DNA of 51,074 nucleotides from assembly GCA_017883205.1 (NCBI GenBank), contig JADGNZ010000044.1, positions 1 to 51,074 of the forward strand, in the 5' to 3' direction. The notes under the pieces were generated by a model. It was not told the origin of the DNA. It saw only the letters and a list, made by a program, of their open reading frames with translations, and ran no database searches. The DNA comes from Thermoanaerobaculia bacterium (GTDB lineage Bacteria > Acidobacteriota > Thermoanaerobaculia > Gp7-AA8). The number at the start of each line of letters is the position of its first letter. The stretch's first letter is position 1. Made by a program: the position numbers and the translations under genes. Positions 1 to 51,074 of the stretch are shown piece after piece.

Positions 1-42
1 TTGGCGCGACAGGCAAACGCCCCCTCATCCGGCCTTCGGCCA

Positions 43-76
43 CCTTCTCCCCCACTGAGAAGCGTGGGGGAGAAGG
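43..76. repeat. Perfect 13-bp-arm hairpin at window start
   Basis: Arms at 43-55 (CCTTCTCCCCCAC) and 64-76 (GTGGGGGAGAAGG) are exact reverse complements around an 8-nt loop. It lies upstream of the first gene with no T-run after either arm, so it is more likely an interspersed extragenic repeat than an intrinsic terminator. The rest of 1-282 holds the repeat at 151-196 and no convincing gene. Confidence 0.7.
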
Positions 77-150
77 CGCTCGATTGGGAGCGCGGTGCCG
101 GCAATTCCAGTGCAAGTGTGAGAAGTGCGCCTTAAGCGGGCGTGTTCGCC

Positions 151-196
151 GGCGAGACGCCGCCGGGCCAGCCGCCGAGACGGCAGCGTTCCGTCT
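151..196 (+). repeat. 46-bp GC-rich interspersed repeat, copy 1
   Basis: This 46-bp stretch matches 1342-1387 at 43 of 46 positions. It contains small hairpin modules with AGA loops: GGCG-AGA-CGCC and GCCG-AGA-CGGC. It sits 87 bp upstream of the first gene. Related modules occur at 5836-5880, 42514-42530 and 47566-47660. Confidence 0.75.
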
Positions 197-282
197 CGGG
201 TTGTTGCTAAGATTGGAACAGCATCGCGGCGTCGCGCGTTCTGAGGCACCGCCCGCGAAACGTTTCCACCAATGGAGGATTC

Positions 283-1266
283 ATGCGCAGATTCACTTTC
301 CTGGTTGCACTCATTCTGACGGTCGCGGTTGCCACCACCGCTTCGGCGCAGGTGCGCGGAACCGGGCGGCTTCAGGGGATGGTGACCGACAAGACTACCG
401 GCAAGCCTGTCGAGGGTGCCGTGGTGACGGTGGGCCTCCCATCGGGCAACACCGCGCCGATCGTGTCGAAGACCGACGTGCATGGCCATTGGTCCGCTCT
501 CGGATTGGTCAACGGCCAATGGAACATCGATATCGTCGCTCCCGGCTTCCAGACGACCAGAGGATCGGCCAGTGTGAGCGAGATGCGACAGCTTCCGATG
601 ATCAAGACGCAGCTCGCTCCTGAGGTGAAAGAAGAAGCGCCGGCGGCAGCGGTCGCTCCCACGCCGCTGATCGGGAAAGAAGCGGCGGATGCCATCACCG
701 AGGGGCAGGAGCTGATGACCCAAAACAAATACAAGGAAGCGGTGGCCGACTTCGAGAAGGCCTATGCACTCGTGCCGGTGGACAAACCGGAGACGAAAAA
801 GGTTCATGACCAACTGATGCAGGTGATGGCGCAGGCGTACTACCGCGCCGGCGATGTGCCGAAGGCGATCGGGATGCTCGAAACCATCACGGCCGCTGAC
901 CCCGCGAACACGGGAGCGGAAGTGCTGCTCGCGAACCTCTACCTGCAGAACGGTCAGCTCGAGAAGGGAAAAGGAATGCTCGAGAAGTTGCCGGCTTCGG
1001 CGATCACCGATCCGAGCGCCTACACCAATGTCGGCATCCTTTTTCTGAACAAGAACAACCCTGCCGACGCGGTGACCTACTTCACCAAGGCCATCGACAT
1101 GAATCCCAAGGCAGGCGATAGCTACTACTATCGCGGGTTGGCGTATGCCCAGCTCAAGAAGAACACGGAAGCGAGAGCGGACTTCGAGCAGGTGCTTGCA
1201 CTCACCCCCGACTCGCCGGAAGCGAAGGATGCGAAGGCAATGCTTGCGGCGTTGCCAAAGAAATGA
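283..1266 (+). CDS. Secreted carboxypeptidase-regulatory-like / TPR protein
   Basis: The protein has 327 residues. An ATG start follows GGAGG at 272-276 (AATGGAGGATTC before ATG). Residues 1-23 form a signal peptide ending ASAQ. Residues about 25-105 look like a carboxypeptidase-D regulatory-like beta-sandwich (GRLQGMVTDKTTGKPVEGAVV), and residues about 130-325 contain several tetratricopeptide repeats, including one ending in GDSYYYRGLAYAQLKKNTEA. Both domains are binding or scaffold modules with no catalytic motif. The protein is probably periplasmic or outer-membrane associated. It heads a same-strand run with two sulfatase-like/TPR proteins, so a shared assembly or polymer-handling role is plausible but inferred. 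Confidence 0.9.
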   Translation: MRRFTFLVALILTVAVATTASAQVRGTGRLQGMVTDKTTGKPVEGAVVTVGLPSGNTAPIVSKTDVHGHWSALGLVNGQWNIDIVAPGFQTTRGSASVSEMRQLPMIKTQLAPEVKEEAPAAAVAPTPLIGKEAADAITEGQELMTQNKYKEAVADFEKAYALVPVDKPETKKVHDQLMQVMAQAYYRAGDVPKAIGMLETITAADPANTGAEVLLANLYLQNGQLEKGKGMLEKLPASAITDPSAYTNVGILFLNKNNPADAVTYFTKAIDMNPKAGDSYYYRGLAYAQLKKNTEARADFEQVLALTPDSPEAKDAKAMLAALPKK

Positions 1267-1301
1267 TCAAGGCGAGCAACGACGGTAACGCCGGGGTCTC
1301 T

Positions 1302-1327
1302 GCCGGCTTGGCGAGTGACAAGCCGGC
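1302..1327. repeat. Hairpin between the TPR gene and the first sulfatase-like gene
   Basis: GCCGGCTTG (1302-1310) and CAAGCCGGC (1319-1327) are exact reverse complements around an 8-nt loop. It lies just after the stop at 1266 and before the preferred start at 1335. Its presence argues that 1267-1334 is intergenic rather than coding. Confidence 0.6.
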
Positions 1328-1334
1328 GCTCTCG

Positions 1335-3587
1335 ATGTGGCGGCGAGACGCCGCCAGGCCAGCCGCCGGGACGGCAGCGCTCCGTCTACTTCAATCTCTG
1401 CTTGTTTTTCTGGCGTTGCCGCTGCTCATCGGCTGCGGACGCCGCTCGATCGGCGCACCCTCAAAGACGACGCCGGTCATTCTGATCTCCATCGATACGC
1501 TTCGGTCGGATCACCTGCCTGCCTACGGCTACAAGGGTGTGGCCACGCCGAACATCGACGCCCTGCGCGCTGACTCGATTCTCTACGAGCGGGCGTACAG
1601 CCATGTTCCCCTCACTCTGCCCTCACACGTCACCATCCTCACCGGCATGCTTCCGGCGGATACCGGAGTCCGCGACAACATCGGCAACCGTCTTTCTGAG
1701 TCGATACCGATCCTTCCGGAGCTCCTGAAGAAGAATGGATATGCGACGGGTGCGGCAGTATCGGCATTTGTGCTCCGCCACGAGACCGGCGTCGCCCGAG
1801 GATTCGATTTCTTCGAAGACTCCACGACAGCGATGGACACCTCCACTCTTGTTCTCGGCAGAATCCAGCGCATCGGAGGGGAGACCCTTCGAGCAGTGCA
1901 GCCATGGCTCGACAAACAGGGCGCGCAACCGTTCTTCCTCTTTCTTCACCTCTACGATCCGCACACTCCGTACGAGCCGCCCGAACCGTATTTCAGCAAG
2001 TATCCCGATCACTACGACGGCGAGATCGCGTACTCCGACTCGGTCGTCGGCGCTCTCATCGACGATCTCAAGAAGAAAGATCTGTACGACAAATCGTTGA
2101 TCATCCTTCTCTCGGATCACGGGGAAGGCCTCAACGAGCACGGCGAAGAAGAGCACGGGATGTTCCTGTATCGAGAGGCGCTGCAGGTTCCGCTGCTCGT
2201 GAAACTTCCGAATTCGCGGCGCGGCGGCGCGTCGGTGAAAACGCCTGTGCAACTCGTCGATGTGTTCCCGACGATCCTCGAACGAACGGAGACGCCCGAA
2301 CCAAAAACGGGGCGGCGAACGGGACAGTCATTGCTGACGTTTCTCGACGGAGGCCCGACACGGTCCATCTACTCCGAAACGTACTATCCGCGGTTCCACT
2401 TCGGCTGGAGCGACATGGAATCGCTCATCGAAGGCAACGATCATTTCATTCGGGCGCCGCTACCGGAGTTGTTCAATCTGGCCGCCGATCCAGGCGAGAA
2501 GAAGAACCTCGTGCAGGAAAACCGCCGCGCTTACGTGAGGATGAAGAGCACCATCGAGCCGTTCATCAAGGAGGCAGTTGCCCCTTCCGGCTTTGATCCC
2601 GAGGAAGCAGCGAAGCTCGCCGCGCTTGGATATGTCGGGTCGACGGTGGCAACGCAAGAGGGGAAGGCGCTTCCTGATCCCAAAACGACGATCGGCACAC
2701 TTCACGAGATTCGCCTCGCCTTCACTCTCTTCGAGGATAAGAATTACCCCGAATCGCTCCGCCGCACGAACGATCTTCTGGCAGCCAACGGACAGATCGT
2801 CGATCTCTGGGACATGAAATCGAAAATCCTATGGGCGATGGGTCAGCGTGCCGCATCGATCGAGGCCGCCAAAGAGGGGCTACGCCGGAACACCGGCGCG
2901 ATCGCCCTGATCTTCGATGTCGCGCAGCTCTCACTCGCGGCCGGCGATCTCGAGGCGGCGCAGAAGCATGCCGAAATTGCGGTGAAGATCGAGCCCGGGG
3001 AGGCCCACGAGATCCTCTCCAGGATCTGGGTGCAGCGTCAGGATTCCGGCCGCGCCGAACAGGAAGCGAAGCTTGCGATGCAGACCGTCAACGATCCGAC
3101 TACGGAGTTGATGATCCTCGCCGGTGTGGAGATGGACCGGAAGAACTACCAGAAGGCGCTCGACTATCTCGATCAGGCGGCCGCGCGCGTGGGGAAGAGG
3201 TCGCCGCCAAAACTTGTGACTCTCCACTTGACTCGCGGCGATGCGCTTGCACGGCTCGGAAGAGGAGAGGAGGCGGAGCGCGAGTTCCGCGCCGAGATCA
3301 GCGACTTCCCGGCGGATGCGCGCGCCTATTCGTCGCTCATCATGCTGCTCGTGAGCGAGCACAGGACGGACGAGGCCACGAGGGTCGTTTTCGATACGGT
3401 CAAGGCGGCACCGTATCCTCATTCCTATGTCGTCATCGCCGAGACGCTGAAGGCGATCGGTGACGATCGTGGCGCCATGTTCTGGACGAGTCAGGGGCTG
3501 CAGCGCTTTCCACAGGATCCCGAGCTTCGCGGGCTGCCGAAACGCATGGCCGAGATGACGCAGAAACTCCGGTCGAATCTGCAATGA
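1335..3587 (+). CDS. Sulfatase-like (alkaline phosphatase superfamily) lipoprotein with C-terminal TPRs
   Basis: From the preferred start the protein has 750 residues. An in-frame ATG at 1263 overlaps the previous stop but would put 58 residues before the lipobox. LLIGC (Cys34) marks a lipoprotein. Residues about 45-430 are an alkaline-phosphatase-superfamily domain with metal-ligand segments ISIDTLRSDH (Asp54), HLYDPHTPY and LLSDHGEGL. At the nucleophile position the sequence is TLPSHVTILTG, with Thr94 where FGly sulfatases have Cys or Ser. That matches phosphoglycerol- and phosphoethanolamine-transferase relatives more than true sulfatases. Residues about 470-750 are TPR-like helices. It is closely similar throughout to the gene at 9529. 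The substrate is unknown. Confidence 0.88.
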   Translation: MWRRDAARPAAGTAALRLLQSLLVFLALPLLIGCGRRSIGAPSKTTPVILISIDTLRSDHLPAYGYKGVATPNIDALRADSILYERAYSHVPLTLPSHVTILTGMLPADTGVRDNIGNRLSESIPILPELLKKNGYATGAAVSAFVLRHETGVARGFDFFEDSTTAMDTSTLVLGRIQRIGGETLRAVQPWLDKQGAQPFFLFLHLYDPHTPYEPPEPYFSKYPDHYDGEIAYSDSVVGALIDDLKKKDLYDKSLIILLSDHGEGLNEHGEEEHGMFLYREALQVPLLVKLPNSRRGGASVKTPVQLVDVFPTILERTETPEPKTGRRTGQSLLTFLDGGPTRSIYSETYYPRFHFGWSDMESLIEGNDHFIRAPLPELFNLAADPGEKKNLVQENRRAYVRMKSTIEPFIKEAVAPSGFDPEEAAKLAALGYVGSTVATQEGKALPDPKTTIGTLHEIRLAFTLFEDKNYPESLRRTNDLLAANGQIVDLWDMKSKILWAMGQRAASIEAAKEGLRRNTGAIALIFDVAQLSLAAGDLEAAQKHAEIAVKIEPGEAHEILSRIWVQRQDSGRAEQEAKLAMQTVNDPTTELMILAGVEMDRKNYQKALDYLDQAAARVGKRSPPKLVTLHLTRGDALARLGRGEEAEREFRAEISDFPADARAYSSLIMLLVSEHRTDEATRVVFDTVKAAPYPHSYVVIAETLKAIGDDRGAMFWTSQGLQRFPQDPELRGLPKRMAEMTQKLRSNLQ
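1342..1387 (+). repeat. 46-bp GC-rich interspersed repeat, copy 2, inside a signal sequence
   Basis: Matches 151-196 with three differences. Here it lies inside the reading frame of the downstream lipoprotein and encodes the run RRDAARPAAGTAALRL just ahead of the hydrophobic segment. Confidence 0.75.
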
Positions 3588-3604
3588 CGATCGGTTCTCA
3601 CTGA

Positions 3605-5803
3605 ATGAAGAAGAATACGAGGCGAGGCCGCCGGCCATCATCGGAGCCTGGGAAGGGCACCCCTGTGGACACCATTGCTCCCGCCGCCGAGGTGCCGCCT
3701 TCGGATGTGCCACCTCGCGGCGTCAGGCGTCACCTGACCGCTATCCTGCTGGCGTTCACAGGAGTCCTGGTGATCGCCGCCGGCTACTACGTTCTCGTCC
3801 GGGCTCGCGGGGGCGCGGGCTCTCCTGCTCGCGACATCATTCTGATTACCATCGACACCACGCGCGCGGACTCGCTCGGATACACGGGAAACACACGCGT
3901 CAAGACCCCGTTCATCGATGCCCTGGCGGGACGCGGAATCATCTTCACGAACGCGCATGCACACAATGTCGTCACGCTACCGTCGCACGTCAACATTCTG
4001 ACCGGCCTCTTTGCCTATCAGCACGGCGTCCACGACAACTCGGGCTTCGTGCTCGATCCAAGGTATCTCACGGTCGCCACCAGACTGCGGCAGGGGGGCT
4101 ATACGACCGGTGCGTTCGTCGGCGCATTTCCGCTCGACTCCAGGTTCGGGCTGAATCAGGGGTTCGATACCTACGACGACAATTACGGGAAAGGGCAGTC
4201 CACCGTCGATTTCGTCGAGCAGGAACGACGGGCAACGGCAGTGCTCGACGCCGCCACCAGATGGTGGCATGAGAAGGAAGGCCAGAAGCGCTTTCTGTGG
4301 GTCCATCTGTACGATCCGCATGCGCCGTACCTACCGCCCGAGCCCTTCCTTTCTGCCTATCGATACAACGAATACCTTGGAGAGATCGCCTATGTCGACG
4401 ACTCTCTGTCGAAGGCGATCGGGCCGATCCTGGCCGCCAGTCCCGACGCGCTCGTCGTCCTTACCTCCGATCATGGCGAGTCGCTCGGTGAACATGGTGA
4501 GAAGACCCACGGTCTGTTCGCGTATGAATCAACGCTCAAGATTCCGTTGATCGTCGCCCGGAGGGGAATCGACCATCGCGTCGAGCCGGCGTACGTGCGT
4601 CACGTCGACATCGTTCCCACGATTCTCGATGCCGCTGCGATCGCGATCCCGAAAGAGCTGCCGGGGCAGTCTTTGTTGCGGGCGGTGGGGCAGGAGGACA
4701 GCTACTTCGAGGCGTTGTCGGCATCCCTGAACCGCGGCTGGGCACCACTGACAGGCGTCATTCACGGCGGCTTGAAGTACATCGACCTTCCGCTTGCGGA
4801 GCTCTACGATCTTCCGCGCGATCCGCAGGAGGCGACGAACCTCGTGACGGAGCGGCGCCGGGATGTCGAGACAGCCAGGAAACTTCTGCTAGGCATGCAC
4901 GCAGAGTTGCCGGCTTCGCCGCGGGCGGTCTCACCCGAAGAGGTAGCCCGTCTTCGCAGTCTCGGATACGTCACGAGCCAGGCGTCCTCGCGATCTGCAT
5001 TCACGGCTGCCGACGATCCGAAGTCTCTCACCGGGATCGACGGCAAGATGCACGATTCGATCGCTGCGTTCGAGCATCACGATGATGCACGCGCCCTCCA
5101 ATTGGCGCGCGAGGTTGTGGCGGAGCGGCCATCGATGACGGCCGGGCGCGAGATCCTCGCGTTCATGCTGCGGCAGAATGATCTCGTTGCGGAAGCAATC
5201 GAGCAGTTGACGATCATCGTCCGCGATCCAGGCTCCAGCGTTGATGACCGTGTGCAGCTTGCGATGCTCTACTGCGAGACCGCGCGGCCGGATGCAGCCG
5301 TCGCGTTGCTCGTGCCGCTGGCGGCGACGAAGAATCCCGATGTTCTGAACGCCTACGGAGTGGCTCTTTCCGACCAGAGAAAGGGTCAGCAGGCGCGCGA
5401 GCAGTTTCAGCGCGCTCTCTCGCTCGACCCTAACAACGCTCCGGCACTGCAGAACCTCGGCATCCTTTCTCTGCGCGAGGGCGATGTTCAAGCGGCGTTG
5501 TCGTATCTCACCCGGGCTCTGGCGTTGAATCCGAAACTTCCGCTGGCACTCAACACCCTGGGAGTTACGTACGCGCAAACGAACGATTTCAGCCGGGCCG
5601 TCGATGCTTGGAATCGCGCCGTGCAGATCGATCCGCGTCAGTACGATGCGCTCTACAACATCGGAATGGTCGAGGCCCGCACCGGCCATCCCGAGGAGGC
5701 GCGGCGGGCCTTCACCCAATATGTCGAAACAGCCCCGAGGGTGAGCCACGCGGCGGACATCGCCGCTGCCAGAAAGGCGCTCGCGCAGTTGGGCTCACAC
5801 TAG
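3605..5803 (+). CDS. Membrane-anchored sulfatase-like protein with C-terminal TPRs
   Basis: The protein has 732 residues and begins 17 bp after the previous gene. Instead of a lipobox it has a basic, Pro-rich N-terminus and one transmembrane segment at about 43-65 (LTAILLAFTGVLVIAAGYYV), so the catalytic domain should face the periplasm. Superfamily motifs are ITIDTTRADS (Asp84), HLYDPHAPY and LTSDHGESLGEHGE. The nucleophile position is again Thr (T124 in TLPSHVNILTG). C-terminal TPRs are clear, with units such as NAYGVALSDQRKGQQAREQF and LNTLGVTYAQTNDFSRAV. It is a more distant relative of the genes at 1335 and 9529. Phospho- or sulfo-group transfer or hydrolysis is inferred from the family. 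Confidence 0.92.
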   Translation: MKKNTRRGRRPSSEPGKGTPVDTIAPAAEVPPSDVPPRGVRRHLTAILLAFTGVLVIAAGYYVLVRARGGAGSPARDIILITIDTTRADSLGYTGNTRVKTPFIDALAGRGIIFTNAHAHNVVTLPSHVNILTGLFAYQHGVHDNSGFVLDPRYLTVATRLRQGGYTTGAFVGAFPLDSRFGLNQGFDTYDDNYGKGQSTVDFVEQERRATAVLDAATRWWHEKEGQKRFLWVHLYDPHAPYLPPEPFLSAYRYNEYLGEIAYVDDSLSKAIGPILAASPDALVVLTSDHGESLGEHGEKTHGLFAYESTLKIPLIVARRGIDHRVEPAYVRHVDIVPTILDAAAIAIPKELPGQSLLRAVGQEDSYFEALSASLNRGWAPLTGVIHGGLKYIDLPLAELYDLPRDPQEATNLVTERRRDVETARKLLLGMHAELPASPRAVSPEEVARLRSLGYVTSQASSRSAFTAADDPKSLTGIDGKMHDSIAAFEHHDDARALQLAREVVAERPSMTAGREILAFMLRQNDLVAEAIEQLTIIVRDPGSSVDDRVQLAMLYCETARPDAAVALLVPLAATKNPDVLNAYGVALSDQRKGQQAREQFQRALSLDPNNAPALQNLGILSLREGDVQAALSYLTRALALNPKLPLALNTLGVTYAQTNDFSRAVDAWNRAVQIDPRQYDALYNIGMVEARTGHPEEARRAFTQYVETAPRVSHAADIAAARKALAQLGSH

Positions 5804-5835
5804 CCCCGCTATCGGCCGCATACGTCGTAAGGAGT

Positions 5836-5880
5836 GCGGTCGTCTCGACCGCGGGCACTCGGGCGTCCTCGCCCGAGTGC
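5836..5880. repeat. Double hairpin repeat with TCT/TCCT loops
   Basis: Two adjacent perfect hairpins: GCGGTCG-TCT-CGACCGC at 5836-5852 and GCACTCGGGCG-TCCT-CGCCCGAGTGC at 5855-5880. A near-identical copy lies on the opposite strand at 47566-47613. It starts 32 bp after the sulfatase-like stop and has no T-run. The rest of the 5804-6327 gap holds CTTGGAT-ACG-ATCCAAG (about 6131-6147), a tandem ATCTTTCAGGA just before the next gene, and presumably that gene's promoter, which I cannot place with confidence. Confidence 0.75.
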
Positions 5881-6327
5881 TTTCAGGCTGGAGATCAAGA
5901 CTTGCCTGAAGTACGGAGTCGTAATTTCTGCCCGGCGCTACTCCTGGAAGTCATCACCGGAGGCGGAAACGTGCGCATGTTCCGATTCGGGAGTCGTGCT
6001 CCGCGATCCGCGCGATCGGTAGGATAGGCCTGAATTGCCTCCCGAATGACGGGCTGCTTCGGCGGGCAGAAAATCACAAATCTGAGCTTGTTCACCGGTC
6101 TGTAATGCTAAACTACGCGCTGAGGATGAGCTTGGATACGATCCAAGAAAAAGTGCAGGCCGCTACGGCGGATTGAATTTCCGGCGGTTCATGGATTCCA
6201 AACTTTCACGCTAACTTCAACTTCAGCAGTGTTTTGCATGACCGTTGGCATTCGGCCAAGGGCATGCAGAGAGTGGTGTTCCAGTGATCTTTCAGGAATC
6301 TTTCAGGAAAGAAAGGAGCTAAAGAAT

Positions 6328-9300
6328 ATGAAACGACAGGCCCCTCCCAGGTTACCCGCGGTCCTAATCGCCGCGCTGTGCATCTCGCTACTGGCCATCA
6401 GTGCGTTTGCCCAGATACAGTCAGGCAACATCTTTGGCAAGGTTCAGGGGAAGGACGGAAGCGCGCTCCCCGGCGTTACCGTCACCCTCACGGGCGTTGG
6501 TGCGGCCCAGACGACGGTCACGGATGCGCAGGGAAACTTCCGGTTCATCAACCTCTCTCCCGGGAGCTACGGCCTAAAGGCGGAGCTTGCGGGTCTGGGA
6601 AGCTCGACCCGTAACGGCATCGACGTCAACCTCGGCCGCAACGCCGATGTGACGCTGACGCTGAACCCGGCTGTGGCGGAATCGATCACGGTCACCGCCG
6701 GCGCGCCTCTGCTCGATGTCCGAAAGACCGGAACGGGCGCTGACGTGTCGAAGGTGGAGCTCCAGAGCATCCCTACGGCGCGCGATCCGTGGGTCATTCT
6801 GCAGCAGACCCCGGGCGTCACGATGGACCGCAACAACGTCGGCGGTAACGAATCGGGTCAGCAGTCGGTGTACGTCTCGAAAGGGACGACCGGCACGCAG
6901 TCGACCTGGAACGTCGACGGTGTGAACATCACCGACTTCGCCGCGACCGGCTCGTCGCCGGCGTACTACGACTTCGATTCATTCGAAGAGATGCAGATCA
7001 CCACGGGCGGCACCGACCCGCGCATTCAGACGGCCGGCGTGCAACTCAACATGGTCACCAAGCGCGGCACGAACGACTTCAAGGGTTCGGCCCGCGCGTT
7101 CCACACCAGCAAAAGCTACCAGGCCACTCCGAAGATTCCTTCGGAAGCGGCCGGCTACCTCACGGTCATCAACCAGATCAACAAGATCGACGATGACGGC
7201 GGGGAAGTCGGCGGGCCGGTCATCAAGGACAAGCTCTGGTTCTGGGGTGCCTACGGCGAGCAAAAGATTAATATCCTCACCGCCAGCACTGTTCCCACCA
7301 CCGGCGCGCGTTTCCAGGATAGGACCTCTCTGAAAAACGAGAACCTCAAGGTCAACGCGCAGCCGATCGCGTCGAACAGCCTGACCCTCGTCGATCAGTA
7401 CGGCGCAAAGATCAAGCTCGGCCGCAGTGTCGGCCCCACCCGGTTTCCGGAGACCGGCTGGAACCAGAACGACACATACGCACACGGCAACGGCAGCCTC
7501 ACGGATCCGACTCTGTGGAAGATTGAAGACACACAGCTGATCGGCCAGAACCTTTACCTCACCGGCCTTTACTCGAAGGTGCAGGGCGGCTTCCAACTGA
7601 TCACCGACAATGGCAAGGGTTGCACCACCTTCGCCTGCGGTGTCGACTCGCTCCCGGCATATATCGGCACTGATGGCGCGTGGCATCGTTCCTACGAGAC
7701 GGTCGACAGCCTTCGCCCGCAGAAGCAGGCGCGTCTCGATGGTTCCGCGTTCGTGAACACTGGCTCTCTCAGTCACGAGTTGAAGTTCGGCTTCGGTTAC
7801 CGAAATGCCGATGTCACCTCGCATACCGCCTGGCCGGGTGACCAGCTCGTCATTGTCACAGGTCCCGGCTCGGGCGATGGCCACGACACAGCGCTCGCCG
7901 AATTCATGCGTTTCCCGTCCCTCACGTTCTCGTCGAAATCACAGGACGCGTACGTTGGCGACACGATGCTGTTCGGCAATCTGACGGTGCAGGCCGCTCT
8001 CCGTTACGATTCGCAGAAGGGATCGAACTCCGCGGGTACGGCACGGGCGAACTCGGTCGTTCCAGAGCTTCTGCCTACGGAAACCTTCGCCGCAGCGACG
8101 GGCCTGAAGTTTAACAATCTCTCGCCGCGCCTTGGATTGACCTATGCGGTCGGTGCCGACCGGCGCACGTTGTTGCGAGCCCAATACAGCAGGTACGTCG
8201 ACCAGCTCCAGAGTAACGTCGTCACGCCGACATCACCCGGTGCGTATTCGTACGCGTACTACTACTTCAACGATCTCAATCACGATAACGCTGCGACGAG
8301 AAACGAGATCGACTTCGCGTACGGCCCCTTCGGCTTTACCGGATTCGATCCGAACAATCCGACAGTCGCGACGGCACATACCCGCTGGATCAATGGCCTC
8401 TCGGCGCCGCACACGGACGAGATCATTCTCGGAGGCGAGCGCGAGCTGATGACCGACTTCAGCATTGGCATCAACGGGACCTATCGCAAACTGACGAACT
8501 TCATCGGCACCGTGGGTGAGCACACCCAGGGGAAGGGCGACTTCTACACGTCGGCGGACTACGTCCTCCATGCTCCGGTCACTGCACAGTTGCCGAATGG
8601 CCAGAAAGTGCAATTGTCGTACTACACCCTGAAGCCGGGTGTTGCAGCACCGCTGTTCCGAGTCCTCCGCAATACCCCTGATTACTACCAGCAGTACAAG
8701 GGCCTCGAGTTCACCGGCACGAAGCGGATGTCGAACCGCTGGATGCTTCGTGGCAACCTGACCTTGCAGGACTGGACGCAGCACGTTGGTGCAGGCGCAA
8801 TCGTCGATCCGACGCGTGGCAAGACCTGCGGTATTTGCAACGGCTCTGAAGTGGTCTTCCAGAGCACGGGCAGCGGTAACAAAGGCAGCGTTTTCATCAA
8901 CTCGAAATGGTCGGCCAGCCTGACGGGCGCCTATCAGATCCCGGTGATCGAGACCTCGTTCGGCTTCAACGTCAATTCCCGTCAGGGTTACTCATTGCCG
9001 TATTCGTGGGCGGTCAGCGCTGGGGTTGAAGGCACCAAGCACCTGCTGGCGCCGTCCGCCGTCGACTCGTTCCGCAATCCGACCGTCACTGAGCTCGACA
9101 TGCGGCTGGCGAAGGAGGTCAAGCTCTCTCACGTCGGCCTGACGCTCTCGATCGACGGATTCAACATGATGAATTCGAATACGATCCTGCAGCGCATCGT
9201 TTCGGGCTCGGGTACGACAGGCGATCTGAACAAAGCGGCCGGCTCCAGTGGTCAGTGCAAGACGCTTGCGGACGGCTCCATCGACTGCAGCGGAGCGCTT

Positions 9301-9375
9301 AGATCGACCGCCAACCACGTCTCGGAGGTTCTCTCTCCGCGCGTGTTCCGCCTCGGAGCGCGTCTCAGCTTCTAG
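6328..9375 (+). CDS. TonB-dependent receptor-like outer-membrane protein with carboxypeptidase-regulatory N-domain
   Basis: The protein has 1015 residues. The start at 6328 is chosen because AAGGAGCT lies 8 nt upstream and the next residues form a signal peptide cleaved after ISAFAQ (about 29). An upstream in-frame ATG at 6229 would add a Cys-rich stretch not typical of a leader. Residues about 32-110 are a carboxypeptidase-regulatory-like domain (GNIFGKVQGKDGSALPGVTV). A plug-like region follows to about 240, then a long beta-barrel rich in aromatic and polar alternation that ends in Phe (LGARLSF), as outer-membrane barrels do. This Oar/SusC-like architecture is typical of Acidobacteriota. 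No TonB box is obvious. It is flanked on both sides by sulfatase-like/TPR genes. Confidence 0.93.
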   Translation: MKRQAPPRLPAVLIAALCISLLAISAFAQIQSGNIFGKVQGKDGSALPGVTVTLTGVGAAQTTVTDAQGNFRFINLSPGSYGLKAELAGLGSSTRNGIDVNLGRNADVTLTLNPAVAESITVTAGAPLLDVRKTGTGADVSKVELQSIPTARDPWVILQQTPGVTMDRNNVGGNESGQQSVYVSKGTTGTQSTWNVDGVNITDFAATGSSPAYYDFDSFEEMQITTGGTDPRIQTAGVQLNMVTKRGTNDFKGSARAFHTSKSYQATPKIPSEAAGYLTVINQINKIDDDGGEVGGPVIKDKLWFWGAYGEQKINILTASTVPTTGARFQDRTSLKNENLKVNAQPIASNSLTLVDQYGAKIKLGRSVGPTRFPETGWNQNDTYAHGNGSLTDPTLWKIEDTQLIGQNLYLTGLYSKVQGGFQLITDNGKGCTTFACGVDSLPAYIGTDGAWHRSYETVDSLRPQKQARLDGSAFVNTGSLSHELKFGFGYRNADVTSHTAWPGDQLVIVTGPGSGDGHDTALAEFMRFPSLTFSSKSQDAYVGDTMLFGNLTVQAALRYDSQKGSNSAGTARANSVVPELLPTETFAAATGLKFNNLSPRLGLTYAVGADRRTLLRAQYSRYVDQLQSNVVTPTSPGAYSYAYYYFNDLNHDNAATRNEIDFAYGPFGFTGFDPNNPTVATAHTRWINGLSAPHTDEIILGGERELMTDFSIGINGTYRKLTNFIGTVGEHTQGKGDFYTSADYVLHAPVTAQLPNGQKVQLSYYTLKPGVAAPLFRVLRNTPDYYQQYKGLEFTGTKRMSNRWMLRGNLTLQDWTQHVGAGAIVDPTRGKTCGICNGSEVVFQSTGSGNKGSVFINSKWSASLTGAYQIPVIETSFGFNVNSRQGYSLPYSWAVSAGVEGTKHLLAPSAVDSFRNPTVTELDMRLAKEVKLSHVGLTLSIDGFNMMNSNTILQRIVSGSGTTGDLNKAAGSSGQCKTLADGSIDCSGALRSTANHVSEVLSPRVFRLGARLSF

Positions 9376-9400
9376 TCACCATCATTGCTGTCGCAACACA

Positions 9401-9431
9401 ACCCGCTGGGGGCAACCCCAGCGGGTTTTTT
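9401..9431 (+). terminator. Strong intrinsic terminator after the receptor gene
   Basis: A perfect 11-bp stem, ACCCGCTGGGG (9401-9411) with CCCCAGCGGGT (9416-9426), is closed by a GCAA tetraloop and followed by a T-run at 9426-9431. It starts 26 bp after the stop codon. It separates the receptor transcript from the next sulfatase-like gene. Confidence 0.95.
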
Positions 9432-9528
9432 GTCGAAGATTCCTGGTTTTCTTGTGTGGCGGGCGAGTCGAGACTCCGCCTCTTAGGCAGGGCTGACCGT
9501 TGACGGAGGCCTTATCCTTCTGGCTCAC

Positions 9529-11739
9529 ATGACATGGTCCTGCTCCACCGCGCGCCGTCTTGCCGTTTCGCTCCTGTTCGGGTTGATCCTCACTGCCTGC
9601 GGGCGATTCTCGATCGGAAAGCCGTCGAGGTCGACGCCGGTCATCCTGATCTCGATCGATACGCTTCGTTCGGATCATCTTCCTGCCTACGGCTACAAGG
9701 CGGTAGAGACGCCGAACATCGACGCGCTGCGCGCCGAATCGATCCTTTACGCGAAGGCCTACAGTCACGTGCCGCTGACGCTCCCTTCGCATCTGTCGAT
9801 TCTCACGGGGATGCTGCCGGCGGATCATGGAGTGCGCGACAACGTCGGCTACCGGCTCGCTGACTCGGTTCCCACACTTCAGGAGCTACTCAAGAAGAAC
9901 GGTTACTCGACCGGCGCCGCGGTCTCCGCGTTCGTGCTTCGCCACGAGACCGGCATCGCCCGCGGGTTCGATTTCTTCGATGACGATGTCAAGCCGTTGA
10001 ACGGGGAGAACGTCATCGGCCGCGTGCAGCGCGATGGCGGCGACACCCTCAAAGCAGCGCGCAGTTGGCTCGACGCTCAGAAGACGCGGCCCTTCTTCTT
10101 CTTCCTTCATCTTTACGATCCGCACACACCCTACACGCCGCCCGAGCCTTATCTCAGCCGCTACCAGAACCGCTACGACGGAGAGATCGCGTACGCCGAT
10201 TCCGTGGTGGGCGATCTCATCGCTGACCTGAAACAGCAGGGTGTCTATGACGATGCTCTGATCATCCTTCTCTCCGATCATGGTGAAGGACTCAGCGAGC
10301 ACGGCGAGGAGGAGCACGGCCTTTTCTTGTATCGCGAGGCCCTTCAGATTCCGTTGATCGTGAAGCTGCCACAGCAACGGATGAAAGGTGCAACAGTCGC
10401 GACTCCGGTGCAGTTGGTCGATGTCTTTCCGACGATCCTCGATCGCACGGCGACCCCGGTTCCGAGTACGGGACATCGCGTCGGGCAATCGCTGCTGACG
10501 TTTCTGGATGGCGGTGCGGTCCGGCCGATCTACTCGGAGACGTACTACCCGCGGTTCCACTTCGGCTGGAGCGATCTGCACTCGCTCATCGATGGCGATG
10601 ATCACTACATCCGCGCGCCCAAACCGGAGCTGTACAACCTTGCGTCCGATCCGGGCGAGAAGAAGAACACGATCGACGAGAACCGGCGCGCCAACGTGAG
10701 GCTGCGCGCCGCCATCGAGCCGTTCGTGAAAGAAGCGGAAACGCCGGTGAATATCGATCCCGAGGAAGCGAAGAAGCTTGCAGCCCTCGGCTATGTCGGC
10801 TCGACGGTCCCGACCAAAAGCGGAGATGTGCTGCCTGATCCGAAGAACCAGATCGGCGTTTTTCACGACATCAGACTCGCGTACACCTACTACCGAAACG
10901 GCAACGAGCCTGAGGCGCTGAAGGTCACAGAGCGCCTTCTTGCCTCCAACGGACAGATCACCGATCTGTGGGATCTGAAGTCGAAGATCCTCGTCAAGAT
11001 GGGCGACAACCGCGCCGCGATGGAGGCTTCGAAAGAAGGCCTTCGCCGCGTGCCCGGCGCGATCTCGCTACTCTTCGAAGTCGCCAACCTGGCGCTGACC
11101 ATGGGCGATCTCGACACGGCGCAGCAACATGCGGAGATTGCCGTGAAGATCGAACCGGGGCAAGCGCACGACATTCTTTCCAGGGTGTGGGAGCGGCGCA
11201 AAGATATGGCCAAGGCCGAGGCAGAGGCCAAACTCGCTGTCGCGACGACGCACGATCCCACGGACGCACTGATGATGCTCAGCCGCATCGAGAAGTCGCG
11301 GGGCAACATGCAGCAAGCACTCAACTACCTCGATAAGGCGGTCATCACGAACGGAAGGTCGACCGAGAAGCACCCCGGACTCCACGCCGCCCGCGGCGAT
11401 TTGCTCGCCCGGCTCAATCGGAATGAAGAAGCGGAGCAGGAGTTTCGCACCGAGATCCAGTTGAATCCCGGCGTGCCCGACGCATACGCTTCGCTGGTCA
11501 TGCTTCTCGCCACCGAGAACCGGCTGGACGAGGCAAAGAATCTCATCTTCGAGATGGTGAAGGCGGTGCCGAAGCCTCACACCTATACGGTCGTGGCGGA
11601 GACGCTTACCGCGATGGGCGACGATCCGGGAGCGCTCTATTGGGCCTACCAGGGGCAGCACCTGTTTCCACAGGACGCCGAGTTGCGCCGACTGCCCCAG
11701 CATGTGCGCGAGGCCGGAATGCAGCCGAAACGCCGGTGA
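9529..11739 (+). CDS. Sulfatase-like lipoprotein with C-terminal TPRs, close paralog of the gene at 1335
   Basis: The protein has 736 residues. The start gives a short lipoprotein leader with LTAC (Cys24). Motifs are ISIDTLRSDH (Asp44), TLPSHLSILTG with Thr84 at the nucleophile position, HLYDPHTPYTPPEPY and LLSDHGEGLSEHGEEEHG. C-terminal TPR-like helices run from about 450 to 725. Long runs are identical to the protein at 1335, including the segment around TYYPRFHFGWSD, so the two are paralogs from duplication. It has its own transcription unit, since a strong terminator lies 98 bp upstream. Like its paralog it could be a phosphotransferase or phosphodiesterase rather than a sulfatase. Confidence 0.93.
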   Translation: MTWSCSTARRLAVSLLFGLILTACGRFSIGKPSRSTPVILISIDTLRSDHLPAYGYKAVETPNIDALRAESILYAKAYSHVPLTLPSHLSILTGMLPADHGVRDNVGYRLADSVPTLQELLKKNGYSTGAAVSAFVLRHETGIARGFDFFDDDVKPLNGENVIGRVQRDGGDTLKAARSWLDAQKTRPFFFFLHLYDPHTPYTPPEPYLSRYQNRYDGEIAYADSVVGDLIADLKQQGVYDDALIILLSDHGEGLSEHGEEEHGLFLYREALQIPLIVKLPQQRMKGATVATPVQLVDVFPTILDRTATPVPSTGHRVGQSLLTFLDGGAVRPIYSETYYPRFHFGWSDLHSLIDGDDHYIRAPKPELYNLASDPGEKKNTIDENRRANVRLRAAIEPFVKEAETPVNIDPEEAKKLAALGYVGSTVPTKSGDVLPDPKNQIGVFHDIRLAYTYYRNGNEPEALKVTERLLASNGQITDLWDLKSKILVKMGDNRAAMEASKEGLRRVPGAISLLFEVANLALTMGDLDTAQQHAEIAVKIEPGQAHDILSRVWERRKDMAKAEAEAKLAVATTHDPTDALMMLSRIEKSRGNMQQALNYLDKAVITNGRSTEKHPGLHAARGDLLARLNRNEEAEQEFRTEIQLNPGVPDAYASLVMLLATENRLDEAKNLIFEMVKAVPKPHTYTVVAETLTAMGDDPGALYWAYQGQHLFPQDAELRRLPQHVREAGMQPKRR

Positions 11740-11750
11740 TCGGAGAAACA

Positions 11751-11880
11751 GAGACAAGAGATCAGAGACAAGAGATCAGAGACAAGAGATCAGAGACAAG
11801 AGATCAGAGACAAGAGATCAGAGACAAGAGATCATGTTCCCTTCTCTGATCTCTGATCTCTGATCTCTTGTCTCCGATCT
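11751..11880. repeat. Six perfect 14-bp tandem copies plus inverted arm
   Basis: GAGACAAGAGATCA is repeated six times without a mismatch at 11751-11834. It is followed after a short spacer by an inverted arm built from TCTCTGATC and ending in CTCTTGTCTC (about 11843-11874). The transcript can fold into a long, sliding hairpin. It begins 12 bp after the sulfatase-like stop and runs almost to the rnc start. The same word family appears at 35519-35637. Confidence 0.95.
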
Positions 11881-11903
11881 CGCTCCCGTATACTTCCACG
11901 CGA

Positions 11904-12602
11904 GTGCAATCCGACCTCTCCGAGTTTGAATCCCGTATCGGCTATTCCTTCCAGCAGCGGGAGCTGCTTATCCGCGCGCTGACTCACAAGTCGTACTCGC
12001 ACGAAGCGAAGAACAACGCGTTGCGCGACAACGAAACCTTCGAGTTCCTCGGCGACTCGGTCCTCGGCTTCGTCATCGGCGATCTCCTCTTCCGCCGCTT
12101 TCCCGAGCTCGACGAAGGAGCCATGTCGAAGATGAAAGCGTATCTGGTCAGCTCCACGAGTCTGGCCCGGAAGGCGCGTGACTACGGCATGGGTGATGCG
12201 CTTTTCCTCGGCGTCGGTGAGGAGAAGTCGGGCGGAAGGAAGAAGGACTCGCTGCTCGCGAATCTCTTCGAGGCCATGCTGGCGGCGGTCTACCTCGATG
12301 GTGGAATCGACCCGGTGCGGAATCTCATCCAGCAATCGTTCACGGAAGATCTCGAAGCGATCGATGCGGACGACCTCCTCTTCCAGGATTACAAAACCGC
12401 CCTCCAGGAACGGGCGCAGGGGAGGGGACTCCCGCTGCCGGAGTACAACGTGATCGACGAGGTCGGCCCCGACCACGACAAGCGCTTCATCGTCGAAGTA
12501 CGAGTGGGCAGTCACGTGACGCGCGGCGAGGGCACCTCGAAAAAGGAAGCGCAGCAGCAGGCGGCAAAGCATGCCTTGCGCGAGCTCGTTCAGGATGAAT
12601 AA
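11904..12602 (+). CDS. rnc: Ribonuclease III
   Basis: From the preferred GTG start the protein has 232 residues. An in-frame TTG at 11868 lies within the upstream hairpin and is unlikely. RNase III cleaves double-stranded RNA in rRNA and mRNA processing. The catalytic signature NETFEFLGDSVLG is present, with a second metal-binding region near the end of the nuclease domain (LLANLFEAMLAAVYLDGG). A C-terminal double-stranded-RNA-binding domain spans about 160-230 (DYKTALQERAQGRGLPLPEY). Length and domain order are normal. It overlaps the next gene by 8 bp. Its leader is a long hairpin, and RNase III leaders are known autoregulatory targets in other bacteria; that link here is inference. Confidence 0.96.
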   Translation: MQSDLSEFESRIGYSFQQRELLIRALTHKSYSHEAKNNALRDNETFEFLGDSVLGFVIGDLLFRRFPELDEGAMSKMKAYLVSSTSLARKARDYGMGDALFLGVGEEKSGGRKKDSLLANLFEAMLAAVYLDGGIDPVRNLIQQSFTEDLEAIDADDLLFQDYKTALQERAQGRGLPLPEYNVIDEVGPDHDKRFIVEVRVGSHVTRGEGTSKKEAQQQAAKHALRELVQDE

Positions 12603-13722
12603 AGCGCTGGCGCTGGCGCTGATTGTCGCAATCAGCTTGCCGGTGGCAGTTGGACAGACCTCGCGCGATGCCGATTTGACGCGGATTCGCGGTGAGATCG
12701 CCAGGCTCCGAAAACGGCTCGATGACGTGCGCACGCAGACCCGTAGCGCCGAGCACGATCTCGAAGAGGCCGATCTCGAGCTCAGCATTCGCACTGGTGA
12801 GTTGCAGCTCGCTGTCGATATGCAGGCGCAACTCGAACAGCAGCAGCGCGAGATCGAGGCCGAGGTCGCCTCGCTCACGCCGCGAATCGCGCGTCACAAA
12901 CAGTTCCTCCGCAAACGCCTTGGCGCGTTGTACCGGCTCGGCGGACTGAGCTATCTGCGCCTGCTGTTGTCGATCGATGAACGGCGCGATCCGGTCAAAG
13001 CGGTGTCGATGCTCAGTTTCCTCGTCTCGCACGACGCGCACGCGGTGACGCGCTTCCAGGGCGAGCGCGAGCAGCTCCGCGCAAGGTATGCCGAGCTTGC
13101 GGACAGGCATCGTCAGCTCGCCGGCGTGCGCCAGATGGTCGAGGAGCGGCAACGCGTCATGGCCTCGGCCCGGGCAGCGAAGGAGAAGGTTCTCCGGACG
13201 TTACAGAGCGAGGGCAGCCATGGAGAAGAGAAGCTTGCCGGACTCGAGGAGAAAGCGAGGCGGCTGGAGCATCTTCTCGACGTTCTGTCACGTCAGACTG
13301 GAGGGGCGCCGGCAACGATCGACATCCGCACCGTCCAGGGTGCGCTCGCCTGGCCGCTGAAGGGAAAGATCGTCGAGCAGTTCGGAAAGCAACGGAATCC
13401 AAAATTCTCGACGGTCACGTTCAATAACGGCCTGAAAATCGCCGCGGCGCCGGGCGCCGAGGTGCATGCTGTGTTCGCGGGAACAGTTCTATTTTCGCAA
13501 TGGTTCAAGGGATACGGCAATCTGGTGATACTCGATCACGGCAACCGCGTCTTTTCACTTTACGGCAACCTGAAAGTGCCGTCTCTCATCGTCGGTAGCC
13601 ACGTCGACGCTGGTCAGACGCTTGCAGGAGCCGGCGAGTCGGAAGACATGCAATCCGGTTTCCTCTACTTCGAGATCCGGCAGGACAACAAGCCCGAAGA
13701 TCCGCAGAAATGGCTGCGGTAG
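12595..13722 (+). CDS. EnvC-like murein hydrolase activator, coiled coil plus M23 domain
   Basis: The protein has 375 residues. The start at 12595 is chosen because it directly opens a signal peptide (MNKALALALIVAISLPVAVGQ); an in-frame ATG at 12571 precedes it by 8 codons. Residues about 25-235 are heptad-rich coiled coil. Residues about 255-375 are an M23/LytM-like domain (GKIVEQFGKQRNPKFSTVTFNNGLKI, ILDHGNRVFSLYGNL). The canonical zinc-ligand motifs HxxxD and HxH are not evident: the segment reads DHGNRVFSLYGNL where active enzymes have HGxxxxTxYxHL. This suggests a non-catalytic EnvC/NlpD-type activator of cell-wall amidases during division. It is probably co-transcribed with rnc and the S41 protease. 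Confidence 0.9.
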   Translation: MNKALALALIVAISLPVAVGQTSRDADLTRIRGEIARLRKRLDDVRTQTRSAEHDLEEADLELSIRTGELQLAVDMQAQLEQQQREIEAEVASLTPRIARHKQFLRKRLGALYRLGGLSYLRLLLSIDERRDPVKAVSMLSFLVSHDAHAVTRFQGEREQLRARYAELADRHRQLAGVRQMVEERQRVMASARAAKEKVLRTLQSEGSHGEEKLAGLEEKARRLEHLLDVLSRQTGGAPATIDIRTVQGALAWPLKGKIVEQFGKQRNPKFSTVTFNNGLKIAAAPGAEVHAVFAGTVLFSQWFKGYGNLVILDHGNRVFSLYGNLKVPSLIVGSHVDAGQTLAGAGESEDMQSGFLYFEIRQDNKPEDPQKWLR

Positions 13723-13737
13723 CGAGTTCAAAACGAC

Positions 13738-14952
13738 ATGAGCAAAAAGAAAATCGCATTCCTCTCCGTTTCGGTAGCCCTGCTTCTTTCGCTTCTCGGC
13801 GGCGCTCTCTTCGGCCAGGCCACGCAGAAGAACAACGTCTACCGCTACATCAGCATCTTCACGGAAGTGTTCGAGCTCGTGCAGCACAACTACGTCGAGC
13901 AGGTGCCGGCCGATCAGTTGATGGACGGCGCGTTCTCCGGCGTGACTGATGCCATCGACGAGTTCAGCTACTACGTGCCGCCGCCGCAGATGGCGGCGTA
14001 CAAGAACTTCAGCGACGTCGAAGACAACGGCGTCGGTCTGATCGTCACCAAGCGGTTCGGCTACGCGTTCGTCATCGCGCCCGTGGCAGGATCGCCTGCC
14101 GCCAAAGCAGGCATCGAGCGCGGCGATTTCATCGAGAAGATCGACGGACAGCCGACGCAGAAGATGGCGGTCTGGCAGGTGCGCAATCTGCTTCGCTCCG
14201 GCAAACCGATGCACCTTCAGGTTCTGCGCGGCGGGCAAACCAAGCGCGACGAGTTCGTTCTGCAGCAGGCGTCGTTTCATCCGCTTGCCATCGAGACGAA
14301 GACCCTGGGCGGTGTTGCTTACATCAAGATTCCGTACTTCGAGAAGGGGACTGCCGCACAGCTGGCAACGGCGCTTGAGAATGTGCGCAAGAGTGGAACG
14401 CGCAAGCTGATCGTCGATGTTCGCGGAAACGCGGGCGGCGATGTCGATGAGGCGATCAACGCGGCCGATGAACTGCTGACGAGCGGCCTCATTACGTCAT
14501 TGGCAGGAAAGGTCGAAGCGAAGAAGTGGCAGGCCGACCGGAACACCGCGTACGACGGTGATGTCGAAGTTCTCACCGACGGCTCGACGGCCTCAGGAGC
14601 CGAGATTTTCGCCGCCGCAATTCACGGCAACCAGCGCGGCAAAGTCGTCGGCGTGCCGACGTACGGAAAATCGATCGTGCAGAAATTCATGACGCTGCCG
14701 AGCGGTGGCGGTGTCTACATGACGGTGGCCCACTACACGACGCCCGATATGAAGCCGATCAAGTCGGGAGGCATCCGGCCCGACGTCATGGTCGACCTCA
14801 CCGCTCTGGTGCTTCGCGATCCGACGCCACCGAGCGCGCTCGCACCGCACGGAGCTCCAAAGGCGGCAGAAAAGCCAGCCGAGGATCTCATCCTGGAGAA
14901 GGCGCTGCAGTTGTTCAACGAGCCCGCCGCGGCTGCGAAGAAAGCTGCGTAA
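13738..14952 (+). CDS. S41 family C-terminal processing protease with PDZ domain
   Basis: The protein has 404 residues. The N-terminus is a signal peptide or anchor (IAFLSVSVALLLSLLGGALFG). A PDZ domain follows at about 95-170 (GVGLIVTKRFGYAFVIAPVAGSPA), then the S41 tail-specific protease domain. The catalytic Ser is in DGSTASGAEI at about residue 286 and the Lys in TYGKSIVQ about 24 residues later, the usual Ser-Lys dyad. It follows the EnvC-like gene by 15 bp. In other bacteria CtpA/Prc proteases control peptidoglycan hydrolases, so the pairing is functionally sensible. The C-terminal tail is Ala/Pro-rich. Confidence 0.94.
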   Translation: MSKKKIAFLSVSVALLLSLLGGALFGQATQKNNVYRYISIFTEVFELVQHNYVEQVPADQLMDGAFSGVTDAIDEFSYYVPPPQMAAYKNFSDVEDNGVGLIVTKRFGYAFVIAPVAGSPAAKAGIERGDFIEKIDGQPTQKMAVWQVRNLLRSGKPMHLQVLRGGQTKRDEFVLQQASFHPLAIETKTLGGVAYIKIPYFEKGTAAQLATALENVRKSGTRKLIVDVRGNAGGDVDEAINAADELLTSGLITSLAGKVEAKKWQADRNTAYDGDVEVLTDGSTASGAEIFAAAIHGNQRGKVVGVPTYGKSIVQKFMTLPSGGGVYMTVAHYTTPDMKPIKSGGIRPDVMVDLTALVLRDPTPPSALAPHGAPKAAEKPAEDLILEKALQLFNEPAAAAKKAA

Positions 14953-14954
14953 GC

Positions 14955-15026
<72 letters not shown>

Positions 15027-15031
15027 AGCCT

Positions 15032-16198
15032 CTAAAGCAAACCATCGAGCGCATCAGCGAGTTTCTCGTAGTCCTCGATCGAGTTGTAAAGCTGCGCGGA
15101 GACTCGCAGCACGCGGTTTCCGGCACGCGGCCACGGCACGATGGGCACTTCGATTCCGTGCTCGAAAAGCAGCGCGTCCTGCAGCGGATCGCCGTAGAGC
15201 GAGGTTGTTACATATGCCTCACCGTCCGGCAACGGCATCGCCGCCATCGAGCCGAGCATGTCGTCAGGCGCCGGGTTCTCGATGCCGAGGCGCGTGCAGA
15301 GCAGATCGCGCGCTCGCAACGCCATCTCGTGATTCCGCCTCATCACCTCGGGCCATCCCCCCTCCACGATCGATTCCATGAATCGCAGCGCCTCTGGGAC
15401 GCAGAGCCACGCGGTGGGATCGAGCGTGCCCGGCCAGTCGAACTCGAGGTGGAAGCGGCTGCGGTCCGTGCGCGTGGAGTTGTATCCGTGGCTGATCACG
15501 ACGGGATGGATGCCTAGCCGGCGGTTGGGTGCGACGTACAGAAATGCCGCTCCCTTCGGCGCGCAAACCCACTTGTGCAGATTTGCGGTGTAGTAGGCGG
15601 CGCCGAGGACGTCGAGGTCGAGGGGAAACATGCCGGGCGCGTGCGCGCCGTCGACGAGCGTGTCGATGCCGCGGTTCCTCAGCTCCGAAATGATGCGCTC
15701 GAGCGGGAAGATCAGCCCGGTCTGACTCGTCACGTGATCGATGAGCAGAAGGCGAGTGCGGTCGGTGACGCCGGCGAGCACGCGTTCGATGACCTCGTCG
15801 GAGGACGCGATCGGGAAGGGGATATCGATCGGGACGACCTTCGCTCCGGCGAGACCGGCCACGTACTCGAGCGCATTGCGTGAGGCGTTGTACTCGTGCG
15901 ACGTCACGAGCAGTTCATCGTGCTTGTCGAGATCGAGCGAGCGAAGAACGGCGTTCACGCCCGTCGTGGCATTGGGTACGAACGCGAGCGAGGCGGGATC
16001 GGCGCCGATGAACGCTCCGAGCACGGCGCGTGCTTGGTCGAGCAGCGGCTCGAGCTCGCGCACCATGAAGCGCACCGGCTCGCGCTCGAGTTGTGTACGA
16101 AGGTCGTTCTGCTTCGCCAGCACGACTTTCGGCGTAGCACCAAAGGACCCGTGATTGAGATACGTGATTTGGGGCTCGAGGAGCCAGTGTTCTCGCAT
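15032..16198 (-). CDS. Aminotransferase class V (isopenicillin-N epimerase / cysteine desulfurase-like fold)
   Basis: The protein has 388 residues, a usual length for the family. It is PLP-dependent: the internal aldimine Lys is in NLHKWVCAPKGAAFL, and the cofactor Asp/His segment is VDGAHAPGMFPLDL. The N-terminal YLNHGSFGATP is typical of the CefD / kynureninase-like branch rather than IscS, and there is no desulfurase Cys loop. The substrate is not predictable. It lies 48 bp downstream of the class I/II aminotransferase on the same strand and may be co-transcribed with it. Confidence 0.93.
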   Translation of the reverse strand: MREHWLLEPQITYLNHGSFGATPKVVLAKQNDLRTQLEREPVRFMVRELEPLLDQARAVLGAFIGADPASLAFVPNATTGVNAVLRSLDLDKHDELLVTSHEYNASRNALEYVAGLAGAKVVPIDIPFPIASSDEVIERVLAGVTDRTRLLLIDHVTSQTGLIFPLERIISELRNRGIDTLVDGAHAPGMFPLDLDVLGAAYYTANLHKWVCAPKGAAFLYVAPNRRLGIHPVVISHGYNSTRTDRSRFHLEFDWPGTLDPTAWLCVPEALRFMESIVEGGWPEVMRRNHEMALRARDLLCTRLGIENPAPDDMLGSMAAMPLPDGEAYVTTSLYGDPLQDALLFEHGIEVPIVPWPRAGNRVLRVSAQLYNSIEDYEKLADALDGLL

Positions 16199-16246
16199 GA
16201 AGGATGAACGATGAAGGATGAAGGAAGAATGGGCAAGTACCCAGTC
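16199..16246. repeat. ATGAAGGATGA-word repeat in an intergenic gap
   Basis: The whole 48-bp gap between the two aminotransferase genes is made of iterations of GAAGGATGAA and GAACGATGAA. It looks like one arm of the self-similar hairpins seen in other gaps of this window, without a matching inverted arm. Confidence 0.6.
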
Positions 16247-17371
16247 TCATTGCCCCTGATTGTTTACCGCTTCGAGCAGCCGGGCGACGCCGTTTTCGAA
16301 AACTTCCGGCGGCGTCAAGAGCGACACCACTACGTGTCCCTCGGTCGCGAAATCGAAGAAGTAGCCGGGATGAACGACGATGCCATGCCGTTCGATCTGG
16401 CGGAGCGCGAGCGCTTCGTCGGATTCGAAACGCGGAACGCGCAACACGGCGGACCAGCCTCCTTCGATCGGAAGCAGACGCGTTGCAGGCGCGGCTTCGA
16501 GCAGCGCTCGCAGCGCATGCAGGTTGGCCGCGGTTCGTTCGCGAATGGCATTGCGGATCTTCGGAGCGATCTTCAGGATCTCCGGAAGCGCCACCTGCAC
16601 TGGTGTGGCGACCGAGAGAAAGTTGTCCGCGATCCACTCGAGCGCGTTGATGGCTTCCGCTTTCCCCGGGCCACTCACGCGAATCCAGCCGAGCTTGTAG
16701 TGGGGGAGTCCGGCAGACTTGGAGAGTCCGCCCAGCGTGAACGTGAGAACGTCGTCGCGAACGAATGACGGGCCACTCTCGCCGAACGCGAAGGGATGAA
16801 AGACTTCGTCTGAGATCAACGGCGTACCTAGGGCGGCGATCTCGTCTTGCTCGGGTGCGGAGACGTACGAGCCGGTTGGATTGTTGGGATTGACGACGAG
16901 GATGGCGCGCGTGCGTCCGGTCAGCGCGCTCCGAAGCCGGTCGATATTGACCTCCCACCGCTGGTGAAGCTCGAGCGGGAAGGAATGCATCTCGATCAAT
17001 TCGAGGGCGGCAAGGTGCTCGATCAGGGGATAGGATGGCGTCGCCGTCAGGACCGCGTCGCCCGGATCGCAAAGAAGTTTGAAAAGGTACGAATACGCCT
17101 CGCTGGTCGACGCGGTGATGACGATGTCGTCCGCATCGCACGCAAGCTCACGCGCGACCGCCTCGCGCGCGGAGGCGAGGCCAAGCGGCTGCGGATCGTA
17201 CGGCGCGCGCGCGGCGCGGGACATGATCTCGGACAGCTCATCGAGTGGATAGATGATGCCGGCTTTGGTCGGATTGGAGACCGTGAGGTCGAGCAATGCG
17301 CCGCGGTACGCCTGCCGAGCGAGAGTGAGCCGGTTCGTGGCGGCGGTCCAGTGGGCGCGGTTGGAGAACAC
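16247..17371 (-). CDS. PLP-dependent aminotransferase class I/II
   Basis: The protein has 374 residues from a GTG start at 17371. It has the fold-type I signature: cofactor region VVNPNNPTGSYVS, Asp/Tyr segment and Schiff-base Lys in LGGLSKSAGLPHYKLGW, and Arg near the C-terminus (SAVLRVPRF). It resembles the aspartate/alanine aminotransferase group, but the substrate cannot be assigned. No clear Shine-Dalgarno precedes the GTG, and a long hairpin (17380-17463) ends 8 bp upstream of it. The downstream gene is another aminotransferase, so both may act in one amino-acid pathway. Confidence 0.93.
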   Translation of the reverse strand: MFSNRAHWTAATNRLTLARQAYRGALLDLTVSNPTKAGIIYPLDELSEIMSRAARAPYDPQPLGLASAREAVARELACDADDIVITASTSEAYSYLFKLLCDPGDAVLTATPSYPLIEHLAALELIEMHSFPLELHQRWEVNIDRLRSALTGRTRAILVVNPNNPTGSYVSAPEQDEIAALGTPLISDEVFHPFAFGESGPSFVRDDVLTFTLGGLSKSAGLPHYKLGWIRVSGPGKAEAINALEWIADNFLSVATPVQVALPEILKIAPKIRNAIRERTAANLHALRALLEAAPATRLLPIEGGWSAVLRVPRFESDEALALRQIERHGIVVHPGYFFDFATEGHVVVSLLTPPEVFENGVARLLEAVNNQGQ

Positions 17372-17379
17372 GGTCGGAG

Positions 17380-17463
17380 TTTAGAACCGTTTCACGCGGA
17401 GACGCGGAGATGCGGAGAAAACCCTCCGTGTCTTCCGCGCCTCCGCGTGAAACGGTTCTAAAA
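17380..17463. repeat. Long inverted repeat made of CGCGGAGA words
   Basis: Arms run from TTTAGAACCGTTTCACGCGG (17380-) to its exact complement CCGCGTGAAACGGTTCTAAA (-17463), with inner parts iterating CGCGGAGA/TCCGCG. It starts one base after the cysteine-peptidase stop and ends 8 bp before the aminotransferase start. It could act as terminator, processing site or mRNA stabiliser. Confidence 0.9.
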
Positions 17464-17464
17464 C

Positions 17465-18577
17465 CTACCCGCGGCAACCAGTCCGCGCGTCAGCCATCGC
17501 TTTTTCGAGGTCGCCGCGTGCAGCCGTTCGCGCGGGAGGCACAGCGTCGATCGCCGCGCGGAACGTCGTCAGCGCTTCGTTGCACGAGCCCTTCGCGGCC
17601 AGAACACGGGCGAGCGTGTCGAGCATCAGGTAGGAATCGGGACCTTGCAGCGCTACCGCTTTTCGGGCCAGCGACTCCGCCTCGTCATAGTGCTTCGTCT
17701 CGTAGAGCAGCCAGGCGAGATTGTTGAGGGCATCGCGCGACGATGGATCGATCGCCAGCGCTTTGCGGAACGCGTTCTCAGCGTCGTTGCGGTTACCGAG
17801 CTGCACTTCTGCGTTGCCGAGGTTGGTCCAGGCGAGGAGGGAGTCGGGGTGTTGGTCGAGGATGGACTGATACGCATGCGCGGCTTCGGCGTACTTGCCT
17901 GCTTCCTCCAACGCCACGGCGGCGCGGAGCGCCTCGGCAGCGGCGCGGGGATGGATCAGGATGGCTGCGTGGCCGCCTCCAGCCCACGCTTTTTCGAGAC
18001 GGTCGAAGGTCGTCCAGCGGCCCTGACCGTCGCCGAATTGCGTTCGGACAAGGCCACGCTCCGGGTCGATTCCGTCGGCCACGATGTAGTGAAAGAAATC
18101 GTAGTGGTGACCCGGCGAGTCGACGACCTGCAGCATCAGGATCACCGGCCGGCCCTGGCCGAGCTCGTCGCTGATGATCGCCGGCGTTCCGGTGATGAGC
18201 TGGGCGTCGAAGCCCGATTTTCGTGCGGCGATGAGCATGTCGATCGTCAGCACGCCGCCGCGCGTCTTCGGCAGTGTGTCGTCCCACGTGCGCATCGTGG
18301 TGGCGTCGCCGTAATGCTGCAGCACGGTCGACAGCGATCCCGCGCCGCACGATTCGATACCCCAACGCTGCATCGGAACGTTGGGGATGACCGATGCGGA
18401 CGGGGAGGCGTGCTGCGTTTTGGGGGTGATGGTGATGCAGGAAGTGAGTGTCAGGAGGGCTGCCAGAAGAAGCAGTGTTGAATGCTGGATGTTGAATGTT
18501 CGATGTTGAATGGGCCTCGGCGCCGGCTGTCCGGGTACCCGATTCGCGACCTCGGAACCGCCTTCAATATTCAACAT
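17465..18577 (-). CDS. PA2778-family cysteine peptidase (C39-like) with TPRs, lipoprotein
   Basis: From an ATG at 18577 the protein has 370 residues; the frame is open to 18652. The lipobox LTLTSC lies close downstream of the start, but no canonical start immediately precedes the hydrophobic stretch, so the N-terminus is uncertain and overlaps hairpin 18477-18600. The papain-like C39 domain has GIESCGAGSLSTVLQHYG (nucleophile Cys), the segment ending GHHYDFFHYIVADGID (His), and a preceding Gln (MQRWGIESCG). C-terminal TPRs cover roughly the last 160 residues. It neighbours a PA2779-type gene, as in Pseudomonas, which strongly supports the family. The target is unknown; a role linked to its small membrane partner is inferred. 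Confidence 0.85.
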   Translation of the reverse strand: MLNIEGGSEVANRVPGQPAPRPIQHRTFNIQHSTLLLLAALLTLTSCITITPKTQHASPSASVIPNVPMQRWGIESCGAGSLSTVLQHYGDATTMRTWDDTLPKTRGGVLTIDMLIAARKSGFDAQLITGTPAIISDELGQGRPVILMLQVVDSPGHHYDFFHYIVADGIDPERGLVRTQFGDGQGRWTTFDRLEKAWAGGGHAAILIHPRAAAEALRAAVALEEAGKYAEAAHAYQSILDQHPDSLLAWTNLGNAEVQLGNRNDAENAFRKALAIDPSSRDALNNLAWLLYETKHYDEAESLARKAVALQGPDSYLMLDTLARVLAAKGSCNEALTTFRAAIDAVPPARTAARGDLEKAMADARTGCRG

Positions 18578-18600
18578 CCAACATTCAACGTTCAACATTT
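18477..18600. repeat. Long inverted repeat made of TTGAATGTTGAATG words
   Basis: The left arm (18477-18513) iterates TTGAATGNTGGATG-like words and the right arm (18563-18600) the complementary ATTCAACATTCAAC. They are separated by about 50 bp of unrelated sequence. It lies between the PA2779-type stop and the PA2778-type signal sequence, and on the minus strand it runs into that gene's reading frame. Confidence 0.85.
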
Positions 18601-18691
18601 CGGTTCTCCCATTCTCGACAAACACCGCAAAAACACCGAGCGAGCGGCCCAACCAGCCCGCCCGCCCGGAAGCTACGGCGAAACAGTCTCA

Positions 18692-19054
18692 TCAACCGAC
18701 GGCGATGACGAGGATCAACGCGGCCAGCGCGCCGATGCCGATCCAGATCCATTCCTGGCGCGTCAGGCCGGCGGCCTGCATCTGGTTCACGTTCTGCGCA
18801 AGCTGGTGCAGGTCCTGCGGCGAGAGCTGGGCCAGGCGCTGATCGACCTGATCCTTCGTGAAGCCGCGGTCCGCCAGTACCTTGGCGACCTGCTCATTCG
18901 CCGTGACGTCACGGACGAGGGCGAGGTCGGCGGCACGCTGGTCGATGCTCTGATCCGCGGCGGTCTTCGACGGGACGGGTGCAGCGAGTACCGGCAGGGC
19001 TGCAAAGGCGAGGACGAGAACGAATGCTACGAGTTGAGACGAACGCTTGGACAC
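18692..19054 (-). CDS. PA2779-family small membrane protein
   Basis: From GTG at 19054 the protein has 120 residues. That start is preferred to the ATG at 19069 because GGAGGT lies 8 nt before the GTG. It has an N-terminal signal or transmembrane segment (LVAFVLVLAFAALPVLA), a polar helical middle (LADRGFTKDQVDQRLAQLSP) and a C-terminal transmembrane helix (WIWIGIGALAALILVIAVG). The family is named after PA2779 and typically sits next to a PA2778-type cysteine peptidase, as here. Whether it is substrate, anchor or regulator of the peptidase is not known to me. Confidence 0.85.
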   Translation of the reverse strand: MSKRSSQLVAFVLVLAFAALPVLAAPVPSKTAADQSIDQRAADLALVRDVTANEQVAKVLADRGFTKDQVDQRLAQLSPQDLHQLAQNVNQMQAAGLTRQEWIWIGIGALAALILVIAVG

Positions 19055-19243
19055 GACAATTACCTCCATGTTGTGTGAGGGCGGTTTGACCGTCCCTCAC
19101 CGTTTCAGTTAATCCCGGCATCCAGGGCCCACGACCGTGGCGACGGCATCCAGATAGCGGACGGGAGCAATAAGAATGCCCGGATCGGCCCGGCGCACAG
19201 CGGCGCAGAATCAGCTACGATTCCAAGCCTGTTGCCAACTGCC

Positions 19244-21409
19244 GTGATCCGCTTCGAAGACATCCTCGACAAAGTCGAAAGCTACAAGCCCGACTTCGAT
19301 GAGGAGCTGCTCGACAAGGCCTTCGTCTTCTCGGCCCGCGAGCATCGCGGGCAGGTGCGCAGCTCCGGCGAGCCGTACCTCGTCCATCCCCTCAACGTTG
19401 CCTACATCCTCGCCGAGATGCGGCTCGACGAGACCTCCATCGCCGTCGGTCTCCTGCACGACGTCCTCGAAGACACGCTGACGACGAAGGAGACGCTGCA
19501 GGAGCTTTTCGGCGACGACGTGGCCGAACTGGTGGACGGGGTCACGAAGATCTCGCGGTACGCCTACGTGTCGAAGGAAGAGCAGCAGGCCGAGACATTC
19601 CGCAAGATGCTCCTGGCCATGGTGAGCGACCTGCGCGTGGTCCTCGTCAAGCTGGCCGACCGGCTCCACAACATGCGTACGCTCGAGTTTCTCCCCGAGG
19701 AGCGGAGGCTGGCCATTGCCACGGAGACGATGGAGATTTACGCGCCGATCGCCAATCGCCTCGGCATGGGCCGCATCAAGAGCGAGCTCGAAGATCTCGC
19801 CTTCCGGCACATGCATCCGCGCGAATGCGAAGAGTTGCAGCGCAGCGTCAACGAGAAGCTGGCCGTGTCCGGTGACATCGTCGACCGCATCAAGAGCACG
19901 CTCACGGCCAAGCTCGCGGAGAACGACATCAACGGAGATGTCTTCGGCCGCGTGAAGTCGATGTACTCGATCTGGACGAAACTTCGGCGGCAGGAGATCG
20001 ACGTCGGCCAGGTCTACGACTACCTGGCGTTCCGCATCGTCACCGCCAACATCAAAGACACCTACGCCTGCCTCGGCATCATCCATCAGATGTGGCGTCC
20101 AGTCCCGGGCCGGATCAAAGACTACATCGCCATGCCGAAGCCGAACTTCTACCAGTCGCTGCACACGACCGTCGTTGCGGATAAAGGGCAGCCATTCGAA
20201 GTCCAGATCCGGACGCGGGAGATGGATCTCATCGCCGAACAGGGCATCGCCGCGCACTGGAAGTACAAGGAAGGGCGCATCGGAGCGCAGGCGGACGATT
20301 CGAACTTCCTCTGGCTCCGGCAGCTCGTCGAGTGGCAGCATGAGATCACCGACCCGCGCGTCTTCATGCAGTCGCTGAAGATCGACCTCTATCCCGACGA
20401 GGTCTACACGTTTACGCCGAGGGGGGACGTTTTCGCGTTTCCGCGCGGAGCGACGCCGCTCGATTTCGCGTATCGCATTCACACGGACGTCGGCCATCAC
20501 TGCGTCGGTGCGCGCATCAACGGCAAGCTCGTGCCGCTGCGGACGACGATCAAGAACGGCGACATCATCGAGGTGATCACCGCGCCGACGCAGTCGCCTT
20601 CGCGCGAGTGGATCAACATGGTGGTCACCTCGCGGGCCCGGCACAAGATCCGGCACTGGCTCAACACCGAGCAGAAACACCGGTCGATCGATCTGGGCCG
20701 GAAGTTGATCGAGAAAGAGGCCAAACGGTACCGCGTGCAGTGGCGGAAACTCGTCGCCGAAAATGCTCTCGACGCCGTGCTCGCCGAATACGGGCTGCCG
20801 CGGCTCGACGATCTCTACGCCGACGTCGGCTACGGCAAAGTCTCGCCGCGCGCGGTCGTCGAGCGCTTCGTGAAAGACGAGCAACCGCCGGCCGATGAAG
20901 GCGTCATCCAGCGTGCGGTGCGGAAGATCTTTCCCTTCACCGGCACCTCGCCCGCCATCAAGGTCAAGGGTTATGACGACCTGATGACCTATCTCGCCAA
21001 GTGCTGCAATCCGCTGCCGGGCGAGCGGATCGTCGGCTACATCTCGCGCGGCAAAGGCGTCGGCGTACACAGCGCGAGCTGTCCGAACGTGCGAAACCTG
21101 ATGTTCAACGCCGACCGTCAGATCGCGGTCGAGTGGGCGGATCAACGGTCGGCGCAGTTCCAGATCGAGCTGGAGATCGCCATGGAGGACCGGCAAGGCA
21201 TCCTGGCGCGGGTCGTCTCCACGGTTGCCAACATGAAGACGAACATCCGTCAGATGGATAGCCGCAGTACCGACGGCAAGGCCACCGCGGAGCTGACGCT
21301 GGAGATCGCCGACCTCAAGCACCTCGAGCGCATCATCAGGGCCATCGGGGACATCGAAGGCGTGGTAGCCGTCGAGCGCAAGTTCAACGTGCGGCATGCC
21401 ACGGCGTGA
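19244..21409 (+). CDS. Bifunctional (p)ppGpp synthetase/hydrolase, RelA/SpoT family
   Basis: From GTG at 19244 the protein has 721 residues (TTG at 19232 is an alternative; neither has a clear Shine-Dalgarno). Domain order is that of long RSH enzymes: an HD hydrolase at about 30-180 with HDVLEDT and DRLHNMRTL; a synthetase at about 230-340 (GRVKSMYSIWTKL, RIKDYIAMPKPNFYQSLHTT); TGS at about 385-450 (YTFTPRGDVFAFPRGATPLDFAY); a helical/zinc-finger-like region with CCNPLPGE; and ACT at the C-terminus. Intact HD residues indicate that it can both make and degrade the alarmone. It is transcribed away from the PA2779-type gene; the 190-bp gap between them shows no clear motif. Confidence 0.96.
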   Translation: MIRFEDILDKVESYKPDFDEELLDKAFVFSAREHRGQVRSSGEPYLVHPLNVAYILAEMRLDETSIAVGLLHDVLEDTLTTKETLQELFGDDVAELVDGVTKISRYAYVSKEEQQAETFRKMLLAMVSDLRVVLVKLADRLHNMRTLEFLPEERRLAIATETMEIYAPIANRLGMGRIKSELEDLAFRHMHPRECEELQRSVNEKLAVSGDIVDRIKSTLTAKLAENDINGDVFGRVKSMYSIWTKLRRQEIDVGQVYDYLAFRIVTANIKDTYACLGIIHQMWRPVPGRIKDYIAMPKPNFYQSLHTTVVADKGQPFEVQIRTREMDLIAEQGIAAHWKYKEGRIGAQADDSNFLWLRQLVEWQHEITDPRVFMQSLKIDLYPDEVYTFTPRGDVFAFPRGATPLDFAYRIHTDVGHHCVGARINGKLVPLRTTIKNGDIIEVITAPTQSPSREWINMVVTSRARHKIRHWLNTEQKHRSIDLGRKLIEKEAKRYRVQWRKLVAENALDAVLAEYGLPRLDDLYADVGYGKVSPRAVVERFVKDEQPPADEGVIQRAVRKIFPFTGTSPAIKVKGYDDLMTYLAKCCNPLPGERIVGYISRGKGVGVHSASCPNVRNLMFNADRQIAVEWADQRSAQFQIELEIAMEDRQGILARVVSTVANMKTNIRQMDSRSTDGKATAELTLEIADLKHLERIIRAIGDIEGVVAVERKFNVRHATA

Positions 21410-21423
21410 CGCCGCCGGCCGAC

Positions 21424-22194
21424 ATGCCCCGATTCGAACGATACGTTGCCATCGGAGACAGCACGGTCGAAGGACTCGACGATCCCGATGGGCGGGGCGG
21501 CTATCGGGGCTGGGCGGACCGGCTTGCTGCCAGACTCGCGGCGGAGCAGGGGAGCGTGCTCTACGCCAATCTCGCCATTCGTGGGCGGACGACGCATCAG
21601 ATCCGGCAGGAGCAGCTCGATCCTGCCGTGGTGATGCGGCCGGACCTGGTAGCCGTCGTCTCCGGAACAAACGATCTCCTGCGGCGGCGTTTCGATCCTG
21701 TGGCGCTGCGCGATGATGTCGAAGCGATGCAGGGCAGTCTGACCGGCACCGGCGCGGCCGTGATCACCTTCACCCTTCCCGACCTCGGCGACGTGATGCC
21801 ACTCGCGCGCATGGTTCGCGGGCGGCTGGTGCAGATGAATCAGATCATTCGCGATGCCGCGTCGAAGACGGGCGCGATCGTCTGCGACTTCGCCGCATAT
21901 CCGGTGGCGTCGGATCCTCGCCTCTGGTCGGACGACCGCCTCCACGCCAATACCGCAGGTCATGCCCGGATCGCCGACGCCCTCGCCGATCACCTCGGCC
22001 TGGCGGGCGCCAATCGATCATGGTCCGAGCCGCTGCCGGACGCCCCTCCGCCGCGATGGACGGACCTGCTGCGCGCCGAGGCGGCCTGGATGCGCCGGCA
22101 TCTCCTGCCATGGCTCTGGCGCCATGCGCAAGGGCGGTCGTCCGGCGACGGCATCACGCCGAAGCGGCCGCGGCTCACGTTGATCGAAGGGTAG
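21424..22194 (+). CDS. SGNH/GDSL-family hydrolase
   Basis: The protein has 256 residues from ATG at 21424. A GTG at 21406 would overlap the RSH stop by 4 bp and add 6 residues. Block I is AIGDSTVEG (Ser13), a Gly/Asn block is NLAIRGRTTHQIR, block III is VVSGTNDLL (Asn) and block V is WSDDRLHANTAGHARIADAL (Asp and His). There is no signal peptide, so it is probably a cytoplasmic esterase, lipase or deacetylase-like enzyme. The C-terminal 50 residues are basic and unlike the family core. It is probably co-transcribed with the RSH gene. Confidence 0.9.
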   Translation: MPRFERYVAIGDSTVEGLDDPDGRGGYRGWADRLAARLAAEQGSVLYANLAIRGRTTHQIRQEQLDPAVVMRPDLVAVVSGTNDLLRRRFDPVALRDDVEAMQGSLTGTGAAVITFTLPDLGDVMPLARMVRGRLVQMNQIIRDAASKTGAIVCDFAAYPVASDPRLWSDDRLHANTAGHARIADALADHLGLAGANRSWSEPLPDAPPPRWTDLLRAEAAWMRRHLLPWLWRHAQGRSSGDGITPKRPRLTLIEG

Positions 22195-22287
22195 GGAATC
22201 GCGATCGAGTTGCTCTCGAACGACGATCTAATGGTTGAACGCGTCGGTCGCGATCCGGAAGATTGCAGGCGGTGATCATCGTCATCT

Positions 22288-22707
22288 CAGATTCTCGATA
22301 GCGACATCGAGATTTTCGCCAACAACCCCGAAATTCTCGCGATCGACCCCGAGATTCTTGGGGTCAACCTCGAGATTCTTGGGGTCAACCTCGAGATTCT
22401 TGGGGTCAACCCCGAGATTCTTGGGGTCAACCTCGAGATTCTTGGGGTCAACCTCGAGATTCTTGGGGTCAACTTCGAGATTCTTGGGGTCGACCCCGAG
22501 ATTCTTGGGGTCAACCTCGAGATTCTTGGGGTCAACCCCGAGATTCTTGGGGTCAACCTCGAGATTCTTGGGGTCAACTTCGAGATTCTTGGGGTCGACC
22601 CCGAGATTCTTGGGGTCGACCCCGAGATTCTTGGGGTCAACCTCGAGATTCTCGCGATCGACCCCGAGATTCTCGCCATCGACATCGAGATCATCTTCAA
22701 CGCTATC
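22288..22707. repeat. Tandem array of twenty 21-bp units
   Basis: Twenty contiguous units with consensus GAGATTCTTGGGGTCAACCTC run without an indel. Units 4-17 (22351-22644) are nearly identical, varying only at unit positions 16, 19 and 20. The first three and last three units are degenerate and resemble each other (GAGATTCTCGCGATCGACCCC-like), so the array is roughly symmetric. Because 21 is a multiple of three, most frames are open: plus frame EILGVNL, minus frame EVDPKNL. None has ATG, GTG or TTG with a Shine-Dalgarno. It lies between the SGNH gene and rpmB, which is transcribed toward it. Confidence 0.97.
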
Positions 22708-22971
22708 CGAACGTTGAGCCGAACCTCACAGCCGACTTTGACGATCCGTTGACGGCGGCAACGTGTTCGCGATGATCGTCACGAGTCGCCGCCGTTGCCG
22801 GAGAACGAGGACAGCGAACGTCGGAGGGGTGATCCCGGCGGCGCTCCCTCCTTTTTGCGGGAGAACGCTTTGGGTCGCGGTCTCAGCCGCCGCGCGAAGA
22901 CCGGGCGCAGAGCTCCATCCGGAACGGATTTGCTCGGGGGAGGGAAGGCGAGGTTTGAAGGAAGGAAGGGG

Positions 22972-22991
22972 CCGCGCGTTTTACCGCGCGG
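22972..22991. repeat. Hairpin enclosing the rpmB stop codon
   Basis: CCGCGCG (22972-22978) and CGCGCGG (22985-22991) flank TTTTAC, which contains the complement of the rpmB stop codon in the loop. No T-run follows on the minus strand. It could be a mild terminator or 3-prime stabiliser. The rest of 22708-22980 is GC-rich without a recognisable gene. Confidence 0.6.
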
Positions 22992-23175
22992 CTTTGGCGA
23001 TCTTGCCTGTACGGATGCAGCGTGTGCAGACGTTCATCCGCTTCACGGCGGCGCCCACCATCACGCGAACGCGCTGCAGATTCGGCAGCCACCGGCGGCT
23101 GGAAACATTGTGGGCATGACTGACCCGGTTACCGAACACGGGGGCCTTGCCGCAGACTTCGCACATCTTTGCCAT
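22981..23175 (-). CDS. rpmB: 50S ribosomal protein L28
   Basis: The protein has 64 residues, the normal length of short bacterial L28. It opens [21 protein letters not shown] and has a second CxxC near residue 50 ([12 protein letters not shown]), forming the four-Cys zinc ribbon of the C+ form. GAGGAG lies about 8 nt before the ATG. It stands alone, divergent from the pil operon. L28 binds 23S rRNA near the exit-site region of the large subunit. Confidence 0.96.
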
Positions 23176-23299
23176 CTTGACTCCTCAAATAACGTGAAAG
23201 GGGTGGGATTGTAACGGCTGGCCCGTTCTGGCGCAACCGTGCGGGCCTGAAACGGGCTCGACTTCGCGTATCCGACTGATAAATCTAAAGCCTGTAGAG

Positions 23300-23328
23300 T
23301 TGACACTCACCTTTAAACGTTGTAATTT
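23300..23328 (+). promoter_or_regulatory. Near-consensus sigma-70-type promoter for the pil operon
   Basis: TTGACA at 23300-23305 and TAATTT at 23323-23328 are separated by exactly 17 bp. They lie about 65 bp upstream of the pilM start in the 216-bp gap from divergent rpmB. Expression from a housekeeping-type promoter is inferred. Confidence 0.7.
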
Positions 23329-23391
23329 CGACTGACTTTTACACATCTGGAGCCGCCGAGAAGTGAGTGTGTGAGATGGACGGGGTGAGCG

Positions 23392-24450
23392 GTGTTCTTC
23401 TCAAAGAGCAAAAATGTCGTAGGTCTCGATATCGGTTCATCAGCCGTAAAACTGATTGAGCTGAAGGAGAAGAAGGGCGGGACGTTCCAGCTCGTGAAGC
23501 TTGGAATCGAGCACCTTTCTCCCGAGGCGATCGTCGACGGATCGATCATGGATTCGTCGCTGGTTGTCGAGACGATCGGGCGCCTAAACACAAGCAAAAA
23601 CATCAAGAATTCCAACTACGCCACCTCTCTGTCCGGGCACTCCGTGATCATCAAGAAGATCACGCTCCCGGCCATGTCCCCCGAGGAGTTGGCAGAGTCG
23701 ATTCAGTGGGAGGCCGAGCAGTACATTCCCTTTGATATCAACGACGTAAACCTCGACTACGTTCCTCTCACCGCGCCCGGAACGGGTGACAACATCGACG
23801 TCATCCTCGTCGCGGTGAAGAAAGAGAAAATCAACGACTACACCTCCGTCATCAGCCAGACCGGGAAGGTGCCCGTTCTCGTCGACGTCGATGCCTTCGC
23901 GCTCCAGAACGCCTACGAGATGAACTATGCGATCGTCCAGGGGAAGGTTCTGGCTCTGGTGAACGTGGGGGCTTCGGTGACGAATGTCAACGTCCTTTCC
24001 GGTTCCACGTCGGTGTTCTGGCGCGACATTACTTTCGGTGGCAATCAATATACGGACGCCATTCAGCGCGAGCTCAGCCTCTCGTTCGAGCAAGCAGAGG
24101 AACTGAAGAAGGGCCACCAGACAGGCGACTACAGCATTCAGCAGGTCATCCCCATTCTCAACTCGGTGAGCGAGGATTTCGCCGGCGAGTTGCGGAAGAC
24201 GCTCGATTTCTTCACCGCCACGTCCGGTGCGGACCGCGTCGATGAGATCGTTCTCGCCGGCGGCGGATCGGGCGTCCTGAACCTCGACGCCATCCTGCGC
24301 GACAAATTCGGCATCCCCGTTTCCATCATGGACCCGTTCCAGAAGGTCACTGTCGACGAGAAGTTGTTGAGCCCCGAGGAGTTGGCCGAGCTTGGTCCGA
24401 GTATGGCCATCGCGGTCGGCCTGGCCATCCGAAAGCTGGGGGATGCTTGA
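23392..24450 (+). CDS. pilM: Type IV pilus assembly ATPase-fold protein PilM
   Basis: The protein has 352 residues from GTG. It is an FtsA/actin-fold cytoplasmic protein that binds the PilN N-terminus and links the inner-membrane alignment complex to the cytoplasmic motors. The phosphate-binding loop GLDIGSSAVKLIEL is at about 10-24, and the adenosine motif LAGGGSGVLNLDAIL at about 285. The segment SIQWEAEQYIPFDINDVNLDY is characteristic of PilM. Length is normal. It is first of five overlapping or closely spaced genes and overlaps pilN by 4 bp (TTGA). Confidence 0.95.
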   Translation: MFFSKSKNVVGLDIGSSAVKLIELKEKKGGTFQLVKLGIEHLSPEAIVDGSIMDSSLVVETIGRLNTSKNIKNSNYATSLSGHSVIIKKITLPAMSPEELAESIQWEAEQYIPFDINDVNLDYVPLTAPGTGDNIDVILVAVKKEKINDYTSVISQTGKVPVLVDVDAFALQNAYEMNYAIVQGKVLALVNVGASVTNVNVLSGSTSVFWRDITFGGNQYTDAIQRELSLSFEQAEELKKGHQTGDYSIQQVIPILNSVSEDFAGELRKTLDFFTATSGADRVDEIVLAGGGSGVLNLDAILRDKFGIPVSIMDPFQKVTVDEKLLSPEELAELGPSMAIAVGLAIRKLGDA

Positions 24451-25136
24451 TCAAGATTAACTTAGTGCGGGAAGGGCGGGCTGTACGGGGTACCGGAACG
24501 GCCGTCAGTTCGGCGTCTGCCGTTCCGGGACCGACCAACCTCAACAATGTCTTCCTCGCCATTGCGCTCATCGCCGGTGTCGTCGTCGCCGGCGGATGGT
24601 ATTTCCTCGAGAATCGGAAGCTCGCTGAGCGCCAGGATCTCCTGGTCCAGAAACGGGCCGAAGCCAAACGCCTCGAGGCGATCATCAAGGAAGTCGACAA
24701 CTACAAGAAGCAGAAAGAAAGCCTGAAGACGCGGATCGATCTGATCAATCAGCTCAAACAGAATCAGAAGGGGCCGGCACGTCTGATGGACCGCATCAGC
24801 CAGGATCTGCCGGATCTGGTCTGGCTCGACAAGATGAGTGTCGTCGGCAACACCGTGTCGCTCGATGGCCGCGGTCTGAATCCCAATGCCATCGCGAACT
24901 TCGTCGAGAGCATCAAGAACGATCCGATGTTCGAGGAGCCGGATCTCGGCAGCGTGACGCAGGTGTCGTCGGTGCCGCTGGTTTACTCGTACACGATGAA
25001 CTTTCATTTCAACTACGCACCGAAGGGTGCGCCTGGAACTACCGAAGCGGCGGCGAAGAGTGCCGCTCCGGGCAATGAAGCACCTGCGACGGGAACGGCC
25101 GCAGTGCCGCCGGCGTCAACGGCGCCGAAGCGGTAG
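24447..25136 (+). CDS. pilN: Type IV pilus inner-membrane protein PilN
   Basis: The protein has 229 residues from a TTG start overlapping pilM. It begins IKINLVREGRA, close to the INLLP-type PilM-binding motif. One transmembrane segment lies at about 35-52 (VFLAIALIAGVVVAGGWYFL), then a coiled coil (about 55-110) and a PilN periplasmic core (DLPDLVWLDKMSVVGNTV). The C-terminal 35 residues are an Ala/Pro/Thr-rich tail. It should dimerise with PilO in the alignment complex. Confidence 0.93.
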   Translation: MIKINLVREGRAVRGTGTAVSSASAVPGPTNLNNVFLAIALIAGVVVAGGWYFLENRKLAERQDLLVQKRAEAKRLEAIIKEVDNYKKQKESLKTRIDLINQLKQNQKGPARLMDRISQDLPDLVWLDKMSVVGNTVSLDGRGLNPNAIANFVESIKNDPMFEEPDLGSVTQVSSVPLVYSYTMNFHFNYAPKGAPGTTEAAAKSAAPGNEAPATGTAAVPPASTAPKR

Positions 25137-25144
25137 GAGGGTAG

Positions 25145-25759
25145 ATGGCGGGGCTTTCGCTCGAAGGAAAACCTTGGTACTTTGGCCTGGCAATCGGGCT
25201 GGTGCTGGCGATCGCCGTCGTCTGGGGGGTGAACTACGCGTTCATCGGCGATATCGACAATCAGATTCACGCCGCCGATCAGCAGTTGAAGGACCTTGAC
25301 GCCAAAATCGAGCAGGGCCGGTCGGCGCAACAGAAGCTCCCTCAGTTTCGTGAAGAGGTCAACCGCCTCACCGCCGAGTTGAAGAAGCTCAAAGACATTC
25401 TGCCGTCCACGCGCAACACGGAAATGATCATCAAGAAGATCAAGCAACTCGTCGACGCCGGCAACTTCGTTCTGCTCAAGCTGACGTTCCCGAAACTTGC
25501 CGCGGTGCAGGGGAGCGATCCGTACGCGGAGTGGCCGATCTCCGTTTCCGTCAATGGGCGCTATCACAACCTGGCGATCCTCTTCAATTCACTCGGCAAC
25601 TTTCCGCGCGTCATCAACGTCGAGCAGATCTCGATCGGCGCGCTCTCGCCGCAGGTTGACCGCACGATCACGGCCGATTTCGTCGCCAAGACCTTCGTCT
25701 ATGTCGAGCCGAAAGAGCCGGAGCCGGCTGCGGACGCGGGGAAAGGCGTGATGAAATGA
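25145..25759 (+). CDS. pilO: Type IV pilus inner-membrane protein PilO
   Basis: The protein has 204 residues with GGAGG 7 nt before the ATG. It has a transmembrane helix at about 15-35 (LAIGLVLAIAVVWGVNYAFI), a coiled coil at about 38-85, and a ferredoxin-like periplasmic domain with WPISVSVNGRYHNLAILFNSL typical of PilO. It overlaps pilP by 4 bp (ATGA). It partners PilN and connects to PilP. Confidence 0.94.
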   Translation: MAGLSLEGKPWYFGLAIGLVLAIAVVWGVNYAFIGDIDNQIHAADQQLKDLDAKIEQGRSAQQKLPQFREEVNRLTAELKKLKDILPSTRNTEMIIKKIKQLVDAGNFVLLKLTFPKLAAVQGSDPYAEWPISVSVNGRYHNLAILFNSLGNFPRVINVEQISIGALSPQVDRTITADFVAKTFVYVEPKEPEPAADAGKGVMK

Positions 25760-26307
25760 GAATCACCCGGTTCGTTCTTTCGCTCATCATCGTCGTTGCG
25801 GCGATGGCGACGCTGTTCGCCCAGGGAACTGCCCAGAAGAAGGGAGCGCCGCCAGTTCCAACCGCAACCGCGACAGCAGCAACAACTGCGACGTCGAGTC
25901 CCGATCAGACCATGCAGCATAGTCTGCAGGAGATCGTCGAAGAGCCCAGCGCACCCGACACGTATCACTACGACGCGCAGGGCCGCCGCGATCCGTTCCA
26001 ATCTCTGATCGGACCCGCGCCGAAGCTGCAAACGGGCGCCCGTCCGCTGGGACCGCCCGGATTCCTGATCGACGAGATCAAGATCCAGGGTGTCGTGAAG
26101 ACGCGGGCGGGTCTCGTGGCGATGATCAACGGTCCCGACAACAAGAGCTACCTCGTGAAGATCGGGGACAAGATCCTCGATGGCGAAATCATTCGCATCA
26201 CACCAAACTCGATCGTTTTCCGGCAGGAGGTCAACGACCCCACCCGGATCGAACGGTTCCGTGAGGTCGTCAAGGAGATCGTCTCCTCCGAAGTTCAGAA
26301 GAAGTAG
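25756..26307 (+). CDS. pilP: Type IV pilus assembly protein PilP
   Basis: The protein has 183 residues. The signal peptide ends near TLFAQ; unlike many PilP proteins, no lipobox Cys is present, so anchoring may differ. The central part is disordered and Thr/Ala-rich, then comes YHYDAQGRRDPFQSLIG, the conserved PilP segment, and a beta-rich C-terminal domain (IKIQGVVKTRAGLVAMINGP). PilP links PilNO to the PilQ secretin. It overlaps pilO by 4 bp and lies 66 bp before pilQ. Confidence 0.92.
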   Translation: MRITRFVLSLIIVVAAMATLFAQGTAQKKGAPPVPTATATAATTATSSPDQTMQHSLQEIVEEPSAPDTYHYDAQGRRDPFQSLIGPAPKLQTGARPLGPPGFLIDEIKIQGVVKTRAGLVAMINGPDNKSYLVKIGDKILDGEIIRITPNSIVFRQEVNDPTRIERFREVVKEIVSSEVQKK

Positions 26308-26373
26308 GGGTTTGCGTCCCGCGTTGTGCAGGCCATGTGTGTGGAGGGCTGTGAGATGGTGAAGGTGAGACGT

Positions 26374-29013
26374 ATGACAAGAGCCAAGCTGATCCTGCTG
26401 ATTACAGGCATGCTGGTGGCGAACGTTACCGGCGCGTCTGCAGCGTTCTGGAAACGCAATACGGCCGCAAAGGCTCCCTCGCAGGCTGCCACCGCCGCCA
26501 CACCCACCGGAATGTCGCTCACGGCGATCGATATCGAGTCGGCCCCGGTGCCCCGCCTGATCCTTCGTACAACCGCCAGTCCGGTCTACACCTCCTACAG
26601 CCCGATGCCCGACGTCTTCGTGATCGATCTTACCGGCGCGTCGAAAGCGGCATCGCTCGTGATTCCATCCATCCTCCCCTCATCGGTCGGCTCAGTCTCC
26701 GTCGAAGAAGTCACGGAGATGGGATCGCGGCTCACGCGTGTCACGGTACATCTCGCGCAGCCCGCGTCGATCGAAGCGGCGGCGGAAGAAAACAGCATCG
26801 CCATCAATTTGCCGGCCGTAAGCACCGCCGCCGTGGCCGAAGCTGCGCCCGCAGCCAAGCCTGACGACGCTCCGCCGCAGGTCAAGGCGGTCGCCACGGT
26901 CACGAACACCGAAACGACGCCAGCGGCCAAAGTGGAAGAGATTCCTGCGCCTGCCCCTGCACCTGTTACGGTCAGCGAGCCGGCCGCCGAAGTTGCCAAA
27001 CCGGCCATCGAGCCGGCGGTCGTCGCCGAGCCGCTTCCGTCGACCGCCCGGGCCACGGTGCTCCGGAAGATTGAGACGAGCGGAGCCGGGACGGCGATGG
27101 AAGTGAGCATCGCAACCGACGGCGACGTAACCTACAACACGTTCAAGCTGCAGAAGCCAGCCCGCGCAGTCATCGATCTCGACGGCATCAACAACAAGCT
27201 CGCCAGGAACATCATCAACGTCTCCGATCCGGTCGTGAAACGGATTCGCGTTTCCCAGTTCAAGGGCGCCCCACAGCCGGTCACGCGCGTCGTCCTCGAC
27301 CTCGATGACAACGCCACCTATCACGTCACCAAAACCGCCAGCGGTCTCCACGTCACCTTCGACGCAGCCTCGGCGCTTGCGACAGTGGCAGCGCCGGCGC
27401 CTGCACCGCCACCACCGCCGAAACCGAAACCGGAGCGGCCGCTCGTCGCTGCCGTACCCGCCCCGCCGCCTCCGGCCATCAGCGTGACCGCCAGAGCGGC
27501 ACCGCCCGCCGACATTCCGGCGCGCGTTCCGACGATCGCCGAGAACGAGGCCTGGAAGATGCCCGAGCCTCAGAAGCGGGCCACCTCGGTCATCAACGCG
27601 CCTCAGGATCAGACACCGCCGATGTCGACGAAGAAGAAACGGAATACTACCTCTCCGACGATCGCCGCGGTCGCCGATCCGACCCCTCCGGGTGAGAACG
27701 TATTCAGCGATCCGCAGTCCGCCACGCCTCCAGCCACGCAGGCGTCGAGCGGGACTCTGCTCTCGGCGGGAGGCGGCGGACGCACACTCAGCGGAAGCGA
27801 CAAGCCGTACACCGGCGAGCCGCTCTCGCTCAACCTCAAGGACGCCGACATCAAGGACGTCCTCCACACGTTCCAGCAGCTCACCGGACTCAATATCGCC
27901 GTCGACCCGCAGGTCACTGGGGCCGTGACTGTTGATTTCACCGACATTCCGTGGGATCAGGCCCTGGAGATCATCCTGCGCCAGAACGGCCTCGCGTACG
28001 TCCTCGAGGGGAACGTGATGCGCGTCGGCACGGCCGCGCGTCTCGCGGAAGAGGTTGAGGCGAACCGGCGCCTTGCCGATCAGCAGCGGCTCAACGTTCC
28101 GCTGGAGACGGTAGGGTTCAAGCTCTCTTACGCGCGCGCTACGGACGCGGCCGCTCTCCTTCGCGAGATGGCATCACCGCGAGCCCGCATTATCGTCGAC
28201 CAGCGTACGAACCAGCTCATCATCAGCGAGATCCCCGTTTATCTGCAGACGATGCGGAATCTCATCCAGTCGGTCGATGTGCCGACGCGCCAGGTCGTGA
28301 TCGAAGCGCGCATCGTCGAAACGACGAAGACGTTCGCGCAGCAGTTCGGCTTCAACTGGGGCTTCCGGGCCACCATGGATCCGTCGCTCGGCACGGGCAC
28401 CGGGTTGGTCTTCCCCAACCGCATCGACACCGTCGGCGGTCCGTTCAACTTTGGAGCCGGCAATCCCGCGCTCTCGTTCACGCTGCAGAACGTGCTGGGC
28501 ACGTTCAATCTCGATCTCGCGCTGCTGGCAGCCGAGAACGAAGGTCTGGTGCGCGTCATCTCCGCGCCGCGCGTCATGACTCAGGACAACAGCTCGGCAG
28601 AGATTCAGAGCGGGTTCCAGATCCCGTATCAGACCCGCATCAACCTGACCACCACTGTTCAGTACGTCGATGCAACCTTGCGTCTCACGGTTACACCCCA
28701 GATCACCGAAGCCGGGACCGTGATCATGGATATCCAGGTTCAGAAGAATGAGCCGGACACCGGCCTCAATATCGTGGGAGGCGCCGGCACTCCGCTGTCG
28801 ACCCGCCGGGCCCAGACCAAACTCATGGTACGCGACGGCGGTACGACCGTCATCGCGGGTATCTATCAGGTGAAGGAAAACAATGGCCAAACGCGGATGC
28901 CCTTCCTTCATCAGATCCCGGTCCTGGGAGCCCTGTTCCGCACGCATGACATCAGCACGTCGCATGACGAGCTCCTGATCTTCATCACGCCGCGGATCGT
29001 GAGGGCATCCTGA
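26374..29013 (+). CDS. pilQ: Type IV pilus outer-membrane secretin PilQ
   Basis: From ATG at 26374 the protein has 879 residues. AAGGTGAG precedes that ATG and it opens a signal peptide (AKLILLITGMLVANVTGASA). ATG at 26356 is an alternative. Two AMIN domains (about 35-130 and 225-330) bind peptidoglycan. A Pro-rich linker follows, then an STN/N0 domain (LSLNLKDADIKDVLHTFQQL), an N1 domain and the secretin barrel, ending RMPFLHQIPVLGALFRTHD...LLIFITPRIV. It is the outer-membrane channel for the pilus fibre. Last gene of pilMNOPQ. Confidence 0.96.
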   Translation: MTRAKLILLITGMLVANVTGASAAFWKRNTAAKAPSQAATAATPTGMSLTAIDIESAPVPRLILRTTASPVYTSYSPMPDVFVIDLTGASKAASLVIPSILPSSVGSVSVEEVTEMGSRLTRVTVHLAQPASIEAAAEENSIAINLPAVSTAAVAEAAPAAKPDDAPPQVKAVATVTNTETTPAAKVEEIPAPAPAPVTVSEPAAEVAKPAIEPAVVAEPLPSTARATVLRKIETSGAGTAMEVSIATDGDVTYNTFKLQKPARAVIDLDGINNKLARNIINVSDPVVKRIRVSQFKGAPQPVTRVVLDLDDNATYHVTKTASGLHVTFDAASALATVAAPAPAPPPPPKPKPERPLVAAVPAPPPPAISVTARAAPPADIPARVPTIAENEAWKMPEPQKRATSVINAPQDQTPPMSTKKKRNTTSPTIAAVADPTPPGENVFSDPQSATPPATQASSGTLLSAGGGGRTLSGSDKPYTGEPLSLNLKDADIKDVLHTFQQLTGLNIAVDPQVTGAVTVDFTDIPWDQALEIILRQNGLAYVLEGNVMRVGTAARLAEEVEANRRLADQQRLNVPLETVGFKLSYARATDAAALLREMASPRARIIVDQRTNQLIISEIPVYLQTMRNLIQSVDVPTRQVVIEARIVETTKTFAQQFGFNWGFRATMDPSLGTGTGLVFPNRIDTVGGPFNFGAGNPALSFTLQNVLGTFNLDLALLAAENEGLVRVISAPRVMTQDNSSAEIQSGFQIPYQTRINLTTTVQYVDATLRLTVTPQITEAGTVIMDIQVQKNEPDTGLNIVGGAGTPLSTRRAQTKLMVRDGGTTVIAGIYQVKENNGQTRMPFLHQIPVLGALFRTHDISTSHDELLIFITPRIVRAS

Positions 29014-29077
29014 TAAGTCGTAATAAAATAGGAACCGGTCGATGCTGTGGACGAAATGTGGTTTTGGAGGGTGGGAC

Positions 29078-29665
29078 ATGAGGATGAAGCAAATTGCACT
29101 GATCGCTACGGTCATTCTGCTCAGCGTGGCGGTTCTGTCCTGTAATTCGATCGCCAAGGAGAGCAGTCCGGTCATGCTGGTCGTCTCCGGAACGCAGAAC
29201 CTCAATCAAATCGACCTGCAGGCAGGCGCCGCGGGTTGCGCGACGTCGCTTGGAACGGTCCAGATGTCCGTCAGGCTTCTTCAGAATCAGAATGATCCGC
29301 TGGTCCCCGTGAATAACAATTTCAACGACGTCAAGCTCGATCGCTACCAGGTCACATATCAGCGGACGGACGGGGGAAAGCTCGTGCCGCCCACCTTCGT
29401 GCGCTCGACGGCGCAGGTGCTGACTGCAGGCGGTTCGGCGCAGAGCCTCAGCGATTTCATCGCCTTTGAGACGAACGCCCTCAACCTGGCGCCATTTGCT
29501 GCGCTGCTGCCGCAGAACGGCGGGAAGGATCCGGACACCGGCCTTGGCTTTGTGAAGATGGACATCATTCTCACGGTTTACGGCTCGACGCTGGCCGGCG
29601 AGCGCGTGAGTGGTTCGGCGAGGTTTCCGGTGAACTTCTGCTTCAACTGCGGCGGCTGTTTCTAG
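29078..29665 (+). CDS. Putative lipoprotein of unknown function downstream of pilQ
   Basis: The protein has 195 residues from ATG at 29078, chosen for GGAGGGTGGGAC directly upstream. The leader ends VAVLSC, a lipobox. The body is beta-rich and soluble with no motif I recognise. It ends CFNCGGCF, a Cys/Gly cluster that may form disulfides. It starts 64 bp after pilQ on the same strand, and a surface or pilus-associated role is only inferred from position. Confidence 0.85.
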   Translation: MRMKQIALIATVILLSVAVLSCNSIAKESSPVMLVVSGTQNLNQIDLQAGAAGCATSLGTVQMSVRLLQNQNDPLVPVNNNFNDVKLDRYQVTYQRTDGGKLVPPTFVRSTAQVLTAGGSAQSLSDFIAFETNALNLAPFAALLPQNGGKDPDTGLGFVKMDIILTVYGSTLAGERVSGSARFPVNFCFNCGGCF

Positions 29666-29733
29666 TTACCACGCCGGCCTTCCGGGCCGGGTCCGTGTGG
29701 TGTGGGTGTGATGAGGAGTTGACGGGGGTAGAC

Positions 29734-31953
29734 ATGAAGCAGACAAAACAGCAATCCATCTTCCTGGCGCTTGTAGCGCTTTTGGCGCTCTTCGCGGGAT
29801 GCAAAGGCGAGTCACCGACTGCGCCGCCTCCCATCACCGGCACGACCGGAACAACAGGCACCGGCAGCGGCGCGACACAGCCGCCCGTCGGCGCCACCAT
29901 CACGCTCGTGGCATCGACGAACCCGGCAACGACCGGCTCGATATCGACGATCACGGCGACCGTCACGCAGAACAATGCACCTGTGCCGAACGGAACGGCG
30001 GTCGAGTTCTCCACGACGAGTCTCAACGCCAATTTCACCGACACCACGGACAATCCGACGACGCTGATCCGGACCACCACGGCAGGCATAGCCAAAGCGA
30101 CAGTCACAGCAAGCACCGCCGGTCCGGTCGTCGTGAACGCGACCGTCAACAACGTGACGAAGAGCATTACGATCAACTTCCAGGACGCGGTCATTCCGCC
30201 CAACCCACCCTCGAATGCGCCGACGATCAGCGTCATCAATCCCGCCTTTGGACTACCGACGGGGAACGAGCAGGTGACCATCACGGGTACGAACTTCCGC
30301 CCGCCGGTGCGAGTCCTGTTCGATCCGGGAAGTGGTCAGGCGCCGAAAGAGGGGTTCGTCAGCAGCGTCACGCCAACTTCGATCACGGTCATCACGCCCG
30401 CGTTCGACCTCGGCGTGAGCCAGCAGCTCATCGTCTCCATTACGGTCATCGTCGAAGCGGGCGCGCCCACCGAACAGCGCGTGACCAAAGCGGCTGCCTT
30501 TACCTACACGGCACCCGTTCTGACGCCAGTCTTCCGTTCCCTCTCGCCGACGTCCGGTCCGATCGATGGCGGAACGCGAATCGCCATCACTGGCGACGCC
30601 TTCGACTCGCGTGTACAGGTCTTCTTCGGGTCGGCCGCGGCCCAGGTTCTCAGCGTGACCTTCCACGAGATCGATGTCTTGTCGCCGACCGCGCGTGACA
30701 CCAATCCAAATGGCTCCGGCACTGTGACCGGACCGGTCGACCTCCGCATTCTCAACGTCAATTCTGGCAAGTCCGTCACCGCGCCGGCAGCATTCCGGTA
30801 CGTGAACAAGATGCAGATCACCGCCATCACGCCGAACCAGGGGCCGTTCACCGGTGGCACCAAGTTCGTCATCGATGGCACCGGCTTCGACGACCCGGTG
30901 ACTGTCTTTCTCGATGGCATTGCTGCCTCGGTTATCAAAGTGTCGGGGTCCGAGATCACCGGAATCTCCAGCGGCATCGCCTTAACGGGCTGTGCTGACT
31001 CAACGGGGCCGGTCGTGGTCACGAACGTGAACAATGGAGATTCGGCCACAGGTCTGACCTGGATCTATCGTGTGTTGAAACCGATCATCGTCTCAGTGAC
31101 CAGCTCACCGGTTGCGCTCAATGGCACTGCCACCGTCGTTGTGACGAATGCCGTCGGATTCCCGCGTATCACGATCGGCGGTCTTGGTGCCAACATCACC
31201 GCGCAGGTTGATAACGGCAACGGAACCACGACCTTCACGGTCCTGGTGCCCGGCACGTTGACGCTCACCGGTCTGGCGTGTGCAGGCGTTCCGGGAGCGA
31301 CCGCACTACAGCCGACCGCGTTTGACGTGACGTATACGAGTCTCACCACCGGTTGCACCGACACTCTGACCAAGGCATTGACGGTTGTTCCACCCGCGAC
31401 GCCTACGCTCTTCCTCTCGCCAAATGGCTTCTCTCCATTCAGCGGCACGATCACAAACGGCATGACGATCAACGTTACAAATCCCGGTGTCGGTTATGTC
31501 TCAGCACCGGCCGTCTCGATCACGGGTGGGGGCGGTTCCGGCGCAACGGCGACCGCTACAGTCACCGCTGGCGGCGTCTCATCGGTCACGGTCACGAATC
31601 CAGGCACCAATTACACCTCGGCGCCAGCCGTAGGCTTCTCCGGCGGCGGAGGCTCAGGAGCGGCCGCGACCGCGGCGATCACCAATACGGTGACGCCGTC
31701 GCCTACGCAGACAGTTACGATCGTCAATACGGGGGCTTCGGCGCTGAGTATCACCAGCGTCACGCCGAGCGGCGCCGGATGCGCGCAGTTCAATTTGAAT
31801 CTGCCAGGACCTCAGTCGCTGGCTACTTGTGATGTCGCGCCGGTCATCGTCCGCTACAACGGCACGACCACTCCGTCGTCGTCACAATGTACGATCACCA
31901 TCGTCACCAACGCCGGCACCAAGAACTTGCAACTCAGTGGCACATCTCAATAA
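29734..31953 (+). CDS. Surface lipoprotein with Big/IPT-TIG immunoglobulin-like repeats
   Basis: The protein has 739 residues from ATG at 29734 with GGGGGT upstream. The lipobox is LFAGC. A low-complexity Thr/Gly linker precedes a bacterial Ig-like domain (STNPATTGSISTITATVTQN), then three IPT/TIG domains whose starts are recognisable as INPAFGLPTGNEQVTITGTNF, LSPTSGPIDGGTRIAITGDAF and ITPNQGPFTGGTKFVIDGTG. Two repeats of the type SAPAVSITGGGGSGATATA follow, then a C-terminal beta domain. Such stacks serve adhesion or polysaccharide binding. Its position behind the pilus genes suggests a cell-surface adhesin. Confidence 0.9.
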   Translation: MKQTKQQSIFLALVALLALFAGCKGESPTAPPPITGTTGTTGTGSGATQPPVGATITLVASTNPATTGSISTITATVTQNNAPVPNGTAVEFSTTSLNANFTDTTDNPTTLIRTTTAGIAKATVTASTAGPVVVNATVNNVTKSITINFQDAVIPPNPPSNAPTISVINPAFGLPTGNEQVTITGTNFRPPVRVLFDPGSGQAPKEGFVSSVTPTSITVITPAFDLGVSQQLIVSITVIVEAGAPTEQRVTKAAAFTYTAPVLTPVFRSLSPTSGPIDGGTRIAITGDAFDSRVQVFFGSAAAQVLSVTFHEIDVLSPTARDTNPNGSGTVTGPVDLRILNVNSGKSVTAPAAFRYVNKMQITAITPNQGPFTGGTKFVIDGTGFDDPVTVFLDGIAASVIKVSGSEITGISSGIALTGCADSTGPVVVTNVNNGDSATGLTWIYRVLKPIIVSVTSSPVALNGTATVVVTNAVGFPRITIGGLGANITAQVDNGNGTTTFTVLVPGTLTLTGLACAGVPGATALQPTAFDVTYTSLTTGCTDTLTKALTVVPPATPTLFLSPNGFSPFSGTITNGMTINVTNPGVGYVSAPAVSITGGGGSGATATATVTAGGVSSVTVTNPGTNYTSAPAVGFSGGGGSGAAATAAITNTVTPSPTQTVTIVNTGASALSITSVTPSGAGCAQFNLNLPGPQSLATCDVAPVIVRYNGTTTPSSSQCTITIVTNAGTKNLQLSGTSQ

Positions 31954-31976
31954 CTGATTCGCAGCACCTCATTACC

Positions 31977-32010
31977 CGAACCGCCCCTTCGCCGGGGCGG
32001 TTCGTTTCTG
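31977..32010 (+). terminator. Intrinsic terminator after the TIG lipoprotein
   Basis: GAACCGCCCC (31978-31987) pairs perfectly with GGGGCGGTTC (31994-32003) around a 6-nt loop, extended by a flanking C-G pair and followed by GTTTCT. It lies 24 bp after the stop. Confidence 0.85.
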
Positions 32011-32063
32011 CGGCCGAGGTTGCGCCGCCCGCGGTTGTTGAACAGAATTCGAACTACCAGCAC

Positions 32064-33281
32064 ATGGCTCAACCCGGCATCAACGCCAAACTCGAAGAGC
32101 TGCAGTTCCGGCTCAAGACCGATCCGAAGAGCAGGCTCTTTTTCCAGCTCGCGGAAGAGCTGCGGCGACACGGGAAGCTCACCGAGGCCGAGCAGGTGCT
32201 CCGCAATGGCCTCCACGTACACACGTCCTACCTCTCCGCCTGGGTCAGCCTCGGCCGCGTGCTGCGCGAGCAGAGCAAGAACGCCGAGGCGGTCGAGGCC
32301 CTGACGACGGCCATGCAGGTCGATCCGGGGAACGTCGTTGCCGCCCGTTTGCTTGCCGACGCCTACCTGGACCTCGGCGAGAAAATCGAGGCTATCAAGA
32401 AATATAAACTCGTCAATGCCCTGATGCCTTCAGAGGAGCTCGAGGAGAAGATCGCCAATCTCGACCGTGAGATTCAGGCACCGTCGCCGGTCTCGCTGCC
32501 GGAAGCGACTGCTCCCCAGCCGGAGGCCGATGCCGTGCCGGAGTCGCCGTTCGCCGCCGCAGAGTCGCCGTCGCCATCTGCGGAGACGGAGCCGCAGCCG
32601 GCGCACACCGCGGAACTGGTCGGCGCGGCATGGGAGGAGGACGCGCCGTCCGCTCCCTCCGGTCAAGCGAGCGAGGCTCAGACGCCCGAGGTGACACCGC
32701 CCGAGCCCTATCACTACACCGTCGAAACGCCGTTCGATACCGGCGACGACGAGCCGATGGCTGCGCGCCACGTGGTGAGTCCATTCGAGGATCCGGCCGG
32801 CTATTCGGCGGCTGCGCTCGAAGTCGAACAGCCCGAAGGCATGCACATCGAGGAGATGGCAGTCGAGCCCGCGGCATCCAATCCGTGGTCCGAGACACAG
32901 CCGGAAGCATTCCCGGAGAGTGAGCCGGCGGCCGAAGTCTTTGCGCCTGCCGGGCCGGAGCCAGCGCCCTCGGCGGACGTGGATGGTGACATCACGGCCA
33001 CGACGACGATGGCGGACCTCTACGTGCGGCAGGGCTTGGTCGATGACGCGCGCAAGATTTATGAGCAGGTGTTGCAGCGTCATCCCGGCGATGCCGAAGT
33101 ACGCGCCAAGCTCGAAGCGCTCACTGCCTCGGCACCGGCCGCCGCAGCCGTTCACGAAGAGCCGGTCAACGATAAACCGATCGACGATGAGCCGGATGTG
33201 ACGATTGCCGGCTCCCCGAAAGTGAGGGTTCTCCAGCAGTGGTTGGCCAAAGTCGGGCGGCGGGAGGAAGGGCGTGCATAG
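32064..33281 (+). CDS. TPR protein with long acidic Pro/Ala/Glu linker
   Basis: The protein has 405 residues. The frame is open upstream to 31887, but that part overlaps the terminator and the previous gene, so ATG at 32064 is used. Residues about 5-130 hold TPR helices (FFQLAEELRRHGKLTEAEQV). About 145-310 is disordered and rich in Pro, Ala and Glu. About 315-355 is a final TPR-like hairpin (TMADLYVRQGLVDDARKIYE), reminiscent of the FimV C-terminal motif. It has no signal peptide. It overlaps the roadblock gene by 8 bp, so the two are translationally coupled. Confidence 0.88.
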   Translation: MAQPGINAKLEELQFRLKTDPKSRLFFQLAEELRRHGKLTEAEQVLRNGLHVHTSYLSAWVSLGRVLREQSKNAEAVEALTTAMQVDPGNVVAARLLADAYLDLGEKIEAIKKYKLVNALMPSEELEEKIANLDREIQAPSPVSLPEATAPQPEADAVPESPFAAAESPSPSAETEPQPAHTAELVGAAWEEDAPSAPSGQASEAQTPEVTPPEPYHYTVETPFDTGDDEPMAARHVVSPFEDPAGYSAAALEVEQPEGMHIEEMAVEPAASNPWSETQPEAFPESEPAAEVFAPAGPEPAPSADVDGDITATTTMADLYVRQGLVDDARKIYEQVLQRHPGDAEVRAKLEALTASAPAAAAVHEEPVNDKPIDDEPDVTIAGSPKVRVLQQWLAKVGRREEGRA

Positions 33282-33639
33282 CGGCGTTTTTCGTGACGCA
33301 CTCGAATCGATTCGCGATCACGTGGAGGGGACGCTGGCGGTCAGCCTCATCGCGCTTGACGGCATCGCCATCGAGTCGATCACGTCCGATTCCGTTCCTC
33401 TCGACGTCATGGGCGCCGAGTTCGGCGGCTTCATCAAATCGGTCCGCCTGTCGAATACCGACCTGCATACCGGTGACGTTTTGCAGTTCTCCCTATTCAC
33501 CGAGAAGTACATTACCTTGCTCTCGGCGGTCACCCCGGAGTACTTTCTGCTGCTCGTGATGCAGCCGGACGGAAACTATGGCCGCGCGCGGCACGAGCTG
33601 GCGAAGGCGAAATTCGCTCTTCGCGATGAGCTGGTCTGA
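33274..33639 (+). CDS. Roadblock/LC7-domain protein (MglB-like)
   Basis: The protein has 121 residues from GTG, with GGAGG about 8 nt upstream inside the preceding gene. It is a single roadblock/LC7 fold: helix [20 protein letters not shown], strand segment [10 protein letters not shown], later [22 protein letters not shown]. Roadblock proteins are regulators of small Ras-like GTPases; MglB controls the polarity GTPase MglA in motile bacteria with type IV pili. No MglA gene is present in the window, so the partner is unknown. Confidence 0.85.
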
Positions 33640-33650
33640 GGGATCGAATT

Positions 33651-34151
<501 letters not shown>

Positions 34152-34165
34152 CTCTCGTTAACGCT

Positions 34166-35518
34166 ATGCCGACAATCTCGAAAGTCCTGATCGCCAACCG
34201 CGGCGAGATCGCGCTACGCGTCATCCTCGCGTGCAAGGAGCTGGGTCTCAAGACGGTCGCCGTGCATTCGGAGGCCGACCGCGATGCGCTCCATGTCCGC
34301 TATGCCGACGACGACGTCTGCATCGGGCCGGCGGCGTCGCGCCAGAGCTACCTGAACATCTCCTCGATCATCGCCGCGGCCGAGATCACCGGCGCCGACG
34401 CCATTCATCCCGGCTACGGCTTCCTCGCGGAGAACGCGCATTTCGCGGAGATTGCCGGAGAGTGCGGTCTCACGTTCATCGGCCCGACGCCAGAGTCGAT
34501 CCGGCTGATGGGAAACAAAGCCGTCGCCCGTGACACCGCGAAGAAAGCCGGCGTTCCCATCCTGCCGGGCAGCGACGGGCCGGTTCGCACGTTCGAGGAA
34601 GCCCGCGATGTGGCCCAGACGATCGGGTTTCCCGTTATCCTCAAGGCCTCGGCAGGCGGCGGCGGACGCGGCATGCGCATCTGCAACGACGAGACCAGTC
34701 TCCAGAGCGCATTCGACACCGCACGCAACGAGGCCGAGCGCGCCTTCGGTTCCGCGGACGTCTACATCGAAAAGTATCTCGAGCATCCGCGCCACATCGA
34801 GATTCAGGTCTTCGGCGATACCCACGGCCGCATCGTTCACCTCGGCGAGCGCGAATGCTCGATTCAGCGCCGCCATCAGAAGCTATTGGAGGAGTCGCCA
34901 TCGCCTGTACTTACGCAGGAATTGCGACAAGCGATGGGCGAAGCGGCGATCAAGTTGTGTCAGGCGGTCGACTACGTCAACGCCGGGACGATCGAGTTCC
35001 TCTTTCAGGATGGCCAGTTCTATTTCATGGAGATGAACACGCGCATCCAGGTCGAGCACGCCGTCACGGAAGAAGTCACGGGCATGGACCTGGTGAAAGA
35101 GCAGATTCGCGTCGCTTCCGGTTTGCCCTTGACGATGCCCCAGCACGAGCTCCGTCTCCGCGGCCACGCCATCGAGTTCCGCATCAACGCCGAGGATCCG
35201 GTGACGTTCGCGCCGAATCCGGGAAAGATCCGGGAGTTTCACATCCCGGGCGGCCCGGGAGTCCGCGTCGACACGGCCGCATATCGCGACTACGTGATCC
35301 CGCCACATTACGACTCGCTGATCGCCAAGCTGATCGTGAGAGGAAAGGACCGCTCCGAGGCGCTGGCCCGCGGCCGGCGAGCACTGGAGCAGTTCATCAT
35401 CGAAGGTGTGAAGACCTCGATTCCTCTCCACCGCGCCATCGTCAACAACGATCGCTTCATCCGCGGCGAGTTCTCCACCAGGTTCATGGAGGAGTTCGAG
35501 TGGGGGAGAGAGGGATGA
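34166..35518 (+). CDS. accC: Acetyl-CoA carboxylase biotin carboxylase subunit
   Basis: The protein has 450 residues, the normal length. It opens [20 protein letters not shown], with the ATP-grasp glycine loop [13 protein letters not shown], the metal-binding [12 protein letters not shown] and a C-terminal biotin carboxylase domain (INAEDP). It carboxylates biotin on AccB using ATP and bicarbonate. The stop is followed immediately by a long hairpin (35524-35634). Confidence 0.97.
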
Positions 35519-35523
35519 GAGAC

Positions 35524-35634
35524 AGAGATCAGCGACAAGAGATTAGAGATCAGGACAGCTCCGTTGGTCCCTGATCTCTTGTCTCTGATCCCCTGTCTGT
35601 TGTCCTGATCTCTAATCTCTTGTCTCTGATCTCT
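35524..35634. repeat. Hairpin with 34-bp arms between accC and aroK
   Basis: Arms 35524-35557 and 35601-35634 are reverse complements with a single mismatch; the inner 24 bp are perfect (ending GAGATCAGGACA / TGTCCTGATCTC). The intervening segment carries more of the same AGAGATCAG-type words. It begins 6 bp after the accC stop and ends 8 bp before the aroK ATG. It has the same word family as 11751-11880. Confidence 0.97.
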
Positions 35635-35642
35635 GCTGCAAC

Positions 35643-36188
35643 ATGAAAATCTTCGTCGTCGGATTCATGGGCGCCGGCAAGACCACGGTCGGCCGCGAGC
35701 TCGCGGCCCGTCTGGCGGCCCCTTTCTTCGACCTCGATGAGCTCATCGAGTCGGGCGAGCAAACATCGATCAAGGAGCTCTTCGCGCAGCAGGGGGAACC
35801 GTATTTCCGCAAGCGGGAGCGCGAGGTTCTGCGCTCCACGCGCCACCTCGAACGAGCGGTCATCGCCACAGGCGGCGGGACCTTCACGTTCGACGAAAAC
35901 ATTCAGTTCATCCAGAGTGAGGGGCTTTCGGTGTACCTTTCGGCACCATATTCGCTCTTGCGTGGCCGTATCGGTGACAAAGCAGGCGAGCGGCCGCTTT
36001 TTCGCGACGACGCTGCTGCGCACGAGCTATACAACAGCCGCATCCGCTACTACCGCATGTCCGACATCACGATCGAAGTCCGCGAGGAGGAAACGACGAA
36101 CGAGATCGTCGAGCGCCTCCTGCTGGAATTGCCGAAGGGCTTTCTCGATCCGGGGCGCCGCCCGCCGGCGGGAGGTGCTCGTTCATGA
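35643..36188 (+). CDS. aroK: Shikimate kinase
   Basis: The protein has 181 residues. The Walker A loop GFMGAGKTTVGRELA is at 8-22. The shikimate-binding DLDELIE and FRKREREVL, the GGGT segment and the lid region RPLF are all present. It phosphorylates shikimate at O3 in chorismate synthesis. No Shine-Dalgarno is obvious because the leader is occupied by the hairpin ending 8 bp upstream. It overlaps the next gene by 4 bp (ATGA). Confidence 0.95.
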   Translation: MKIFVVGFMGAGKTTVGRELAARLAAPFFDLDELIESGEQTSIKELFAQQGEPYFRKREREVLRSTRHLERAVIATGGGTFTFDENIQFIQSEGLSVYLSAPYSLLRGRIGDKAGERPLFRDDAAAHELYNSRIRYYRMSDITIEVREEETTNEIVERLLLELPKGFLDPGRRPPAGGARS

Positions 36189-36925
36189 GGGCACTCGTCG
36201 TCAGCGATCTGCACTCGAACGCCGAGGCGCTGCGTGTGGTGATGAACCGTGTTCGCCGGAAGAAGTTCGACCGCGTGATCTGCCTCGGTGATTTCGTCGG
36301 CTACGGCGCCCAGCCCAACCAGGTGCTCGACACGATGCGGACGATGAAGATGCCGAAGCTCTACATCCGCGGCAATCATGACCGCGTCGCTGCCGGACTC
36401 GATCAGGCGGAGGGCTTCAACGCCGTCGCCAAGACCGCGGCTTTCTGGACGCGCGATCATCTCTCCGCACGAAACCGCCACTTTCTCGTGAAGCTACCTC
36501 TCGGCCCACTGGAGCAGGACGGAGTGCTGATCTGCCATGGCGCTCCTCACAATGAAGACGAATACGTCTTCCACGAGGGCCACGCCCGCGACATCTTCGC
36601 CGAGAGTAGGGCACCGTTCATCCTTTACGGCCACACACATCTGCCTGTGATCTTCTCGATCGACCGCATGCACCGCGTGCAGGGTGTTGCTATTCGCGGC
36701 GACGTCGTCGTGCGCCTGGACCACGATCATCGCTACCTGATCAATCCCGGCTCCGTCGGGCAGCCGCGCGATCGCAATCCCGACTCGTCGTTCGTGATCT
36801 TCGACTCGAAACGCCTCACGGTCCAGTTCTTCCGCGTCGCCTACGACGTCGCGAAAACGCAGGCGTCGATCCTTCGAGCGGGGCTGCCGGAGATCCTCGC
36901 GCAGCGTCTCGCCTACGGAGCGTAA
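36185..36925 (+). CDS. Calcineurin-like metallophosphoesterase (YfcE/MJ0936-like)
   Basis: The protein has 246 residues and overlaps aroK by 4 bp. All metallophosphoesterase blocks are present: VSDLHSNAEAL, CLGDFVGYGAQP, IRGNHDR, ICHGAPHN and YGHTHLP, giving the dinuclear metal site. It has no signal peptide and is a cytoplasmic phosphodiesterase. The substrate is unknown. The gap 36926-37077 holds a 14-bp palindrome TCCTCGATCGAGGA near 36946 and presumably the next promoter. Confidence 0.93.
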   Translation: MRALVVSDLHSNAEALRVVMNRVRRKKFDRVICLGDFVGYGAQPNQVLDTMRTMKMPKLYIRGNHDRVAAGLDQAEGFNAVAKTAAFWTRDHLSARNRHFLVKLPLGPLEQDGVLICHGAPHNEDEYVFHEGHARDIFAESRAPFILYGHTHLPVIFSIDRMHRVQGVAIRGDVVVRLDHDHRYLINPGSVGQPRDRNPDSSFVIFDSKRLTVQFFRVAYDVAKTQASILRAGLPEILAQRLAYGA

Positions 36926-37077
36926 CCGATCGGTGACGCGCTGTCCTCGATCGAGGAGACGAGCGTCTGATGCGTGTGTCCAAACCGCGGTAAGTCTCTG
37001 AAAACACGATCAAATCGACAATCGTTGCGTGGCATGCTGACCGCAGCGAAACGGTTCAGGTCAACGAGGAAAACGCA

Positions 37078-39351
37078 ATGCGCAAGTCCACACTCCTTCT
37101 CCTTCTCTTCGCAGCGGTCGTCGCTCTTCCGTCGTACGCGCGGGACCGCAGCCATTCGTACATCACGTATGACGACGGTGGAACCATCATTCGCCAGGCC
37201 GAGGATGGCCGGGAAGTCGATGCGCGAATCAACATGCCGGTCTTTCCCGGCGATGAGGTCACGACGAGCCGGGGCGGCCGTGTCGAGATCCGTATGGCCG
37301 ACGGCAACATCATTGCCCTCGACCGGTCCACGAATGTCTTTTTCAAATCGATCCTTGACTCGTACGACGGCGATTCCGAACAGACCATCGTCGAGCTTCG
37401 CTCCGGTCACGTCGCCATCCAGCGCGACGAAGAGACGCGCGAGCTGCTGCGGCTCGACACGCCGAACGCCAGCTACGCCGCCAGCGAGGCGGCAATCTAT
37501 GCCGTCGAAGCGGATGCAAAGAACCAGGACCGCGTGACAGTGTTCGACGGCACGATGGAAGTGCGCACACCGTCTCGCACGACGCGCGTTCGGCAGGGTG
37601 AGGTTGCGCACGTTGACGCCGAAGGGATGTACGACCTCCTTGGCTCACACGACACCGCGGACGAATTCGAGCGCTGGTTCCTGCAGCGTGCCTCGCGGTA
37701 CAACACTGCCAGCAGCCGTTACCTCGATCGTTCTCTGGCCTACTCAGAAGCCGACCTCGGATCGAGCGGCGCCTGGCTCTTCGCCGCGAACTTCGGCGGC
37801 TGGTGCTGGCGTCCGCATGTAGCTGCCGGCTGGCGTCCGTATTACAACGGCTACTGGCGACACAGCCCGGGTGGCGTGCTCGTCTGGGTCTCGTACGATC
37901 CGTGGGGATGGGTTCCCTATCACTACGGCCGCTGGGCCTACGAGCCGGCGTACGGGTGGGTATGGCTCCCTGGCGCGGCGTACGCGCCGGCGTGGGTCTA
38001 TTGGATGTACAGCCCGACCCTCATCGGCTGGGCGCCTATGGGTTGGTATGACTGCTACGGCCCGTACTACAACTGGGCCTACCGTCCGTACTCGCGCGCC
38101 GGATTCGAGATCGGCGGCGGCTTCCACGGGCGCATCCGCCCCGTCGAGATCGACCTTAAGCCCTGGACGTTCGTGACGCCGGAAACGCTGATGCATCGCC
38201 ACATCGATCAGGCTTCGCTCGCAGCCGACATCGCCCGCGAACGTTTGCGCCGTGACGGCAACAGCGGTTTGGTCACGAACTCGCCGGCGCGCTTCTCGAG
38301 AAACGAGATGCGTGATCCGAACACCGCCATCGGCAACGTCTTCAAACACGGAATCCACGGAGGTGCAACGGGTGGCGCAGGCAAGGATGGTTTGGCGACT
38401 GACATGACGCCGTTCTTCCGCCGTGATCCTCAGCTTCCCAACTCGATCCGTGAGCGCGTCGTTCACGCCCAACCTGTCGATGGTGCCGTCGGTACCGGCT
38501 TGACTGGTGGCCACACGGGAGCGCCTTCGGGCGTTCCTACGCCGGGCACGTCCGGTACCCTGGAAGGCCAGGTCAACCGCGGTGCTGACGGCAATGTGCC
38601 GCGCTCCGGCATTACGCCCAGCATCATTCACGACGGACGTGTCGTCGGCGGACGCGACGACGTTCCCAACGGCGGTTTGCGCCGAGGGGACACTCCGAGC
38701 GGAGCGACAACGACGCCTGTTCCCTCGGGAAGCAGCAACAGCGATTGGCGCCGCGGGCGTGCGGTCGATAGCGGTTCCCGGCCCGGCAATGCCTCACAGA
38801 CTCCGCCGCCCGACGCGAACCGGCGCGAGGTCAAGCCCCCCGATCGCGGTGCGGTCGATAAGGGAAAAACGAGCGGCAACGACAGCGGTCTGCGGCACGG
38901 CGACGCGCCACCACCGCCGCCGCCATCGAATTTAGTAACACCGCCGCCGCCCCCGGCTCCGCCGTCCGATAGCTGGAGAGGGCGTGCGGTGGGGCGTCAC
39001 GAAAACAGCAGCGGGCCGTCAGCGCCTCCACCGGTCGGCGATGCGAACAAGGGCGACGTGCCGCGCCGCATCATCGACGGCGTCGGCGGCGCGCGCATCT
39101 CACACGGAGACGCGCCTGCCAACGACGCACCGAAGCAGAAACCGGCTCACTCCTCGGAGCCGGGCTCGAGCAGCGGCCAGGGCTCACGTGATTCCGGACG
39201 CAGTACGGAGCGCTCGTCTCCGCCGTCTCACACCGAGCATTCGTCTCCACCGCCGCCACCGCCGCCACCGCCGTCAAACACCGAACAGTCTCACGACAGC
39301 GGATCGCATGAGTCGTCGAAAGCCGACGGCGGACACGCCAAGAAAGATTGA
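37078..39351 (+). CDS. Secreted FecR-domain / DUF6600-type protein with disordered Pro/Gly tail
   Basis: The protein has 757 residues. The signal peptide ends SYARDR. A FecR-like domain at about 45-155 has VFPGDEVTTSRGGRVEIRMADG and a further repeat. A Trp/Tyr-rich region at about 215-345 (GWVPYHYGRWAYEPAYGWVW, WAPMGWYD) matches the DUF6600 type. The last 320 residues are low-complexity Pro, Gly, Ser and His with poly-Pro tracts (SPPPPPPPPPSNTE), predicted disordered. It is probably an exported cell-envelope protein of unknown function. It has its own unit, bounded downstream by hairpin 39360-39388. Confidence 0.9.
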   Translation: MRKSTLLLLLFAAVVALPSYARDRSHSYITYDDGGTIIRQAEDGREVDARINMPVFPGDEVTTSRGGRVEIRMADGNIIALDRSTNVFFKSILDSYDGDSEQTIVELRSGHVAIQRDEETRELLRLDTPNASYAASEAAIYAVEADAKNQDRVTVFDGTMEVRTPSRTTRVRQGEVAHVDAEGMYDLLGSHDTADEFERWFLQRASRYNTASSRYLDRSLAYSEADLGSSGAWLFAANFGGWCWRPHVAAGWRPYYNGYWRHSPGGVLVWVSYDPWGWVPYHYGRWAYEPAYGWVWLPGAAYAPAWVYWMYSPTLIGWAPMGWYDCYGPYYNWAYRPYSRAGFEIGGGFHGRIRPVEIDLKPWTFVTPETLMHRHIDQASLAADIARERLRRDGNSGLVTNSPARFSRNEMRDPNTAIGNVFKHGIHGGATGGAGKDGLATDMTPFFRRDPQLPNSIRERVVHAQPVDGAVGTGLTGGHTGAPSGVPTPGTSGTLEGQVNRGADGNVPRSGITPSIIHDGRVVGGRDDVPNGGLRRGDTPSGATTTPVPSGSSNSDWRRGRAVDSGSRPGNASQTPPPDANRREVKPPDRGAVDKGKTSGNDSGLRHGDAPPPPPPSNLVTPPPPPAPPSDSWRGRAVGRHENSSGPSAPPPVGDANKGDVPRRIIDGVGGARISHGDAPANDAPKQKPAHSSEPGSSSGQGSRDSGRSTERSSPPSHTEHSSPPPPPPPPPSNTEQSHDSGSHESSKADGGHAKKD

Positions 39352-39359
39352 GGTTTTCC

Positions 39360-39388
39360 GGAGAGCGGCCGCGATGCTGCCGCTCTCC
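39360..39388 (+). terminator. Probable terminator hairpin after the FecR/DUF6600 gene
   Basis: GGAGAGCGGC (39360-39369) pairs with GCCGCTCTCC (39379-39388) around a 9-nt loop, 8 bp after the stop. A TTTT precedes but no T-run follows, so it may be a processing or stabilising hairpin instead. Confidence 0.6.
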
Positions 39389-39455
39389 GACCGTTGAGGC
39401 AACAGGCAGTTGATCTGCCGCCGCCCTGCGCGAACCTTCCGCTACAATCCCCCCG

Positions 39456-39698
39456 ATGTCCGTTCCCCTCTTCTTTGCCCTCTACTGTCTGGAGGCAGGG
39501 CTCTTTTTCATCATCGTGCCATGGACGCGGGTCTGGAGCATGAACTCGCTGCTGCATGCGACGCCGGCGCTGATCCTCTTATCCGCGAACCCGTTCGTTC
39601 GCGGCTTCGTCTCCGGCTTCGGTGTGGCTCACCTTCTGGTCGGAGTCAAAGACATCATGCGGATCGCTGCCGGCCGCAAGGATGGGCGGCCGGAGTGA
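39456..39698 (+). CDS. Small two-helix membrane protein
   Basis: The protein has 80 residues from ATG at 39456. It has two hydrophobic segments, about 4-24 (LFFALYCLEAGLFFIIVPW) and about 33-62, and a basic cytoplasmic tail. It resembles short uncharacterised membrane proteins and I do not recognise the family. It overlaps the MscS-type channel gene by 4 bp (GTGA), so it is probably its translational partner or an auxiliary subunit. Confidence 0.75.
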   Translation: MSVPLFFALYCLEAGLFFIIVPWTRVWSMNSLLHATPALILLSANPFVRGFVSGFGVAHLLVGVKDIMRIAAGRKDGRPE

Positions 39699-41122
39699 AT
39701 ATCAAGACGTTGCGCCGGACCGACCTCTGGCGTTCTTCCGTCCCGCTGACCCTCAGTGCCGGCTTCTTTGTCCTCAACCGGCTGGTCCACTTCCGGAAGA
39801 AGCCGATCGTGGTCAACGGGCTCGACGATCTGCGGCCACTCATCCTCGAGGGATCCCGCTTTCTCGCGCTGGCCGCGCTGATCATCTTTGTGGTCCGGCT
39901 TGTTGACGCTGTTGTCTTCGATCTGCTCATGCGGCGCCGGCGTGAGGTGGTGGCGCCGCAGCTCCTGAGGCAGATCGTCTCCATCGCCGTCTACCTCCTT
40001 CTCTTTGCGAGCGCGCTCAAGACCTTCTTCGACTACGACGTCAAGACCGCGCTCACCACCGGAGCCGTCCTCGCCGCCGTCATCGGTCTGGCTCTGCAGG
40101 ACACCCTCGGCAATCTGTTCGGCGGTATTGCCATGCACATGGAGGGATCCTTCAATGTCGGCGACGTGCTGCACTCCGGCGACTACGTCGGCGTGGTCGA
40201 GAGCGTGACCTGGCGCGCCACGCGGATTCGCGGCTTCAACAATCAAGTGATCGTTCTTCCCAACTCGGTCATCGCGCGCGAACGGCTGGAAGTGTTTCCC
40301 CGGGGCCGTCTCACAGCGCGCGTGCTACCGCTCAGCGTCGATTACAACATTCCGCCCGCAACCGTGATCGGAATCCTCAGTCAGGCCGCGGCGCACGTCG
40401 ACGGCGTGGCGCGCGATCTGCCGTGTTTCGCGCGTGTCGCATCGTTCGCCGATTCCGCGGTCATTTACGAGATCAAGTACCACACCCGCGACTACTCGGA
40501 CCGTGACCGCATCGATGCCGACATTCGCAAAGGGGTCTGGTACGCGCTGCACCGGAACAAGATCGCATTCGCCACGCCGATCCGTGCCTACCAGCAGTAC
40601 ACGCCTCCTGACGTCCAACATGCCATCAGCGCGGATGATGTGCGCTTGCGCTTGAGCGAGGTGGATGTTCTCTCGCCGCTTACCGATGAGGCGCGCGCCA
40701 CGATCGCCGCCGCCACGCGCATCCACTTCTACTCGAAGGGCGAGACGATTCTTCGCCACGGCGCTGCCGGCGACTCGATGTTCGTCGTCCATGCCGGTAC
40801 CGCCAGCGTGCGCCTGCCGGATGACTCGCCCGAAGGATGGCATGAGGTGGCGCAACTCGGCCCAGGGACGGTCTTCGGCGAGATGGCCCTCCTGACCGGC
40901 GAGACCCGAACCGCGGACGTCATCGCACTCACCGATGTGACTGCGCTGGAGATCGGCAAGGACTCACTCCAGCCCATCCTGCACGGACACCCCGAGCTTG
41001 CCAGCGTAATTACCGCCAAAGTCCTTCACCGCCGCGGCCACCTCGACGCCATCCGCAGCGAAGAAGCGGAAGAGGAGGAGACCACGATCGTCTCGCGAGT
41101 AAAAGCGTGGTTCGGGCTGTAA
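39695..41122 (+). CDS. MscS-family channel with C-terminal cyclic-nucleotide-binding domain
   Basis: From GTG at 39695, overlapping the previous stop, the protein has 475 residues. The frame is open far upstream but the extension lacks channel features. It has four hydrophobic helices. The pore-lining TM3 with LTTGAVLAAVIGLALQDTLGNLFGGI and the beta-domain SVTWRATRIRGFNNQVIVLPNS mark MscS. Residues about 320-450 form a cAMP/cGMP-binding fold (FYSKGETILRHGAAGDSMFVV, FGEMALLTGETRTADVIAL). Such bCNG channels are gated by cyclic nucleotides and often weakly mechanosensitive. It is followed 11 bp later by an NtrC-type regulator. Confidence 0.94.
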   Translation: MNIKTLRRTDLWRSSVPLTLSAGFFVLNRLVHFRKKPIVVNGLDDLRPLILEGSRFLALAALIIFVVRLVDAVVFDLLMRRRREVVAPQLLRQIVSIAVYLLLFASALKTFFDYDVKTALTTGAVLAAVIGLALQDTLGNLFGGIAMHMEGSFNVGDVLHSGDYVGVVESVTWRATRIRGFNNQVIVLPNSVIARERLEVFPRGRLTARVLPLSVDYNIPPATVIGILSQAAAHVDGVARDLPCFARVASFADSAVIYEIKYHTRDYSDRDRIDADIRKGVWYALHRNKIAFATPIRAYQQYTPPDVQHAISADDVRLRLSEVDVLSPLTDEARATIAAATRIHFYSKGETILRHGAAGDSMFVVHAGTASVRLPDDSPEGWHEVAQLGPGTVFGEMALLTGETRTADVIALTDVTALEIGKDSLQPILHGHPELASVITAKVLHRRGHLDAIRSEEAEEEETTIVSRVKAWFGL

Positions 41123-41133
41123 CCTGACGACTC

Positions 41134-42501
<1,368 letters not shown>

Positions 42502-42513
42502 CGGTGACGTAGC

Positions 42514-42530
42514 GCCGGCGGCTCGCCGGC
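42514..42530. repeat. GCCGGCG-GCT-CGCCGGC hairpin module
   Basis: A perfect 7-bp stem with a 3-nt loop, followed by GC-rich sequence similar to the complement of 151-196. It lies 12 bp after the NtrC-type stop in the 92-bp gap before the small antitoxin-like gene. Confidence 0.65.
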
Positions 42531-42593
42531 TGGTCCGCCGCCGGCCCGGCGGCTTGCATGGCAGCTCCAGAGCAAGATGCTAAACTCTCCCGC

Positions 42594-42800
42594 ATGAGCA
42601 CGATCGGCGAGATTGAAACGGCGATTGAGAATCTGCCGTTGCCGCAAGTGGAGGAGCTTGCCCTCTGGCTGGAAGCTTTTCGCGCGCGGGGCGGAGCGGC
42701 TCCGCTACCTGCCGAGACCTGGCTGAAGCAGGCGCGAGGAGCTGCGCGTCCCGGTGTGACCACCACGGAGGCAGTGGCCCTCACGCGTGGTGACGAGTGA
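42594..42800 (+). CDS. Small antitoxin-like protein
   Basis: The protein has 68 residues from ATG at 42594; an upstream in-frame ATG at 42558 is less likely. The N-terminal half, IGEIETAIENLPLPQVEELALWLEAF, matches the amphipathic helix pattern of DUF2281-type and related antitoxins. It overlaps the next small gene by 4 bp (GTGA). No canonical RelE, PIN or MazF toxin is adjacent, so it may be an orphan or belong to an unrecognised pair. Confidence 0.7.
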   Translation: MSTIGEIETAIENLPLPQVEELALWLEAFRARGGAAPLPAETWLKQARGAARPGVTTTEAVALTRGDE

Positions 42801-43060
42801 CCCCCGACCCAATCCCCACCGCCCGCGACGTCATCGACCACCTCAACGAGCGCTTCCTCGCGCGCGGCCTGCCCTATAGTCTCGATCAGATCACGGTGCT
42901 TCCCTACGTCTCGCCGCTGTGGATGGCCAACTGGTCGGTGCCACAGCTCGACGACGCCCCGGAGCGCGAGATCATCGATCAGGAGATCGCCGAAGCGAGG
43001 TGGAAATGGCCGCAGGTCCGCGATGAAGAGTGGGAGCTCAACCCACCCAAGGCTATCTGA
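42797..43060 (+). CDS. Small protein of unknown function, coupled to the antitoxin-like gene
   Basis: The protein has 87 residues from GTG at 42797. It is acidic and Trp-rich (PLWMANWSVPQL, ARWKWPQVRDEEW), with no signal or transmembrane segment and no family I recognise. Translational coupling to the upstream gene is evident from the 4-bp overlap. Its stop is only 2 bp from the stop of the convergent membrane-protein gene. Confidence 0.65.
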   Translation: MTPDPIPTARDVIDHLNERFLARGLPYSLDQITVLPYVSPLWMANWSVPQLDDAPEREIIDQEIAEARWKWPQVRDEEWELNPPKAI

Positions 43061-43062
43061 CG

Positions 43063-45249
43063 CTACTCTCGCCAGGTGATCAGCAGATCCGGCATGCGCG
43101 TAACCCGCCCCGCTCCGTCGACGATCGCAACCTGCACATCGGTTCTCTCCGGCACGCCGGAAGGACGATGCTCGATGTGCGCCGAGAACGACGGGAGCGT
43201 CGTCTTCGGATACCTCGGATACATGCCGCTGATCTGCGCATTCGCAGCGCGCGATGCGACGATGCGCACGCGGCCGCTGTCGATGAGAACGTCGACCTTG
43301 GAAATGCCCGCTGGTGACAACACCCATCCCGATACGTCGAGCGGACCGATGATCGTGCTGTTGTAGCGTGGCCGGTCGATTCGTCCGAACGTCGCGTTGT
43401 TGTAGGTCGGTTTGCCATCGAGAAGGCGCTGCAGTTCTTCATTCGGCACGGTGCGCGGACCACGTCGCAGCGCAAAGAGCCAATCGCCATTCATTTCGTG
43501 ATCGAAGCGGCGGACGAAGACAAGCCGGCCTTCGTCGAGGCCGCGCCGGATCCAGTCGAAGGCGATGCCGGGGAGTGGACTGAAGGAATCGATGTGGATG
43601 AGGACGAAGCGGCATCCATTCTTCTCCAGTAGATCGAACGTGGTGTCGCCGAGCGGCTCGGTGCGCAGGCGGCGGTGCAGCGGCGGCTCGAATCCGGAGA
43701 TGCCGTTGAACAGCATCACATCGTCCGACGCGGCACCGAGCATGTAGCGGTACTCGAGATCGCCACGGAGTGGCAGCTCGATGAGAGGGCCAGCATGCGC
43801 TGCAGCAAGCCAGCGGTCGAACGGAATCGGCTCGCTCAGCGCCTGCTCCCAGCGGATGCGCGGCCAGACATCCACGGCCGCAAGCAGCGCGAGCATGATC
43901 AGCGTTCGCCGCCTCGTGCGCGCGAGCGCCACCGCCGACGCGGCTGCCAGTCCCGCGTATGCGATGAGCGCCCAACGCGCGGGCGCGCGCGTGGCGCGGA
44001 AACCGGGGACATCGTGAAAGAGGATCGAGTGAAAAAACGCGTGCAGTCCGAAAGAGCCGATTACGCCGATGACGATCCAGAGCGCGGCGATCCACAGTTC
44101 GATCGGAAAGCGCGAGCGGGCCATCCACTCGCGCAAGGGCAGTCGCGCAACGATCGCGATGACGAGCAGCGCCATCGGAATCGTCGATGAATGAAGCGCG
44201 AGTCCGATCACAGTAGCGATGACGAGGAGAACGATCAGCGCGTCGAGCCAGCGAAAGCGATACCGCTGCGGCTCGTTCTCAACCTCGGCAACTGCACGTT
44301 TTCGCGCGAAGGCGGCGATCGTCAACGCGATCAACAGCAGACCTGGAAACAGCTCCCGCTCGCTGTGATGCCAGGCGTCTGGAAGGAGGTTCCCGTAAAC
44401 CGCACTGTTCCTCGATGCCACGAGCCAGTCGGCCGGCATCGCGGAGGCGCCGAGCGTCTCACCGTCGCCGCGGCGCATGTCGTACTCCCTCGCCACGATC
44501 GCGTACGGCATCAATACCGGCAAAACGGCGAGGCTTGCGATCGCTAACGCCGCCATCAGCGTCAGCCAGAAGCGCCGGTCGCGCGTTTCCGCGATCGCGA
44601 TCAGTACGAGCGTCAACGCCATCGCCACGGCGCCGAAAAGGAACAGGTAGATGTTGATAATGGCGCCCACCGCGAATGCGATCGCCACCAGTGCTGCATA
44701 TTTCTTCGAAGGTTTACGGCCGTACAGAATCAACGCCGCGAGCAGCAGTGCAGGCGTTGCGCTCCAGATGATCTGCACGTGCGCGAGATGCCCGAGCTTG
44801 TAGGGGACGAAGCCGTACAGCAGTCCGGCGATTGCCGACGCCGCGGTCTTTCCCGTGACAACGCGCGCGAGAAGATAGCCGGCATACGCGGAGATGGCGA
44901 TGCCGAGAAGCATGGCGACGTTGTAGACCGCGAGCGGCGGCAGCCCGGCAAGATGAAACGGCAACACGACCACTGCGATCCCGATCAGGTTCTCGCTGTA
45001 GGCCAGCGGGTACTTCGAAGGATAGAAAATCGGCGCGTCGAAGACGTGCAGCGGCGCGTGCGTCAGCGCGTAGCAATCCCAATCGATGATCCAGGCGTTC
45101 AGCAGCGGATCGCCGAGGTCGGAGACCGCCGTGTCGAGACGCGCGGCGAGCGGCCACGTGGCCGCGATGGCCACGAGGAGGTACGCACAGAAAATTGCGG
45201 CCTCCCGGCCGGCGCGCTTTGCTACATCCACTTCGCCAGCCAATCCCAC
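43063..45249 (-). CDS. Polytopic membrane protein, GT-C glycosyltransferase-like
   Basis: The protein has up to 728 residues. GTG at 45231 is an alternative start; both overlap the S9 peptidase stop. At least ten hydrophobic helices fill the first 450 residues. An acidic periplasmic loop after TM1, SDLGDPLLNAWIIDWD, and PIFYPSKYPLAYSE resemble GT-C type glycosyltransferases that use polyprenyl-phosphate sugars. The C-terminal 250 residues are a soluble beta-rich domain. Glycan transfer is inferred from fold and loop pattern, not from a specific family match. Confidence 0.85.
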   Translation of the reverse strand: MGLAGEVDVAKRAGREAAIFCAYLLVAIAATWPLAARLDTAVSDLGDPLLNAWIIDWDCYALTHAPLHVFDAPIFYPSKYPLAYSENLIGIAVVVLPFHLAGLPPLAVYNVAMLLGIAISAYAGYLLARVVTGKTAASAIAGLLYGFVPYKLGHLAHVQIIWSATPALLLAALILYGRKPSKKYAALVAIAFAVGAIINIYLFLFGAVAMALTLVLIAIAETRDRRFWLTLMAALAIASLAVLPVLMPYAIVAREYDMRRGDGETLGASAMPADWLVASRNSAVYGNLLPDAWHHSERELFPGLLLIALTIAAFARKRAVAEVENEPQRYRFRWLDALIVLLVIATVIGLALHSSTIPMALLVIAIVARLPLREWMARSRFPIELWIAALWIVIGVIGSFGLHAFFHSILFHDVPGFRATRAPARWALIAYAGLAAASAVALARTRRRTLIMLALLAAVDVWPRIRWEQALSEPIPFDRWLAAAHAGPLIELPLRGDLEYRYMLGAASDDVMLFNGISGFEPPLHRRLRTEPLGDTTFDLLEKNGCRFVLIHIDSFSPLPGIAFDWIRRGLDEGRLVFVRRFDHEMNGDWLFALRRGPRTVPNEELQRLLDGKPTYNNATFGRIDRPRYNSTIIGPLDVSGWVLSPAGISKVDVLIDSGRVRIVASRAANAQISGMYPRYPKTTLPSFSAHIEHRPSGVPERTDVQVAIVDGAGRVTRMPDLLITWRE

Positions 45250-47327
45250 AGCTCGCCGTACCAGTGCCGGCTGTCCTCGGGATTGAGGATCCAGTGGTTC
45301 TCATCCGGCCACACCAGCAGTTTGCTGGGGATGCGCCGCCGCTGCAGGACCGACCAGTTCTCGAGAGTCTCATTCATCGGCACGCGGTAGTCGTGCTCGC
45401 CCACGGAGAGGAGCATCGGCGTGTGAAACTTCGCCGCGTAACGGATCGGGTTCTGCTCGCGCCACACTTTGTTCTGCTCCCAGACGGGCCCGAGGTTCGT
45501 GAGCTCGCGGTGATAGATGCCGTCGCTCGTGCCCCACTGCGACTCCAGGTTGATCTCACCGGCGTGGCTGACGAGGCACTTGTAGCGCGTCGTCGTCGCC
45601 TCCAGCCAGTTCGCCAAGTGGCCGCCGTAACTCGCGCCGCCTGCGGCCATCCGTGTGCCGTCGATGAACGCGAAACGCTTGACCGCCTCGTCCGCCGCCT
45701 CGTTGAGCTCCTCGCCGGGGCCCTTCAGCGGATCGCCCTGAATGTCCTGCCCGAACTTCTCGCCGAAGCCGGTCGATCCGGTGTAGTTCGTCAGCAGGAC
45801 GACGTATCCCGGTTTCGCCAACAGGTGATAGTTCCAGCGAAGCGAGATCTCATCGCGCCACATGTTGGCCGCGCCGCCGTGGATGACGATGAAGAGCGGA
45901 TACTTTTTCGTCTCGTCGAAGCCGGGTGGCAGCACGATCATGTTGTGGATCTTTTTCCCGCGCTTGCTGGCGAACCAGAAGTGCCGCGGCGACTGCCAAT
46001 CGAGCTGCCGCGCGTTCGCGACGTTGATCTCCGTCAGATTGCGGTGATTCTTCGCCACTGGATTGATGCGCACGACCTCGGGTGGCTCGACGGAACTTCC
46101 CCACTTCGCGATGAGCAGCGGCGCGTGTTCCGAGCTGGTCAGGCTCGTATAGACACCCCGAGGCGGATCGACAGTGAGCGAAACGTTGCCGCCACCCGCG
46201 CCCACGCTGTAGATCTTCTCCAGCCCTGCATCCTCGGCCGTGAAGTAAACCGCCTTCGAATCGTACGTCACTGCAAACGAGCCAACCGAGCGATCGAATG
46301 GTGGCGCCGTGACGACGACACGGTTCTGCATCGATGGCCAGTCGAAGCGGACCAGGCGATCGAGGTTGTAGACCTTGCCGTTGTTGGCGTTGAAGACTGC
46401 GAAGAGCGATTTCCCATCGGGACTGAATCGCGGCCGCACGTACGATCCCTCGGCATGGGCGATCACTTGCGGTTCTTCGGAAGTTGTGACCGAAACGCGA
46501 TAGAGATCAGTGCCGTACTCGGCGTACGCCGAGGTGTTGCGCGCCGTCGTGGCCACGAAGACGATCGAGGTTCCGTCGGGCGACCACGTGGCGTCGAGCT
46601 CGTCGCGCGAGCCTTCCGTGATCCGCCCCGCGAAGCCGGGCTGTTTCACCAGCTGCGTCGGCGCCAGGAGATCCCGCGGCTTCGCGCCGTGCTCGAGGTT
46701 CTGGACGAAGATGTGAATCTGCATGTCGTCCAGCCATCGGTCCCAATTGCGCACCGGGAACGATTCGTACGTCCGCACCTTGTACTTCTGCTCTTTGCGC
46801 TCCTTGGCGATTCTCCGGTTGCCGTCATCTTCGAGCGCGCCCGGATAGACGACGCTGGTGAAGAGAATCGCTTTGCCGTCCGGCCGGAACTGCGGCGAGC
46901 GCGCGCCCGTGGAGATCGACGTGACGCGCTGCGCCTCGCCGCCGCCGATGTCGAGGATGTAGATCTGCGTAGCGTCGTCACCCTCGCGTTTGGCAGCGAA
47001 GGCGATGCGCCGGCTGTCCGGCGACCAGGTGACGTCGTTTTCCGGCGACTTCGTGTTCGTGATGATGCGCGGCGGAGCGCTGGCGTCAGGACGGATCATC
47101 CAAAGATCGGACGACACTTCCTTCTCGTCGTACGACGGCTCAGTCACCGGATAGACGACCCATCGGCCATCAGGACTCGGCATCGGCGTACCGACGCGCT
47201 TCATCATCCAGATCGCCTCATGCGTCGGCGCCTTCTTCGCCGGAACGGCGGTGGTGCCCGGCTGTGCGACAAGCGGCGTGACGATGAACGCGGTTACGAC
47301 GGCCGTACGCAGGACGATTTTCAACAT
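45222..47327 (-). CDS. S9 family serine peptidase (acylaminoacyl / dipeptidyl peptidase type), exported
   Basis: The protein has 701 residues from ATG at 47327. That start is chosen because GAGGAG lies 8 nt upstream and it opens a signal peptide (KIVLRTAVVTAFIVTPLVAQ); the frame extends to 47447 without support. An N-terminal beta-propeller carries WSPDSRRIAF-type blades at about 40-430. The C-terminal alpha/beta hydrolase has Ser in GGASYGGHLANW, Asp in SVGEHDYRVP and His in PDENHWI. It cleaves peptides in the periplasm. It overlaps the next gene by up to 28 bp. Confidence 0.95.
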   Translation of the reverse strand: MLKIVLRTAVVTAFIVTPLVAQPGTTAVPAKKAPTHEAIWMMKRVGTPMPSPDGRWVVYPVTEPSYDEKEVSSDLWMIRPDASAPPRIITNTKSPENDVTWSPDSRRIAFAAKREGDDATQIYILDIGGGEAQRVTSISTGARSPQFRPDGKAILFTSVVYPGALEDDGNRRIAKERKEQKYKVRTYESFPVRNWDRWLDDMQIHIFVQNLEHGAKPRDLLAPTQLVKQPGFAGRITEGSRDELDATWSPDGTSIVFVATTARNTSAYAEYGTDLYRVSVTTSEEPQVIAHAEGSYVRPRFSPDGKSLFAVFNANNGKVYNLDRLVRFDWPSMQNRVVVTAPPFDRSVGSFAVTYDSKAVYFTAEDAGLEKIYSVGAGGGNVSLTVDPPRGVYTSLTSSEHAPLLIAKWGSSVEPPEVVRINPVAKNHRNLTEINVANARQLDWQSPRHFWFASKRGKKIHNMIVLPPGFDETKKYPLFIVIHGGAANMWRDEISLRWNYHLLAKPGYVVLLTNYTGSTGFGEKFGQDIQGDPLKGPGEELNEAADEAVKRFAFIDGTRMAAGGASYGGHLANWLEATTTRYKCLVSHAGEINLESQWGTSDGIYHRELTNLGPVWEQNKVWREQNPIRYAAKFHTPMLLSVGEHDYRVPMNETLENWSVLQRRRIPSKLLVWPDENHWILNPEDSRHWYGELWDWLAKWM

Positions 47328-47459
47328 GCGCGATCTCCTCGTTGAAGAGTGTGATGCGGAGAGTATCGCAGGGATGGTTGGATGTTCGCGCGGGTCGTTC
47401 GCTCGCGCGAGTTGTCGGTATCCAATTTCGAAATTCACATCCGACACGTGGGGTAGAAT

Positions 47460-47540
47460 TCGTCTCCAGGATCTACCTTACGGGGACTGGTCCTTTAAGC
47501 CCCCCGGTGTCTGGACCACCACACGCCGGGGTTTTTATTT
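47460..47540 (+). ncRNA. Candidate small RNA or orphan attenuator ending in an intrinsic terminator
   Basis: The element ends with CCCCGG (47502-47507) paired to CCGGGG (47526-47531), extended by TGT/ACA, and then TTTTTATTT (47532-47540). Upstream, CGGGG (47481-47485) could pair instead with CCCCG of the terminator, and TGGTCC (47488-47493) is complementary to GGACCA (47513-47518) in the terminator loop, so mutually exclusive folds are possible. A TAGAAT at 47454-47459 could be a -10 box, but no good -35 is visible. No gene follows on the plus strand. It is divergent from the S9 peptidase start. Confidence 0.5.
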
Positions 47541-47565
47541 AACGAAGCTCGACCTCCGCCCTGAC

Positions 47566-47660
47566 CGCACTCGGGCGAGACGCCCAAGTGCCCGCGGTCG
47601 AGACGACCGCACTCCTTTCGACGCGCTGAGGAGTGCGGGCGTCTCGCCCGCGGCCATCGA
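47566..47660. repeat. Hairpin-module repeat with AGA/TCT loops
   Basis: Includes an inverted near-copy of 5831-5880, with GCGGTCG-AGA-CGACCGC, plus a further GCGGGCG-TCT-CGCCCGC module. The surrounding 47541-47800 gap contains no gene I can support. Confidence 0.75.
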
Positions 47661-47800
47661 GGCGTCCCGCCTCGGTGGTTGGATCGGCCTGATGGCTCCA
47701 ATGGTTTGAAGCGGGTCCAGATCCAAAAACAAGCCGAGTCACTGGCGCGCACCGCTGCCGATACCGGAGAATCTCGCCGCGAAAACTTCTGACGCCGCCG

Positions 47801-49408
47801 CTACTTCGCCGCCACGACTTTCGCTGCCGCATCCGGCCGCATCACCGTCTCCGCGTTGACGATCGAAGCGCTTGTGCCGGGTTGGATGGCGGCCAGGAGG
47901 TCGATGCCTTTGACGACTCTTGCGAAGCCGATGCAGGTGCTGTCGGGTTCTTTCGGCTGATCCATGTCGATCATGATGGTTGCTTCCATGCGCGCACCGC
48001 CGGGACGGCAGTAGGAGACCGTTCCCAGTTTCCGTTCCACGCCTGATTCGATGCGCGTTGGCTGGAGCAGCGAGGCAGTGCGGACCGCCGGAGGAGTGAC
48101 GGCGATGGATGCGTTCTTCTGGCCGATGAGGCGGATCGAGTCGAATGCGCCTGCGAGGACGAAGCGGGACACCTGGATCACCGTGTCGGCAGCGTTCTCG
48201 CGGTCGAGCGCGGCCGTGATCATGCCGATGTTCGTGTGCAGAACGAGCGTGTTGGAGTCGAACAGGGAGGCCGAGGCGTGGGCTAGCTGGTCAGAGTTGG
48301 GAACGACAAGCTCCGGATCGTCGAGGCCGAGAAACACCGACGCCATCGAATCGGCATTCGTCGTTGTGGGGTTGTCATAGGTGCTGATGAGCGAGTACTT
48401 GTGTGCATGCAGCAGCGGCACACCCTCGGCGCTCGTGAATTCGTCGACGTGCAGCAAGCCGATGGCGTTCGGCGGGTTCTCGGCCTTCGCCAGAAAGACC
48501 GTCGTGCCGGTGGTCATGTCGCGCATTTCCAGCGAGCGGGCGAACGGGTGAAGATGAACGGCCGCGTAGTGCAGTTTCGTATCGAACTGCAGGTTCATGA
48601 ACCAACTGATGTCGCTGTGGTTTACCTGTTTTCCGGGCGGGACGATCCAGTGCCCGGTCATCTTCCGTCCCTGCGGATCGACGTAATCGGCCGAGCTGCT
48701 CGAGGCCTGCGGTGCGCGTGCGCCGATGAGGCAGCTCGCTGCTGAGCTCATCGCCGAGCTGTCGTGACCGGCATCCGTGGTGACGCTTGCCATCGACGGC
48801 ATCGAGGCCATCGAATGCGCCATCGCCAGCGGGTTGTCGTCGAGCTGCACCATCCCCGAGGCGCCGACGTTGAAGAGAGGCTTGATCGGTGAGGTCAGGT
48901 CGCGGGCCCGGATGTAGTCGATCGTTACGCGGTGCCGTACTTTCAGGTTCTGCGGCTTCTGGATGTTGAGATTGAGAACCTGCGTGAAGAGAAGCAGCGG
49001 CTCGTTGGAGGCGAGCGGGAAGCCGAAGCCGGCGGGCACTTTCGCGGTCAGCATTCCCTGCGAGAGCGTCATTAGCCGCGCTGCCGTCGCGCGGCGGAAT
49101 CCGAAGAGAGCCTGATGCCTGGCAGGATCGAGGTCGACGTTGACGTGGCACATCAGCTCGGGAAGTTGCGGTGTGGCACCGTCGGCATCGACCATCTCGG
49201 TGCGGATGCCGGTAACCCACAACAGCTCCGCGGGCGCGGCCGGGTCGCCGAGGTAGACGCGCTCGACGCTCGAAGGTCCTTCCATCGAGTGATAGATCTT
49301 GTCGATGGTGTAGACGGGAGAGATGAATTGCTTCGATTGTTCCGGTGGCGCGGCGAGACAGGCGCCTGCCGTCAGGATCGCGATGATGGCGAAGACGGTG
49401 CGTTTCAT
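47801..49408 (-). CDS. Exported copper-monooxygenase-like protein fused to a divergent cyclophilin-like domain
   Basis: The protein has 535 residues from ATG at 49408, which overlaps the VanZ stop by 4 bp; the upstream extension is rejected. Signal peptide is 1-19. Residues about 80-360 show features of PHM/DBM-type copper monooxygenases: ELMCHVNVDL (His88), HLHP (His285 and His287) and YDNPTTTNADSMASVF with a possible Met ligand (Met354). A Met/His-rich linker lies at 195-220. Residues about 388-525 look like a degenerate cyclophilin: NIGMITAALDREN, LGTVSYCRPGG and GFARVVKGIDLLAAI, without the usual catalytic Arg/Phe/His. The assignment is by motif reading and is moderate. Confidence 0.8.
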   Translation of the reverse strand: MKRTVFAIIAILTAGACLAAPPEQSKQFISPVYTIDKIYHSMEGPSSVERVYLGDPAAPAELLWVTGIRTEMVDADGATPQLPELMCHVNVDLDPARHQALFGFRRATAARLMTLSQGMLTAKVPAGFGFPLASNEPLLLFTQVLNLNIQKPQNLKVRHRVTIDYIRARDLTSPIKPLFNVGASGMVQLDDNPLAMAHSMASMPSMASVTTDAGHDSSAMSSAASCLIGARAPQASSSSADYVDPQGRKMTGHWIVPPGKQVNHSDISWFMNLQFDTKLHYAAVHLHPFARSLEMRDMTTGTTVFLAKAENPPNAIGLLHVDEFTSAEGVPLLHAHKYSLISTYDNPTTTNADSMASVFLGLDDPELVVPNSDQLAHASASLFDSNTLVLHTNIGMITAALDRENAADTVIQVSRFVLAGAFDSIRLIGQKNASIAVTPPAVRTASLLQPTRIESGVERKLGTVSYCRPGGARMEATIMIDMDQPKEPDSTCIGFARVVKGIDLLAAIQPGTSASIVNAETVMRPDAAAKVVAAK

Positions 49409-49845
49409 GTTGGCGGAGAGAGTAGCACCTGGGCCGCACGGATCGTTATCTGCACCAGGATGGCTGCCGCCGTATCGAGGACAACGTCGTGCCATGTGCC
49501 GGTGCGCGACGGGATGAACGACTGGTGATACTCGTCGATCGAAGCCACGAGCGCGGCCAGGGCGATGGCGCCGATGGCCCAGCGCGGATTCCATCGAGGC
49601 CGCCCGCCGCGTAACGCGCGAAAGGAGAGCGCGCTGAGCATGCCGTACGCAGTGACGTGGCCGATCTTGCGAAGGATGTGATTCAGCAGATCGAGCGCCG
49701 CCGGTGAGAGCGAACGACCCAGCCATGAGATGAGGACCTCGATCCAACCGCCTGTATGCGACGCCGAGAAGACGTCGCTCGATGCCGCCAGAATCATGGC
49801 GGCCCAGGCGATGGGAGGAAGCCAGTAGGTGAGGAAGCGGTGCAT
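49405..49845 (-). CDS. VanZ-family membrane protein
   Basis: The protein has 146 residues with about four transmembrane helices. The VanZ signature runs through LNHILRKIGHVTAYGMLSALSFRAL and DEYHQSFIPSRTGTWHDVVLDT, the conserved His/Glu/Arg/Asp positions. VanZ proteins are linked to teicoplanin resistance in enterococci, but most homologues have unknown roles. The start codon directly abuts hairpin 49846-49924, with no free Shine-Dalgarno. The stop overlaps the next gene by 4 bp. Confidence 0.92.
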   Translation of the reverse strand: MHRFLTYWLPPIAWAAMILAASSDVFSASHTGGWIEVLISWLGRSLSPAALDLLNHILRKIGHVTAYGMLSALSFRALRGGRPRWNPRWAIGAIALAALVASIDEYHQSFIPSRTGTWHDVVLDTAAAILVQITIRAAQVLLSPPT

Positions 49846-49924
49846 TCTTCTTCGCGTCTTCGCGTGAGCGTCTTCGCGTGAAGACAGTGAATCACGCGAA
49901 GCCGCGAAGAACGCGAAGAAGAAC
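49846..49924. repeat. Inverted repeat of TTCGCGTC words abutting the VanZ start codon
   Basis: The left arm iterates CTTCGCGTGA and the right arm CACGCGAAG, ending AACGCGAAGAAGAAC. It fills the gap between the stop of the 135-residue gene (49931) and the VanZ ATG (49845) completely, so any ribosome-binding site lies within the hairpin. Confidence 0.85.
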
Positions 49925-49930
49925 GGCGAT

Positions 49931-50338
49931 TTAATCCCTCTCCGGAATCTCTTTCCCGAAATCGCGGCGGTAGGCTTCGCGCATTTGCTCGACGAGCGGG
50001 ATGAGGTCAGCGTGCTCCGGATCCCTGGCCAGTTTCTCCGCGGTGTAGTAGACCTCCATCGCCTGTTCCAGCGCCTTCTCCCGCGCTGCCTGGATCGACG
50101 CCGACAGCTCGTTGGCGACAGACTCCAGTGCTACGGCCAGCGTCTCCATCTCGAACGCCTCCATCGCCTCTTCGTCGCCGGGGACGAATGAGTCCATGAA
50201 GGCTATATCTTCGGGAGGCGCGCTGGGGGGCAGAGGGATGCCTTTCGGTAGCTGCCGGCGGGCCTCTTCACGGATCGTCGCGAGCGTCTTGAGGATGGCT
50301 TCCACATCGACTTTTTGTTTGACTTTCTTTTTGCTCAT
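49931..50338 (-). CDS. Small helical protein of unknown function, paralog 1
   Basis: The protein has 135 residues from ATG at 50338, chosen for GGAGG 5 nt upstream. It is lysine-rich at the N-terminus, then Pro-rich (KGIPLPPSAPPED), then mostly helical. Its C-terminal YYTAEKLARDPEHADLIPLV-type motif also occurs in the upstream neighbour. It has no signal peptide or transmembrane segment. I do not recognise the family. Confidence 0.8.
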   Translation of the reverse strand: MSKKKVKQKVDVEAILKTLATIREEARRQLPKGIPLPPSAPPEDIAFMDSFVPGDEEAMEAFEMETLAVALESVANELSASIQAAREKALEQAMEVYYTAEKLARDPEHADLIPLVEQMREAYRRDFGKEIPERD

Positions 50339-50352
50339 CGAATCCTCCAAAT

Positions 50353-50381
50353 GCCGGGCGCGCCGCGAGGGCGCGCCCGGC
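50353..50381. repeat. Perfect 12-bp GC hairpin between the paralogous small genes
   Basis: GCCGGGCGCGCC (50353-50364) and GGCGCGCCCGGC (50370-50381) are exact complements around a 5-nt loop. On the minus strand it ends a few bases before the GGAGG of the downstream gene. It has no T-run, so it is likely a processing, partial-termination or translational-control structure. Confidence 0.8.
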
Positions 50382-50398
50382 TGACCGGGGTTATTGTT

Positions 50399-50953
50399 TC
50401 AGACGTTTGGCGTGGACAAAGGTTCCGATGCCTCCGCGTTCGGAGCGGGCACAGGCGCGGGCGGCTGCGCTTTGTGGCTGCGTCCGAAACGGTTCGCCTT
50501 CCGCATGAGGGCTACGTGCGGCAGCAAATCAGCATGCTGCGGTACCTTGACGAGCTTCTTGCTGACGGTGTACGTCAGCAGAAGCGACTGGCCAAGGGTG
50601 TGCTTCATGGTGAGGACTGCTGAGGTGACGCCATCGAGCGTCACTTTCAGTTCGTCGCGGACCATCGACCAGCGCGCGGCCGCCTCGGTGGCGGTCTGCA
50701 GCTCCTCGGCGGTCTGACCGACGGTCGCTTGCACCGTCGGCGACGCGCTGACGGCCTGAATCGCCGCCTGCCCGAACTCCGGACTGAGACTCGACACCGC
50801 CCGCAGCGACTGCGCTGTCGGTACCGGTAACTGCACGTAGTTGGGGATCTGGCTCCGCAATGCGCGGAGTTGCTCCACCACCGACTCCGGCGTCACCGCC
50901 GGATCCTCTGCCGCCGTAGCGGTCTTCGTTTGACTGACTTCATTGTTCTTCAC
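50399..50953 (-). CDS. Small protein of unknown function, paralog 2
   Basis: The protein has 184 residues from GTG at 50953, chosen for AAAGGAG 6 nt upstream; ATG at 50983 is less likely. The N-terminus is polar and disordered, the middle Ala/Gln/Thr-rich helical. The C-terminal motif YTVSKKLVKVPQHADLLPHV matches its downstream neighbour, showing paralogy. The tail is Pro/Ala-rich. It has no signal peptide. The function is unknown. The remaining 50954-51074 shows no feature I can support beyond its leader. Confidence 0.8.
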   Translation of the reverse strand: MKNNEVSQTKTATAAEDPAVTPESVVEQLRALRSQIPNYVQLPVPTAQSLRAVSSLSPEFGQAAIQAVSASPTVQATVGQTAEELQTATEAAARWSMVRDELKVTLDGVTSAVLTMKHTLGQSLLLTYTVSKKLVKVPQHADLLPHVALMRKANRFGRSHKAQPPAPVPAPNAEASEPLSTPNV

Positions 50954-51074
50954 GGTAAACTCCTTTCTGCCCCCAAAGGGCAATCGGTAATGGGACGGCG
51001 ATCGGGCTGTATGCGCAACTCGGGCGCCGTTCCGGGTGGAATGTCAAAAAGGGCGGCGTCGCAAACCGTCCGCC

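Follow-up and report, generated by a model that had tools for sequence, protein, structure and literature searches.

A 21-bp tandem array beside rpmB in a Thermoanaerobaculia genome and its satellite class: two-helical-turn units and dyads that may be protein-bound

The window considered here is a stretch of 51,074 nucleotides, which makes up one entire contig of a Thermoanaerobaculia genome of 6.37 Mb in 105 contigs (G000 below). A search of this assembly for a 16S gene returned none. A tandem array lies between two of its genes, and the features in and around it are listed here; the genes were named by Pfam, and L003 and L004 are sister arrays in the same genome.

19244-21409, plus strand: RelA/SpoT gene, upstream of the hydrolase gene
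21406-22194, plus strand: GDSL/SGNH hydrolase gene, which stops 93 bp before the array
22288-22707, no strand assigned: tandem array of 20 units of 21 bp, minus-strand unit GAGGTTGACCCCAAGAATCTC
22288-22350, no strand assigned: three degenerate edge units, one of which resembles the terminal unit of L003
22351-22644, no strand assigned: 14 near-identical inner units, variable at three positions only
22645-22707, no strand assigned: three degenerate edge units at the opposite end, which grade into units resembling GATGTCGATGGCGAGAATCTC, as seen in L004
22981-23175, minus strand: rpmB (ribosomal protein L28), convergent with the hydrolase gene
23392-24450, plus strand: PilM gene, beyond rpmB

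An earlier note, made from the letters of the window, had described 20 tandem units of 21 bp without indels, and this description is borne out. Tandem Repeats Finder reports positions 22323-22673 with a period of 21, 16.7 copies, 91% matches, 0% indels and a score of 548; extension in register leads to 20 units at 22288-22707, the outermost of which are degenerate. Over the 420 bp of the array, identity is 0.87 at a lag of 21, compared with 0.17 at lags of 7 and 14. The same note had confined variation to three positions, which is correct for the 14 inner units, where differences fall at minus-strand positions 2, 3 and 6 of the unit; when all 20 units are compared, further positions vary too. 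Both ends of the array decay toward GATGTCGATGGCGAGAATCTC-like units. Growth of the inner units by block duplication is not significant, since 6,968 of 20,000 permutations do at least as well. An origin from heptamers (21 being 3 x 7) was likewise rejected, as no 7-bp sub-period is present in the window array, L003, L004 or L023, an array of the relative G002, where identity at lag 7 is 0.17-0.24.

The window array is one of many. Arrays were called without reference to their sequence, by tandem identity at each lag from 12 to 120 bp. The 0.89 Mb sampled of G000 contains 38 arrays, of which 30 are intergenic, and 26 of these 30 have periods of 20-22 or 41-43 bp. The proportion of intergenic arrays with periods of 20-22, 41-43 or 63 bp is 10/11 in G002, which is of the same genus, and 6/7 (one at 63 bp) in G009, which is of the same family but another genus, giving 42/48 for the three genomes pooled. 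A few of the G000 and G002 stretches had been fetched for holding an array; without them the proportions are 24/27 and 10/11, with 6/7 for G009. Base-shuffled copies of the sampled stretches yield no arrays. In the G000 stretches not chosen for an array there are 24 intergenic arrays in 785,987 bp, or 30.5 per Mb, which would amount to some 190-200 genome-wide if they were evenly spread. G002 has 10 intergenic arrays in 321,477 bp and G009 has six in 280,000 bp.

The period is selective among long arrays, whereas short duplications are spread over many periods. Intergenic repeats of less than 90 bp have periods of 20-22 or 41-44 bp in 10/90 cases in G000, 4/36 in G002 and 5/35 in G009. At 90 bp or more, the fractions at 20-22, 41-44 or 63 bp are 26/36, 13/14 and 6/7, respectively. 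Three- or five-turn periods (31-32 or 52-53 bp) are absent from the arrays called in these three genomes. The remark in the earlier note that the window unit spans two helical turns is supported: the constraint on period recurs genome-wide, and it includes units of 20, 22, 41 and 43 bp. These lengths are not multiples of three, and among the 29 arrays whose period is 21, 42 or 63 none has codon-phased variation at p < 0.05 (the window array has p = 0.71), so that the unit length seems to be measured by the helix rather than by the codon.

The sequences of the units are diverse. Counting also those labelled genic, the 31 G000 arrays with such periods fall into 20 BLASTN groups at an E-value of 1e-5, with group sizes of 5, 4, 2, 2, 2 and 2, and 14 arrays standing single. 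Under a laxer rule of two shared 9-mers, applied with no null, six clusters, one with 11 members and the others smaller, take in 25 of the 31. The best 6-mer, CATCGA, is present in 7/31 arrays where 0.4 would be expected, and so in a minority of them. When ORFs that lie on the arrays themselves are disregarded, two of 50 arrays are inside a called gene. Convergent gaps are favoured, with 13 of 41 classed arrays as against 116 of 685 other gaps of at least 30 bp (p = 0.03), and divergent gaps hold few of the arrays (6/41 as against 155/685). The nine arrays left out of this classing comprise six at stretch edges, one far from any gene and the two inside genes.

Repeats of another kind are also found. 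At 11749-11881 of the window, six 14-bp units CAGAGACAAGAGAT are followed, after 8 bp, by about five complementary heptamers, a potential long intergenic hairpin. Similar inverted pairs of heptamer-built arrays are present at 18476-18599 and 35520-35640, and heptamer repeats recur in G000, G002, G009 and G012.

The window array has relatives in its own genome. L003, L004 and an array on contig 40 are its sisters, making a family of four in the G000 sample. L003 has about six units and is 87% identical to the window array over the matched part; L004, which lies between convergent genes, has about ten units, degenerate ones of the form GATATCGATAGCGAGAATCTC. By BLASTN, a distant fifth member is the G002 array L023. 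It lies at L023 1430-1735 and has a 21-bp unit, CTCGAGGTTGCCCATAACTTT, with no dyad symmetry; it sits downstream of a putative peptidase M23 gene, named by eye. When the window array was compared by BLASTN with 60 genomes, its own among them, matches were obtained in three: its own, G002 (L023) and G014. The two G014 matches are short, do not form arrays and by eye resemble coding DNA. In other relatives the window-unit pattern gives scattered single matches only. A degenerate pattern gave seven hits in genome contigs and one in viral contigs, in a scan that may omit records near the own genome; a 21-bp periodicity is lacking at all eight sites, which are therefore taken as chance matches. In G009, stretches L116 10681-11158 and L125 9825-10291 have the sequence GGCCGGTTGCAAATGAA in common, in opposite orientation. 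L116, L125 and L121 form one BLASTN group, and therefore G009 too has dispersed array families.

The distribution of the arrays is dense but patchy, with absences that rest on small samples. No array of the class is found between genes in 120 kb of G012, 200 kb of G018, 86 kb of G022, 100 kb of G028 or 400 kb of G049, the last of which has four genic arrays of the class in that stretch. A further eight members of the family, among them one congener, contribute a single 24-bp array in 284 kb together. Within the family there are relatives that are array-free in the stretches sampled. Intergenic arrays of the class are also absent from 100 kb of E. coli and 100 kb of pSymB.

The arrays also turn over fast. 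It had been proposed in the earlier note that absence of the window array from close relatives with clean flanks would argue for a neutral satellite. The first half of this is observed in the congener G002, which has no array at the corresponding place, but its gap holds other genes. In G002 the SGNH gene, whose protein is 84% identical, has other genes and no array after it. No array lies between rpmB and pilM either, about 3.6 kb further on the same contig; the region was covered but for 32 bp between two pieces. At a second site both flanking genes match: the G002 gap L088 16786-17856 (1,071 bp) contains two arrays, and its G000 counterpart is an array-free gap of 102 bp. The two L088 arrays were called at 43 and 42 bp, with a second calling giving the first at 107 bp or missing it. 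By eye, an inverted repeat joins them. Elsewhere in G002, a 21-bp array at L078 7619-8055 lies 3' of a gene matching the window ORF 15032-16198. The gap on the matching side of that ORF, window 14953-15031, is 79 bp long and array-free; one flank was matched, and the site may differ.

Dyad symmetry beyond chance is present in 24 of 42 intergenic arrays, for which at most 5 of 100 column permutations equal the observed symmetry. It is not significant in 18 of the 42, and for L023 of G002 the observed value was matched by 99 of 100 permutations. Palindromic 8-mers number 10 where 2.1 are expected, and palindromic 10-mers six where 0.45 are expected. Substitution rates were compared in 14 of the 42 arrays, those omitted having no 5-bp stem or being more than 20% divergent in register. 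In these clear-stem arrays the dyad arms had changed at 103 of 1380 positions (0.075), compared with 304 of 1927 other positions (0.158), and none of 10,000 rotations of the stem gave arm variation as low. Without the two strongest arrays, L056 and L144, the counts are 97/1110 for the arms and 201/1630 for the rest, with 91 of 10,000 rotations as low. The effect is not uniform. In five of the 14 arrays the actual stem does not stand out as a position of low variation (ranks 9/20, 14/42, 17/42, 25/42 and 34/43), and in L135 and L117 the arms are more variable than the rest.

In L056 1.4% of arm positions have changed against 35% outside the arms, and in L144 3.1% against 34%. Of the arm-pair cells in these two arrays, 132 of 137 are unchanged; all five changes lack a compensating change on the opposite arm, suggesting that it is the sequence that is kept and not pairing alone. 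Pooled over 19 arrays, several of them out of register, the stem pairs give a mixed picture, with 48 compensated, 135 single and 62 double uncompensated changes where 34.4, 222.6 and 34.4 are expected. The arm sequence of L056 and L144, TGAGT-N4-ACTCA (TGAGTNNNNACTCA), has 73 sites in G000, and its reversed control has none. Among the 50 G000 sites listed, 44 are in four arrays and six are single, and all 40 gaps inside the four arrays are multiples of 21 bp. G002 has 25 sites (control, one); among the 22 listed, 21 are in two arrays, with the same spacing except for one 20-bp step. Eighteen other relatives have 0-3 sites, the congener G001 having none (control, two).

The window array fits this dyad pattern but does not carry it. 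Its consensus has no clean 5-bp stem, which places it outside the set of 14, and its core variation falls within its own 12-bp dyad. The most constant stretch of the unit is AGAATCTC(G), containing the odd palindrome AGAATCT, while the GGGGTCGACCCC half varies. Across the 20 units AGAATCT has changed in 4 of 140 cells, as against 50 of 280 at the other 14 positions, the stretch having been picked post hoc.

The window array is almost certainly a member of the class of non-coding bacterial satellites of constant size and variable sequence, and its role probably lies at the level of DNA rather than of RNA or protein. Among the options put forward in the earlier note, binding of proteins to the DNA appears, from the sequence data, to be the best supported. 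The period follows the helix and not the codon, which favours a DNA-level role; a single origin or partition site, which that option also envisaged, is set aside because there are about 30 such arrays per Mb. The best overall reading, to which we give a probability of about 0.5, is a satellite with a two-turn unit and helically phased dyads that is probably bound by protein. That the phased dyads would be read by one or more proteins is itself an evenly balanced proposition.

Under this reading, the unit length would be held by a constraint on rotational phase, such that the dyads recur on one face of the helix. Dimeric proteins, with a different one for each array family, would recognise the arms in the DNA itself; they may bind along the array in a cooperative manner, with local effects on supercoiling, on read-through by transcription or on nucleoid structure. 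In the window array, the element read would be the near-invariant AGAATCT dyad, present once per 21 bp. A broader proposal can be made tentatively, and we think it somewhat less probable than its negation: the 20-21-nt satellites may all be helically phased operator arrays, each family with its own dyad and its own dimeric protein polymerising along the array. They would then equip the chromosome with private structural marks, up to about two hundred of them, which are rebuilt with new sequences as species diverge.

The main rival, rather doubtful but to be taken seriously, is a neutral or selfish satellite, which would arise through slippage, or through unequal recombination, wherever gaps tolerate it, and would have no reader. 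The 21-bp unit would then reflect the replication or recombination machinery, for instance a helical-phase or hairpin-sized step. The many private sequences agree with this, 14 of the 31 G000 arrays matching no other G000 array, as do the turnover at orthologous sites, the patchy distribution and the fact that the three array-bearing genomes are the largest sampled (6.4-6.9 Mb). Such a satellite does not readily account for a concentration at 21 bp in long arrays that is not seen in short duplications, for arms that are less variable than the rest, or for the recurrence of the TGAGT dyad at separate loci and in the congener G002. Template switching that perfects near-palindromes could keep the arms alike, and the excess of compensated pairs pooled over 19 arrays points in that direction; it should, however, produce some compensated changes in L056 and L144, where there are none.

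It is unlikely that the arrays instead act as transcribed RNA, forming long imperfect hairpins 3' of genes with a function in read-through or stability or as sponge RNA. A repetitive RNA was among the options of the earlier note, and for the window array itself the folding data lend it some support. Compared with shuffles, the plus strand, downstream of the hydrolase gene, folds with a z of -18.7 and the minus strand with a z of -11.5. Within the 12-bp element of the inner units, all 70 pairs remain pairable on the plus strand when G-U is counted, as against 59 of 70 on the minus strand, but this pattern depends on two variable positions. L004 (z -6.1) and L003 (z -3.6) also fold better than shuffles, but L023 does so barely (z -1.9). 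The lean toward convergent gaps would suit such an RNA. Where a sense strand can be defined, the option loses ground: of 23 arrays flanked by genes in the same orientation, eight have the better fold on the sense strand and 13 on the antisense strand. Rfam gives no match at the gathering score in window 20000-25000, with sub-threshold microRNA-like matches only, and an RNA would leave the 21-bp period without a reason.

A palindrome family of the REP/BIME type, mobilised by a Y1 (RAYT-type) transposase, is very improbable. G000 has 15 Y1_Tnp matches above the family cut-off, and both kinds of element are intergenic and often palindromic. Nevertheless, the unit here is fixed near 21 bp and falls into many sequence groups, whereas REPs, in the part of PMC3733652 available, are palindromes of 20-40 bp, most of them tagged with GTAG or CGTC; neither tag is present on either strand of the window core unit. 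Least credible of all is a heptad-repeat protein gene, intact or decayed, an option that the earlier note had entertained; its frames would be EVDPKNL on the minus strand and RFLGSTS on the plus strand. In its favour are a period divisible by three, the open frames and the fact that, in the EVDPKNL frame, two of the three core changes leave the amino acid unaltered. Against it, a 21-bp unit need be open by chance only once for the frame to stay open across the whole array, neither open frame across the window array has a Pfam match, codon-phased variation is absent from all 29 arrays compared, and other arrays have periods of 20, 22, 41 and 43 bp.

Several known systems bear comparison with the arrays described here. 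Plasmid iterons and centromere repeats are direct repeats at whole helical turns, of private sequence, with proteins bound along one face. Each replicon has them at one or a few places, next to a gene for replication or partition, whereas the present arrays occur many times per Mb beside unrelated genes.

REP/BIME elements, as presented in the available part of PMC3733652, are similar to the present arrays in being intergenic and palindromic and in leaning to the 3' ends of genes. They differ in being tagged, in occurring as dispersed single or clustered units and in being partly linked to transposases, and they do not form arrays of a fixed 21-bp unit. The 52-nt Bacillus satellites described in the accessible text of PMC8161180 (Subirana & Messeguer) are alike in constant size and variable sequence and differ in unit length, no 52-bp period being found among the arrays called in G000, G002 and G009.

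The earlier note knew of no described element with this unit. The window unit itself is not described in the accessible text of PMC8161180, but the class is. The tandem repeats reported there are generally non-coding, with a constant length of 20-21 (and 52) nt and a variable, species-specific sequence, and are found in many bacterial groups; in other groups the unit is 20-23 nt. Most repeats of a species carry a characteristic short signal. Several families are present per genome, dimers of 40-41 occur, and the repeats are rich in some species and rare in others. According to the same text, 20-21 nt corresponds to two helical turns, nucleoid proteins and small RNAs are discussed, and no function is known. 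Signals and their reverse are often found within one 52-nt repeat, and the string 'palindrom' is absent from the text as accessed. Literature linking the class to palindromes or to the present lineage was not found, in searches that were thin on subscription journals.

The arrays described here resemble the 20-21-nt satellites, as far as the text of PMC8161180 describes them, in unit size, in the variability of sequence between families, in the presence of several families, in being mostly non-coding and in their patchy distribution; the window family and the TGAGT dyad are shared at most with close relatives. They differ in density, with about 30 arrays per Mb compared with the 4.36 Mb of B. 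weihaiensis, where 29 repeats of 20-21 nt were counted (Table 4 of that paper, obtained by a different detection method), in having dimers of 41-43 bp, and in the dyad enrichment and arm constraint measured here. A class with fixed unit length and free sequence has been on record without an explanation, and the present lineage is dense in it. Two clues are provided at the level of sequence, namely that nearly only two-turn units grow long and that dyad arms change less than spacers; a caution also follows for annotation, where a long open frame over such an array should not be taken for a gene. The class itself is already known; the present data add that it is dense in this lineage, that period is restricted among its long arrays and that, inside the units, dyad arms vary less than the rest.
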